DNA from: Spongilla lacustris
Lineage: Eukaryota; Porifera; Demospongiae; Spongillida; Spongillidae
NCBI GenBank assembly: GCA_949361645.1
Contig: OX442418.1
Span: forward strand, 9,327,821-9,391,820
Length of the DNA: 64,000 nucleotides
Direction: 5' to 3'
The number at the start of each line of letters is the position of its first letter. Positions within the stretch are counted from its first letter, which is position 1. Under the pieces are notes generated by a model. The model had not been told where the DNA came from and ran no database searches. It saw nothing but the letters and a program-made list of their open reading frames with translations. A program made the position numbers and the translations under genes. Of this stretch, positions 1 through 64,000 are shown one piece after another.

Positions 1-2192
1 CCTTCCCCTCTTACTTAGTACTTTTTAAGCATCAGGTTTTCATTGTAGACCGTACAATGTGTATAAACATTAGTTGCGATCAGCTCATTAAATCATTCAT
101 AATATTAATAGAGTGCGCAATTTAGCGACGAAAGCCCGCAGACATGCCAAATTTTTATCGTCGTGCACTTGTAAGGATCAATCCATGCGCTTACCTATAT
201 ACAAGATAAGTGCTACATCAAAACACCGTAACCAAATCATTTCGGTGTAAACACAGCAGTTACAAAATTTCTTAATATACGGCATGAAATTATAATTAAA
301 CTCCTTCCAATTTCAGTGTGTGAATTCCAATTTGAAATTTTCTGTTGCACAAAATGACCATTTCTGTGACATATTTTCAACGCGGCTTAAACCATTGACA
401 AATAGCAGTTGATAAACCATTTCCATCAAACCATATTATTGGTTCGCAACTTATTTTCAATTGTTTTGTTTGGAAATACTATGCATACATAGAAAGCTGA
501 CAATATCCACTGTAAAAGATTGGAATGCTATACAGCCTGATATGTAATATATAATAATTGTACAATACAACAGAATATATGTAATACACCCTAGTGCTCA
601 TAATCAATGCAACAATCCATATTCTTCACTGGGTTCACGTTGTTCTCGTTCTTCTTCATCATCATTTCTTTCTTCTCCATCTTTGGTTAGCTGGCTAACT
701 TGCTTCATGCAGCACCATAGCATTCCATCAATTTTTCATGGCAACTATAGGAATGGCTGAATGCAAATGGAAAATCAGGGTGCATGATTATGCATGCAAT
801 AAGTATATATTAAAAGTTCAATGCAAGGTATGCATCTTTAGCATTTATACAATAAGCTTCGTACACTTGAAATTTCAAGTCTACCAAAGGCTGATATACC
901 TCACTTTTGGAAGCATAGAAATTTCAAGTCTACCAAAGCTGATATACCTCACTGATAGAAATGTCATGTCTACCAAAGCTGATATACCTCGCTGATAGAA
1001 ATGTCAAGTCTACCAAAGCTGATTTACCTCACTGATAGAAATGTCAAGTCTACCAAAGCTGATATACCTCACTTTTGAACGCATAGAAATTTCTAGTCTA
1101 CCAAAAGGCTGATATACTTTTGCTGTTTAGAAATTTCAAGTGTAACAAAACTGTTTTATACCTCACTTTGGATGCTTAGAAATTTGAAGTCTACCAAAGC
1201 TGATAAACTTTACTTTTGGATGCGTAGAATTTTCAAGTCTACCAAAGCTGATACATATTGAGTGCCTGTAAGTATAACTCACTTTTTTCTTTTCCACAGG
1301 ACAGAACTAAATCATTCTCAGTTGATAGACTGGAGATAAGTTCTTCATACATATTTGCACCAGTAAAAAGGTTATCTTTTATGCAGGTCTTGTTCGATAC
1401 AGCAATCAGGAATGGTATCAGGACTTGCTTCAGCAAAGATCCTGAGGTGTTTGACATTATTTTGATTGTTTGAAAGTGTAATCATGTACCACAAAAGTAC
1501 CTGAAGGGGGATCCACTGATCAGTAGTATGCTGTCTGCACTAGCATATGTGCAGAGCAAAGTTGCCTCTGCAGCTCACATAGCCCTTCCAGTTCATATGC
1601 TGATGTCAATACAACGAGAGAATATGTTGTAATGTTTGAAGCTGTATTTATGGCCTTCACTGTCCGTAAATAGGATTCTATCTGTAGATGAAATTTAGGA
1701 TATGTCATATTCTATGTGCTAAATTGTTAATGCAAAAGAAACTCCAGCAAACTCACATTTTCACATTCTTCATTATCCAAGACAAAGAAGGAGAGGCTAA
1801 AGCCTGCAAAACATGAAATGGTTGTTTTGATGTCTTCGTAAGTAATTGAGGAAATGCATTTTGGTAGAAGGACAGTTGAGTTTGTCCTCTCATCTGACCA
1901 CACAATAAGTGATTGTGCATTAATATCTGAGGGGCTTGAATGAGCTGTTTTCGATCTAAATTGAAATATAAGATACATGTAACATAATGCAATAATTCAT
2001 TCATGTGGTATAAATATGTACACACCTAACAGCCCTTGAGCAATAATCAGTAAAAGCAGCTGGGATTGGATTAAAGTTGCACTTCAGAAAAAGGTCGGAT
2101 AGTAATTTTGCATTGGCAAAATTAGGTTCTATTGTGCCTCTTTCCAGTCTTTAGTGCCAACTAAAGATACAAATGATTCCAAGATTTTTTTC
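1..2192. repeat. Segmental duplication, copy A
   Basis: Bases 1-552 match 43891-44442 almost perfectly, and bases 553-2192 match about 47792-49437, with only scattered substitutions and small indels. The copies are in the same orientation, about 44 kb apart. Copy A is uninterrupted at base 552, where copy B carries a 3.35-kb insertion. The left end lies outside the window. The right end falls at a poly-T run near 2192, where the flanks diverge. The block holds a minisatellite and the 3' exons of a minus-strand gene. Confidence 0.95.
869..1255. repeat. Minisatellite, 37-48 bp units
   Basis: About nine degenerate units contain the cores GAAATTTCAAGTCTACC and AAAGCTGATATACCTCAC. Long units carry an extra ACTTTTGGAAGCATA segment; the middle three units lack it, so there are two unit lengths. 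The array lies just downstream of the last recognisable exon of the minus-strand gene and is copied in the duplicate at 48109-48495. Confidence 0.9.
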
Positions 2193-3084
2193 ATTTTTTT
2201 TTTTGGTTGAAGCAAGTTGAATTGAGACTTTTAAGCACAGTTTCTCCACTTGCACATTTTTGTAACATTTCCGTACATTCTGTCTCGCTGAATCCACGCA
2301 GACCACGAAAGTTGCTTCCTTTGCAGTCCACCTTTGGTGCTGCAATTCCTTTGACTTTGATCTTTTCAAATACTGTTACAATAACCCTGTACAATTCATA
2401 GTTTTTGTTGCTCAAAGTGGAGAGCATGAATACCATGTTGTCCTCCAACTGCTTCTTCTATCAGATAAAAAAAATTGTGGACACATTTTAAATCATACAT
2501 GTAGCTACAATACAACTTACATGTACAGTCATCATAAGTGTGCTAGCACACGAACTTTTACATTCGCTGTTTTTTTTCTGGAGGTTCTTCCATTAACGAT
2601 TTATTTGCCATAGCATACAGCCGTAATCGACAAAGGTGAACCTTAGTGCAGAAAATATTTATATAAGTACAAGGAAAATACATCATGAATTTTATACCTT
2701 GTCCTGCGTTGTCATTTTACAGGTGAAATCAGTTGCACGATTATGCCGAAGGGCTAAATGCTGTGCCTGTTAATCGGTCATACAAGAATACACACTCACT
2801 CGCCATGATGAGAACTGAGGGTCTTGTCTCAAATTGTTGTTTTCATTTAACAATTGTTGCAGAGCTATTCTCGAATGATTTCCTCCAATGGTTTCATATG
2901 TGAAAGCTTCTGGATGTTTAGAATCAAATTGTTCGTCATCCCTTAGCCTAACAATTGCAATCATTGGGGCAACGTGACTTGTTCTGTTTTCACAACTTTA
3001 AACTGGCTACGAAGTGTTCAGGGTCACGAATGCTGCGATCCTTCCTTGGTGACAGTAGGCAGCTAATAGGTAAGGCATAGTTTC

Positions 3085-3910
3085 CTGTAGAATAATTGGT
3101 ATAATGTGTGTGATGGTGAGGATGTACATGGTGTGTGACATTGGGGTGTGTACATGGTGTAGATGGGGTGTGAGAGTGGGTGTAACCGAGGGATGTACAT
3201 AGTGTGTGACACTGAGGATGTACATGATGGTGTGTACTTGTGTGAGGAGGCATGTGTCACAGTCATGTGAGTGACAGTGAGATCGATGTACATGCTGTGT
3301 GTGTGAACAGTGGGGATGTACACTGGTAGGATGTTCATAGTGTGTGACAGAGGGTGTGGATGGTGTGTGTGACAGTGAGAATGTGCATGGCTAGATGGTG
3401 TGTGTGACAGTGCACACTGTAAATAAAATGGTTGCTAAGGCAAACCAAAGTTGATTTACATTGTGTAGACAACATGTGAAACCTTAAATATCACACTAAA
3501 ATTAAATTGGTTGCCACTATATTTAAATTGGCTGATATGTCAAACCGGTTTCATGTGTACATGTTGACTACACAGTGTAAACCAACTTGGTTTGCCCTAG
3601 CAACCATTTTATTTACAGTGCATGCATGCATGCATGGGAATGTTTATGGTGTGTATGATATACAAGGTGTTTGTGACACTGATATGTGTGAAAGTGGGGA
3701 TGGACATGGTAGGATGCTCATAGTGTGTGGCAATGAGAATGTACATGTTGCCTGTGAATGGGGATGTAGATGATGTGTGTGTGTGTGACAATGACGTGTA
3801 CACAATGGGGTGTACATGGTGTGTGACAGTGGGATGTTCATGGTGTGTGTGAGAGTTCAATGGTGTAGATGGTAGTGGGGATGTACATGGTGTGCATATA
3901 TGACATATGT
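3085..3910. repeat. Degenerate TG-rich satellite
   Basis: Irregular units of about 20-35 bp built on GGATGTACATGGTGTGTGAC fill this stretch, which is the first intron of the decayed minus-strand gene. A MITE has inserted in the middle. Open frames rich in His/Thr/Tyr here are products of the repeat, not genes. Confidence 0.85.
3415..3620. mobile_element. MITE with ~70-bp inverted repeats
   Basis: The ends CACTGTAAATAAAATGGTTG and its complement at 3601-3620 begin a long imperfect inverted repeat. Both arms share CAAACCAA, TTTACA and GTGTAGACAACATGTG-like blocks. At 206 bp with no coding capacity it fits a non-autonomous DNA transposon. A CA dinucleotide on both sides is the only visible target-site duplication candidate, so the superfamily is undecided. 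It interrupts the TG-rich satellite. Confidence 0.8.
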
Positions 3911-4616
3911 GACAGTTTCTGAGAAAATTTTCCCTCGCATATACAATTTTATATATATAGGGTGTGTGTGACTAATGTCCATGTTGTATACATACCAAGA
4001 AAGCAGGATTCAAGTCCTTTGTCAAAATGATCAAGCATATCAACTTCTGTGTCAATTTTCCTCCGTTTTGGTTGCAATGATGATGCACCTACAGTACATT
4101 GATCTTCTCGTTGGCTACTTCCTGATTGTTTTGATGAGCTTGGTCTCATAACTAAAATAAAATTGTGGCAGAAGAACAAAAACTTCTCAAGGAAAAGAGA
4201 TCACAGCAGTCCAAGACTCAATTCCAGCTGCAGACCAAGTATTGCAGTCACCAGATCAGATTTCACTCATTAAAAAGATTAACGGTTATTTTATTATTAG
4301 AGCATATTTTTAATGGTTATGTTATGGGTGTGGTTCTGAAGGAGGAGGTGGATCCCCAATGCTTGGCCGGCGATTTAAATAAATTAACATGTGAATAATT
4401 CATGATAACTGAACCAGCTAATGTAACTGCCTCACTCCAGGTGCCAATATTTATAGTGCATTGATAATTTAAGCAGTTGCACATGTGCTGTAATGGAGAA
4501 ACAATACATGTACATTCAATTAGTACTCATAGCACTGTAATCAATACTACGCACATTCCAAAACATCAAAAAACACCATTGTGCACTAAATTTAATGAAT
4601 CCTCATTAAGTAACAA

Positions 4617-4935
4617 TATTGCATGCCCTGTAATTTCAACAGGACTAAATTGCCTGCTTACTATTAGTAATGATTTTGCAAGCCCTGAAACTTCAACAGG
4701 ACCAAATAGGCAGTACTTAATTTTACGTAAAGTATTCTGCAAGCCCTGAAATTTCAACTGGACCATAGCCTGTTTACTATTATGCTTACTAATTTGCAAG
4801 CCATGAAATTTCTACAGAACCAAAAGCCTAGTTTACTATTATGTAAGGATTTTGCAAATCCAAATACTACATGTACATGTATGTAAAGAATTTGCAAGCC
4901 TCGAAATTTCTACAGAACCAATAGCCTGCTAACAA
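4617..4935. repeat. Minisatellite, ~62-bp units
   Basis: Five to six degenerate units contain TTTGCAAGCCCTGAAATTTC, then AACAGGACCAAATAGCCTG and TTACTATTA. The phrase GAAATTTC is shared with the minisatellite at 869-1255, but the rest of the unit differs. It lies upstream of the plus-strand exon at 5016. Confidence 0.8.
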
Positions 4936-5015
4936 TTATAGATCACAGTGTTTATTATAATTTGCAATTCTCATTGTGCAATTTGTACTGAGTGCATATT
5001 TTTTTTTAAATGTAG

Positions 5016-5381
5016 GCACACTGTGGCAATGGATCAACTGATCAAGAGGCAAAGTTGCAAAATCATGTTGTGTCTGAGGAAGTAATTCCACTTTGTGTTG
5101 GACAGTTTGTGGCTTGCAAACTAAACAAATTTGAGGATGAAAAACCACAAATTGGACAAGTGATTTCTTTATTGGATGGAGTAAAGATAGTTATTGAGTG
5201 GTGGGTTGGAAGCTATTCATCGATGTGGGTAAAGTGGAAAATCAGAGGGGTTACACAAGTGGAAGAAAAGGATGTCCAAAGTATATTGAAAAACAGAATT
5301 AATCTCACTAAAATGAACAGGCTAACAAAAACTGATGTCCAAGAGCTGAAAATGCTCTACACTGCTGCAATCTTTGTGTAA
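5016..5381 (+). CDS. Terminal exon, Trp-rich domain protein
   Basis: An acceptor (TTTTTTTTTAAATGTAG) precedes an open reading of about 121 residues ending in TAA at 5381. The peptide contains VGQFVACKLNKF, then IGQVISLLDGVKIVIEWWVG and SSMWVKWK, followed by a charged tail with several Lys-rich stretches. The spacing of aromatic and Gly residues suggests a small beta-barrel module of the Tudor/BAH/PWWP kind, but I do not recognise the family. No upstream exons were found, because 4150-5015 is mostly minisatellite, so the gene is partial here. It lies divergently to the decayed minus-strand gene. Confidence 0.45.
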   Translation, partial: AHCGNGSTDQEAKLQNHVVSEEVIPLCVGQFVACKLNKFEDEKPQIGQVISLLDGVKIVIEWWVGSYSSMWVKWKIRGVTQVEEKDVQSILKNRINLTKMNRLTKTDVQELKMLYTAAIFV

Positions 5382-5869
5382 ACCTATGTATTCATTTATG
5401 TACAACTTTGGAAAGTCAATAACATGTTTGAATGGTCATTTTTAAACAATTGCATGGCAGAATAGTTTTAAATTATGAAGAAACTGTTCAAGTTGCTTCT
5501 GGTTGTTGCATAGGTTTCATACTGGACCAGTTACTATGCAATTACCTCTGTTTGAACAATTCCTAATAGTATTACTATGGAATTCAACAAGAAGCTTGCT
5601 CTGTGAAGAAAACATTGCTTTTATTAAGATAACTGCAAGAAAACTGTGAAAATTTGCTAGAGGCTGATTACTTTCTCATGTTTGGTATGCTTAGTAATTG
5701 GAAATTTCAGTGTGTAATTGGAAGAGGTTATTACATTTACGTAACGCACAAAACATGGATTAGCCTGCGCAAACCCAGGTCCTGGATCCATGGTTTGTGG
5801 TACAAACCATGGATTGGCCACGCAATCTTGGGATTGCTCATCACTCCCACTTCCAAAAGGGTTAAAGGG
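5382..5869. other. No gene recognised
   Basis: AT-rich sequence. Around 5755-5830 a short stretch has several near-palindromes around CCATGG and ACAAACCATGGATTGG, next to the LINE fragment. Nothing else is supported. Confidence 0.5.
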
Positions 5870-6805
5870 TTTAGCGATGAGGTGATCGAGACATCAGGTG
5901 CTGCTGTTCTGCTCAAGAACCAGTTAGGTTAAGATGTCGGCTGGGCGAGACTTGCTGTGGTCATGTTGCCCACAAACAACTCTTAAGCTGTTGTGGCACA
6001 AAACAACATCGCCACCCCCTTTGCATGTCACGGCATGATGCCCAAGAGGATCCAGCTGGTGGTCAGGGCAGTAAGGAAAATGTAGCTGTGATGTTGTGTC
6101 CATCCCAAACCACCATTATAAAGCAACCTGGAACTCGTCTGGCTCCAAGCTAAGGTTAAGACCCCTGGATGGAATTACGGTTAGCCACAAGGAAGCATAA
6201 CACGATGCAACTGATAGTAGACGAGCACCGTTGGCCAGGGTGGGGATGAGACACAACTGGTCAAATTGATGGTCATCAATTCTGGACAATGTCTTTTTGA
6301 CACTCCAGAAGAGACTCTTCAGAGATGGAACTTGCAGGTGGAACCAAGCTATTGAATAAGGTGACAGCTTGTAAGGTGAACTTATCCAGTGGAGCTGAAC
6401 AACTTACTTTGTTTACTTAGGAAAAATAAGCAGCTGAGCAATGTAAAGCGAACCTATGGAGGCCTAGACCACCCCTACTAAGGCTCTGCTGAACTTGAAG
6501 TAACTCAGAGTCAGAAGGATCAATTGCAACACAATCACAAATGTGACAATGAACCTCCGCATCAAACAATGCTAGGCCTTCAGACTGGGCAGGTGGAGTG
6601 GAACGAGCTAAATGGACCAGCTTACAAAAGGTGGCACAATGATGCAAGATGAGTGCAATTTGAGGATCTAATGAACCCACCTCTTTATCTGGGGCAGCAA
6701 TTTGACTGCCTTGGCTCGCTTTTGAGCAAGGAATTTGGCACAAAACATTGCATCCCCAATAGGAGCACCCAGGATCTCAAGTTAGGTTCATGAAACACGA
6801 TTATG
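5870..6805 (-). pseudogene. Non-LTR (LINE-type) retrotransposon fragment
   Basis: Translated on the minus strand with several frame shifts and stops, this gives in order: LGAPIGDAMFCAKFLAQKRA (around 6770), a helical stretch with CKLVHLARSTPP and SLSRGGLGLH (6743-6417, the longest open part), and near 6080-5945 a CPYCPDHQLDPLGHHAVTC-like finger followed by a SRPADIL motif. The same C-terminal layout (C-x2-C, GGD, RPAD) recurs at 18428-19369 and 39312-39850, so these are fragments of one LINE-type family. No intact reverse transcriptase core is present. Confidence 0.7.
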
Positions 6806-7699
6806 TCAGCTGGAAAGCCCTCCATGTCACCTTGATAAAAGAGTTAACATTTGGACATTGATATATAGCCCCAAGGAGGGCTGCTGAATATGATGGATAG
6901 CATGATTCACTGCATCCTATTTGATACCCTTAATTAAATAGAACACTTTCCTGTGATGGTTGTAAAAGGCCCAGTGGCTTTGATTCGCTTGAATCCAGCA
7001 TATAGGCGCCCACTATAACAGCCATATTTGTCAAAAAGGAAATCAGGGAGCTAGTTTGTCGGGTAGTAGCGCTTATAAATGGGACTAGTAGGCCTACCGA
7101 CCGTTTGACGTTTTGGGTGAAGTTGCACTTGGACGCTGACTCTGTGATGTACTCTGTTCACCAGCCAGCATTTAATAGCAACATGTGACAAGTATTTTTC
7201 GTCATTTAGGCAGCATTCTAATAACACCATCGTGCTAGCCATGTCAGTAAAATGATGTATGTGGAAGATTTTTTATGACAGTGTCAACAACAAGGTCATG
7301 TATTATGTATGTTAAAAAAAAAAAAACTCTTACTGTACAGAGAAAATTGTTAATTTCATAGTTATACTTGTATGTGTGTATGTTTTTCAAATATAGATTC
7401 AGCATTCTTTGAATGTCTTCCATGGTCTACGGGTGCAGTTTGTGAGCCTGCAAGTGTCCCCTTTCCAGTTCTCAAAACACTACTACAATCTAACCTATAT
7501 AGTAGCCTCAAGTGTGTGTTCAAGTTTTATCTGTTAATCGCCGATGATTGGATAGGTATGGACCAATCTTGCTCTTCAGAGCCAATCAGAGGAGAGGGGG
7601 GCATTTTGGTTGGCTGGCGATTGCAGTGGTGAATATGCAGTAGGCCTATGGGAGGGGCCGGGCAGCTGCTGCTGAGACCCTAGCAAAAAATTATTTATG
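6806..7699. other. No gene recognised
   Basis: Mixed sequence with a poly-A run at 7315-7326 that might be the tail of an old retro-insertion. No convincing open frame or repeat was seen. Confidence 0.45.
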
Positions 7700-8040
7700 A
7701 GTTAAGAATATGCACGAAATTGGGACCAAGAACTTATTAAGAAACCCTTAGGATCTGATAAGTTTCTTTACAGATTCTTAATGTTATCTTAAAAAGGAAC
7801 TTAGAGAATTTTTACAAGATCCTATAACTTTTTTGTAATAGTAATCTTACAAGACGCAAGAAATTGGGACCAACCCATAGGATCTTATTAGATTCTTATA
7901 GGTTTCTTACAGATTCTTCTAAAGCTATCTTAAAGGAAGTTATAGAATTCTTACAAGATCCTATTACTTTTTTCTACAGTGATCTTATAGATGCAAGAAA
8001 TTGGGACCAAGATCTTATTAAGAATTAATACGTACAATTT
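7700..8040. repeat. ~140-bp tandem repeat, TAAGA-rich
   Basis: GAAATTGGGACCAA recurs at 7716, 7860 and 7997, giving two units of 144 and 137 bp plus a partial one. The units are rich in AAGATCCTATAA and ATTCTTA blocks that read similarly on both strands. A related, more decayed stretch lies at 16140-16330. Confidence 0.8.
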
Positions 8041-8262
8041 TCAGGAGCAACAATACATTGCTCACAAAATCATGAATTGTAGTGTTATAATGTTGTATAT
8101 AAAAATATAATGTAGTTGTCTAGAATTGAACAAGTAACTGGTGCATGTCCTATTGATCTGACCACATGCATTATACATATAGCAGGCATTGGCTGCACTC
8201 GGTAAAATGTAGGACTGTCATGTACCTAGATTGATACATGTATATGCAAAAAAACTCATCTT

Positions 8263-11200
8263 TCAAAAACACTTCCTATGAACAATGGATGGACCAAATT
8301 CATCATATTCCTGCTTGGAGATCCACATTGGCTGGAAGCTTGACAGAGAGGCCAAAATGGAACCACCAATCCAAGCACTGTACTTGCGATCAGGAGGGGC
8401 TATGATGTTCATTTCTAAGGTAGCTTGTGCCAGGGCTGTGATCTCCTTCTGCATCCTTTCTGCAAATCCAGGAAACAGAGTGCTGCCACCAGACAAAACA
8501 ATATTTGCAAACAAGTTTCTTTTTATATCAATATCACACTTTATGACGGAGTAGTATGCATTATCTTGAATACCTTGACATGACATGCCAATATATGAAG
8601 GATTGAACAGGGCCTCTGTAGCCATAAACTGTTCATTGCCAATGGAGATGATTTGACCGTCAGGAAGCTCATAGCTCTTCTCAAATTTGCAACTCTGAGT
8701 AGCTTCATGCATTTCCTGTCTAATATCTTGAGCAACATAGCACGTAGTTTCCTTCACCTTGCTAAAAATTTCATGAAGTCGACATCCGTACTGTGATATG
8801 AAACTGTACTTGCATGACAACAGTCTTTCCAGATGATGAGTAAGGTCTCTACCTGCAATGTCCAGGCGACGTACAGCGTGTGGAAGAACATAACCCTCAA
8901 AAATGGGCACTGTATGTGAAACAGTATGACCACAGTCGATGACCATACCAGTGATACGGCCAGTGGAGTGCAATGACAGCACTGCAGGACTGGCTGCATA
9001 CATGCCAGGTATGTTGAAGTGCTCAAACATAATCTGAGTCATCTTCTCTCGGTTTGCCTTTGGGTTCAAGGGAGGTTCGGTTAGGAGAATGTGATGTTCC
9101 TCTGGGGCCACTCTAAGCTCATTGTAGAAAGTGTGATGCCAGATCTGAAATTGAAAAAAAAAATCCAATAGTTTGCACCTGAGAAATTAACAAAATTCAT
9201 ATTTTAAATATAATATAGTGTGCGCAGTAATAATTGCGTACATTTCGGTATGAATAAAAGGCTATGAGGGTCAGGCATGCATTTGTACATGTATACAGCA
9301 CATGGGGATAATGGTGGCGTGACTCCAACACGGTTACGCTTTTTAAAAAGAACATAGGTTTCACCAAATCTAACACGGCTGTTTCGAGCTGGACAATTAC
9401 AGTGCCGTCCACCCACAAGTTCACACTCGCGCGCGCGTGTATTCGAGTCGAGCGCGAGTCACGCGCGTCACTCAAATACCTATTTACGGCATACCTACAG
9501 ATGATTACGTTAGTTTCAAGCTATTAATAGCATATGTTTTTGTTCCAGCTGTTTTGCTTTGAGTTAAGGCGCGTGAGTTATTATTGCACTCGATCGAGTC
9601 GCGCGCGAGTCGAGCGCGTGTCGAGCGCGCGCGAGTGTGAACTTGTGGGTGGACGGCACTGTAGTTTGATAATTAGAGCGTTACGGTATATGATTTACAA
9701 ATGATGGCGGTTAGCCTCATTATCGCTATGCAATGTTTAACGGCATGGCTTGCTTGAAGCTTACACCTGGTGCTATAATAAGCTGGTGCATTAGTACCAG
9801 CAATCATTCCTCTATAACACACACATCTGAACTATTAATACTACGCTTCTCAAGCAATACACAGGCCTTGTTTTCATAAGCATACGCCGTTACGTCATCT
9901 CGAGCATGTGTTAACGAAGCGCGAGTTGCAACGAGCCGCCAATTTTCTCACTGGTAAGTTCGACATAGAGGCAATGTTAACACTTCAGGCGAAAGGTTTA
10001 TGTCATTAACTAAGTGCGGCCGGCACTTTTCGGCCTAAACAGTCTGCTTGTTTTCTATGAATAATGATGCGGTGTTGTACAGGTTGAATGGATTACCACC
10101 ACCATCAAGTTCAGCTGCACTGCAGAGTGTGTGCAAAACGCATGTATGACAGAAGGGGGGTGAAAAAGGACACCACATACCAGTGTGAGGCATATACTGA
10201 AGCCTTGCACAAGGTGTTTGGTGTGGCATTTCAAACAGAGGAGGATGCAATGGTGTACCCACAAAGCTTTTGTAGCTCCTGCAAGCGTTCCCTTCAGAAG
10301 GCAATGGATGCAGCTGCACAGGGGGTACCATATAGGTGCTGTGTGACTGCATTTCAGTGGCAAGCACATAAAATTGAATCTTGCATGGTGAGATGTTTCA
10401 CCCCCAATATGATGGCATGTGTATTAATTTCTTCCACACATATTAAGGTGTGTGAACACTTCACATCCACTCAGCAAGTGGGAAGGCCATCCAAAGTCAT
10501 TCATCCAGCTAAAGAACGCAGTGCTAATAAGCTTTTGAAGTACATTGATAGCATTTCACCTCTACCACTTAATGCTCTTGGCGACCCAAATCACTGTTTA
10601 GTAGCAGATGACAATTTGTCAGTTCTAAAGGATCTGAAGTGTCCTCTGTGCTTAGAGGTCGTCAACCAGCCACTGGAGCTGCCATGCAGAGCACTTGTGT
10701 GTGCCAAATGCATGAAACAATGGATAGTGGTGTCAGCGGACGTACAGTGTCCCTGTTGCTATGACCCAGCACCATTGCATCTTAACCCTGCACCTACCTT
10801 GGTGTTGAACATCTTGGGCGATGTACTGATACATTGTGCTGTCTGTTCAAGGGACATCAAGGCTAGAAGTTTTGATGATCACCAGTGTACACCAGCTCCT
10901 ACTGAAGAGGAGATGGTAGCTGCTGCAGGTGTCCTGAGACGAATGTCATCAACAAGTCCTGAGAACCCTGTTTTGACATGTCCAACAGGAGGAAGAGTAA
11001 GTACACACGCACACACCACAGACACATGCACAGTCAAAATTAATGTATCACTTATATGCCTTCCTCACAGCCAATGACATTCATGAGGGTTACAACCACC
11101 CACATTGAAACCAAATCAGTCAGCAAGAGGACACTGAAGCGAAGGTGTCAAGAGATGAGCCATGTGCGTGACATCGTCAGTGGAGGGGAGGCATCCGCCT

Positions 11201-14200
11201 TACTTGAGAATGAAATGAAGTGGCTGAGTGATGAAGAAAGGCAGCAATTGTTAGTGGATTCAGGGATTGCTATGGACATCTGCAAAGTGAGTGCAGACCA
11301 AGGCTTGGCAATCAAGGCTGGCCTAGCAATCCCTTGGCACAAGCTGCGAATACTCCGAAGGTCAGTATCGTATACATGTATGCACATCACTAACATGCCA
11401 CAGTTTTTTAAATAATAACCCTGTTATCACTTACATATAAATTTAGATGGCTTAAGGCTTCAGGAATCTCCATTGGGAGTGAAAAAAGGATGCGGCAAAT
11501 CTCGAGAGAGATGATCAGGGGCAACCTCAAAGGTGAGATTGCGCCTTTTTCATTTAAACTGAAATCTGGTGGAGAGGAGATACGAGGAGCCGCCTTGGTG
11601 TATGTTCCAAATCTGGTGGAAAAGGTGTTCCAACTGCTGGATGAGAATGCCAAGTAATGAATAAATTACATAAGATGGTAATATATAAATGCACTTGTGT
11701 TTATTACATACATGTAGAGCTGGCAGGCTCACTTGGCATGACGTAATCCCCAGTGATGAAGTGTGGATAAAGCTGGGAGGGGACAAGGGTGGAGGGACAT
11801 TCAAGATGAGCTTTCAAATTGTTAATGTTCCTTCGCCCAATTCTCCTCAAAATACCTGTGTCTTCTGCTGCTTTGAGGCTGATGACAACGTCACTAACCT
11901 GCATGTAGCATTGGATCGCTATCAAGACCAGGTGGTAGAACTGCAAAGGATAAAATGGAGGTTGGTATTAAATAAGTTATTACAAATGGGCAGGTGATTT
12001 TAATTCACACAGGCAATATAAAATCAAGTTGTTTCTTTGCGGTGACTATGACTTTTTCAGTACAATGTATGGCCTTTCAGGAGTTTGTGGTGCGTCAATA
12101 CTAAATGTCAATAACTGTGACACCCATTATACATGACTAACCTTTGTACACAGGGTGCTACCCTTGCTTGTGTTGCCATATTCATAAAGATAAGATGAAG
12201 ATTCCCATAGCCAATCGAGGAGAATTTGCGGCACGCACATTGGAGAGCATCATTCAGGATAACATAAATTACATGGAAAATGGAGGGATTAGGAGCAATG
12301 CACAATTGTTCCATAATTGCATTTCAAAGCCAATTTTTAACATTCCTCTATCCCAGGTTAGAATGGATTGTACATCATTCAGTCATTACACTTGCCCCTT
12401 CCACCCTCACACCATAGGTGTGCTTGCCAGGTCTCCATATAACTCTGGGTGTCTTCACAAAGATCTTCAAGCTGTTTGAGGACACATGCCATGAGCTGGA
12501 TCTGAAACTTGCTTGTTCCTCTATGCAAATTGCAACCAGCTCTTCAACTTTTGAGGAGTACCACCAGGAGATGCTGAAGATGCTGTCAGCCAAAGAAGAC
12601 CTCACAAGCCAACTGCAAGAGCTCAATGTTCATGAGCAGCTGACCACATATTTGTCCATCCTCTATGGTGAGACAAATGAGGTGGTTAAAGGTCTCCTTG
12701 AGCAAGTCGAGATTAAGAGACAAGCTGTAAAACAAGTGGTGAGTCAAGTTAAACAACAATGCATTTAAGAACTATACTATTATTATTAAAGGAACAGCAA
12801 ATTGAATCATCCAAAACACATCTCCAAAAGGGATTTCCATTAAATGATGGACCCTTTGTCAAACAGCTTGATGTTGCTCTCCAGTCCTTTAATGTTGAAA
12901 GGCAAAGTTACTTTGGTGGTGCCTTCATAGGCAATCACGTGCACAAGTCATTGCAGGTACTTAAATATGCACATGTATAATGGTTCCTAATCGGCATCAC
13001 TGTGCCTATGCACTGTCCACACATGCAGCCTAAGAACATTGAAACCCTGTGCAACTCCTTGAATGAGGTGGTAGTGAATGACCAACCAGGTCTGACAGCT
13101 GACATTGTGAAAACGTCGGAAAAGTTTAAGAACATATTAGAAATGTTTGCAACATGCCACAAGTTTGTATGATGCATCATTTCTATCTGGTGACAGCATT
13201 GAACAACTTAGTAAGTTTTAAAAAATGTAAATGTTTTAAATTAAACACTTATTTTGTCCACATAATTTTTTTTTTAGGACAAGCAATCACAAACTTCATG
13301 GATGCTTTCAGGAAATCCTTTCCCCAAGCCACTGTACCAGTAAAGATGCATCTCCTTGAAGATCACACAGTTGCTTGGGTGCAAAAGTGGCATGTGGGGT
13401 TCGGTCTCCTTGGAGAACAAGGTGCCGAATCCATACATGCCAAGTTCAATGCTCTCCATAGGACATATGCTTCAATCCACGAAAAGCTTCAGCATTACCA
13501 GTGTGTGATGAAGGAACACCTCATCTCCATTGCACCACAAAATGTCGCAGCAATACCAGCAATAATAAAACGACCGAAATATTCTAAGGAATAGTATCAT
13601 CTATGCACTACGTGCTATAAAACATCGCTTTAAATGAGTAAATCACCTATGTTTGATGACTTGTAGCGCTGTCATTTCTGCAGGCCGCACTTAGTTGTTT
13701 GGCTTTCTAGGTAGCCTCCACTCTCCACCATCTATCCACGTCTTGCTTTCACCCAGGAAAATTGGCGGTAGTCTAGTGTTCCGATCTTTGTGAAGGATAT
13801 CTCATCGCGGTACTCTCGTGGCGAGCGCTACAGCTAACAGACGGTACAGAGTTGTGCCTTGTAATTCACACATAGGAAAGAAAAATGGTATGACTACGCT
13901 AAAATGGTTTTTAAATGGCGGGACTACAAGTGCAGTCCTTATATAGCTCGAAGATACAAAGTCCTTGTTGAGGTCATGTTTGATGATGTAATCGTTTCAA
14001 TATTTCAGGGCGTAGGTCTTAGTGTCCAACGTTCAATGGGCCTGAAACAGCCGTGCTAAAGTCAATTTCACACCGTGACGTAATATAAGACAAACAATGA
14101 GTTGCGCTGTAGTGACGTCGACGTTAAAGGGTATATTCCTCCAATACTAAAGTCAGCTATGCATACTTTCAATACTTTACAACACAAGTACTGGAGGAAT

Positions 14201-14718
14201 ACAAAAAATTCAAGGGAAATCGCTTGTCGAATAAGATCTAATATCTAAAGTGGCGTAGCGAAGGGAGGGGGGGGGGGGGGGGGGACCCCCGCCCCCCCGG
14301 TATTCGGATTTGGCCAAGCGCAAGAGGTGCATGGTCTTAACATCGGGGGGGGGGGGGGGGGGGGGGGGGCGCCCTTAGTGCATTATGCCCCCGGGGGTCC
14401 AATACCCTCGCTACGCCACCGAATATCTATATATGGGGACAGCGGCCAATATACATTGCTCACCTTTTCCATATCGTCCCAGTTTGTTACATGACCGAAT
14501 TCAATGGGGTGTTTGGCAGTAATAAGGAGTTCGCTCTTGCTGCTGACCACATCTCCAATGTAGACGTCTTTACTACCCTCTGTCTCTTCCTTGCTGCTGA
14601 CGATGGAAGGAAATACTACGCTTGGGATATCTTTACCGGCCAAGCCTGCCTTGATCGTTCCAGAGCCATTGTCAACTACAATACTAGTCCCTGGCCCAAC
14701 GTGTGAATCCATATCCAA
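8263..14718 (-). CDS. Divergent actin paralogue, two exons
   Basis: Exon 1 is 14718-14464 (85 codons) and exon 2 is 9144-8263; the donor is AAAAG|GTGAGC and the acceptor TTTCAG|ATCTGG, in phase 0. The product is about 378 residues against 375 for canonical actin and is colinear throughout: VVDNGSG at the phosphate-1 loop, [18 protein letters not shown] across the junction, [34 protein letters not shown], and a C-terminus ending RKCF. Several nucleotide-site residues differ: the usual LDSGDGVTH is IDCGHTVSH, and the Gln of AIQAVLSL (Gln137) is Pro. The position of methylated His73 appears as Phe (IEFGHV). It is probably an actin-fold protein with altered ATP handling, or an actin decaying under weak constraint; no stops or frameshifts favour the former. 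The intron carries three mobile elements. Confidence 0.9.
9400..9661. mobile_element. MITE with CG-rich inverted repeats, TA duplication
   Basis: CAGTGCCGTCCACCCACAAG at 9400 continues to TTCACACTCGCGCGCG and is mirrored by the complement ending at 9661. Arms are about 40 bp with further CGAGTCGCGCG blocks inside. The flanks read ...ATTA on the left and TAG... on the right, so a TA target-site duplication is possible, as in Tc1/mariner-like elements. It lies in the actin intron. Dense CpG is unusual for this window. Confidence 0.85.
9937..13768 (+). mobile_element. RAG1-like DNA transposon, near-complete
   Basis: The element surrounds the transposase gene. CCGCCAATTTTC at 9937-9948 and AACTAAGTGCGGCC at about 10011 reappear inverted as GGCCGCACTTAGTT at 13682 and GAAAATTGGCGG at 13757-13768. 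The spacing differs slightly, so these may be terminal or subterminal repeats; exact ends and target-site duplication were not found. It sits in the intron of the actin-like gene in antisense orientation. A relative with a different flank lies at about 25340-27890. Confidence 0.65.
10088..13594 (+). CDS. RAG1-like transposase, multi-exon, one frameshift
   Basis: Exons by splice signal and phase: 10088-10387, 10448-10996, 11071-11360, 11447-11653, 11718-11960, 12013-12089, 12154-12356, 12418-12738, 12792-12956, 13029 to about 13212, and 13278-13594; about 950 residues. N-terminal half: HCRVC with FCSSC (as in the RAG1 N-terminal region), then H-x4-C-x2-C-x2-H completed across the first intron, a GRPSK motif, a RING (Cys codons 10640-10759: CPLC, PC, CAKC, CPCC) and a CAVC...H-x-C finger. 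C-terminal half: [16 protein letters not shown] with CYPCLCC 16 residues on, KMHLLEDH, and [12 protein letters not shown], read as Asp, Asp, Zn Cys pair, Zn His pair and Glu of an RNase H-like transposase. Anomalies: the usual RING His is Ala, and one extra base near 13166 breaks the frame between ATCHK and YDASFLSGD. Likely a transposase of a RAG1-related or N-RAG type element, acting in the nucleus. Confidence 0.8.
13769..14247. other. Intronic spacer, no feature recognised
   Basis: Within the actin-like gene's intron, between the RAG1-like transposon and the hAT-type MITE. No open frame or repeat could be supported. Confidence 0.5.
14248..14421. mobile_element. hAT-type MITE with 8-bp target duplication
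   Basis: AAGTGGCGTAGCGAAGGG at the left is mirrored by CCCTCGCTACGCCACCG at the right. The 8-bp AATATCTA is present directly outside both ends (14240-14247 and 14422-14429), as expected for hAT insertions. The inside is two long poly-G runs with almost no other content. It lies 40 bp from exon 1 of the actin-like gene, in its intron. Confidence 0.9.
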
Positions 14719-15302
14719 GGGATATATTCATGAACCTAAAAATAGCTGCTGCAGATGACGCAATGTTTGTGTTCGGTGGTAGCATGCATTTACAAATCAT
14801 TGTCGGAATTTACACCCTATCGAATGATCCCCCAGTACTAGAGTGGAACTTCGTATAAGGAATTCTGGTGTGGTTTGAAAAATATCTAGGCCATTTTAAG
14901 TGGTGCAATGATGACAAACACATTTTTAAGTAGCGGGAGACCCAAACTAAATCACTAGGGTGTTTTTGGTCCGTATAAACCTTCAGTTGTGTTAATTCGA
15001 CGTGACCCAACTTTACCCGACCACGCTCACGCGTTCACTGCACTTTCTAGGATATAGTAATGGGTCTCGCTGTGTGGTTCGATCAAACTTCAGTGATTCC
15101 TATACCTATACATACTTTAAATAGCAATGCACCACTTACCGTTTGTTCAATATAATTCAAAAACGACAGTAGCCTAGAGAGCTGCCATCTTTTTCACACA
15201 AATTGTACAGTTATTAAAAATTAACTCCTTTTATTATTGTTAACGGGCGTTAAATATGCATTCCAGTCGTGCGCGCGCTGCGTTTTGGCTCAACCCTACT
15301 CT
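14719..15302. promoter_or_regulatory. Possible divergent promoter interval
   Basis: This 0.6-kb interval separates the start of the actin-like gene (minus) from a small plus-strand open frame. I see no clear TATA box or initiator. The assignment is positional only. Confidence 0.25.
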
Positions 15303-15542
15303 ATGGCAAGCCTTGGTGGAAAGAAACCTAAACCAGTGCACGAGAGAGAGTGGGAAAAGCTCTTATCAGGACAGATTCCTTGCACATCCATTAAAAGTGG
15401 GGATGAGACGATCCGTTTCCGTAGTGACAGGGTAAAGTGGTACTTCCATCTGACCTACAACCCATGGCCAGTAGGACATTCGAAAAGCAAAAGAGTGACA
15501 GTAGAGGACCCGGGTGAGAGCTACGTTCTAGGTACTAGGTAA
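15303..15542 (+). CDS. Hypothetical small protein or first exon
   Basis: From the ATG at 15303 the frame encodes about 79 residues: MASLGGKKPKPVHEREWEKL, then an IKSGDETIRFRSDRVKWYFH stretch, ending GTR-stop. TACTAG|GTAAAG at the end could instead be a splice donor, making this a first exon. The composition (mixed charged and aromatic) is more gene-like than its surroundings. I do not recognise the family. Confidence 0.3.
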   Translation: MASLGGKKPKPVHEREWEKLLSGQIPCTSIKSGDETIRFRSDRVKWYFHLTYNPWPVGHSKSKRVTVEDPGESYVLGTR

Positions 15543-18427
15543 AGGTTATTGGCAAGCCCATTGTTCAAACAACAGGGATCTGCACAAGATCTACCATCAG
15601 CAGCCCCTCCCACCCCCCCCACCCCCAACTACACAACCAGATCATACTCCAACAACATCAGTGACATCAATACTATGCCGGGCTGTAAAAGTAAAACTCA
15701 CCTACCGAGCCTTTGATATAATGTTGTGTTGTAATTTCAATTATAAACTTGAGAAAATGCAAAATAAAAAATCAAATAAATTTTTTTTTCAAATAAAGTC
15801 TCTTATTATCCCCTTTATGTCACTACAAAGCTATGCATGTAAATAATAATATATAAAAAGCATAGGTTGCATAGAAACACGGTGCCATTACTGGGTCATT
15901 TATACGTGGTTCCACTCTAGTAGTAGCAAGCCCGTAGCCAGAAAGTATCATGGCGTTGGGGCCTGATGCAAAGTTTTTATAGTACGATACCTGGAGGGGG
16001 CGGACCCCCCTGACCCCTGGCTAACGCATCGACTTTAGAGATACATGTAGTGTTTCGCCTATAACGAACCGGAGGGCAAATTCATTGGTAGTTATTTTGA
16101 AGCTTTGCCTCTAATTCTGAAGCACCCCTACCATAAATACTCTTAAGATCTTATTAAGGATTAGTAAGAATATTGTAAAAACTCATAAGAAAACGTGTAA
16201 GAAAGAGTAAGCGTTTTAAGATCCTAAAGCCCTATAAGATTCCTAAAAGGAAACTATACTATATAGGGAAAATATGAATCTTGTAAGAATTGGAAAAAAA
16301 CAGGAATCTTATAAAAATATGCATTTTAGGATTCGAATAAATAGGTTTTCCACAAGCATATGTCTGCATCATATACATCCTAATACCCAAAGTTGATTCA
16401 TATGGACTTAAAACCAGGTCACGGAATTCTTTCTTATGAAACATAGTTTTTAGCCACACGGAAGGTGCAATAAAGTAGTATACAGCTGTGCAACAGCTAG
16501 CTTGATATTCTAATTACAAAGCATCCATACCTTAACAGGTACAGACAAACCATGTCCATCTACATGACAGAAACACACTCCCAACCCACCATAACCAGCA
16601 AACACTCTCATATGTATCTCACCACAGAGAACACCTCATCCAATGTGGAATGACAGTCGTGCAACAGCTAATATGGATGCCATTTCTGTTGAGAAAAAGT
16701 TTTTTTTTTTAAATGTATCCAAGTTCTTTTCCACATTTAGAGGCAAATGTTATTACATTGCAAACTTTGAGCATTTGTACCTCTTCCAAACGATAAAGAT
16801 TGTTGCAGCTATCATTAGGACACACAACATATTTCTCCTTTTTAATGTCACATATTGTAGCATTCTTGAAAACACCATAAAGTGTAGTTGGAAAAAACAT
16901 GGTATATAGGATTTCCTATCAATGTAAATCACGTTGCAGATACATAGCATGGCGGATTGTGCGGACAATTTGTGCTTGATATAAATTTCAACAAGGAAGG
17001 TACAAACCAAATTTAATGTAGATCTTTTATTTTGTACTGCAACTGTTCTCTAACTAGACTCCTATCCTCAGTGTCATCAATATCACCATTACCAATACCA
17101 TCAACTCCATGATGATCATCATCATCATGAGTAGAATTAATACCATCAACATCATCACCATCAATTGCTCCACAACAGATGAACCATTGCTCACAGGCTG
17201 ATTTATATCACCACAATCAAGTTAATCTGTTTATACATGTACATTTAAGGCATGCGTTTATATAAATCCTAATAATGAATTCACCTAACTTGCTTCACTC
17301 ATGATAATAATCTGGAAACCATTCAAAGAATTCATCTAAAAAGAAAAGATCCCAATTCCTACATGCATACAAGGTATATTGAGTCACTTCTTCACTAACA
17401 TCATTTACATCTACACATTATAAATTAGCCTGAGAAGAAGAGGCTATATATTGACAGTCACCAGATACATGAGATGTGGTACTTGGTGTTAGCATTTCTT
17501 TGTCTTGGCAATTCATTATAGTAACATCTAATGCATATAGAAAATAAGCATGCTTACATTCACCATGTATGAATGGCAGCAAAGTTGACTCGTAAACAGT
17601 AACATTTATTCATTCTCTATTCAAATGATATAAAAATGACAAAAATCCATCCAATTTCTGACCAATACACTGCAGCTCTGTAACTGCTCTGTGATACGTA
17701 TATAAGGGATTGGTTGTCACATGGACTATTAATTTCATTTATTGAACCCCAATAAAAGTAACACACAAATGCATATTGTGGCGCAGGTTATGGTGGATAT
17801 TTGGGTACAAATTTACGAAGCAGCAGTAATCATTAGTAAGGCTGAGGAACTGTCGTAGTTGTTTTAAGTTGTGGGGTATACTGGGTACTCGATCATTGCC
17901 GTCAATTTATCCAGGTCTGCTTTAAGGTAAGAAATCCTCGTGTTTGGAAAATATTTACTCTAAGTAATTTTACTTCTAGGTGCACCTAAAAACACTTACA
18001 TGTACCTTAGCCGTTCACCTACATTTATAGGTGGTATATGTATTCCAGTGCACACATTCAGTCAGTGTTCTCACAATGCCTGCAGTGTGATTTTGATGAC
18101 ACAATTTCTATCAATGTGGAAAAATAGCCAAAAAGCTCATTTTGACCTCTTGATAGGCTTGTAGAATGAATCATGTTCATTCATTACTGTCTGTAATCCA
18201 TTTCATCAGCCATCTTAGCTTTCTTCTTTTTCACCTGTGGAGACTCGACATATAGGACCCAATGTGCCTTATTTTACTGGTTTGTGCTAACCAGTGCACA
18301 TGATAGGTTTTCTGGTCAAACATGACAAATATCGCTAATACTTTTACTTAGGAAATTACACTACATGTAGTAACATTTTACTATACTAACTTTGATCTAC
18401 TCACAACTGTTTATGAAAACACTACGA
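15543..18427. other. Intergenic, repeat remnants
   Basis: Contains a poly-C patch at 15608-15625; a possible decayed element bounded by AGCCCGTAGCCAG (15930) and CTGGCTAACG (16018); a TAAGA-rich stretch at 16140-16330 related to the 140-bp repeat at 7.7-8.0 kb; and an imperfect ATC/ACC trinucleotide tract at 17060-17165. The longest open frames (fewer than 90 codons) look like chance. Confidence 0.5.
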
Positions 18428-19369
18428 CTAAAAGTCACAAGATGTAGTTGGTGAGGCACATCTGGCCAAAATTGCCCTGGCATTCTGCCTCATAAGGATG
18501 AGGCTAAGGCGACTGTAGATGGTTGATGTAACCTCAATAAGAGGTCGACATAGCTGGGTGGCCATCTTTTTAGACAGTTTAGTCAGCACATCAATAGCTT
18601 CATTGCCCCAACCCCCAAACACTTCCACAACCAAAGGGATGCATGACCATCCTCTAAGGGCACATGCCTCATCATTTGCAGAGTGCTTGGATTCCTCTCC
18701 CATCTCAGCTGCATGACCACAGGTTTGAGCCGCTTCTTGTAAAAATTGCAAATTTAGCGGATTGATCACGTTTATGTCAAATGCAGCTGGGCGGGAGAGG
18801 GACCAGTTTGGCACTAGGATGTCTGCTGGTCTAGATTGATCCTTAGGAAGAATGCCACTTCCTTTCTCAATTTGTGGGGAAAGGCATGCTTTGTTGCAGA
18901 AGTCGGTAATGCAGTCTCTGAGCAGGTTGTGTCTTGTTATCATATCACCTCCAGAATGGCAAGTAAGCATGTAATGTCCCCAAGCATCCATGTTGTGATG
19001 ACAAAGCGGGCATGGAGTGCCATCAGGTGTCAAAGGAAGGCCAAGCCACCATTTTAGAATGACATGTGCTTCATCAGGCATCAACGCAAGACCTAACTTT
19101 GGTGAAGGCTACACTTTAAGCCACGCATGAGCTTGTGGTGCTGAAATAGCATGCAATCTAGCCTTTGTCACAGTGCTAGCATCTGAAAAGAGCGAATTGA
19201 AGTCAGCTTCTTCAATGCGTGAGGACAGTGAGTGCTGGCAAGGTGGAACATCAAGTACGCTTTCCACTGAGATGGCATCTGGCTGACTGACCATGGCATT
19301 GTAAGCATTCACTGCTTTTACTTCATGCTTAGCCTTATGCAGGAATGTACACCACAAGTCAGTCAACAC
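18428..19369 (-). pseudogene. LINE-type retrotransposon, C-terminal region
   Basis: On the minus strand the sequence reads from 19369 to 18428 in one frame with a single in-frame TAG at about 19106, just before PSPKLGLALMPDEAHVILKW. Then follow CPLCHHNMDAWGHYMLTC with GGDMITRHNLLRD, a QSRPADILVPNW motif, AAFDINVINPL, a KHSANDEACALRGWSCIPLV segment, and a tail ending RAILARCASP. It is the best-preserved copy of the family in this window, yet it lacks the reverse transcriptase core upstream. Inactive. Confidence 0.75.
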
Positions 19370-19757
19370 AAGTCTAGTTAAGTTGAATTATATAAAAATA
19401 TGAATTTGCATTATGTGGTCAGTTAGATCTCTTGCAGTTGCCAACAGCTTGGGCACTAGAACCTCAAGGAGTGCACATAATGATTCATTTTGGTTTGGTT
19501 GGTTTCCAATCCCTCTCTTCTGCTATCTTTGAATACCTTTGTCATCTGCTTATTAATTCAACAAAGATTGATGACACAAAATCACCTGAATATATATTAC
19601 TGAAACAGCAGAAAGAATATATGATTGGGTGCATATTGAATGAGGGACTAGGCCGGCTAGGAGGTCTCTTTTGCATGATGAGATGGCATGAAATAAAATA
19701 GGTTGATGTGAGGGTATGGTTTTATTAGCAATAGTTTTATTAGCAATTGGTGAAAAA

Positions 19758-20532
19758 ATGGAGGACGTTTCAAGCGATGCGATATCAGTTCTTGGACAAG
19801 TGAGTTCATTTGATGAGTTGATAGAACACATTAACGAACATTCATGGTGTAAAGCTGTGTTTAACTGTCAGGGCAAATATCAGCATACTAGGGTGCCATT
19901 GAAATTGTATACCGGTGTACTAAAGTGTGATAAACGTGCACTTACATTCAAAAGTTCCTCAAGCCATGATCTGTCTTGTAGTATTGTTGGCATAGCATTA
20001 CAAGTGGCCTTTATTTCTGCTGGCCTAATGTACTGTAAATACCAGATAGTGCATGGTGCAGGATTAGGGCTCAGTGTTGTCAGTGTCAAGTAAGTCTTTT
20101 TGGTAAAACAGTAAAATATATTTATGAGGCCAGTAGTAAATAGCCAATTGAGTAGTATTTGTTGTAAGGCAAAAGAAGAAATGAAAACAATGGAACCTAT
20201 GGAGATACTAGGTTCTTGGAAAAATGCTATCACCACTGCAGATGCTTGTTGGCTAACACACACGCGGGGTCATTTCCCCCAAAATGCTACAGTATTTATT
20301 CAGAACTACATAAATAATGCAACATTGTTTTACAAACATATGTCTCAAAGAAGTTACAGGAATACCGCTTCACACCCTCAGTTCAACATCTTTGTCGATT
20401 CCTGGCCACTACATGTGCAAACGAGCTAGTGAATTCATTCGTACTTATAGACGATGTCGTACTGATATCCTGCTGAGCATAAGGCCCACCTTTGCAGTCA
20501 TCCTGCCACGACTGATGATATTCCTGTCTTAG
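19758..20532 (+). pseudogene. Mutator-like transposase fragment
   Basis: Two plus-strand open parts, 19758-20093 and 20124-20532, encode SHDLSCSIVGIALQVAFISA and then LGSWKNAITTADACWLTHTR, GHFPQNATVFIQNY and ATLFYKHMSQ. The W-x-NA-x-TTAD-x2-W, RG-x-F-x2-N-x-T and NY-x6-L-x-Y-x-H pattern matches a transposase-like family (RNase H-fold, Mutator-like) common in cnidarian and sponge genomes. A frame change and stops separate the parts. The assignment rests on motif memory only. Confidence 0.5.
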
Positions 20533-21063
20533 GTGCAAAGATTTTGACCATTCGTTGATGATCAGTCACCAACAGGATTATCTGACCATAACTTGCCAAC
20601 TTTGAACTTCAGTATCTTTTTGACCTGTTTGTTATACATGTAGATTATTTTCCCTTCTTCCCTTTTCCTCAATTTGAAGATAGTGATTTTCAAGATAATG
20701 TAAGTAAACACCTTTTATAAAATTCTTTCAGTCTGAGACTTATCTATTTCTTTTTTCTATACGTATTAAAACATATAACAAAGTGCGGAGGGAGATGACA
20801 TTGAAGTCATAATGCCTATAAGAACATTATGCATAGTGCTTCATGCATAATAAACCATTGCATTTTTTGTTAGAGGAAAAAAGCAAGGTTTCATGACTTA
20901 TAGGAATCAATTTACTACTTGTATAATTTTGTACTGTATTTGGTCAACCAGTAGTCATTCATTGGAAAGGATAATAGAAAATGGGTTTTCTGATGTAAAC
21001 AGAAACCTAAAAAAAATGCTCAACTTCTTCAATCTCACGCTGACAGAGTGAGCCATGTTTTAG
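20533..21063. other. No gene recognised
   Basis: AT-rich spacer before the BEN-domain exons. No supported feature. Confidence 0.45.
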
Positions 21064-21683
21064 GTGCAGCACCAGGTGGTGCTGCAAGCTCTGGTGATGG
21101 GACAACACTTGTCACTGGTTCAACTCTTGCCAACTCTGGTTCTGCAAATGCTGGTTGAATACTTGCAAATGCTGGTGCTGCACTTGATCAAGGAGGTATG
21201 TGATACTATATAGTTCATGATATTTTTCAACATAATTCTTGCCTGCTGACGACAAGTTCACATCTGTAAACCAGATTGCTTCACATGTATATACATGCAA
21301 CATAATACATTTCTTTCATACAAGGATGGGGTCAATCTCCTAAAGCTAAATGCACCAGATGCGGTTAAGTATAGTCTTGCATTGCTGGACTGCATCTTCA
21401 GTGAAGATGAGCAATCATAATGCTGTAACAAAAACTCGACAAAAAGCAAAACTTTGTCTACAAAACCTCCTTTGTCACCTACAAGAGTGAAGTTATTTGA
21501 AGGTACAATATTTGAAGTCAAGATTGTGAAATAGCTATCTTATCCACAGAATGTATTGACAAAAAGTTTGGGAATGGATCAGTGACAACACATGATTACA
21601 AGATCAGGAAATCCCTCAATCAAAAGTGTAGGGACAAGCTGAGAGAGAAACTGTTAAAAGAAAACTTGCTGAATGGCAAGTAG
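21064..21683 (+). CDS. BEN-domain protein, last three exons
   Basis: Exons 21064-21195, 21325-21502 and 21550-21683 have good acceptors (GTTTTAG, ATACAAG, ATCCACAG) and donors. The first encodes a Gly/Ala/Ser/Thr-rich linker (GAAPGGAASSGDGTT) with one in-frame TGA. The second and third give VKYSLALLDCIFSEDE, KPPLSPTRVKLFE and CIDKKFGNGSV, ending KENLLNGK-stop, which fits the helical layout of a BEN DNA-binding domain. A second in-frame stop (DEQS-TAA) lies in the middle exon, so this copy may be dead or use other splice sites. The same exons occur inverted at 22820-23995. BEN proteins usually act as chromatin or transcription regulators. Confidence 0.5.
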
Positions 21684-21883
21684 TGCATGATGTGTGAACA
21701 CACAACACTGTAATGTGCAATGGGAGCTACCATATTAGGATAATTTGAATAAGGCATTCATGTTGAGTCATGTGACATGGGTTAATACTCTTGGACAAGA
21801 TCTTGGGCAACAGGGCAAGTCTTGCACAAGATCTTGGGCAAGTCTTGCACAGGATTTTGGCTGCCATAATCTTGGCATCTTGA

Positions 21884-22063
21884 ACAAGATCTTGGGCAAG
21901 TCTTAGGCAAGTCTTGGGCAAGTCGTGGGCAAGTCTTGGGCAAGTCTTGGGCAAGTCTTGGGCAAGTCTTGGGCAAGTCTTGGGCAAGTCTTGGGCAATT
22001 CTTGCTGCCCAAGCTCTTGCCCAAGATCTTGGGCAAGTCTTGCGCAAGAACTTTTTGCTGGGC
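21884..22063. repeat. 11-bp tandem repeat TCTTGGGCAAG, left arm
   Basis: About eleven copies of TCTTGGGCAAG run nearly head to tail, followed by GCTCTTGCCCAAGATCTTGG and CTTGCGCAAGAACTTTTTGC. Because CTTGGGCAAG and CTTGCCCAAG differ only in the centre, each unit is a near-palindrome. The 11-bp period leaves all frames open; the protein readings are artefacts. It ends at a TTTTTGCTGGG border also seen at 29737. Confidence 0.9.
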
Positions 22064-22125
22064 ATGCACTTTTACCATACACCAAGCTGCAACCTGTGAA
22101 GTACATATTTTAGAGTAACTCCTTT

Positions 22126-22507
22126 TAATTGTGCTATATGTACACATAAAAAAATACTTGTGAGTAATAATGTATATGCTCCCATGTCATTTTACTAGGG
22201 TGTGATCTAAATAGAATCCAGGTGGATTTTGATACACTGTTACTACACAAGTGCAGCCATAACCCTCACCTTTAACTGACACAATCAAGTGGCACTCATG
22301 CAGGCTAATAAACAAGCTTGCATCAAATTTGAAACTTAGACTATTAGTATAGGCCTATGCATGCATACAACCAGTGCATACAACACACTACTGCTAGCGA
22401 AGCGCTAGCAGTGCACATACACGAACACTGCATGCAAACCTTCATAAGTACAGCGAGATAACATGCATGAATACTGTAATTGCATGCGTGCAAGTTACGT
22501 GTAATGT
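22126..22507. repeat. Dispersed repeat at centre of foldback
   Basis: This spacer between the inverted arms is about 85% identical by eye to 31855-32190. Shared blocks include AATACTTGTGAGTAATAATG, TCATTTTACTAGGGTGTGAT, GGATTTTGATACACT and CTGCTAGCGAAGC. It is therefore a dispersed repeat in its own right. Confidence 0.8.
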
Positions 22508-22700
22508 CCAGCAAAAAATTCTTGCGCAAGACTTGCCCAAGATCTTGGGCAAGCGCTTGGGCAAGACTTATCTAAGACTTGCCCAAGACTTGCCCAAGAT
22601 CTTGTCCAAGATGCCAAGATTATGGCAGCCAAAATCTTGGGCAAGTCTTGCACAAGATCTTGTCCAATACTTGCTCAAGAACTTGTCCAAGAGTATTAAT
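22508..22700. repeat. 11-bp repeat, inverted right arm
   Basis: CCAGCAAAAAATTCTTGCGC starts the arm, followed by reverse-orientation copies of CTTGCCCAAGA (about six) and CAAGATCTTGTCC. It mirrors 21780-22063, with fewer tandem units, so the two arrays have changed copy number independently. Confidence 0.85.
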
Positions 22701-22936
22701 GCCGTGGACCCATTCCCACATCACATGACTTGACATGAATGCCTTTTTCAAATCATCATACTATCGGAGCTCTCATTGCACATTACAGTGTTGTATGTTA
22801 ACACATCATGCACTACTTGCCATTCAGCAACTTTTCTTTTTTAAAACAGTTTCTCTCTCAGCTCGTTCCTACACTTTTGATTGAGGGATTTCCTGATCTC
22901 GTAATCACGTGCTGTCACTGATCATGATCCATTCCC

Positions 22937-23196
22937 AGGGGCGGATGCAGGATTTTGGAGAGGGGGGGGGTCCGACATGAATAACTGATGAGGAGGAGGG
23001 GCGCGCGCGAAGCGCGCGCGAAAATTTTGTGGTGTGCATTCCTATTTTTCCACACATTCTACATACAGGGGGATTGTATGTACGCTACGTGTAACACGTG
23101 TAGTACGCTAATTATACGTTAATTATATTCATATACAGGTTCGAGGGGGGGGGGGGAGGGTCCGGACCCCCCGGACCCCCCCCCTGCGTCCGCCCT
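22937..23196. mobile_element. GC-rich MITE, GGGGCGGATGCAGG ends
   Basis: AGGGGCGGATGCAGG at the left is mirrored by CCTGCGTCCGCCCT at the right. The inside has poly-G/poly-C runs and GCGCGCGCGAAGCGCGCGCG. The empty site in the paired arm reads ATTCCCAAACTTTTTG. Flanks CATTCCCA and GCTTCCGA could be a decayed 8-bp duplication, suggesting hAT. It is similar in style to 50308-51154. Confidence 0.75.
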
Positions 23197-23223
23197 TGCT
23201 TCCGAAACTTTTTGTCAATACAT

Positions 23224-23797
23224 CAGAGCGGAATATAACGGTCGGCCATCGGACATTTTGCCGTTCAATTTCATGCCATGGCCGATCGTTTTTTATTACG
23301 GTCGGTCATTTCGGCCGATCATTACAACTAGCATCTACGCCCACTAATTACTCAGCTGATTGTCTGCAATAACCAACCTTGATCGTGATTGTGATTATGC
23401 GGGAAAAGTTTGTTCAGTTCCTACGTGTTAATTGAATATTGATTAATTAAGACTGTATCCGTGCGGGCGAGCTCCATATACTATTGTGTCTAATTGAACA
23501 CTTGCGCTACTGATGTAGTAGTACTTAGAGATGTGTATTCGTACTAGTCAGTTGCATATAGCCAGTCCTCCATCCCCATCACACCTAGTTCATCCTGATT
23601 CAGATCCTAACTCTAATGTACAAACCATGCCTTTGCTTGCTACTGTGCAATCTGTATGTATTTCATAACACTTGTAATTAGTTTATACCTGCAATGCTTA
23701 GTCATGAATAATTAATGATGTCAGATCATGTCCGACCAAAATGCCTCTTGGTCTGACATTTTTTCAGATCACTTTAAGGGAGTTATATTCCGCTCTG
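23224..23797. mobile_element. 574-bp DNA transposon with ATACAT duplication
   Basis: CAGAGCGGAATATAAC at 23224 is mirrored by GTTATATTCCGCTCTG ending at 23797. ATACAT flanks it at 23218-23223 and 23798-23803. The paired inverted arm shows the empty site with a single ATACAT (GTCAATACATTCTG), so the insertion is directly proven. Inside, GGTCGGCCATCGGACATTTT near the left and AATGTCAGACCAAGAGGCAT-like sequence near the right suggest subterminal repeats. No transposase. Superfamily not assigned. Confidence 0.9.
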
Positions 23798-24000
23798 ATA
23801 CATTCTGTAAATGGATAAGATAACTATTTCACAATGTTGACTTCAAGTATTGTACCTTCAATTAACTTCACTCTTGTAGGTGACAAAGGAGGTTTTGCAA
23901 ACAAAGTTTTGCTCGTTGTGGAGTTCATTGCTCATGTTTGCTGAAGATGCAATCGAGCAATGCAAGACCATACTTAACCAGATCTGGTGCGTTTTAATGT

Positions 24001-24248
24001 TGTCTTACATATGCATCAGCTCCGCGACTTGACACATCCATGATAGAAGGTGTGAAGAATACTGGCATTAGACTTATAACAAGCTTCATATGACAATCAT
24101 AGCTCTGGTCAACTGCTTCATCTAGTTGGCATTGGGTACAGCAATTCAACCTGCAATGTATAAATGAATAGTATATTTCAACGTACCTGCTTCCTATTCA
24201 CAGGCACTGCTGGCTTCACTAGCTTTCTGAGCCACTGTATGGTGAGAA
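24001..24248. other. Intron-like spacer
   Basis: Between the inverted BEN exons and the SQSADYV exon. No feature supported. Confidence 0.35.
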
Positions 24249-24900
24249 TTAAAATGATTGAGGCAAAAAAATAACAAGATTAGACTCACTACTCTCATCA
24301 ACAGGATCGGCAGGCTGTTCCTTACTATGCTGCTTAGGAGTGTCTTCGTGTACATAGTCTGCAGACTGGCTGCTCCAGGACTCCTTACTACGCTGCTTAG
24401 GAATGCCATCTTGTACGTAGTCTGCAGACTGACTGCTTCTTATTGCAGTCCACCACAGCATATATGTATATGTCACCTAAGTACCAGAGAAGAATCAGGA
24501 CATATCCATAATCAATAAATCCCAACCTGTTCATTGAGATTATGCTCTTGTCTGCCTATACATATATGTGAAGCATCAATAGTAATAGTATACACATGCA
24601 TAAATAAACACAAATGTACAATATAGCTTACCTGATGTGATGCACATTGGATGGCAATGAGATGATATTATTGGAAACTATCATCATCACTGTTACTAGA
24701 CATAGCTGATATATGTAAGGTATGTTAAAAGGGAGGATTAGGTTTAAGGTTATAATTTAAAATAGTCTCCGAACGACTTACCTGATGTGTTAATTGCCTT
24801 ATTTTTTTGCTCTTCATATATACTCCATCGGATTCTAGAAACAGCTCCAACGTAGGAACCAGCATTTTCGGCATTTGCTGTTAATATGACGCTCAGTGTC
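24249..24900 (-). CDS. Possible upstream exons with repeated SQSADYV motif
   Basis: Minus strand: 24476-24249 encodes two tandem copies of SSQSADYV-x-(D/E)-x2-PKQ-x-SKE followed by an acidic DESSES tail, from a DNA-level duplication of about 75 bp. Upstream, short pieces ending in (A)TCAG|GTAAG occur at about 24632 and 24779 (SNSDDDSFQ and a KKIRQLTHQ tail). These could be 5' exons of the minus-strand BEN gene whose 3' end is 22820-23995. Low certainty; no start codon is fixed. Confidence 0.3.
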
Positions 24901-25339
24901 TCGTCGATCAGTCACCGCACCAGTACTAAGTCGCTTATTTGCACGCCTTCTTTTCACTACCACGTTATAGCCGAACAATTGCAAGAGTATTGTATATCAC
25001 GTGATTTGATGTCACGTGAGGAGATAACTGAACAGATTATGCACGGTGGTCTGCTCTCATTGAACGCGTGGAAACTAAGCCCTACGCCCCGAAAAATTGA
25101 AATGGTTACGTACACCCATAGCAACGAACCTGACAACCGATGCCTTTTAGAACCAGCTGTGCACGGGGTACATAAAACGTAATCAACACCTAAAAGCCAT
25201 GCTAGCAGTGATAAACACCTTTGAACTATATTGTAAGCAAAAATCACGTGGCCTGGTGTTGCCAACTGTCGGCTCTGGTACGTCAAACCTATCGACTTAC
25301 GCACGGCGATCACCGACTACATGTGTTCAAAAAACTACA
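24901..25339. other. No gene recognised
   Basis: Unique-looking sequence upstream of the second RAG1-like element. A 98-codon open frame at 24886-25182 has no recognisable feature. Confidence 0.4.
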
Positions 25340-25623
25340 ACGACGCTCGGTGACTGAATTGGAACATGCCAAAGCTATCACGGTAAAGTTAGTTGTTTGT
25401 ACTGTCGTTTTTTGGTACAGGTTAGTGGCAACGCATTTTCTGAAGTAGATTTCTAGCCTTTGAAAATCCACCATTTTGGTGTCTTTTTGGGGGTGGGGGA
25501 ATTAATATTTGCGCAATGAAGTGGGTTTTAACAGAGCGTTTAAAATATAGCCTTACATTTCTTTTGGTCTAAATTTGACTCCATGCTCGTATGTAAATAG
25601 ATTGAGCTTGAACTGAATTATTA

Positions 25624-27726
25624 TTTATTCTTTACTCTCTTGGCTGGAGGGGGGATGGCAGCTACCAATTGTGGCTCAATACTTAGTAAGTGTTCTTGCA
25701 CAATGCGCATCAGGTTCTGCATGTGGTTGTGGATTGGAGCAAATGTCAAGCCAAGAATTTTGCATGAATTGACTTGGCCCCTGAAAAGGGGGCTGTCTCC
25801 TTTGGGGTTATCGCCAACAATTTGGCTGGATATGTGGTGCATCCTTTCCTCACCAGCTAGACAGATTCCTGACGATTTGAGCCACCTGAAACACCAGTGA
25901 TCGAGTTAGAATTGAGCCTTTGCTGTATTTTGTGACACACTGCCTTAGTGTATTCCATGCAAGGTATGGCAAGCCCAGCCTTAGTCGCCGGCAATACATG
26001 TACCTGAACTTTAGTCCATGATGAGTAGGCAGCTGTAGTTTAGCTCTGGTGACATGCACAAATGTCATTGGCAGAAGTGAGTGTATATATTATGTAACCT
26101 CTGTACAAGTCATTGACATTCACTTAACTGCTTCCCCTGTAGCAAGTTGTATGATGGCTTTGTCAGGACTAGCTGGTAGAGTTTACCCTCTTCAGCAAAC
26201 CCGTTGCTTGCTTCTCCTCCTCAGGTGTAAGTGTTGGTGCACACTCATGCTTTTCATAGTCACCATCCTTAATATCCCTGCTGCAGTCTGTATACAGTGC
26301 TCCAGAACATCTGACAGCAGCATTATCACACTTGATGATAGTCTGACTAGGGGACCATCCTGGTGACCGTCCTCTGAGCAGCAGGGGATTTTCCTCTGGG
26401 CAGCAGGGGATCATCCTCTGAGCATCAGGGGACCATCCTCTGAGTAGCAGGGGGTCATCCTCGGAGCAGCAGGGGATCATCCTCTGAGCAGCAGGGGACC
26501 ATCCTCTGATCAGCAGGGGACCGTCCTCTGAGCAGCATGGGACTGTCCTCTGAGCGGCAGGGGATCATCCTCTGAGCAGCAGGAGATCATCCTCTGAGCA
26601 GCAGGGGATCATCCTCTGAGCAGCAGAGGATCATCCTCTGAGCAGCAGAGGATCATCCTCTGGGCAGCATTGGACCATCCTCTGATCAGCAGGGGACCAT
26701 CCTCTGAGCAGCAGGGGACCGTCCTCTGAGCAGCATGGGACTGTCCTCTGAGCAGCAGGGGATCATCCTCTGAGCAACAGGGGACCATCCTCTGAGCAAC
26801 AGGGGACCATCCTCTGAGCAGCAGGGGACCATCCTCTGAGCAGCATGGGACTGTCCTCTGAGCAGCAGGGGATCATCCTCTGAGCAACAGGGGACCATCC
26901 TCTGAGCAACAGGGGACCATCCTCTGAGCAGCAGGGGACCATCCTCTGAGCAGCATGGGACTGTCCTCTGAGCAGCAGGGGATCATCCTCTTAGCAGCAG
27001 GAGATCATCCTCTGAGTAGCAGTGGATCATCCTCTGATCAGCAGGGAACCATCCTCTGAGCAGCAGGGGATCATCCTCTGGGCAGCAGGGAACCATCCTC
27101 TGAGCAGCAGGGGATCATCCTCTGGGCAGCATGGGACTATCCTCTGAGCAGCATGGGACCATCCTCTGGGCAGCATGGGACCATTACTGAGCAACATGGG
27201 ACCATCTCTGAGCAGCAGAGGACTATCCGTCCTCTGAGCAGCATGGACGGTTCACAGCATCATATGCTGCTATCCACTCCCGGAGGCATTTGGAGCACAC
27301 CAGTGCACCACACTGCAGCTCCAGTGGCTGTGAGAGGGTGTTGGAGCACAGTGCACACTTCAGCTCCTTTAGCATTGATAGGTTGTTAGCTCTTGCCAAA
27401 GGTGGGCTAGGCTCACTATGGAGAACTAGAGGAGGGGCAATCTTCACAAGATGACCTCTTATGATGTCATATGTTTACTTTTTTTGCCACTCAAATAGCA
27501 TCACTACACATTTGTGATGCACTCACTTTGTGATGGCACAGATGGTTCTCTACATACCCAGCTTACATTGCATGCAGAACATCTCAGGGTTACATCATCC
27601 CCAGATGCAAAAGCTATTTTCAGCTCAGCTGAGAATGCTATGCACTCAGAGCTGGTTCTTTTCTTTGCCCTGTACTTTGTTAGCCTCTGCCCACACACTC
27701 TGCAATGTATGGAAATTGTAATCCAT
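25624..27726 (-). pseudogene. Truncated RAG1-like transposase copy
   Basis: Minus strand, in order: start MDYN (27726); after a frame change HCRVCGQRLTKYRAKKRTSS; a RING start LKCALCSNTLSQPLELQC with CSKC; then the 21-bp minisatellite in place of the end of the RING; CSRDIKDGDYEKHECAPT with LKRVNSTS as in copy 1; an exon starting MTFVHVTRA; RMHHISSQIVGDNPKGD; and then, directly, a KSIHAKF-like catalytic-end segment and EHLLSIEPQLVAAIPPPAKR. Everything between the middle of copy 1's fourth coding block and the Glu motif is deleted, including both catalytic Asp regions. The Glu position reads Lys in the best frame. Non-functional. Confidence 0.75.
26350..27245. repeat. 21-bp minisatellite inside RING coding region
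   Basis: About 40 units of CCTCTGAGCAGCAGGGGATCA variants. On the minus strand each unit reads PCCSEDD/G in frame. The first residues, PCC, equal the last Cys pair of the RING (CPCC in the intact copy at 10748-10759), so the array grew from those codons. Variant units recur in blocks (for example the CATGGGACTGTCC variant), suggesting higher-order duplications of about 125-150 bp. Confidence 0.95.
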
Positions 27727-27890
27727 ACCTATAATGTATAGGGCAAAACCACAACGTACGTCGATTATTCATGCAATACGCTCAGCTTGTTCGTGGTGAC
27801 TGAAAATGCGTTGCCACTTCAGGTTAGTAAATTCTGGTAGCCACATGCCTCCTGAGCATTGCTGTAGTACTCATACCTTCCAGTTCAGTC

Positions 27891-29640
27891 ACCAAAGGCT
27901 ATGTCGTCGCATTTAGTAACGCCCTCCTTCTAAATACGTATCGCGTGACCTTGCTAAACGGTATGCGCATGCTATCGATGTGGAATTTCAATTGTGCGCA
28001 TTGACTGGACATGACAGGAAAAGGAATGCAGTGTTTGAGTTCGTTTTCACTTTTTGATTTGCTAGTTCTGGTGAGTTATGGTTTGCTTTTAAACATCAGA
28101 TGTCTATAATGAGCCATCAGTTAAGAAATATACGGTAATACCGTAAATGATCTAATTGTTGACTTAGTTTCCAGCCGCATACAACCGTGTATGGCGGTCT
28201 TCTACGATGATTACCGTTTCAGTCCTTTATCCAAAGTTGCGTCGACTCAGTAGATCTACTAGGTAGCCTAATACGTAAGAAAAGGCGCCTAGAAAAAGCT
28301 GATGATGCACATGGTTGCTCGATGGACTGGGACACGCGTACGATCTTTTAAAAGTATTAAAATTTAAATGGTGTGCCATGTGAAACATTAGTCTGGGGAC
28401 CAGACAGATGGCTGTACAACAGTCTGGTCCCAAGACTAGTGAAACATCTGACGGAATCATACAAAATGGGCTCGAATATGAAGCAGAAGACTTTTTTTTC
28501 AGTCTTTGGAGTAGGTATTTGCCCGATGAGCCTGAGCTGCCGACCGATTTTAGCGACCGACCTTCAAGCACTAATACGCTGGGACTTAAACTCCTCCAAA
28601 ATCTAGTATACTTTTTGTGCAATAGTCTCTTCGTCACAATCTCACTTTTAAAAAGCTTTGTCAGACCTTATAAAACTTGTACATGTTTCAAATGAAGCCC
28701 TTCATGGATTATGATTTTCCAATTGTAATTCACTACGTATTTCTGTAACAACTTTACATCTATGATAGATGTTTTTAAAATGAAATGAAATGTTGTGTAA
28801 GAGTTAGTCAAGTTGAAAAATCGTTTTAGAAAGTAAGAATTCATATTCATGCGTGTATATATACGTAGATGTCATTCATATGACTTAAGGCTTGCTGGAT
28901 GCTAGAATTATATTAGATGTGAGAGAAGAACTAATTACACAGACCAGGCACTTGAATAATTAGGAATGGATTTTTAGTATGGAGATTGCAATGAAGATGG
29001 AATATGAAGAAAAATATATAGATAAGCTAGAAGCTATTCGTAATGCTGGATTTCAGGGTACAGATGATGCTGTGTCAACCTTTAAATCATACTATTTGAA
29101 AAACACTTCATATCATGTAAAAGATAAGAAGACACTACAAGACAGTTCAGTTTGTGAGTTTGAGGATGAAGGAATCAGAAGGCTTGGGTCAGTTAGAAAA
29201 TTCTGTATATTGATAGAAGGACCTTTTGCTATACTGAATTGATGTCTTAATTTGAGAGACAGCAGGATGGCATTTTGAACGACATACATTTAGCAAGCCT
29301 GACTTAGCAAATGCAGCAACAGATATATTCTTTGTAAAAGTGAAGAAAGTGTCTATTACAAAGATTATTACAGTAGCTTCTGTCATTAGTACAGAAATGC
29401 ATATACATGTACATACCCCTATAGCTATCAAACATTCTCATAGTGATATAATAGTTAATTTTTATGAAAAACAGTGAGAAATAATGGAGCTGATCATGAG
29501 TTATACTTGTTGTATGCTGCTTTGACATTATAAATGTAATTTGCATCAGTGTAATGTACAGAAACCTCACTAAAAGGGGCAGTAAATTAAAGAGTACCTC
29601 TTGTCCTATGCTCTGACGCAGAACTCAAAGTACCTTACAC
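27891..29640. other. Intergenic, few weak signals
   Basis: 28060-28190 is similar to 33265-33390 (shared CAGCCGCA-ACA-CCGTG and ATAATGAG blocks). 28385-28440 holds a short inverted repeat around GGGACCAGAC and GTCTGGTCCC. An 87-codon frame at 28979-29242 (MEIAMKMEYEEKYIDKLEAI) is charged and might be an exon, but nothing supports it. Confidence 0.4.
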
Positions 29641-29644
29641 ATAT

Positions 29645-30020
29645 CTTGACTGTGAAGGCAAGAGCTTGAGTAATCTTGGGCAAGACTTGCCCAAGAAGGC
29701 AAGATCTTGGGCAAGTCTTGCGCATGAACTTTTTGCTGGGATGGACAGCCTATGCTAGACGTTTTTAACTGGTAAGTTGTGCGCGTGCATACCTTTTACT
29801 TTAAGAAATAACTTTGTCACTTAAACTAAAAGTCTAGTATCACAAAGTCTGTCACAGCTTCCATCATATGCTGCCATATTACAATGTATATGGCAAACCA
29901 CGCCCTCAACCGTCAGAAAGTAATGACAAAGCTGGGAACTTTGGGATGCAATGCGGCAAACCAGTGTTATGACAACACACCTTTAAAACCAACCTCTCCT
30001 ACTTATCATTTGAAGATCTT
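29645..30020. repeat. Dispersed repeat, fused to 11-bp repeat end
   Basis: 29660-29740 is a short copy of the TCTTGGGCAAG array ending TTTTTGCTGGG. From 29743 the sequence matches 32224-32470: CAGCCTATG, CTTAACTGGTAAGTTGTG, ATCATATGCTGCCATATTA, CCACGCCCTCAACCGTCAGA and AAACCAGTGTTAT. Confidence 0.8.
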
Positions 30021-30189
30021 GCTTGAAATGGATCACCTAATATTTATAACATCATCAAGTTCATTTACTGAATCGAATATGCTAAATTGATGTGGGAGTT
30101 AATGTGTAGCATTTGCGGATAAGATGCAAGCAGCAGTGATCACTGTATCGTCGTTATACAACTGAGTTACTTAAAAGAAAAAGGAATTC

Positions 30190-31230
30190 GTTAACTCCTT
30201 GAAGCCAAGCGGTGCATGTATGTTTTCATTACATTGTTTTGGATATCATCTTTTACATTTACACCAGTAAAATTGTGACACATGCAAGTCAGTACAATAT
30301 ATATATACTAACATGAATCAGTGTAACGGGCCATGTACACAATGTAGATGCTGAATCCATAAACCTAGTTGGGGCACTGGGGGTAAACGAAGCACATCTA
30401 TGAACTGGCAAAAGACTGATGGAGACAGAATGATCTGGCATTTATGTGGGTTACACATTCCTGTTCTTGGAGTAAATAAATGGCGTGATGAATTAGTGAA
30501 GTCATCTGAATAATGTGTTCTTGAGAAATAACGTACAGTTGTAGTAACCAATGATGTATAAGGTTGCGCAACTATTTGCATGCATGCATGCATGCATATA
30601 TGCATCATGAAGTTCCACACTTTTTATTTACACTGTCATGGTAAAACCCGTAAAGGTTATGTGCATATGCATGAATGCATGTGCACATAACCTTTACGAC
30701 GTCCAAAGAGTTAATTCCTTGAACGCCAAGTGGTGCATATATGCATGCATTCACACAACCATATAATCATCTGTGTGATGCAATGTCAGTGTTGTCAAGT
30801 TTTTATTACAAAGAATTGTTTTGAATATCATCTTTACGCCATGCAGGAAAATACATGCAAGTCAGTGCAATATACTGGCCATGCATGTAGATGCTGAATC
30901 CATAAACCTAGTTGGGATACTGGGGGTGTAAGCACATCTTGTGATGAGCTGGCAAAAGGCAGATGGAGATGGAGTGATCTGGCATTTATGTGGGTTACAC
31001 ATTCCTGTTCTTGGAGTAAATAAATGGAGTGAAGTCATCTGAATAATGTGTTCTTGAGAAAAAACGTAGTTGTAGTAACCAATGATGTATAAGGTTGCAC
31101 AACTATTTGCACGCATGCATGCATGTGTCATGAAATTCCACACTTTTTATTTACACTGTCATGGTAAAACCCATAATGGTGATGTGTATATGCGGCATGA
31201 ATGCATGTATTTTAACTTGCATGGTATCCA
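30190..31230. repeat. Tandem pair of ~520-bp units
   Basis: 30190-30710 and 30711-31230 are direct copies. Landmarks: TTAA(C/T)TCCTTGAA at 30193 and 30711, ACATGCAAGTCAGT, CCATAAACCTAGTTGGG, TGGGTTACACATTCCTGTTC and TTTACACTGTCATGGTAAAA. Each contains a GCATGCATGCATGC run near its end. Confidence 0.85.
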
Positions 31231-31429
31231 AAGAGTTAAAACAAATAATTCTACTGAAACAATTCGATATCACATAGCAATATCATAGCACTACACCAAA
31301 CAATTCATGTGTCACTGTTATATTTTTAAATGTTCATCAGCCTTCAAACATACAGAATACTGTGTAGATGTGTGTGGGTGGTACTGTGTGTTTGGTTTAG
31401 TGCTCTCATATTGCTCAGTATGCAATATT

Positions 31430-31770
31430 AAATTGTCTCAGTAGAATTATTTTTTTAACTCTTTGGATGCCAGGCAAGTTAACATACATGCATTCATGCA
31501 TTTGCACATAACCATTATGGATTTTACCATGACAGTGTAAATAAAAAGTGTGGAACTACTGACTATATGATGCATACATGCATGCAAATAGTTGCTACAC
31601 TTGTAACCTTATAAATACATGACATGATTGTTTACTGCAATTACAATGAGTAAATATGTTTTTTTTTCTAACATTATTCAGATGACTTCACTAATTCATC
31701 ACTACTGCATCACTACATTCATTTACTCCAAGAACAGGAATGTGTAACTGACATAAATGCATGTGAGGGT
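31430..31770. repeat. Inverted partial copy of the 520-bp unit
   Basis: TAACTCTTTGGATGCC, TTTTACCATGACAGTGTAAA and CCAAGAACAGGAATGTGTAA are reverse complements of landmarks in 30960-31230. With the preceding copy it forms an inverted repeat centred near 31345, flanked by TTCTACTGAAACAATT (31249) and its mirror near 31440. It resembles a foldback element. Confidence 0.8.
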
Positions 31771-31854
31771 AAGGTGTGTGCACATATGTGTTGTGTTCCT
31801 ACGGGAATAAATAGTATATTAGTAATCCAAAAATAGTATTCTGCACTTTAGCAT

Positions 31855-32190
31855 GCTTCTATGTCTATATGTACACATAACAAATACTTGTGAGTAATAA
31901 TGTATATACTCCCATGTCATTTTACTAGGGTGTGATCTAAATAGTCCACGTGGATTTTGATACACTATTACTACACAAGTGCAGCCATGCTACTTAACCT
32001 TCACTCTCAACACAAAGTGGTATGCAGGCTAATAAACAAGTTTATATCAAATTTGAAACTTAGTATACTGAGGCCTATGCATGTATACTACAACACACTA
32101 TATACTGCTAGCGAAGCTCTAGCGGTGCACATACACGAACACCTTCATAAAAGCACAGCGAAATTACACGCAATAAAATGTTAATTGCAT
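31855..32190. repeat. Dispersed repeat, copy of 22126-22507
   Basis: Same orientation and order of blocks as the foldback spacer at 22.1-22.5 kb, with small deletions. It is not flanked by the 11-bp array, which shows the two units are separable. Confidence 0.8.
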
Positions 32191-32219
32191 GTAGTATAGT
32201 CTAGAAATCCACACCAACG

Positions 32220-32470
32220 CACGGGCCATGGGCAGCCTATGTTTGACGTACTTAACTGGTAAGTTGTGTACGTCAGTGCGTGCTTACCTTTAAGATATAA
32301 CTTTGTCACTTAAAGTTCAGTATCACGAAGTCTGTCACAGGCTGTCAGCTGCCATCATATGCTGCCATATTATTACGCAAACCACGCCCTCAACCGTCAG
32401 AAAGCAATTACAAATATGGCTTGGAACTATCATACATTGGCGGTAAACCAGTGTTATCACCTAACACCCC
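32220..32470. repeat. Dispersed repeat, copy of 29743-30020
   Basis: Follows the preceding repeat directly and matches the segment after the 11-bp array at 29.7 kb. The pair 31855-32470 may therefore be one ancestral repeat without the foldback insertion. Confidence 0.75.
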
Positions 32471-33130
32471 ACTGCTCATCTAGAGCCAGTCTGTATGTAC
32501 AAAGGTGCATACGCAGGTAAGTTTGTTTTCTTTCGAGCCAAGGTGAAGGTAAGGCGCATTTTCATGCAGTATCCAGTTAAAAGCTGCTGGAAGGGTTGGT
32601 CACATAAACCACCTTCTAATGAGATTCCGGCCATCACAACGTGAACTCATCAGCTGTAGTTTGTACTTTGTAAGGATAGCTAGGAACACAAACACCTAGC
32701 CTAACATCACTATGAATGGGGCATATTTTCCCAATGTGCATGCATGGGATATGCAAATTGTCCCAATGTGTGAGCCTCTATATACTGTATGCAATACTGA
32801 ATGCGGGGATCACTAAATATTATGAATACAGGGAGCAATAATCAAATATCCGCATAAACCTGCAGCGGATAATTAACCTTGCATGCAGTTCACCTCCGTC
32901 GGTAGAAGCTTGGTGTTCTGACGAAGTAATCAGGCGCGAAGGCCATGCATCTTTTCTTGATATGTTGCTGGCAACAGGAATATACTTCCTGAAGGCTAAT
33001 TTTGAGCCATAAAGTTATTTCACGTTCTTTCAGGTTTTCTAAAGTCTGTTTTGTCTTCTTTCAGTTCGTTGTCTACGTTTTTTCGTATTGTATTATCCTT
33101 CTGTTGACTTTTTTTTAACCATACAAATAT
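32471..33130. other. No gene recognised
   Basis: Intergenic. No open frame, repeat or signal could be supported. Confidence 0.45.
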
Positions 33131-33229
33131 ACAGTTTGGTGGATTTTACTCAAAACGGCTAACTATATCACTCCAAATCAGATTTGGAGTGATATAGTTA
33201 GCCATTTTGAGTGAAATTCGCCAAACTGT
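33131..33229. mobile_element. 99-bp palindromic MITE
   Basis: Two 49-bp arms, ACAGTTTGG at 33131 and CCAAACTGT ending at 33229, are inverted copies with a few mismatches and almost no loop (CAAATC/AGATTTG). It would fold into a long hairpin. It lies about 420 bp upstream of the galectin start and is followed by a (GC)n run. Confidence 0.9.
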
Positions 33230-33647
33230 TTTTGCTGTGCGCGCGCGCGTATATATTTTACTGCTGTTCTGAGGTGTTATGAGCTTTGAAACATAAGGTG
33301 TCTGTAATGAGGCGTTTCTTCACAACTATTTAGAAACGTACCGTAATATTCTAATTATAAATCTACTTTTCAGCCGCAAACAGCCGTGACAACTGAATAA
33401 GCTAATTAACTGGAGCGGAATTTGTGGGATGTGTGGTGATATTTCGTCTATGTGCACCAGCACAAGCCACTTAGTGGTTTTTCACTGTACATGTGAACCA
33501 ATTATTGTTGTCGCCATCGAGGCGCCATGCAGAGTCAAATAATGCACTTCCGCACATAAAGTATTTAAAAAGCTGTTTACAGAGTTTCCTGCATTATCGC
33601 AAGTTTACAGAACCAGCCACGTCGTACGACACAGCCGAGGGTCAACA

Positions 33648-35571
33648 ATGCTTCTTTTCACTCAGACAGTGCTCGCTGTTATTGCAGTGACCTGCACCGC
33701 AGCGTTTGTCAGTAAAGGTAGGTATAATTACACTCTTGTACCATGCATTGTTAAACATGTCATGCATGTCTATGTCTTTTTTTTTGTGTGGCATTTGGTC
33801 TATTCAGCTAAATCACAAGTGCAAACCCTGAAAGATGTGACCAATGATAACATCGACGGGAATCTTGAGCTCAGAACTGTGGGACTGATATGGGTGAAAC
33901 GAATGATATCGAATCCGATCCGATTAGTAGTAGCGAGAGCGATTATGTCGGAGAGCTGCTATCCTCTGATACGTACAAATCAGAAGGTATACATGATAAT
34001 ATTTATTATTATGTGCTCGGTTTAAATTTACATTTTATATATGCCGGTGATCATGACACTCGATCACCACCTGCATGCATGCAGCTGATGAACCGGAGAT
34101 GGAGAATATGGACGAACTAACTTATCAAGATTGTGGTATGTACTATCAAAGTTCACACGGGTAATATATGTTTGATGGAAGTCTATACTGCGCTATTAGA
34201 ATTTGAGTACTGGACGTAGGATTTTCAGTCGCAGCATTTTACCTCACCGATACGGAGACTATACGCATGCAGTTATAATTATAGCGTATATGCCTGGTAC
34301 GGACCATCTGTGGTATGGTGCTTTAGTTGATCCCTTTGGTTGTTAATCTAATATATATTTTTACATGTATATCTAATTATATACAGGCATATTATACATA
34401 TATACATGTAAGTATATGCATGTATACGATGTTGAACGATGGTGTCAGGAATATATACCAACGGAAAGATTAAGATATTAATATAATTATATATTATGTA
34501 CATGTACATGTATAATTAAAGTTGTAGACTCAAATAGAATTCAGTAACGGTTTGTGACATGTACCGGTATAAATACATGCATGCCATTTCGTCAAAACAC
34601 TTACGCCTCACGAATGAATGGATTTTATCCTTATATATGCACACATTCCAGGAGGTGCGCAACCCAGGACAGGAACGAAAAGCATCGCTGTGCAGAATTT
34701 TGGAATTGGTACAGTGTTGCGATTCACTTACACCTCTCCCGGCCCAAGTGCAGGGACCTGGGTACTGCTCAATGTGCTCAGCAGCTCCGGCGATATTCTA
34801 CTCCACTTCAATCCAAGGACCTACGTCTCTGGTCCTGTTTTAGTTCTCAATAGTTTCCTTGACTGCGGCTGGGGAGCAGAGGAGAGACCATCTGGGTATC
34901 CCTTTAGTGGTACTGTATACGTTGTCATCGCAGTTGAAGAAAGTGGGTACCGAATTACAGTAAATGGAGGTGCCTTCCAATATTTCTACCAGCACCGCCG
35001 ACCCCTCACATCGGTCATCTCAATAAATACAGACTTAGACTATGTCCAGTATGGCGCTGTAAGTCGACAGTACATGTACATCTGCTACTGTCACATTAAC
35101 AATTGGATTACCATTTAATTTTAGGTCGTTTCATCGAAGGGGTTTAAGGAAGAAAACATAGGAAAAGTCATCTACGTTGATGGCGCGACTCCCGCAAGTG
35201 GTGCATGTGGGGCTGGAGTTTGTGCCATCAATTTATACCACGCTCCGCCTTCTCTTCTGGCTGCGCCTCTACCATCGGCCTCGTCTCCTGACTTTGCTCT
35301 TCATTTCAATCCAAGATTCTACCTTAATTACGTGGTCCGAAATACATTCACTAATGGCGGCTGGGGACCAGAGGAGACCGCAGGTGGAATGCCCTTCACA
35401 CCTAACACAGCTTTCAAGGTCGCTATATTCATGCAGCAGGAGCAGTACGAAACTGCAGTGAATGGAGACCACTTCATTTCGTACAAATACCGCCTCCCCC
35501 TTACTTCTCCCGTGACCGTTCTTGTGGAACCATCCCTGCTCGGAAGCTCTATTAAGGTTCAAGTGGTTTAA
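33648..35571 (+). CDS. Secreted tandem-repeat galectin, five exons
   Basis: Exons 33648-33717, 33808-33986, 34085-34135, 34652-35058 and 35125-35571, all with GT-AG borders. Exon 1 encodes a signal peptide (MLLFTQTVLAVIAVTCTAAF). Exons 2-3 give a Ser/Glu/Asp-rich linker. Exons 4 and 5 each carry a galectin carbohydrate-recognition domain: LHFNPR, then LN-S and GWGAEERPSG in the first; LHFNPR, RNT and GWGPEE in the second, where the usual Arg after Glu-x is Thr. Both keep the His, Asn, Arg and Trp expected for beta-galactoside binding. Exon 2 is out of phase: the entering frame and the acidic exit frame differ by one base near GTGGGACTG (about 33882), which is either a real 1-bp deletion or an assembly error in a G run. 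The product should be extracellular. Confidence 0.85.
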
Positions 35572-36612
35572 AATTGCAAACACAACAACTTGCTACATTG
35601 ACTTTTGTTAGATATACGGAATTTGCTGTGTAGTGATTCTAGTGTGAATATGCATTTCACAATGGTATGGCTTCAGTCTAGGGGCTAGCCTCCTTCTCAG
35701 GCCCTATTTTTTAGCGGGGGCCATAAACGGGGCCTGGTAATCGACGGACAAGGTCGCGCATGCGCTAGCCATTACCCAGATACTGTTGTATCTATTGTTT
35801 GTAAACCTTTTCGTATTTAAATGAGTATACCATGCATCTCGTTCTCAGCGCAAACTCTTCCTCATCCCAGATCGTTGCTCGGGCCCATCAAACATTTTCC
35901 AAGTGTAGTCAGTGTAGTTCCAATGAGTGCGTACCACGAGCAAGCACACACCACCAAAATGACCGTAAGGTAGGGGACGTACTCCACTCTTTCTCAAATT
36001 AAGCAGACCAGATGGCTGATCGACTACTGCTGCTATTGAAAGTCAGCCAAACCGATTGTCCATGTAAGCAAATAAGGACACTGGATACATTCCACTTCTC
36101 CAAAAATTGAATACATTCTTTGTGTCTATTCCATGACTTGTGTGATTGAGTACTCAGGAACTAGCTGTGGGCTTAATTCAATCAGCTGCAAAGCTATCCG
36201 CCTAGCTGATGTTCTTTTATATTTTTGGCAAAGGCATGCATCATAAGGCTTTTGTAGCTGAACTTGTGATTAGAGTATGTAACCTTTTTCATAAATCAAA
36301 ATCGATTATTAATTTCGACTATGAAAAAAGTCCAATCGATTTTTCAAGTTTATAGCAACTTGCATGCAAATCGGTTATAGAAACATTTAATCGATTTTTG
36401 GCGATTAATGCGCTATTAATTTGCCAACGATTACCTAGGTTTTTCCAGGTTTTTCCCAATTTTTGATATTGGCACGATAAGTCACAGCTATACACGCATA
36501 GATAGTATCCACAGGGACTGTGAACGAATGTTACGCCAGGAATGAGAATTTACTATAACTGTTTCAAGCATTTTTTCACCGAAAAACACGTTCTTGTTTG
36601 TTCGCTCGCTAC
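35572..36612. other. No gene recognised
   Basis: Downstream of the galectin. It holds AT-rich ATCGATT repeats around 36298-36425. No clear polyadenylation signal was identified. Confidence 0.45.
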
Positions 36613-36769
36613 TGTAGGGACCCCTGACTCAGCAAGTAGTGACCAGGTAGAAAGACAATGATAGTACAGAATGTACAGCATTTATACACACATATGCAAA
36701 TGCGCACAACATATATACATCAGAAGGTCAGACAGTCACATGTCTCAGGCGCCAGCTAGGGACACTACA
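36613..36769 (-). mobile_element. Short LTR, 3' end of Ty3/gypsy element
   Basis: Read on the minus strand it starts TGTAGTGTCCC and ends GGTCCCTACA, so it has TGTAG/CTACA ends. It contains GTGTATAAATG as a possible TATA box. A purine-rich GAAGAGGGTGCAA lies directly upstream (36770-36782), as expected for a polypurine tract, next to the end of the pol reading frame. No second LTR was found. Confidence 0.65.
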
Positions 36770-36780
36770 TTGCACCCTCT

Positions 36781-38569
36781 TCAATTAGATGTGTCCACTA
36801 CATGCACATCTGGAATAGTATTAATCGGGTCCCCATAACGTTCTGGTTGTTTTGTTTTCTTCGATGATCTTCGAAGCCCTACTGGCACTGCATCTCTGTG
36901 ACTATTTTCAGATGGTATAGGGAGGGCTGCATTTCGTGGTACGGTATTTTGGTGGGGAACGTCAATCACAGGTGGTGTAGGAAGAACTGCAATTGGTGGT
37001 TGGTTGACCTTCACTGTATCTTGCGGGATGATGACAGGTTAGTGGTCCATCACAGTGATTACAGGTGGCTGGTTGATTCCACTGTATCTTGCGGGATGAT
37101 GACAGGTTGATGGTCCATCACAGTGATTTCAGGTGGCTGGTTGATCACCACTGTATCTTGCGGGATGATGACAGGTTGGTGGTCCATCACAGTGATTTCA
37201 TGTTCTTCTTAATTTTCTTCTGCAGTGTCCCCACTGTGTTTCATATGCTCTTCCTCATTCACAACCCTCTCAGCAAGTGGCATATTGCCTATAGGTGGTG
37301 GCTTGAGGTGATTTAAATGTACAAATGTTTACATCGTGGGTGAGCACAATCCACAATACGATACACACTTGGTGAAATAGCCTTCACCACCCTATAAGGC
37401 CCCTACCATGGTTTGTGCAATTTCCGCGACTTGCCTCTTGGTACTGCTGGGGAGTGAAGAAGAACAAGATCACCAACACTATACTGGCTACCTCTCTCAC
37501 CACGATCATACACATCTTTTTGATGGTTCTGATTTTGCTGAACATGCTTAATCACAGTCTGATACGATCTTTATAGACGACCCTTGAGAACACTGGATTG
37601 AGTAACTCAATCATGTGATGCAACCGGTAGTGAATAATAGAACATCCTTGGGGAGACAGGGGTTGAACCCAAACATGAGCTGGAATGGAGTGGTTCCAAT
37701 ACTTTCCTGCACACTAGTTCTATACACCAGAAGTAAAGTTGTGAGAGAAAGGTCCCAGTCATGTTCATCAGCCACTGTAGTGCTGAGCATCTCCAGTAGG
37801 GTCCTGTTAAATCTCTCCACATGCCCATCAGACTGCGAATGATATGGTGTTGTTCTTGTCTTTGTGACTCCAATAGGTGACATATCTCTTGTATCACTTT
37901 TGCTTCAAAATTCTTTCCTTGATCTGTATGAATTGAATCAGGCACACCAAAACAGCAGATAAACTCACTAACCTACACCTTAGCTATATACAATGCCTCC
38001 ATATCTGGTAATGGACATGCCGCTTTCCATTTTGTGAAATAGTTGCCAAGCACAAGTATATAGCAATTACCTCGAGGTATTTCAGGCAGGGGATGCAAAG
38101 GTCAACTTGCATGGCTGACTTCAAGGGGACTTTCTAGAGTTACATGCAATACAGTTAGAGTACCACTTCCCAACATCACTTTTCTGCCCAGGCCAATAAA
38201 ACCGCCTACGAACCTTCTCCAAGGTTTTCCTGACCCCCATATGACCCCCTATTTGTGAATCATGCAACCCAACCATGATCCCTGGTATGTGTGCAGGAGG
38301 GATAACTAACTGCAAGTATCGATCTTGACCACCTCCTGGGATGTCTGTAGAGAATGCCATCTTTCAACAGCAGGTTTTTGCACTGGGTCCAGAGGGATTG
38401 GAGTCGCCAAGTTGAATCCTTTGGACATTGTTGGGGGTACTGAACCAGACTGCAACCAGGTAATAACTTGCTCTAGGTCCCTATCTGCTCTCTGAAAGTC
38501 TGCCACCTCTTGGTTTGTCCATGATGGCAAAAAGGAAATTTCACATACTGGAAACATCTCAGAATCCAA
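36781..38569 (-). pseudogene. Ty3/gypsy pol remnant, integrase and tail
   Basis: Minus strand, in order: an acidic linker (38569-38306); an integrase zinc-finger region with HDSQIGGHMGVRKTLEK and CIACNSRK (38360-38121); a gap; an integrase core start SIHTDQGKNFEA (37945), then after a frame change PYHSQSDGHVERFNRTL and TPFQLMFG (37883-37611); and a Pro-rich tail with a GLRRSSKKTKQPERYG motif (37014-36781). Protease and reverse transcriptase are absent. Frame breaks make it inactive. The end abuts the purine tract and LTR. Confidence 0.8.
37015..37205. repeat. 69-bp in-frame tandem repeat in pol tail
   Basis: GTATCTTGCGGGATGATGAC starts at 37015, 37084 and 37153, a 69-bp period (23 codons). 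On the minus strand the units read PPEITVMDHQPVIIPQDTV-like peptides in one frame, so the Pro-rich tail of the polyprotein has expanded by tandem duplication. Confidence 0.85.
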
Positions 38570-39311
38570 TTTTACCTCTTCTCTGCAGTTTTGAGCTACT
38601 TAGAAAAATAGACAATTGCATGCCACTATGGGATACAGCAAACTGCCCTACCGGCTAGTTTGTAAGATGCATCTGTCATTTTTATGATCAGGAAATTTGG
38701 TTTAGGATGAAACGTACCTTTAGCTGCTCATAAATTATCAAACTGTTGCAACTATCCTTATAATGGGTCAGATGCTGTACCTGTCTACCTTTTGCCCCCC
38801 AAAAGCCTGCACACTAGTACATATACGTGATGCTGGGTGTATGCCAATGCCATGGTTATGGAAGTGCCAACACTTTTCATCTGCTGGTCGCTGGACATCA
38901 CTCCTTGTATTAAAGATTTGTAACGGTTTGCAGTAGTATCTGGTGGAAAGAGTTCATAGATTCTTCCAAGGATCAGCCATTTGGTAGCACTGCCATGAAC
39001 GACAAAAACTGCCATTGAGAAAAGAGGTGTATTGTGTGAGAGTGGGTATCAAATGTATTAATAATGGAGTCATTGGCCACCCACAATGCTAACTAAAGCC
39101 ATCTTGCTGTCTAACACAATTTGCAGGCATGATGCTGACCTCACTGCATGCAGTTTCAGTATCTACATTCACCATAAAAATTTACCAGAAAAGCACTACA
39201 AATGACCAAAATGACCATTAGTGTTTTCTTCTTGAAGCTGCTTGTGTGGGTCCAAAATTTTGAGCAGCCTCAACTCTAACATGTACCACGGATGCAGAGT
39301 CCATTCTGGAA
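38570..39311. other. No gene recognised
   Basis: Between the Ty3/gypsy remnant and the LINE fragments. A 76-codon minus-strand frame (38785-39015) is not recognised. Confidence 0.4.
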
Positions 39312-39850
39312 GTGAGTTTGGTTTCAGACAACTCTGTAGAATACAGTGAGGTTTGCAAGCATGCCAAAAATGAAGAGATGTTTTCAAGGTTGGACTGGAT
39401 GTGCATTCCTCTAGTTGTTGAAGTCTATGCGGGTGGGGGTGCAAAGCAAGAGACCTGCAATGCAAATGGCATTGAACTGAAAATGAAGCACCAAGACAAA
39501 TCTACTGCCTGCTACATGTAGGTGTCACGTTAATGAGGCAGAATCTGCTGAATGTCCCCATATTCCCCTTCTAATGACAGCTGGTGCAGCAGCTCAGGCT
39601 GCCGAGGTGAGGAAGCACACAGCCAATGGTCAGAGGTGTACTGATTTGGTATGGTCCTGTGTACCTCCTGCTGTGGAATCATATGGTGCTTGGGGATGAG
39701 AAGTCCAGATGTGTTTCACACTTCTTGCCACACGACTGGCTGTTCTCACTTCAAGCAGCAAGTCAAAGAAGATTTTCGAGCTATACAGCCGACTGAACCT
39801 GGCTCTGACTAGATCAATTGCCACAACAATAATCTCAAGATCATTCACCC
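39312..39850 (+). pseudogene. Two LINE C-terminal fragments in tandem
   Basis: 39345-39465 reads KHAKNEEMFSRLDWMCIPLV with EVYAGGGAKQE. 39580-39850 reads KHTANGQRCTDLVWSCVPP, VESYGAWG and, after a stop, a FTLLATRLAVLTSS tail. Both correspond to the same short region of the LINE protein seen at 18428-19369 (KHSANDEACALRGWSCIPLV), so this is a head-to-tail pair of partial copies. Both are inactive. Confidence 0.7.
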
Positions 39851-40800
39851 TAGTTGATTTTGTAGCTTGACATTAGTAGGTAAAGCTTACATGCTATAGC
39901 GATGTGCATGTAGATAAATGTAATACTTACTTAAGTAAGAAAACCGCATACTTAAATAATCATAAAAAATTTTATACACATGGAAACTTCGTAGCACATT
40001 TTCCAATCTTAGAGGGCTATGAGTGGTCAGACTACACATGTATTAATTTCCTGCCTACAGGAAACACATTTCATGTTCTACATTTCATACATGTACATGT
40101 ACATGTCCGTAACTCAGTTTGTACATTTCATCTTACAGTGAGTTACAAGAATGTAGAAATGGTTAGTAGAGTTTTAAATACAATTTATGTTCCACATTTG
40201 AACATTTACATTAATCAGTGCCAACAGCATCAGCAAGTGCAATGTGGTCTTTGGCACTAGCAATCGTATCGTATGTATTGTTAGAGTATAAAGATGCTAT
40301 CTATCACTGTGGGGTTTGTGGGTTATGTAAGTGTAAAAAGTACATGTGAGCAAACAGTTACAGGTTTGTAGCAGTTCTATGAAATTTACAATTGCCTGAT
40401 TTCCATGCCTTGTGATGACTTGTTTTTTATACAAATCGTGCCCACAAATCTTACATCAACATCAATCTTGTTCGACTGAAATAATGATTATTACATCTTG
40501 TTCCATATATCTATTTATTATAGGATTCTATCCCCAAAAAAATGCCATTGGTACAAATTGGCAATGATTGTACATGTTGCCAATTGTATTACCAACACTT
40601 GAAATCCTACACACCTACAGAAAGAGTACTACATGTTCATGTGTAATGTAAATCCTCCATTAAATTCACACGTATCTGCGACAAATCAACTAATAATTTG
40701 TGATGGTCTAAACTATAGTACCTATACTTGGGTTTGATGTATAAATAGCAAATTGCCTGCATGAGACCACCTGTATAGTGTGTTACATGTAGTTGTTACT
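39851..40800. other. No gene recognised
   Basis: AT-rich with TACATGTACATGTACATGT runs at 40087-40106. A 118-codon frame at 39904-40260 has no recognisable features. Confidence 0.4.
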
Positions 40801-42480
40801 GTGGTTTGAAGTGTCTGGGCAGGACCTTCCCTGACGATGATACATGTAAGAGATCTACCAGTGGTGTCATATGCAGGAAACTAGGTCAGAAAATTAAGGA
40901 TTGTCATCTTGGAAACTGGGTCTTTTGATAAGAACTTAAGATGCATGGTGTGGGTATGAAGGATGTACTTACAGCTCAGTTTATCTACTGGCATACGCTG
41001 TTTCAAAAATGTATCATAGATTGAGGATAATTCCCTTCTTGGGAAATTCTGCATGGTAATTTATGTTGCAGACTATCGAAGTTCATGACAAACAATTGTT
41101 TCATGCTGGCTACAGGAAAACCTTCCATACGGCATGCCACAGTAGTATTGCAACTGTGATTGAGATATTAAGTGTATATTGAACACCCAAGTTCATGACA
41201 CTACTGATCGCCGTATGAGTTGGTGTTTGGTCAGATGTCCAGCCAGAGAAGTTGTATTTCGGTCAAGAAAAAAAATGTGCTATAATACAGGAAGAGGACT
41301 TGTGAGACTGATGGTGTTGTCCTTGACAATGTTGATTGTCACAATAGTGCAATAGGTACCAACTGTACAACCGACAGTGAAGAACCTTGTCAACCATGAG
41401 TGTCTTCAAAAGGATGATGATGACCAGTATGATGAAACCAGTGGTGTTAAAATGATGGTTTTAGAAATCCTGGACAAGTGGTGGAGATATGGATTGTGGT
41501 AATGATGGTGATGGGGATTTTATGTAATTGTGAAAACAAATTGAGTGCATGACAACGATGAAGCAGCACGTGATACTGATGCTGAGAGTGCGGCAGATGA
41601 TGTTTTTCAAATTGATAATGAAATTGAGGATGTGCACAGTCTGGGAGTTAATACCAATATTGAAGAAATCGTTGATGAAAAAGACTGACATACCATCGAT
41701 ACAAAATCTGATGGTTTGGTGCTAAGCATTTACATGTAGGAACTACCAAAGAACACATTCAGGTACATGTGTATACTAAGTTATGGTTAAGAATACCAAT
41801 ACCTGTACATCCCTTTCATCTCAGGTACATGTACAATGTACAACAAGCAGCTGATTCTGAGAGAGGTACTGAAGATGATTAACTGTTACAACAGGAAAAA
41901 CCGTGCGAAGTCATTCGGTGTGGGGGATAAAATATCACTGAGGATACCATGAATTGACAGTACATGTTCACACTTGCTTAGGTCACCATGTTGTATACAC
42001 ATGTACATGTACATGTATTTGAAGTACATATATTAGGATGTATCCAGGGTGTCTATGTTTACAGTAAGCATTTTTGGATTTTTGTACAGCAAATTTTTCA
42101 TCGCTTATGTTCTTAGGAGTGAACATGAGATACTGTCAACATGTTATCCTGCCAGTCAGTTTGAAGATATTGCTTTGTTGTGAAGTTAATGGATGGAAAG
42201 AGAATGAAGAAAATATCATTTCGAGAAGCAGCAAAACACCTGGCACCATGGAATTTATTTACAGTAAATGCTTGTAAATGCACCACTGGCTGTTGAACAA
42301 AACAATACCAATGTTTAAAAAAGAATTTTGGTTGTACCAGCTGCATCATGGTGGGAAACAATGCTCTAATAAACAAGACACAAAGCTTTGTTGTGCAAAC
42401 GAATCCAAGGTGCAACAAAAGAACTGTGATATCAAGAACAAATATGAAATGGAAAGCAAAAAAGAGTTACATATGTAAGT
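40801..42480 (+). pseudogene. Decayed integrase-type transposon remnant
   Basis: In scattered plus-strand frames: SPYELVFGQM near 41206-41235 (typical of the end of an integrase core), a long acidic region NDEAARDTDAESAADDVFQI (about 41545-41690) and a Cys-rich C-terminus CKCTTGC-x-TKQYQC with GCTSC near 42275-42345. Integrase-like proteins of invertebrate transposons end in such Cys arrays. Many stops and shifts. The assignment is tentative. Confidence 0.35.
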
Positions 42481-43890
42481 AAAAACATTAAAAATCATGT
42501 GTCTTGATGGTGTCTTCTGATACAGGTGTGCCCTATCTCAAATCATTGGATCTCATGCCAAATGATAAGTAAATTTAGGAAGCAAAACACAGTGTAAATG
42601 AATAATATTTCAACGCATACATGTAACCTACTAAAATATAAAAAGATATATACTCAAAACCAATTGCATACAGCATTCCTTTAGAAAACATTCATGTACT
42701 ATATGGTGTACATGCACATAAAGACACCAAATGTACATGCGTACAACTCACACTGACATACCTTGAGCTGTAGCTGCAAATATTTCTATCATGTATGCAT
42801 ACATGTATAAGAGCATGATAAAAATTAATTACAGACGGGGAAGGGGGGGCTTGCCAATTATTATGAAGCCATACTGACCACTCTATGTCTTTATTCATAC
42901 CAGTGGTGGGTTTGATATCATATTCACTCACAATCAACACCATACATGGTATTATTGGGTGATAAATTGCCCTGGTATGGTAAAAATTGATTGTGAATAT
43001 GATCTCAACCCTGTGTCCGCCCTCATGCACTCTTACAGTATCTGCAGAAGGCCACCCGCCCCCGCCTTTTACCCCAACAGTTTCTGAATGGTGCACCGGT
43101 ACTTATGCAGCTTCCCCCCCCCCCCCCCGCCCCCCCCTACTAAGGACTTTTTGAAGTACGGTTACCGGATACTTTTACGCTCTCCGGGTACCCTTCCCCT
43201 TCTTTCTTTATACATTGAAATATTCCGACCTAGCCAACACTCCCGTTTGCTGTCACGCTGTTGGCCCCTTAGAATGGAATGAAATGAAAGATATGTCGTT
43301 AGGGAGAGAAGACCTATGAATAAATGGCTGAATAATTAACGTGAGCTTGTGTACGTACTATTTACCAACCTATACCCTAACCCCTAAGCCAAGCGTCTTC
43401 GCTTGCAACGCACGCTATAAGGAAAAATAAAAACCCGGTTAGAACCCAGTACCATGCACATCACAGCCAGCCACATGACACACGACCCACAGTAACAATC
43501 TTTGCATCATACAGTAATATACATGTATATTTAATATTACCATACATTACGTTACTTGTGCGTAATTATTCATTGCAGGTCAACGTTTAATTAAACCTTC
43601 TCTCCTTAACGGTTCCTGCCTACGCTAACTGCTTATGCCATTAACCAACCTATAACCTAAACCTCTAAACCTAAGCTATTCTAAGCCCAGCGACTTTGCT
43701 TGAAACGCATGCTAACCAATGAGTTGCGGGCCCTGGCCTTATGCTTAAGTGTCAAATTAGTGTCATTCTATCCCTCCCCCTCTGAGAGAAAAGTCCATTG
43801 TTCGTTCTTGAACCGTACCGCACGAAATACGCAATTTAGTAAGGTATAAAAGTTGGCTTGCCGTCGGATTCACCACAGCGGCCCCTTCTT
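42481..43890. other. Intergenic with short inverted repeat and poly-C
   Basis: 42912-43008 is an imperfect inverted repeat with arms of about 35 bp (TTGATATCATATTCACTCAC and its mirror). 43112-43136 is almost pure C. TAACC-rich text (43365-43385 and 43640-43680) may be old repeat. The left edge of duplication copy B is at 43891. Confidence 0.5.
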
Positions 43891-45639
43891 CCTTCCCCTC
43901 TTACTTAGTACTTTTTAAGCATCAGGTTTTCATTGTAGACCGTACAATGTGTATAAACATTAGTTGCGATCAGCTCATTAAATCATTCATAATATTAATA
44001 GAGTGCGCAATTTAGCGACGAAAGCCCGCAGACATGCCAAATTTTTATCGTCGTGCACTTGTAAGGATCAATCCATGCGCTTACCTATATACAAGATAAG
44101 TGCTACATCAAAACACCGTAACCAAATCATTTCGGTGTAAACACAGCAGTTACAAAATTTCTTAATATACGGCATGAAATTATAATTAAGCTCCTTTCAA
44201 TTTCAGTGTGTAAATTCCAATTTGAAATTTTCTGTTGCACAAAATGACCATTTCTGTGACATATTTTCAACGCGGCTTAAACCATTGACAAATAGCAGTT
44301 GATAAACCATTTCCATCAAACCATATTATTGGTTCGCAACTTATTTTCAATTGTTTTGTTTGGAAATACTATGCATACATAGAAAGCTGACAATATCCAC
44401 TGTAAAAGATTGGAATGCTATACAGCCTGATATGTAATATATCGAGAGTTACGTTAACTCTCATATAGGATTTGACCCCGATTATGAATGTCATTAAAAA
44501 AACGGGACTCGCTTCTAACGGGACGTCTATCAATCGGATCGCTTTGCTTGTTGTCGGTATCGAACAAGAAGTCGAAAGAGAGCCGTTTGATGTTTGTTTG
44601 ATCTTTCAAAACCGTGTGGTTCAAGAGAACAAACGGGATCCTGTTTTTCCTCGTCCCCAGACGGAACATAGTAGCGCCATATTTTTTCTTCTTCTTCTTC
44701 CTTTATTTGTAAAGTACTCGAGACAAAAACCGTTTCAAAGGACGCGAATGGTGCCAGTACGTTCAGAATTTCAAGCGGTAGTGCCCTTTTGAGTCAGATA
44801 CACGTGGATCCTATTGGACTTGGAACTGATAACATAAATACATATATTGATAACTTTACAGGGGATAAAACTCGACACGGGAGCTGTTTCAAAGAACGTC
44901 AGTGGTATCAATAGGTTCAGAATTTCAAGTTATATCCGTACACGTGAGAATGTTCATAGGGATCGCTTGTTACAGTAGCTCAGGCTAGAAATGGTGTGCT
45001 TCAAGCCATACGGCCATGATAGATGCTGTAAGCCACACCTACCTGAGCTTAAATAGAACTACACGTGAGGCTTTGGTGTTCCTGTTCGTAGTTTATATCG
45101 TTTGCTTTTGTTAGTGAAGTTGTTTTTGTCAAAATGAGCTAAACGTCGAGCGGAATACCTCCAAAAGCGAGAGGAAATATTGAAAGAACGGTCGTCAGAA
45201 GAGAGCAAAGAAAAAGCTCGAGAACGATATCATCGGAACCCCAAGCCAAAACTAACCGCTGAGGAAGAACGATATCACCAGAACTCCGATCGAAAGCAAG
45301 CCGCTGAGTGGGGAAAATATCACAAGAACCTATCTTTAATTAAAGTGGCAACGGTACAATGAAAATAAAGCGGCCGTGAACAGTGCAGAACATCGGGACG
45401 GTTCCATCGCTTCTCCTGCTAAAATAATGCGATTACAAGAACGACCGACAGATCAACATGCTGCACGAAGCAAATGCTACCGCAAGGATAATGGGCTTAG
45501 AAAGATATCTACCAATAAACCCCAAAGGTACGTACGTACGTTCGAATTCGACTGAGTGATACAATATGTATTTTGAACATGTACATGCATGCGTGTATTA
45601 TAAAATAATGTTTATCAACCTTTGCGTTGCAAAGTCACC

Positions 45640-45985
45640 ATGGACATAGTGCCCATATTACCAGGGCAACCTCATTCCTCCATCCTGCACATTCTCTCAG
45701 AAGGTTCTATTCAGCTACTGTGTGGGGGAAGGTGTCATCCTACTGACAGCTCAGACGTGTGTGGTTCTATCATTGTGGTCATACAATATAATATTTACTA
45801 TAGGTGTTACAGCAAGGTGGATGGAGGGATCAAGGCAGATATGGAGTCAGCAAGCCACATAGTTCTGCAGAAGTCTAAGGGCATTCTCCATTTGAATACC
45901 TGTTGAGGTATGCATAAGTGTCAATGGCCTGCCTGAGCAAGCCATGAAGTTTAGCCCTTCCCACTATTGTGTTCTGCCTGCATAA
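45640..45985. repeat. Direct repeat within insertion, copy 1
   Basis: Shares with 46590-46900 the blocks TCATTGTGGTCATACA, TGTTACAGCAAGGTGGATGG, CAGAAGTCTAAGGGCATTCT and CATGAAGTTTAGCCCTTCCC, with about 90% identity by eye. The two copies lie about 950 bp apart. Confidence 0.85.
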
Positions 45986-46589
45986 TTTTATTCAATGTTT
46001 CTTTGAAGTGCACTGAGGTGACTGAATATGGCTTCTGTTTACCAAGCATGCTGTCCTGCTTGTATTGGAGTCTGCTTGTGTAACAAGTGGTAAGTGTATT
46101 GCCTAGTGTAGTGGTGTTGCTACATGTATGACTTTGTCAACACCTCCAAGACTTGATTCTTCCATTCTAACATTTTAGAACACTTCCTAGCTGTGCAGGT
46201 CACATGTGTAACTTTGGAAAGGGTATGGATGTATCATGATACGCTATTTGACTGGTGTACTCCACGTATAGAAGAGTACATCTATGGAGAAGATTGATAT
46301 GGTCCTCCAGTGGGGCTACAAAAGTGAACGATAAGTGTGTGGTGCTTATCCTAAAATTGGAAAGAGGATTAGTTTGGCAATGCAATGGCAGTTTAATGAA
46401 GGTATAGTGTGCACATTGGAGATTGCTAAGTGATGGAGTGAGTGGATTTGGTGATGGTGCATATAGCACTTGTCCTGACTAGGTGGATGTCAGATGTTGA
46501 AATTCACCGTTTTTGTCTTGGTGATATGGTGGAGATATGGTGGAGTTGGTGATGGTGTTAAATGTGATATTTAAATTTGTGCTGTGGTC

Positions 46590-46900
46590 ACATATGGAGA
46601 TGCAGTCATCCTAATGACAGCTCAGACACATTTGACTATAAATGAGGTGGGAGGCAAAATTATGTGTTATCATTGTGGTCATACAGTATAATATTTTATA
46701 GAAATTTGCTATACATGTAGGTGTTACAGCAAGGTGGATGGGGGGGATCAAGGCAGATATGGAGGCAGCAAGCCACATCATTCTGCAGAAGTCTAAGGGC
46801 ATTCTCCATTTGAAGACCTGTTGGGGTATGCATAGGTGTCAATGGCCTGCCTGAGCATGCCATGAAGTTTAGCCCTTCCCACTATTGTGTTCGGCTGTTA
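46590..46900. repeat. Direct repeat within insertion, copy 2
   Basis: Second copy of the block at 45640-45985. It carries an extra segment (AAATTTGCTATACATGTA) between the shared TATAATATT and GTGTTACAG. Confidence 0.85.
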
Positions 46901-47500
46901 GCTGATATGGCTTTAATGTTCTGGATATAGTGTAAAGATGTTGGTCCAATATCAAGGTAAATGAATGCTGCATTGAGTTGAGTGTATTAGTCATGTTTCT
47001 TTATCTACTCTGTAGAAATGTGTGTCAGTGTCTTCTGTCAGTTGCAAAAATGGTGGTGTGACATTTGGTTCTGAGCCTCTACCAACACCATGCAGAAAAA
47101 AATAGCAGCTGTATGGAACACCACCAAGATAAAGCAGTGGGTCCTACAGCTACCAGTGTGCCTCAGTGCAAATGAACTTTCTCGGGATGACAACTGTACA
47201 TTAAAGGGCTAGCACCGCAATGATACTCTCAGATCGGTGAACGCGATGGGCTAAACAAGCGTATGGCAACAGATTTTAGCCCCCTACTAAAATGTCTTTA
47301 CCTTGGTTTTAGACACATGTCCAGATATCACAGCCTTCGATACGCACGCATGAATCGATTAAGCTACCAGGCTGGGGTAGGCTCTCCAAACCCAAATGTA
47401 CGTAACAATGATCATCCTTGGGCAGTGATGTAATCCATCCGCTGCTGCAAACGGGTCTGGGGCCGAGACTAATAATTGGTATGAACAAAAATTAATGAAA

Positions 47501-47791
47501 CAAGTAAATAAAAAACGTTCTCTATGAGAAAGTTGGTGGCATATAGGATTTGAAGGCAATGGTGGTATAAAAAGGAAGGAAACAAGGGTCTAATAATAAG
47601 GGAAAATGGAATAGTCCTATATTTAGCACACGAACAACATACTATATCCTACATGTAGAAATGTGCTAAATATAGGACTATTCCATTTTCCCTTATTATT
47701 AGACCCTTGTTTCCTTCCTTTTTATACCACCATTGCCTTCAAATCCTATATGCCACCAACTTTCTCATAGAGAACGTTTTTTATTTACTTG
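47501..47791. repeat. Perfect palindrome, 130-bp arms, 31-bp loop
   Basis: 47501-47630 and 47662-47791 are exact reverse complements over all 130 bases (CAAGTAAATAAAAAACGTTC at the outer end, CCTATATTTAGCACA at the inner). The 31-bp loop contains TACATGTA. The right arm ends exactly where homology to copy A resumes. Perfect identity implies recent origin or ongoing correction between arms. Confidence 0.97.
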
Positions 47792-48108
47792 TAATTATTG
47801 TACAAAACAACAGAATATATGTAATACACCCTAGTGCTCATAATCAATGCAACAATCCATATTCTTCACTGGGTTCACGTTGTTCTCGTTCTTCTTCATC
47901 ATCATTTCTTTCTTCTCCATCTTTGGTTAGCTGGCTAACTTGCTTCATGCAGCACCATAGCATTCCATCAATTTTTCATGGCAACTATAGGAATGGCTGA
48001 ATGCAAATGGAAAATCAGGGTGCATGATTATGCATGCAATAAGTATATATTAAAAGTTCAATGCAAGGTATGCATCTTTAGCATTTATACAATAAGCTTC
48101 GTACACTT

Positions 48109-48495
48109 GAAATTTCAAGTCTACCAAAGGCTGATATACCTCACTTTTGGAAGCATAGAAATTTCAAGTCTACCAAAGCTGATATACCTCACTGATAGAA
48201 ATGTCATGTCTACCAAAGCTGATATACCTCGCTGATAGAAATGTCAAGTCTACCAAAGCTGATTTACCTCACTGATAGAAATGTCAAGTCTACCAAAGCT
48301 GATATACCTCACTTTTGAACGCATAGAAATTTCTAGTCTACCAAAAGGCTGATATACTTTTGCTGTTTAGAAATTTCAAGTGTAACAAAACTGTTTTATA
48401 CCTCACTTTGGATGCTTAGAAATTTGAAGTCTACCAAAGCTGATAAACTTTACTTTTGGATGCGTAGAAATTTCAAGTCTACCAAAGCTGATACA
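48109..48495. repeat. Minisatellite, duplicate of 869-1255
   Basis: Unit order and number equal copy A, with one visible substitution near 48470. The array has therefore not changed copy number since the duplication. Confidence 0.9.
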
Positions 48496-48522
48496 TATTG
48501 AGTGCCTGTAAGTATAACTCAC

Positions 48523-49415
48523 TTTTTTCTTTTCCACAGGACAGAACTAAATCATTCTCAGTTGATAGACTGGAGATAAGTTCTTCATACATATTTGCAC
48601 CAGTAAAAAGGTTATCTTTTATGCAGGTCTTGTTCGATACAGCAATCAGGAATGGTATCAGGACTTGCTTCAGCAAAGATCCTGAGGTGTTTGACATTAT
48701 TTTGATTGTTTGAAAGTGTAATACATGTACCACAAAAGTACCTGAAGGGGATCCACTGATCGGTAGTATGCTGTCTGCACTAGCATATTTGCAGAGCTAA
48801 GTTGCCTCTGCAGCTCACATAGCCCTTCCAGTTCATATGCTGATGTAAATACAACGAGAGAATATGTTGTAATGTTTGAAGCTGTATTTATGGCCTTCAC
48901 TGTCCGTAAATAAGATTCTATCTGTAGATGAAATTTAGGATATGTCATATTCTATGTGCTAAATTGTTAATGCAAAAGAAACTCCAGCAAACTCACATTT
49001 TCACATTCTTCGTTATCCAAGACAAAGAAGGAGAGGCTAAAGCCTGCAAAACATGAAATGGTTGTTTTGATGTCTTCGTAAGTAATTGAGGAAATGCATT
49101 TTGGTAGAAGGACAGTTGAGTTTGTCCTCTCATCTGACCACACAATAAGTGATTGTGCATTAATATCTGAGGGGCTTGAATGAGCTGTTTTCGATCTAAA
49201 TTGAAATATAAGATACATGTAACATAATGCAATAATTCATTCATGTGGTATAAATATGTACACACCTAACAGCCCTTGAGCAATAATCAGTAAAAGCAGC
49301 TGGGATTGGATTAAAGTTGCACTTCAGAAAAAGGTTGGATAGTAATTTTGCATTGGCAAAATTAGGATATTTCTATTGTGCCTCTTTCCAGTCTTTAGTG
49401 TCAACTAAAGATACA
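48523..49415 (-). pseudogene. Duplicated 3' exons without 5' part
   Basis: Corresponds to the exons at 1283-2150. The exon at 48921-48741 stays open through the position of copy A's TGA (CGA here) and reaches a CTTCAG|GTACTT donor. The exon at 49195-48997 is intact. The 49390-49266 exon has a 4-bp insertion. The ParB-like and start exons are missing, so no complete product is possible unless a new 5' end is used. Confidence 0.65.
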
Positions 49416-49437
49416 AATGATTCCAAGATTTTTTTCA

Positions 49438-50307
49438 GGTGGGCAGGGGTAGGAATGAAGGCAAAGGGTTGTTGTAGACAGGTACAGACATCTGTGTGGG
49501 TGTGTTTCTCTGGTTTGACCTTTAACCAGAATAAAGTCCCCACTGTGCCTGCTATGCTAGGAGTAAGGTGTGTGCTATTTGGAATGAGGGTGATGTCCAT
49601 GTTCCCGCATTACAAACGTCACTTACATGTAAATGTACAAGTACAAATGTGTTTCTCTGGCCTGCATGACCTTAATTGAACCAGAAGACTTATTGTGTAG
49701 ATGGAGAGAAAGTGTCATGTGATGAGTGAGTGCATGAAAAGAGGGGCACATGGGAAGTGGAGGGGTTTGCAATGGGAGTTTGGGCATATGGGAAGGGAGA
49801 GGGGAGGGGCCACAATGAGATCCCCAATGTGCTTGCTAATGAAGGTTGCATACGCCCGTAAAATTTCAGCAGTAAGATGGCATGCTGTTGTATTTGTTTA
49901 TACCAATACAGGTACAGACATCTGTTTCCTAGTGTTCCTCTTGGCCTCACCTTGAACCAGAATGGTGTCCCCATAGTGCCAGCATTGTATTATTAAGGTG
50001 TAAGGTGGGCGCTATTTGGAATGTAGGCATTTTCCTTGTTCACTGAAATGTACACATGTATATGCAGGTAAGAGTGTTGCTCCTTGAAACAAAATGACAT
50101 TCCCATGTACCTGGGAATTTTAAGGAACAAGGTGGGTGCTGTTTGGAATGATAGTGCATTGTACATATATGTTCACTTAAATGTTTACATGTACACACGT
50201 ATGTACAGACATCTGTGTAAAGGACCAACTGACTTGCAGGATGTGTGAATGTGGGCAGGTATTTACTTGCTCCCTGCTAAGATGTACGTCACTCTCAACA
50301 CCACTGT
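49438..50307. repeat. Degenerate repeat units, ACAGACATCTGT
   Basis: GTACAGACATCTGT recurs at about 49482, 49912 and 50204, with shared neighbours (GAACCAGAAT, GTGTCCCCA-AGTGCC, AAGGTG-GTGCTATTTGGAAT). The region is three to four diverged copies of a unit of several hundred bp. No gene was seen. Confidence 0.65.
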
Positions 50308-51074
50308 CAGTGGCGGATCCAGGAATTGGGAGGGGGGGGGGGCACCGGCGAGGGTGTGACAAGGGGTGGGGCGAAGTAGTAGGCGGGGCCAGCCCGGGGA
50401 GGGTGCGGGAGGGGGGCACCCCTCCCGCCCAGCTAGGGGGTGTGGGGGAGCGCTGTAAGCTCCCCCACCAGGGTCTGGGGCGGAGCCCCAGAAGCCAACG
50501 CTTTTTGCGTAGAAATCCCCCCAAAAAGTACGTAAAAACTGCACTAAAAATGTAATTACTGATCGAGGCTGGGGAGCGACAGATCAAGAGCTCAGCCGCT
50601 ATATGTTCAATGCGCCGATGCATCGCCGTTGATAGTACAAGTCCTGAAGTTGAACTCACCGTTTATTCGTTTAGAAAATATTGAAATGCTACCTTTTTCA
50701 TATGGTCACATGACGCGTGGGCGTTAATTGCTTTGTTTGCCTCCACGGAAATATATGGGCTATAGCTAATTTTGGGGCTATGCTCAGTTTTTGGTACTTT
50801 TCGATATGCTCTCTAGAGGGAAAATTGAATAACATACGCTAAACGGTCGGCAAATGATCTCTGCCTGTACTTCTATTGAAGAGCCAAATGCTTATACATC
50901 ACGCGATAAAAGCAATCATATTCATACTTGGCCCTGACCCATGTATCATTATGTACGTAGGCGTACGTATAATAGGCCAGTTCTGCCGTAGCTATATCTC
51001 TGCGCTGCGTTTGCTTACGTTCGCGTACACATAGTCGTACATGTACGTGTATACGCATGCAGGGGCGGGACCCT

Positions 51075-51114
<40 letters not shown>

Positions 51115-51154
51115 GGGCCCGTTGTGCCCCCCCCCCCCCCTGGATCCGCTACTG
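50308..51154. mobile_element. 847-bp DNA transposon, CAGTGGCGGATCCAGG ends
   Basis: CAGTGGCGGATCCAGG at 50308 is mirrored by CCTGGATCCGCTACTG ending at 51154. ACTGT flanks both sides (50303-50307 and 51155-51159). The left part is GC-rich with GGGTCTGGGGCGGAGCCCCAG. The right part starts with a second internal end (GGGGCGGGACCCTCGG, 51062) and a poly-G run of about 35 with a matching poly-C. No transposase was seen. hAT-like termini. Confidence 0.8.
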
Positions 51155-52452
51155 ACTGTGTATGTGACTACAGATCTATGTGCATGTATGTATGTCATTA
51201 TAAAGTGTGAATGTGTAATTTATGTCACCCTGGTACTACATGGATCTGCATATTTTGATCTAGTTCAAGATCTCATCAAAGAACTCCTGTATAAGATTCC
51301 TTTGAACACCCTAATTTTTGGTGTAATATTGTTCATGTGTTTGTTTTTAATCATGAACTGATGATCATACAAATTGCTCCAATATAATATTAATATACAT
51401 GTAGTTATGTTGACCCAGATATACCACGACCTCGAAGATACTTTGCAATCAAAGTGTTTGATATTACATAAGATGTATTGTGCCACGCCCCATAAGCCAT
51501 CACGATCGATCTACATGCAGTCAACTTAAATGCAACAAGATGATACTGTTATAAGCTAAGAGTCTGGAGCTAGCTTATGATGTAACCTCGGATTTTGTGT
51601 TATAGGCCAACTCCGCGGCCAGCATATATATACATCTTTTCATGTATACAAGGTAACGTATAGCTATACATGTAGGCGTATTACGCGTATATTATTATTA
51701 TTAACAAAAACTTAGTACAGTTGATACATGATCTGAGTGACGTGATCGAGGCAGATAGTTTTTACATGTATATATACGTCGTCGTCGTAATATGCACACA
51801 ATACAATGCAGTATACACATGTATGGTGCATAATAGTTTATGCATACATATATGTCCGACATGCATATGCATGCATAATTATATATTGTTTAATATGGGG
51901 AAGAAATAAACCTATAAATTTATAATAGACCAGAGGTTCAAGTTAGAGTTACATGTAGGTACAACTAAAATATAAGAACATGCATATGTATAAACAATAT
52001 ACGCGAACTTCTGTCCTGACCGGCCTGCTAAGCTAAACTGATATAGCTTAGTACATGCATATGTGCATGCTCTGCTAGAATGCATTCCGATCGTCGATCG
52101 CGATCATGTATGCATGCATATAGTATTATTTATTATAATAATCATATATATATATATATATTAGTCTAGGTGGTAGGTAATGTAATATTATAGACACAAA
52201 TGGTCTACATGTAATTATCTTACAGTATAATTTTATACCTTAATTATAGTACAGTATCGATTTTACTTCATGAGTTAGTGCTGTTCAATGGTGTGGACTT
52301 GCAATTGACCACGTTAGCATCCACAAGTTCTTCTAACCGTGGATCTAACCAGGCCTTGACGGCTTGAGACAGGGTGTTTACGTGCCCCGCCCATCTGCAC
52401 AAGTACATCAAATATCTTAAAACTGCAACGTATGGCAAGTAAATAGGAACAG
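51155..52452. other. No gene recognised
   Basis: AT-rich. ATGCATGCATAT and TACATGTA motifs are dense (51760-52150), with a short (AT)n at 52143-52160. No coding signal was seen. Confidence 0.45.
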
Positions 52453-52671
52453 ATGGTCAATGACGACATGCACGCTGGTATACAGTCCATTCTAAAATTT
52501 GTGAGGTATACTGGTCGAAACTTACATGCCGACTTTAGATTGGCCGGAAATATTATCAAAAGTCATTTTAAAAATAATTTTAAATTATGGCTGAAAGAGA
52601 GGTGCCTGTACTTTGGCTGTTTAAGTGTCGATCGACTAGACTCTTTCCACAAGTCCAAACTCCAAAGGTAA
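52453..52671 (+). CDS. Possible exon, unrecognised protein
   Basis: Open from an ATG just after AACAG to a good donor (CAAAG|GTAAGG), encoding about 72 residues with basic and aromatic content (NIIKSHFKNNFKLWLKERCL). A second candidate exon lies at 53343-53432 (YAMYKHSLQFGKGARSEVLV), between TTTGCAG and a non-consensus GCAAGT. I do not recognise the product. Confidence 0.3.
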   Translation: MVNDDMHAGIQSILKFVRYTGRNLHADFRLAGNIIKSHFKNNFKLWLKERCLYFGCLSVDRLDSFHKSKLQR

Positions 52672-53625
52672 GGGCCCTATTAGCTATTGGGCCGCACACA
52701 GAACACCGTGCATGGCGTACGGTGCGTAGTACACGCAGCAATATGGCATGAACCATTGCATAGGCATAGACATACTATACATGTATAAAGCTAGTGCGCG
52801 CGTGCATGCTAACGAGTTACGTATGCTTATCTTTCCAGGCTACTTCATATACTCGCTACTTTCTCTTTATATTAAATGAGCAAATATTCTTCAGGTGAGC
52901 ATCTGTAAGAATTTCTCTATTCCATCGATGTCCTTTCCACCTCTCCGTTTCAACTTTCTCTGATCATACCATTTCACCCTCCTCTCTCTTCTCTCCTATT
53001 CCTATTCACTTGCCTACTATTTTTTTTATATGGGGGGGAGGGGATGGGAAGGGTGTAAACCTGTCTGAGTGTCACCCTTACAACCCCAGGGGGATTGTAT
53101 GTTCCCCATCAAGGTCTGGGACAGAACACCAGAAACTCTGTACCTTTAGTATTTCGAAGTGGTTTTAAAGAGAATCTCAATCTTCCATCTTGATAGTAGG
53201 TACAAGTATGATATTCTGTGGGGTCCATTTTTTTTTAAGGTCTACTGTATTGTAGGCATGATTGCTGGATGGCTGGTGTGATATGGCTATAATACCACTG
53301 GTATATGGGTTAAAGCATGTGCATGTAAAAGGTCCTCTTTGCAGATATGCTATGTACAAACATTCACTCCAGTTTGGCAAGGGAGCTAGATCAGAGGTTC
53401 TTGTGTCCATTTCTGTAGATGGTCATCAGGGAGAGGCAAGTTCTTACGGTGTGGGGGTGTGCATGTATATTGGTTGCTGTAAAAGCATTAAAACATTTTT
53501 GTGTCCATAGCTGTATGCCCATAATGACAGTTTACTGAACATGGAGAGAGCTGTTACATAAGCCCCAGCAGACCTTATGTATAAATATGTGCACAGGTTA
53601 GCCAATGGGAAACTTGTGTGCTTTA
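52672..53625. other. Intergenic with old repeat
   Basis: 53028-53170 resembles the inside of the GC-rich transposon family (GGGGGATTGTATGTTCCCC, GGTCTGGGACAGAACACCAG), probably a decayed copy. A possible small exon is noted at 53343-53432. Confidence 0.4.
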
Positions 53626-53990
53626 TTCTTTTTTCTTTCTCCTCCCTATTGTCCTTCCGTCTCCCAACTCTCCCCATCCTCACTCCCTCTTCCACTCCTC
53701 CCTCCATCTCTCCTTTATACTACCTCTCCCCACTCTCCTACCTCACTCTCCCCACTCCTCTCCTCCCCAGCCTTCCCACTTTCCCTACTTATGTTTTGTC
53801 CATCCTCCTCCAACCTCCTTTATTCCCTCTCTCCCTCCCTTCTTCGCTTCTTCCTCCAGCTTTCCTTCGGAGTTCCCTCCACTTATTCTTCGCTGGTCCC
53901 CTCCTTCCATCTCCTCTCCCTTCATTTCCTTCCCCTACCCATCCTTTCTCACTATTTCTAATATTCCTTCCACTCCTCTTTCCTATCTGC
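53626..53990. repeat. Polypyrimidine tract, ~365 bp
   Basis: The plus strand is almost wholly C and T (CTCCCCACTCTCC, TCCTTCCCCTACCC). All three frames are open because stop codons need A or G; the Ser/Pro/Leu-rich readings are not genes. Such tracts can form triplex DNA. Confidence 0.95.
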
Positions 53991-54187
53991 TAAAAATGTG
54001 ATTTTGTGTATAGCTGCTTTTGTACTGACACTTTGACCCAACAGCAACTTCTTACCTTGAAACATGCTGTCTGAAGTGAGGCCTACTATTAACTGGTTTG
54101 AACTTAGAACTTGCATATCAAGATCAATACTGTCCTTTGCAATTGATTTTGATTAAGTACCTTGCTTGGTCAATAGATTATGTAACA

Positions 54188-54188
<1 letters not shown>

Positions 54189-54275
<87 letters not shown>

Positions 54276-54293
54276 GCACACACACACACACAC

Positions 54294-54342
<49 letters not shown>
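54189..54342. repeat. (CA)n microsatellite, ~77 repeats
   Basis: A nearly pure CA dinucleotide run broken by three CG transitions. It can adopt Z-DNA. Poly-His/Thr and poly-Cys/Val open frames over it are artefacts. Confidence 0.99.
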
Positions 54343-54343
<1 letters not shown>

Positions 54344-54984
54344 TTTGATCTCATGAGAAGGTCTATCCACAATCTTGAGGTTTTTCTGCAGCCGGTACAA
54401 ACAAACCATTTAAGGCTATGGTGTACACACTAAAACAAATTCATTGAGTATATGATTTATCCGGGCTCTAGCGCTCGAGGGTACTAGTTTCAAAAGACTA
54501 TTATACCATTAGACCAAATAAAAAAGACCTTTAGCTTGATGTTATCTACTAAATGGCTGAATACATGTAAGTGTCTGAGAATATTTGACAATAATTTAAA
54601 AAAAAATATTAATTGATAAAAACCATCACGCATGCGCGTGTCATATTCAACCAAGCAGCAGCTGTCAGCAAGAAGTGTTGGATCGTGCGGACAAGTGAAA
54701 CTACAGAATGACCCGCGGCAACATGCATCAGTAATGCTGAAATCTTGTAAGTCTAGATCTACTCTACCACTAAAATGCTACACCAAATCAGAGATGATGT
54801 ATCAGTAGAATCTCTGACCAAATGTTGCACCAATCGAAGCGCCAAATCCAGCTGACAAGGCGGTTCACCTCAGAGAGCATTACGCCTCGTTCGTGCGCAG
54901 TAAAAGAAGGTGCAAGCCTTGCCGAGCATAATGGAAGTAAAGTAGCCGAAGATGTACGGTACGCCGATTGCGAAAGGACTATAG
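54343..54984. other. No gene recognised
   Basis: Unique-looking sequence between the CA repeat and the inverted-repeat element. No supported feature. Confidence 0.4.
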
Positions 54985-55848
54985 ATTATACCATAGATAT
55001 TAAAGTAAGGGGATTGGAAACGGATCAATGAATCTAATTAGTGGCGTACAGTCCGTGTTACGCCTACAATTAGAAAATCATATCGCACGCAGCAGCTGTT
55101 TTATGCCAAGACTATAGGGACCGAGACGTCAGGATCACAGGTTCACATCTTTGCGAGTGGTATAGTGTCACCGTATAGGGACAAGCAAAGCCTTTTTTTT
55201 TCCAGTCATACTTTCTTCTACACACTCATAATGTCTTACACCCATTAAAAATCGATAAATGCTTCACTCCTTAGCTTCGTTACCTCTCCTAAGGCGATAC
55301 GGTGAATGGGAAAATGACAGCCAATAGGCACGTAGCACACTGTGCACATCTAAAATATGCAACGTTTAGCGCGCCAGCACCTGTAGAATCATAGAAAAAG
55401 GTACAGTGCCAAAGTAACTCCATTTACGCTTCTTACGTACTAGAATGGAGGTTGCGAACAAAAGAACAGTCCTCCGTACACAAAATTAAGGAAAGGCATA
55501 CAAATATGACCTACCAACGACGTAGTAGTAACAGAATCGCGCTGAGATGAACTGGTCAAAAATAAAAGGTACAGTCCGTAACCGAGTCGCGTAAGGTACT
55601 AGAAAATCGCGTTCAGCAAGCAAACAATACGAGCAAAGAGCCGTGCCAGTTAAAGAATGGCTTACAGACACGTAGCAAGATGTAATATGACCGTTTTAGG
55701 ACGAAAACAAATCACACAGTAGCAGCAGTTTTCAAGTCTTCGTTGGTTTAAGGGTAATAATAACCGTGTCGAGGAGTGTACATGTACAATCATGCGCTCA
55801 CGTGATGCGTTTCCAATCCCCTTACTTAAATATCTATGATTATACGTT
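54985..55848. mobile_element. ~865-bp element with 40-bp inverted ends
   Basis: TATACCATAGATATTAAAGT then AAGGGGATTGGAAACGG at 54987-55022 is mirrored by GCGTTTCCAATCCCCTTACT then TAAATATCTATGATTATA at 55808-55845. The inside has no recognisable transposase. A third copy of the end, GCGTTTCCAATCCCGTTCCG at 57488, shows this is a family. Confidence 0.75.
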
Positions 55849-57062
55849 CTATAATGTATACATATATTTTGCATTCCTATAGAGACGATTTTATTGAACT
55901 CACTGTAAGTGATCTAATCGTATTGCTGATTATTATTTCATTTGCAGAGTTACATCGCAGTCAGAAAAACGGTTCAACGTTGGCTATAAAGAAAGAACTC
56001 ACTCGGCCGCAGCCGGTACGTTCTCGATGTACATATGTTAGTGCATATCTCGAGCTGCTATATCCACAGATATCTTGAAATAGCACAGCTGATTCTCGCC
56101 GAGAGTTTCACGCACGCAATCACGCTGACACAGGGTAAGTCAGTTTTGAAAGCTTTGACTTTTATCTTCTGTTGTTACAGTGCGGCGGACACTTAGGATA
56201 AGCTAGCAGCACGAGAACAGCGTCATGCGGGATTGAGGGTGGAAGAACAACCATTGGTTAACCCTTGAAAAGGCCACCCCCTGATGGATGCCCCCAATCC
56301 TAATGCCATCACCAGTGTGTGCCAAGCAGCGGCATCTGAAAATTCATCGTCTGGACTTGTAATTCAAACTTTCTAATGTATAAGTTGAAAATATTGCTGG
56401 TATTATTAAAAACAGTTTTATTATCTTTAATTGGATGGTTTTGGGTACTGGTTATACTACTCCATATGCAGACCTATAAAGGAGTTCCATACAATGCACC
56501 ATACGCTTCGTATGAGGTGCCATATAGCGAGTCTGCACGACGCATGCAGATGCATAACAATTAGTATGCAGAGATAGTATGCAGACCATGATACCATTCG
56601 TATGAGTGATCAGTCCGAATCGGTAGTTATGCTGACTCTGCATATGAATCGTATGGAAAACTGCATACGGTTCATATGGGGATACATATCGAAGAGTATG
56701 TGCGGAAAATGCAGATCTGCATACGATATGGTCTCGCGCAGTGACATAGATACACCCTTGTTATCCACCTTGCGAGTCATTTTTACACATGACACATTAC
56801 ATCACCAGCAGGAAGAACTCCGGACGTGACGTAAAATTAGCAAATTGCATTCCTTACGCCGTTAAAGGGAAGGGTCTATTTTAATTTTCAATGACCCCAG
56901 TAAATATCTTGAAGCTCTACCGGTAATGATATTTTTTCTTCAGAATGACTGCACATTACTGATGATTGGTCTTTACAATTGGAACCACATGCATCGACAT
57001 TGGGGGCTTTTCTACGTAGCCGATTCTCATGACATCAATCTATACTAACGATCATCTTAATA
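55849..57062. other. Intergenic, palindrome-rich patch
   Basis: 56450-56740 has many short near-palindromes built on GCATACG/CGTATG and CATATG (for example CATATGAATCGTATGG, TGCATACGGTTCATATGG). No gene was seen elsewhere. Confidence 0.4.
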
Positions 57063-57290
57063 GAGAGTTGCACCCTGACGTCACGCGCAGCTTACATCAT
57101 ACAGTATGTTGCTATAAACATACACCGCGTGGGTACGAGATAAACAATAACCGGACGGTAACGAATATCGGAGATGTCGTACGCTCACGTGGTACATATT
57201 TATAGCAACTTGTATGCAACATACATGCGACGTAAGTTACGTAACTACATGTAAACAACACACGATGCGCGTGACGTCAGTGCAATCCTC
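57063..57290. mobile_element. 228-bp MITE with TAATA duplication
   Basis: GAGAGTTGCACCCTGACGTC then ACGCGCA at 57063 is mirrored by TGCGCGTGACGTCAGTGCAA then TCCTC ending at 57290. TAATA lies directly outside both ends (57058-57062 and 57291-57295). Inner arms share TGTTGCTATAAA-like sequence, so it folds over most of its length. Confidence 0.85.
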
Positions 57291-60200
57291 TAATAATAAA
57301 CGCGATTCGCTTGGCGGCTGTCACGGGAACCAACTTTGCAATTCAAAGTGGCCTTAATGGGGCCCGGAAGGGCTATATAGCCCTGGGGACCGTGCCAGCT
57401 CTCGACGGCCCTGTTAGGACTTGCTTCTAAGTAATTAGATTCATGCGAAACTATGACGACACATTGCGTTGAATTGGAATGGATATAGCGTTTCCAATCC
57501 CGTTCCGTAAGGTTAATAATCTATGGTACATCCGTGGCTTGCAGTTAGTTAAAACATACAGATCCAAGGGTTCGAGTTGGCTCAAGCAACAGGACTGAGT
57601 TTAATTAGAAGGCCAGAAACGAAAAGAAACCATTTGAAGCATGAAGTGTCAGAAAAAATATATATCTATGCATGCACATTCCATTACGTGTGTATGGAAA
57701 GAAGGCCACGCCCCCATGGCGAACACTCCTTCCCAACATGAACAACTTACAGTACTTATATATAATTGTTAGCAAACATTTATAGGCCTAATGGTAGCTA
57801 TTTTGACTATTTTCACTTCGTCATTTCAGAAAGTTTGAGTTGTCGCCAGGGGTGGCGAATACTGCTTAAAAGCGTAATTTACGATTGGATCTCCACCACC
57901 CACCCTAATTCCAAAGCTATCCAGAAATCACCACTCTTCTCTAATAACAAGATTTTAAACAGATCATAAATACGTATTTTACGGACAGCGACTTGCACCA
58001 GGTAAACACACTTCCAATTGCGCGTTGTTTACCGCACCATGCACTTTTGCCGAAAATTGAGGTAGCTTAGTTTTTGATATTTTTTTGTAAGAACCGAAAT
58101 GACTAATAGAACTTCAATTGTGGGCCGTAAACACAGACTCCATGTACTAATATTTCCCATATTTTGCTGCGATGTTAAAACGTCAGGTAAGCCCTAGCGC
58201 CGCGTTTGAAGTTAAGGGTGGCGAACATACCCCCCCCCCCCCCTGGCGAAATTACCTTAATTTACCCTACTCCCTACAACCACCATCGTCAGTGGTATTA
58301 CCGCCGTCACTACCGTTCTCGATCTCCCCATCCTCTTTGTATCTTGAATGTCTCTCGTCGTATCCGTACCGCTCGAACTCGTCCGCCGATTGAAACTCTT
58401 ACGAGCTTGTCTTCAGTGGACGTCGCGTCGTCGCCATGCATATCGTTTATCTACACAGAAGATAACGAATATCAACAGTTACTGTGACAGGCCGAGACTA
58501 TAGTTCAAATACTTACCCAGCTAGCTAGCGCAGTATAGGTGTGGCTATAAGTTAATATCAAAGTCTCAGCCCACAGGAAGTAGTTGCATATTCATATTTG
58601 GTATGGAAGAGCGGTTCACGCACGTATACAAGGGCGCGATTGGAGCGGGAAACTTGTGCCAACTTTGCGCCGCTGTATCTCCGTAACGGATGACGTAAAA
58701 ATTAACGAACAGAACAAATCGATAGGTATAGGACCTCTCTACCTAAAAACCGAATTTGAAGCGTATTGATAACTCCTACCTAAAGTTATGGTGGGTTTGT
58801 ATCGAACGTTACAATACTGGCACAGAGCAAGTGCAAGACCCCAAAATGAATTTCATAGGGAAATGGTGTAGTATGAAGTGTTGAAAATAGGAAGTTAATA
58901 GCTTTAACCGTTCGCGATCGGAACATTTAGCGATTCAAACGAGAAGCATTTTTATAACATTATTATATAATTATGCGATGTATACAGGGTGATCCAAAAG
59001 TCGCGCAAAATGTTTGAATTGCTATAACTCCAGAACTGAACATTGTAAAATTATGCTGTTTGAAGTAAAAATCATGCCAATGACTAACTTAAAGCTATTA
59101 ATATAAAGTTATTATTAAGTTTATTTAATACATGCCAATGCATTGATCAACAAGCAACAACCCCCAGAGAGTGTGTAAAAATTAATTTTTATAGCTATTA
59201 ATATTACTTATCACGTGATCTACCTTATCTAAGGTTTTTGCGGGAAAACCCCCGCTCAAAGTCAAGCTATAGCATATAAATCACCAATATCGCGGTAAAT
59301 CTTTGCAAAGGAGCATCCAATAATCGTGCCAATAAACAGTTTACCATCTTGCCTGGTGCCTAACGAAGCCAAATGTTTAAAACGGAATTGATTAATTGGA
59401 CTTGGGAAAAGCAGAGTTTGAATTATTAGACCCGTAGAGGAAGTCATACTCTAATTGTGGAACTAACAATTGCATTGATTCGTGTTTTGGAAGCAGAGTT
59501 TAAAGCTGTTGAAGTTAGGCAGCGCTTACGCATGCGCGGTATCCATATAAAATAACAAGAACGAGAGTTCCTCACGTGAACATAATTGAATAATTATTGC
59601 ATTCACGTGATACATTGCCACAACACAGCCCCACCCTCCTAAACTTTGCATCTCTGCAACATCATATTGCGGGCACTTTGCATTCACCTATCCGAATAGT
59701 CATCGTGGCCCATGCAGATGCAGGAGCAAATATTGTAAAACCCAGTGTTTTTACCATCAATGACCCCAAGCCGTTAAATAAGTTGTTTCCCAGGCAGTGC
59801 TTCAGTGTTTTAAAAACACAGCATCTTTATAGAACCCAAATCATGCCATACCGCGCCGTTTGTAACAGCAGTAACGGTTTTAATAACAAACCAAACTCGG
59901 TGGGCATCATTTCAATTCGATCCATCGATCCGGCAAGTACGCGCGTACAGCACTGCAGCTACACGGGTGCATGTAACCACGTAGAGCAGAACGTGATTCA
60001 TCAAAGACGCTATGGTATACGCGAATAGGTAAGCATCGGTTCAGAATGTAAGCCTACGTACTACGCACGGCGCATTCGTTTCCTGTTACAGACAGTATTC
60101 AGAGAAAACAGCGTCGTTTCGAGCAGAACCAACCCAACAACATGCAACTCGCTGAAACAGCTCGCACTGTAACGTCCCACCACGCTAAGGTACGTGTGCC

Positions 60201-60499
60201 TCAGGGGAGCAAGAGCCAAAGAAGACTCCCAATGGTGCACACATTATTAATTAAGAGATGACCCAATGACATTAAAGGGGGTTCCCATTAGAGGGGTCCC
60301 AATGGTCTGGACATCAAAGGAAATAAGAGGGTCTCTATCTCTTAGGTAGGACAGTGTCCATTGTCACAGAATGTGCATAGGGTGACTGCAGATGGAGCGA
60401 ATGTATATGACACACAAGCTACTTTTAGCAGTCAGAAAGAGAGATAAAAATCTATCAGTAACAGTCTGAAACACCCCACTGTTCCTGTGATGGAGAACC
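57291..60499. other. Intergenic with isolated element ends
   Basis: 57488-57530 is a solo copy of the inverted end of the 54985-55848 family. CAGGGTGATCCAAAAGTCGC at 58986 looks like a mariner-type terminus; its partner was not found. A 143-codon plus-strand frame (59597-60028) starts MHSRDTLPQHSPTLLNFASL; it is the longest in the area and I do not recognise it. A poly-C run lies at 58230-58243. Confidence 0.4.
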
Positions 60500-63400
60500 A
60501 GACAGAATCTACAAACACACCACTGGTGTTCAACACCCATGTTTGATTACTGGGGACCGCTAAGCTAAACAGTTTTCAAACCACCCATACCATTCCTATA
60601 GATCTGTCAACAAGGCATGCAGTGGAAGCACATTCGAACCATTCTGCAGTCACCCTATGCATTCTCTGACACTTGATAAAGTCCCAGAAATTACAAAAAC
60701 ACACCAGGGATCTTCCCCACACATGTCTCACTAGTGGGGACTCAGCTAAACAATTTTCAAATAACCCTATACATGGCTCAAAAAGGCATGCAGTGGAAAC
60801 ACATTTGCTCCATTCTGCAGTCACCCAATGCCTTGACATTGTCCCAGAAAGTAACCAACTCAACAGTGGTGGATCACTCACTTGTCTTACTAATGGGGAC
60901 TGAAATAAACATTTTTATAACCACCCCTACCCTTCCAGTAAATGTGTCAACAAGGCATGCAGTGGAAACACATTTGCTCCATTCTGCAGTCACCCATAGC
61001 ATTCTGTGACACTTGACAGTGTCCCAGAAATTACACCAACTCAACATTGGTGTACCACACACATGTTTCACTAGTGGGGACTCAGCTAAACATTTTTCTA
61101 TTCACCCCTACCCTCCCTATACATGTGTCAACATGGCATGCAGTGGAAGCACATTCGCTCCATCTGCAGTCAACCTACGCATTCTGTGACACTTGATAGA
61201 GTCCCAGAAATTACAAACATACATCAGTGGTGTTCCCCACACATGTCTCATTAGTGGAGACTCAGCTAAACATTTTTCTAACCACCCCTACCCTTCCTGT
61301 AAGTGTGTCAACAAGGCATGCAGTGGAAGCACATCTGCAGTCACCTTACGCATTCTGTGACACTTGATAGAGTCCCAGAAATTACAAAAATACACAAGGG
61401 GTGTTTTCCACACATTAAGGACTCAGATAAACATTTTTCTAACCAACCCTACCCTTCCTGTACATGGCTCAACAAGGCATTCAGTCGAAACACATTTGCT
61501 CAATTCTGCAGTCACCCAATGCAGTCTGTGACACTTGACAGCGTCCCAGAAATTACACCAACTCAACATTGGTGTACCACACACGTGTCACTAGTGGGGA
61601 CTCAGCTAAACATTTCTCTTACCACCCCTACCCTCCCTATACATGTGTCAACAAGGCATGCAGTGGAAGCGCATTCACTCCATCTGCAGTCACCCTATGC
61701 ATTCTGTGACACTTGATAGAGTCCCAGAAATTACAAACATATACCAAGGGTGTTCCTCACACATGTCTAACTAGTGGGGACTCAGCTAAACATTTTTCTA
61801 ACCACCTCTACCCTTCCTGTACATGGCTTAACAAGGTATGCACTGGACACACATTCGCTCCATTCTGCAGTCACTCTATGCATTCTGTGACACTTGATAG
61901 TGTCCCAGAATTTACAAAAACACACCAGGGGTCTTCCCCACACATGTCTCACTAGTGGGGACTCAGCTAAATATTTTTTAACTACCCCTACCCTTCCTGT
62001 AAATGTGTCACCAAGGCATGAAGTGGAAGCACATCTGCCGTCACCCTATGCATTCTGTGACACTTGATAGAGTCCCAGAAATTACAAAAATACACCAGGG
62101 GTGTTCCCCACAGATTAAGGACTCAGCTAAACATTTTTCTTACCACCCCTACCCTTCCTGTACATGGCTCAACAAGGCATGCAGTGGAAACACATTTGCT
62201 CAATTCTGCAGTCACCCAATGCCTTGACAGTGTCCCAGAAAGTACACCAACTCAACAGTGGTGTATCACACACATGTCTCACTAGTGGAGACTCAGCTAA
62301 ATATTATTCTAACCACCCCTACCCTCCCTATACATGTGTCAACAAGGCATGCAGTGGAAGTGCATTCACTCCACCTGCAGTCATCCTATGCATTCAGTGA
62401 CACTTGATAGAGTCCCAGAAACTACAAATATACACCAGGGGTCTTCCCCACACATGTCTCACTAGTGGGGACTCAGCTAAACACTTTTCCAACCACCCCT
62501 ACCATTCCTGTACATGGCTCAACAAGGCATGCAGTGGAACACATTTGCTCAATTCTGCAGTCACTCTATGCATTCTGTGGCACTTGACAGTGTCCCAGAA
62601 ATAACACCAACTCAACAGTGGTGTACCACACACATGTCTCACTAGTGGGGACTCAGCTAAATATTTTTCTAACCACCCCTACCCTCCGAATACATGTGTC
62701 AACAAGGCATGCAGTGGAAGCGCATTCACTCCATCTGCAGTCATCCTATGCATTCTGTGACACTTGATAGAGTCCCAGAAATTACATACATACACTAGGG
62801 GTCTTCCCCACATATGCCTCACTAGTGGGGACTCAGCTAAACATTTTTCTAACCACCCCTACCCTTCCTGTACATGGCTCAACAAGGCATGCAGTAGAAA
62901 CATATTCGCTCCATTCTGCAGTCACCCAATGCCTTGACAGTGTCCCAGAAAGTACACCAACTCAACAGTGGTGTACCACACACATGTCTCACTAGTGGGG
63001 ACTCAGCTAAACATTTATCTAACCACCCCTACCCTCCCTATACATGTGTCAACAAGGCATGCATTAGAAACATATTTGCAGTCACATTATGCATTCTGTG
63101 GCACTTGATAGAGTCCCAGAAATTACAAAAATACACAAGGGGTGTTTCCCACACATTAAGGATTCAGCTAAACATTTTTCTAACCACCCCTACCCTTCCT
63201 GTACATGGCCCAACAAGGCATGCAGTGGAAACACATTTGCTCCATTCTGCAATCACCCAATGCATTCTGTGATACTTGACAGTGTCCCAGAAATTACACC
63301 AACTCAACATTGGTGAACCACACACATGTTTCACTAGTGGGGACTCAGCTTAACATTTTTCTAAGCACCCCTACCCTTCCTGTAAATGTGTCAACAAGGC

Positions 63401-64000
63401 ATGCAGTGGAAGCAGATCTTATTCATGCTGTGACACTTGATAGAGCCCCAGAAATTACAAAAATACACAAGGGGTGTTCCCCACAGATTAAGGACTCAGC
63501 TAAACATTTTTCTTACCACCCCTACCCTTCCTGTACATGGTTCAACAAGGCATGCAATAGAAACATATTTGCTCCATTCTGCAGTCACCCAATGCCTTGA
63601 CAGTGACCCAGAAAGTACACCAACTCAACAGTGGTGTATCACACACTTGTCTTACTAGTGGGGACTCAACTAAACAATTTTCTAACCACCCCTACCCTCC
63701 CTATACATGTGTCAACAAGGCATGCTGTGGAAGAACATCTCCAGTCACCTTATGCATTCTGTGACATTTGATAGTGTCCCAGAAATTACAAAAATACACC
63801 AGGGGTGTTCCCCACACATGTCTCACTAGTGGGGACTCAACTAAACACTTTTCTAACCAACCCTACCCTTCCTGTACATGGCTCAACAAGGCATGCAGTG
63901 GAAACACATTTGCTCAATTCTGCAGTCACTCTATGCATTCTGTGGCACTTGACAGTGTCCCAGAAATTACACCAACTCCACAGTGGTGTACCACACACAT
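60500..64000. repeat. ~180-bp satellite array with two-monomer order
   Basis: About 20 monomers of 160-181 bp run to the window edge. Each contains CTAGTGGGGACTCAGCTAAA, CAACAAGGCATGCAGTGGAA, ATTCTGCAGTCACC, and ACACTTGA-AG-GTCCCAGAA. Two monomer types differ after the last block: A has TACAAAAATACACCAGGGGT, B has ACACCAACTCAACAGTGGTG. From about 62240 they alternate strictly (BABABA...), a higher-order unit of about 350 bp; before that the order is irregular. The array may extend beyond 64000. Open frames here are by-products. Confidence 0.95.

Follow-up and report, generated by a model that had tools for sequence, protein, structure and literature searches.

A predicted Chapaev-group transposase with a RAG1-like N-terminal third in the sponge Spongilla lacustris

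It was found that the window, a stretch of 64,000 nucleotides from the freshwater sponge Spongilla lacustris, very probably (about 0.94) contains a recent, broken cut-and-paste transposon of the Chapaev group (CMC/CMCT), whose single gene joins a RAG1-like N-terminal third to a DUF1280 core; for this assignment, DUF1280 was used as a proxy and the Chapaev hallmarks were taken from published descriptions. The first-pass annotation had seen here a transposase that keeps both halves of RAG1. The RAG1-type N-terminal third, the DDE core, and the transposon hold, while the core is of the DUF1280/Chapaev type and not of the RAG1/Transib type. The gene does bear on the assembly of RAG1, as was claimed, through the discordance between the N-terminal third and the core.

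The element and its gene

The host site of the element is an actin intron. The true limits of the element, 9374-14055, were missing from the first-pass annotation. The features are as follows.

9374..14055, + strand: whole Chapaev-type element, 4,682 bp, delimited by inverted ends and a second copy (L009)
9370..9373, no strand: left target site duplication CTAA, 4 bp
14056..14059, no strand: right target site duplication CTAA, 4 bp
9374..9385, + strand: left terminal inverted repeat CACGGCTGTTTC, 12 bp
14044..14055, - strand: right terminal inverted repeat GAAACAGCCGTG, 12 bp
9400..9661, no strand: MITE of 262 bp with a TA duplication, in the left end of the element

Over 9662-14055, the element shares 99.0% identity with its second full-length copy, L009 (C1), and 26 substitutions separate the two in a global alignment. 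Since the MITE is missing from L009, where a single TA is kept, it is a later insertion into the element. The terminus of the element reads CACGGCT. Another repeat pair (10008-10025 and 13679-13696) was rejected as the element end because L009 stays collinear with the element as far as 9374 and 14055.

The gene was predicted to have 11 exons between the ATG at 10088 and the stop codon at 13592-13594, exactly the bounds given in the first-pass annotation. Splicing was predicted from the sequence, and the borders of the later exons are GT/AG.

10088..10387, + strand: exon 1, Chapa-type zinc fingers HCRVC and FCSSC; matches the mouse RAG1 N-terminus
10448..10996, + strand: exon 2, CMVCEH half-finger, RING-like domain without the His ligand, post-RING finger
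11071..11360, + strand: exon 3, transposase half begins and the PF06918 match starts
11447..11653, + strand: exon 4
11718..11960, + strand: exon 5, GGDKGG with the first catalytic Asp; the PF06918 match ends near here
12013..12089, + strand: exon 6, CGDYDF with the second catalytic Asp
12154..12356, + strand: exon 7, CLCC, the C(2)C zinc pair
12418..12738, + strand: exon 8, GLHIT, the LH motif
12792..12956, + strand: exon 9
13029..13210, + strand: exon 10, single frame break of this copy at about 13161-13172
13278..13594, + strand: exon 11, HLLEDH (H(4)H pair), GEQGAES (catalytic Glu), stop codon 13592-13594

This single gene would encode a transposase of about 950 residues. The HCRVC...FCSSC motif noticed earlier is present in exon 1, and GGD, CGDYDF, and GEQGAESIH indeed follow in later exons of the same gene. 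The predicted 60-nt intron at 10388-10447 reads open; it was accepted, in place of an exon 1 read without the intron, because relatives in the same genome have a 60-nt intron there. With the intron translated, the single sequence scores 38.6 bits against RAG1; after its removal, 29.1 bits. The annotated H-x4-C-x2-C-x2-H finger becomes real once this intron is removed, with x1 instead of x2 before the last His. The frame break in exon 10 had not been mentioned in the earlier account.

Other copies in the genome

An exact 4-bp target site duplication was found in all 22 copies examined, namely the window element, L009, and 20 copies chosen from 28 pairable short ones. The duplications are 22 different 4-bp sequences as written, or 21 with the strands pooled. 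Chapaev3 was ruled out on this ground, since the duplication is 4 bp and varied in sequence and not a 3-bp TWA. All 22 copies have 5′-CAC...GTG-3′ inverted termini; for the 20 short copies this is no independent result, because they were located via the same ends. The short copies derive from a sister subfamily by internal deletion: the left 1.3 kb is present in 20/20, the right end is retained from about base 3658-3731 in 19 and as just the last 0.4 kb in one, and the core exons have no match between the retained left and right parts (0/20). These derivatives without the core are presumably mobilized in trans.

The two halves are found together elsewhere. In the S. lacustris genome, 15 of 22 RAG1_imp_bd matches are followed on their own strand by a DUF1280 match, located 1.1-2.0 kb downstream, against 0.015 expected. 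Seven further loci, all picked from such linked RAG1_imp_bd/DUF1280 pairs, carry DUF1280 core exons after the N-terminal third; these exons extend to the C-terminal block in six loci and to the second Asp in L057. Independent gene models of Ephydatia muelleri (e.g., P0002, P0003, P0006, and P0009) have both halves within one protein.

The core may bind the CAC-ended inverted repeats, cut both ends of the element, and join them to the target with a 4-bp stagger, while the N-terminal third may, like that of RAG1, take part in binding DNA and in contacts within the dimer. I can only infer the transposition activity of the element, because the frame of the window copy is interrupted and exons 1-9 of L009, as read, contain two in-frame stop codons.

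The N-terminal third

Judging from sequence, the N-terminal third of the window protein (Chapa fingers, RING-like domain, and zinc finger) is homologous to that of RAG1. A family profile of nine rows, the window's own sequence included, matched mouse RAG1 102-373 with an E-value of 9.2e-29, and thus the RAG1-like layout noted earlier lies above chance. The single spliced N-terminal third matched RAG1 at 5e-6, with no individual stretch of 6oem_A below 1e-5, and the version with the intron translated at 6.7e-9. A profile from ten members with both halves matched RAG1 over the RING part only. The window's own N-terminal third had no match to Pfam RAG1_imp_bd even at E<=10, and its protein search gave one match, other than RAG1, among 1,009 candidates.

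The annotated RING is borne out in part: PF00097 scored 23.0 bits against a cut-off of 21 when the spliced N-terminal third was scanned alone, no RING model exceeded its cut-off in the longer unspliced protein, and the C3HC4 histidine is missing (CRALVC). This histidine is also missing in P0002, P0025, and P0058. Full RING ligase activity of the sponge members is therefore doubtful. The further zinc finger, CAVC..H.C, does come after the RING-like domain. In the Chapa + RING subgroup of Chapaev, the RING comes after the Chapa zinc fingers, and this order is seen here.

The transposase core

The core matches Pfam DUF1280 (PF06918; E-value 2.1e-16), which corresponds to the Chapaev transposase (PMC3985635), and 21 of the 22 members of alignment A3 match the same family. 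In alignment A4, which comprises 39 of 86 proteins found and was counted over non-gap rows, the catalytic residues are conserved in 36/36 (first Asp), 38/38 (second Asp), and 35/37 (Glu) cases, each Cys of C(2)C in 37/37, the His of LH in 34/34, and the two His of H(4)H in 37/38 and 36/37. The hallmarks described for Chapaev, namely CAC/GTG ends, a 3-4-bp target site duplication, C(2)C, LH, and H(4)H (PMC4079192), are all present: the element has these termini, a 4-bp duplication, and a DDE core with the three motifs.

At the level of profile-profile comparison, the DUF1280 core is a remote relative of the RAG1/Transib core. The first-pass annotation had considered that the C-terminal half might have a fold unrelated to RAG1/Transib; this does not appear to be the case, since the second Asp, the Cys pair, the His pair, and the Glu align in register.

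Shared or separate history of the two halves

With leave-one-clade-out profiles, the N-terminal third of mouse RAG1 fits the Chapaev N-terminal thirds as well as these fit one another (about 100 bits). Its Chapa part scored 53.4 bits (31.7-75.2 for the Chapaev clades) and its RING plus finger 60.2 bits (15.3-52.5). In contrast, the mouse RAG1 core scored at most 6.6 bits against the Chapaev core profiles, where the Chapaev clades scored 435-643. In this first comparison, the two halves of RAG1 thus appear clearly discordant.

Within Chapaev, the trees indicate a common history for the two halves, whether the member comes from sponge, Hydra, or crinoid. For four proteins from sponges, two from crinoids, one from Hydra, and two others, the half-trees disagree at a single internal branch (support 76 and 62), and the AU test gave p-values of 0.19 and 0.23. 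Separate phylogenies of the halves had been proposed in the first-pass annotation; the N-terminal third of RAG1 was placed only weakly in its tree (45% support). The summed branch lengths within Chapaev are 11.2 for the N-terminal third and 7.2 for the core.

Kapitonov and Koonin (2015) argued from parsimony that the Chapa-RING-finger module was joined to the core before the Chapaev/Transib split and was kept by RAG1 (PMC4411706). This proposal, which agrees with the single history of the Chapaev halves and with the remote homology of the cores, has close to an even chance of being correct. However, the N-terminal third of RAG1 scores as any Chapaev clade does, while the core scores 5.8 bits against 435-643, and co-inheritance requires a large change of the core only on the RAG/Transib branch, since the N-terminal third evolves faster than the core inside Chapaev. 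Exchange of the N-terminal third seems to be favored over simple co-inheritance, because this third of RAG1 fits Chapaev and the RAG1 core does not, yet the Chapaev halves were co-inherited. I therefore tentatively suggest, with the odds somewhat against it, that RAG1 is a mosaic, and that its N-terminal third passed, in either direction, between a Chapaev-type and a Transib/RAG-type transposon after long separation of the cores.

RAG1 may have gained its N-terminal third when an N-RAG-TP-type element fused with a Transib, or it may have kept this third from an ancestral Chapa-RING-core protein that was lost by Transibs. The many Chapa-RING-DUF1280 loci in the sponge genome show that the fused form occurs on one of the earliest branches of the animals too, and they permit a direct test by comparing the histories of both halves.

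Alternative identities of the element

The first-pass reading, a true RAG-like (Transib/TransibSU) transposon retaining both RAG1 halves, accounts for the RAG1-like N-terminal third, for the RAG1 order of the zinc and catalytic residues and their RAG1-like distances near the second Asp and the Glu, and for the termini starting with CAC. However, it is highly improbable. The core belongs to DUF1280, while PF12940, the RAG1-type core, had no match in the window protein at E<=1 and 0 matches in the whole genome, a zero that falls short of proving absence because the control genomes likewise had none. When the PDB was searched with a 15-member core profile, RAG1, RAG1L, and Transib chains were all absent from the matches at E<=10. 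Identity with the RAG1/Transib core was rejected on these three results. The target site duplication is 4 bp instead of 5 bp, and the terminus is unlike the RSS heptamer. No RAG2-like gene was seen in the element: the longest other open frame within 9374-14055 has 122 codons, and kelch or PHD had no match in the 10 scanned of 16 other frames of at least 60 codons, a count that leaves room for a gene split into many short exons.

The actin intron, and the nested MITE, which shows that elements do insert into each other here, might suggest domestication as a host gene or the chance adjacency of two unrelated elements. Both readings are very hard to reconcile with the single pair of inverted ends and the single target site duplication around the whole gene, the near-identical copy at another locus, the broken reading frame, and the occurrence of both halves in the same order at many loci.

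Comparison with known systems

Vertebrate RAG1 has the same order of N-terminal zinc modules (102-373) and of D-D-E, C(2)C, LH, and H(4)H as the Chapaev-type sponge element, while its core is related at the profile-profile level only and its RAG2 partner was not seen in the sponge element. The ends of the sponge element are unlike the RSS of RAG1 beyond CAC. Transib and TransibSU ends are CACWRTG-like, while that of the sponge element is CACGGCT. Transib/TransibSU elements share with the sponge element the CAC ends and a DDE core with C(2)C and H(3-4)H (PMC12730594), but they have 5-bp target site duplications (PMC4411706, PMC7204232), against 4 bp in the sponge element, and belong to another Pfam family. 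Chapaev3 shares superfamily-level motifs and differs by its 3-bp TWA duplications (PMC4079192), the sponge copies having 4 bp. N-RAG-TP of Aplysia (Panchin and Moroz 2008), described as entirely RAG1 N-terminal-like sequence (PMC8355894), is likewise a transposon with such a sequence; by description, it has that part alone, while the sponge element has a full core.

The closest likeness is to Chapaev. Its CAC/GTG ends and 3-4-bp target site duplications (PMC4079192) are as in the sponge element, and the Chapa domain, RING, and Chapaev-type core are common to the sponge element and to the Chapa + RING Chapaev transposons, published with two subgroups in 2015 (Kapitonov and Koonin, PMC4411706). 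The sponge RINGs lack the His ligand, unlike the published ones, a difference drawn from description. For the Chapaev group that defines Chapa, lancelet and sea anemone are named, and the legend of figure 2 includes no sponge (PMC4411706); the accessible parts of the open-licence literature showed no description of a RAG1-type N-terminal third in a Chapaev from a sponge. The layout of Chapa, RING, and Chapaev core has been known since 2015, and the sponge element adds one member to it.

A Chapaev copy in an actin intron

As had been described in the first-pass annotation, the gene at 10088-13594 (+ strand) is a multi-exon gene; 11 exons with GT/AG borders were predicted. The window belongs to contig C4 of the 248.6-Mb genome that was searched. 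The spliced conceptual protein (P0001) has 951 positions, including one X standing for a frame break in exon 10 at about 13161-13172. The 60-nt stretch at 10388-10447 reads open and was taken as coding at first, which was dropped since relatives in the same genome show an intron there. The inverted ends CACGGCTGTTTC of the element lie at 9374 and 14055, CTAA flanks both, and the copy accounts for most of an intron in a minus-strand actin gene.

8263-9147, - strand, actin exon (PF00022, 1.4e-101)
9374-14055, Chapaev copy, 4,682 bp
9400-9661, 262-bp MITE within the Chapaev copy's left end; its inverted ends are long (CAGTGCCGTCC...) and it has a TA duplication
10008-10025 and 13679-13696, pair of inverted repeats of 18 bp each (AACTAAGTGCGGCC...; complementarity 94%), inside the element near both gene ends
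14386-14724, - strand, actin exon (PF00022, 1e-16)

The MITE, Tc1/mariner-like judging by its TA site, is a later arrival in the window copy; a second full-length copy (L009 on contig C1, 99.0% identical, TGTG on either side) has the empty site. The 18-bp repeats are possible subterminal transposase-binding sites. Two long poly-G tracts (14265-14370) lie just beyond the element, still within the actin intron. A 226-codon open frame at 18428-19108 (- strand), for which Pfam gave nothing at E<=0.01, looks on visual comparison like part of the Ephydatia gene model P0022 and is perhaps from another mobile element.

Exact 4-bp duplications were found in all 22 copies, namely 2 long ones and 20 short ones (1.8-2.4 kb) picked from 28 whose two ends could be paired. 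The duplications have 22 different sequences as written, or 21 with the strands pooled. The left 1.3 kb is retained in 20/20 short copies (78-96% identity) and about the last 0.65-0.75 kb of the right end in 19, with the last 0.4 kb in the other one; the core exons have no match in any of the 20. The counts of element ends are lower bounds (scored: 40 out of 134 candidates and 40 out of 92). While these ends and duplications are observed, superfamily motifs (excerpts of PMC4079192 and PMC12730594) suggest that the DDE transposase would cut and paste, acting on CAC-ended repeats and joining to the target with a 4-bp stagger.

Relatives with both halves

When the whole conceptual protein was used as a query (7,997 candidates scored, those with most shared words), 51 of the 52 matches at E<=0.001 were Ephydatia muelleri gene models, identified from their names or Em gene prefixes; the remaining one was a sea urchin protein. 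This makes a freshwater sponge the probable host. The genome has at least 116 matches to DUF1280 exons (127 candidates scored) and at least 22 to the RAG1_imp_bd profile (137 of 153 candidates scored). Fifteen of these 22 are followed downstream, on their own strand, by a DUF1280 match at 1.1-2.0 kb (0.015 expected by chance), and seven are not. At seven further loci, all taken from the linked pairs, the N third is followed by core exons; L058 and L059 are closely alike. The C-terminal GEQG block is visible in six of the seven, in L061 across a frame change, and L057 stops short of it. L047 and L048 represent a second Chapaev family of the same genome (pieces of the protein are about 38-60% identical), and many genomic DUF1280 matches have the same score as this family. 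An amphioxus DUF1280 protein model, P0083, has a MYND finger match and may be a gene-model fusion.

A RAG1-like N third on a DUF1280 core

The first-pass annotation had taken the gene for a transposase keeping both halves of RAG1. The observation was confirmed, and the interpretation holds for the N third but not for a RAG1-type core. A nine-member family profile, including the window's row, matches mouse RAG1 residues 102-373 at 9.2e-29 and, across the part ahead of the RING, the RAG1 N-terminal chain 21wb at 1.1e-10; among the best 60 of 168 rows, the best non-RAG1 RING protein reaches 1.1e-13, in the RING part. The window's spliced N third alone matches mouse RAG1 (5e-6) and 1RMD, the RAG1 RING and finger (4.8e-6); with the unspliced version, RING proteins other than RAG1 come next, from 6e-5 on. 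Pfam RAG1_imp_bd is above the cut-off in the crinoid protein P0067 and matches 4/22 members of the A3 alignment at E<=10, and the Pfam scan gave no match to it in the window's own N third. In the window, P0002, P0025, and P0058, the RING carries C-x-A at the C-x-H position of C3HC4. As read from the alignment, the histidine is present in 3/9 rows (P0067 and P0069 from crinoids, P0081 from Hydra), and P0073 and P0078 have Glu at that position. It is also absent in several of the further same-genome loci; the sponge variants include CRALVC, CGALVC, CNAVLC, and CDRLVC. The N-terminal counterpart in RAG1 binds DNA and aids dimerisation, and by analogy the N third probably does the same.

The core matches Pfam DUF1280 (2.1e-16), which is described as putative Chapaev transposases in a section of PMC3985635; among the RNase-H-like folds treated there, RAG1 and DUF1280 are together in one clade, II. 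HMMER gave no connection of the core to RAG1, invertebrate RAG1-like proteins (RAG1L), or Transib, and profile-profile alignment weakly joins it to RAG1.

Histories of the two halves

Separate phylogenies of the halves, suggested in the first-pass annotation, were run on nine two-half proteins (four sponge, two crinoid, one Hydra, and two others). The ML trees disagree at a single internal branch (support 76 and 62); in the AU test, neither half's data reject the other half's tree (0.189 and 0.232). Thus, both halves travelled together within Chapaev.

RAG1 departs from this joint inheritance, in a comparison confined to one RAG1 (mouse) and nine family members. In a leave-one-clade-out scoring, N thirds reach 73-97 bits in five Chapaev representatives and 97-109 in mouse RAG1; for the core, Chapaev scores 435-643 bits and mouse RAG1 at most 6.6. 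With all nine members, RAG1 scores 53.4 bits vs 31.7-75.2 for the Chapa part alone, 60.2 vs 15.3-52.5 for the RING and finger alone, and 5.8 vs 435-643 for the core; shuffled RAG1 tops at 8.3 (Chapa, 50/50 scored) and 2.3 (core, 33/50 scored). The placement of RAG1 in the N-third tree has 45% support. The simplest readings are that the N third was exchanged later or that a very large change was limited to the Transib/RAG core.

Comparison with known systems

In the open-licence literature searched on RAG1, Chapaev, N-RAG-TP, and sponge transposons, neither a sponge occurrence nor a direct comparison of the two halves' histories was found. The architecture itself is already known, since two Chapaev subgroups with a Chapa domain and then a RING, as in RAG1, are reported in a section of PMC4411706, which argues for an ancient fusion with losses afterwards. 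The window copy is a further member of this architecture and provides a worthwhile evolutionary lead on RAG1.

In the profile-profile alignment, the C-terminal core part scores 36.7 with RAG1 (at most 26.2 in 100 shuffles), placing RAG1 H937, H942, and E962 on P0001 H742, H747, and E768. The middle part scores 25.4 (at most 23.7 in 100 shuffles), placing D708, C727, and C730 on D415, C434, and C437. These are the catalytic and zinc residues of RAG1, with their positions checked against the mouse RAG1 chain; the first Asp was paired by eye only. The D708-C727 spacing is 19 in both proteins, and that of H942-E962 is 20 in RAG1 and 21 in P0001. In contrast, D600-D708 spans 108 in RAG1 and 70 here, and the distance from LH to H(4)H is 142 in RAG1 and 238 here.
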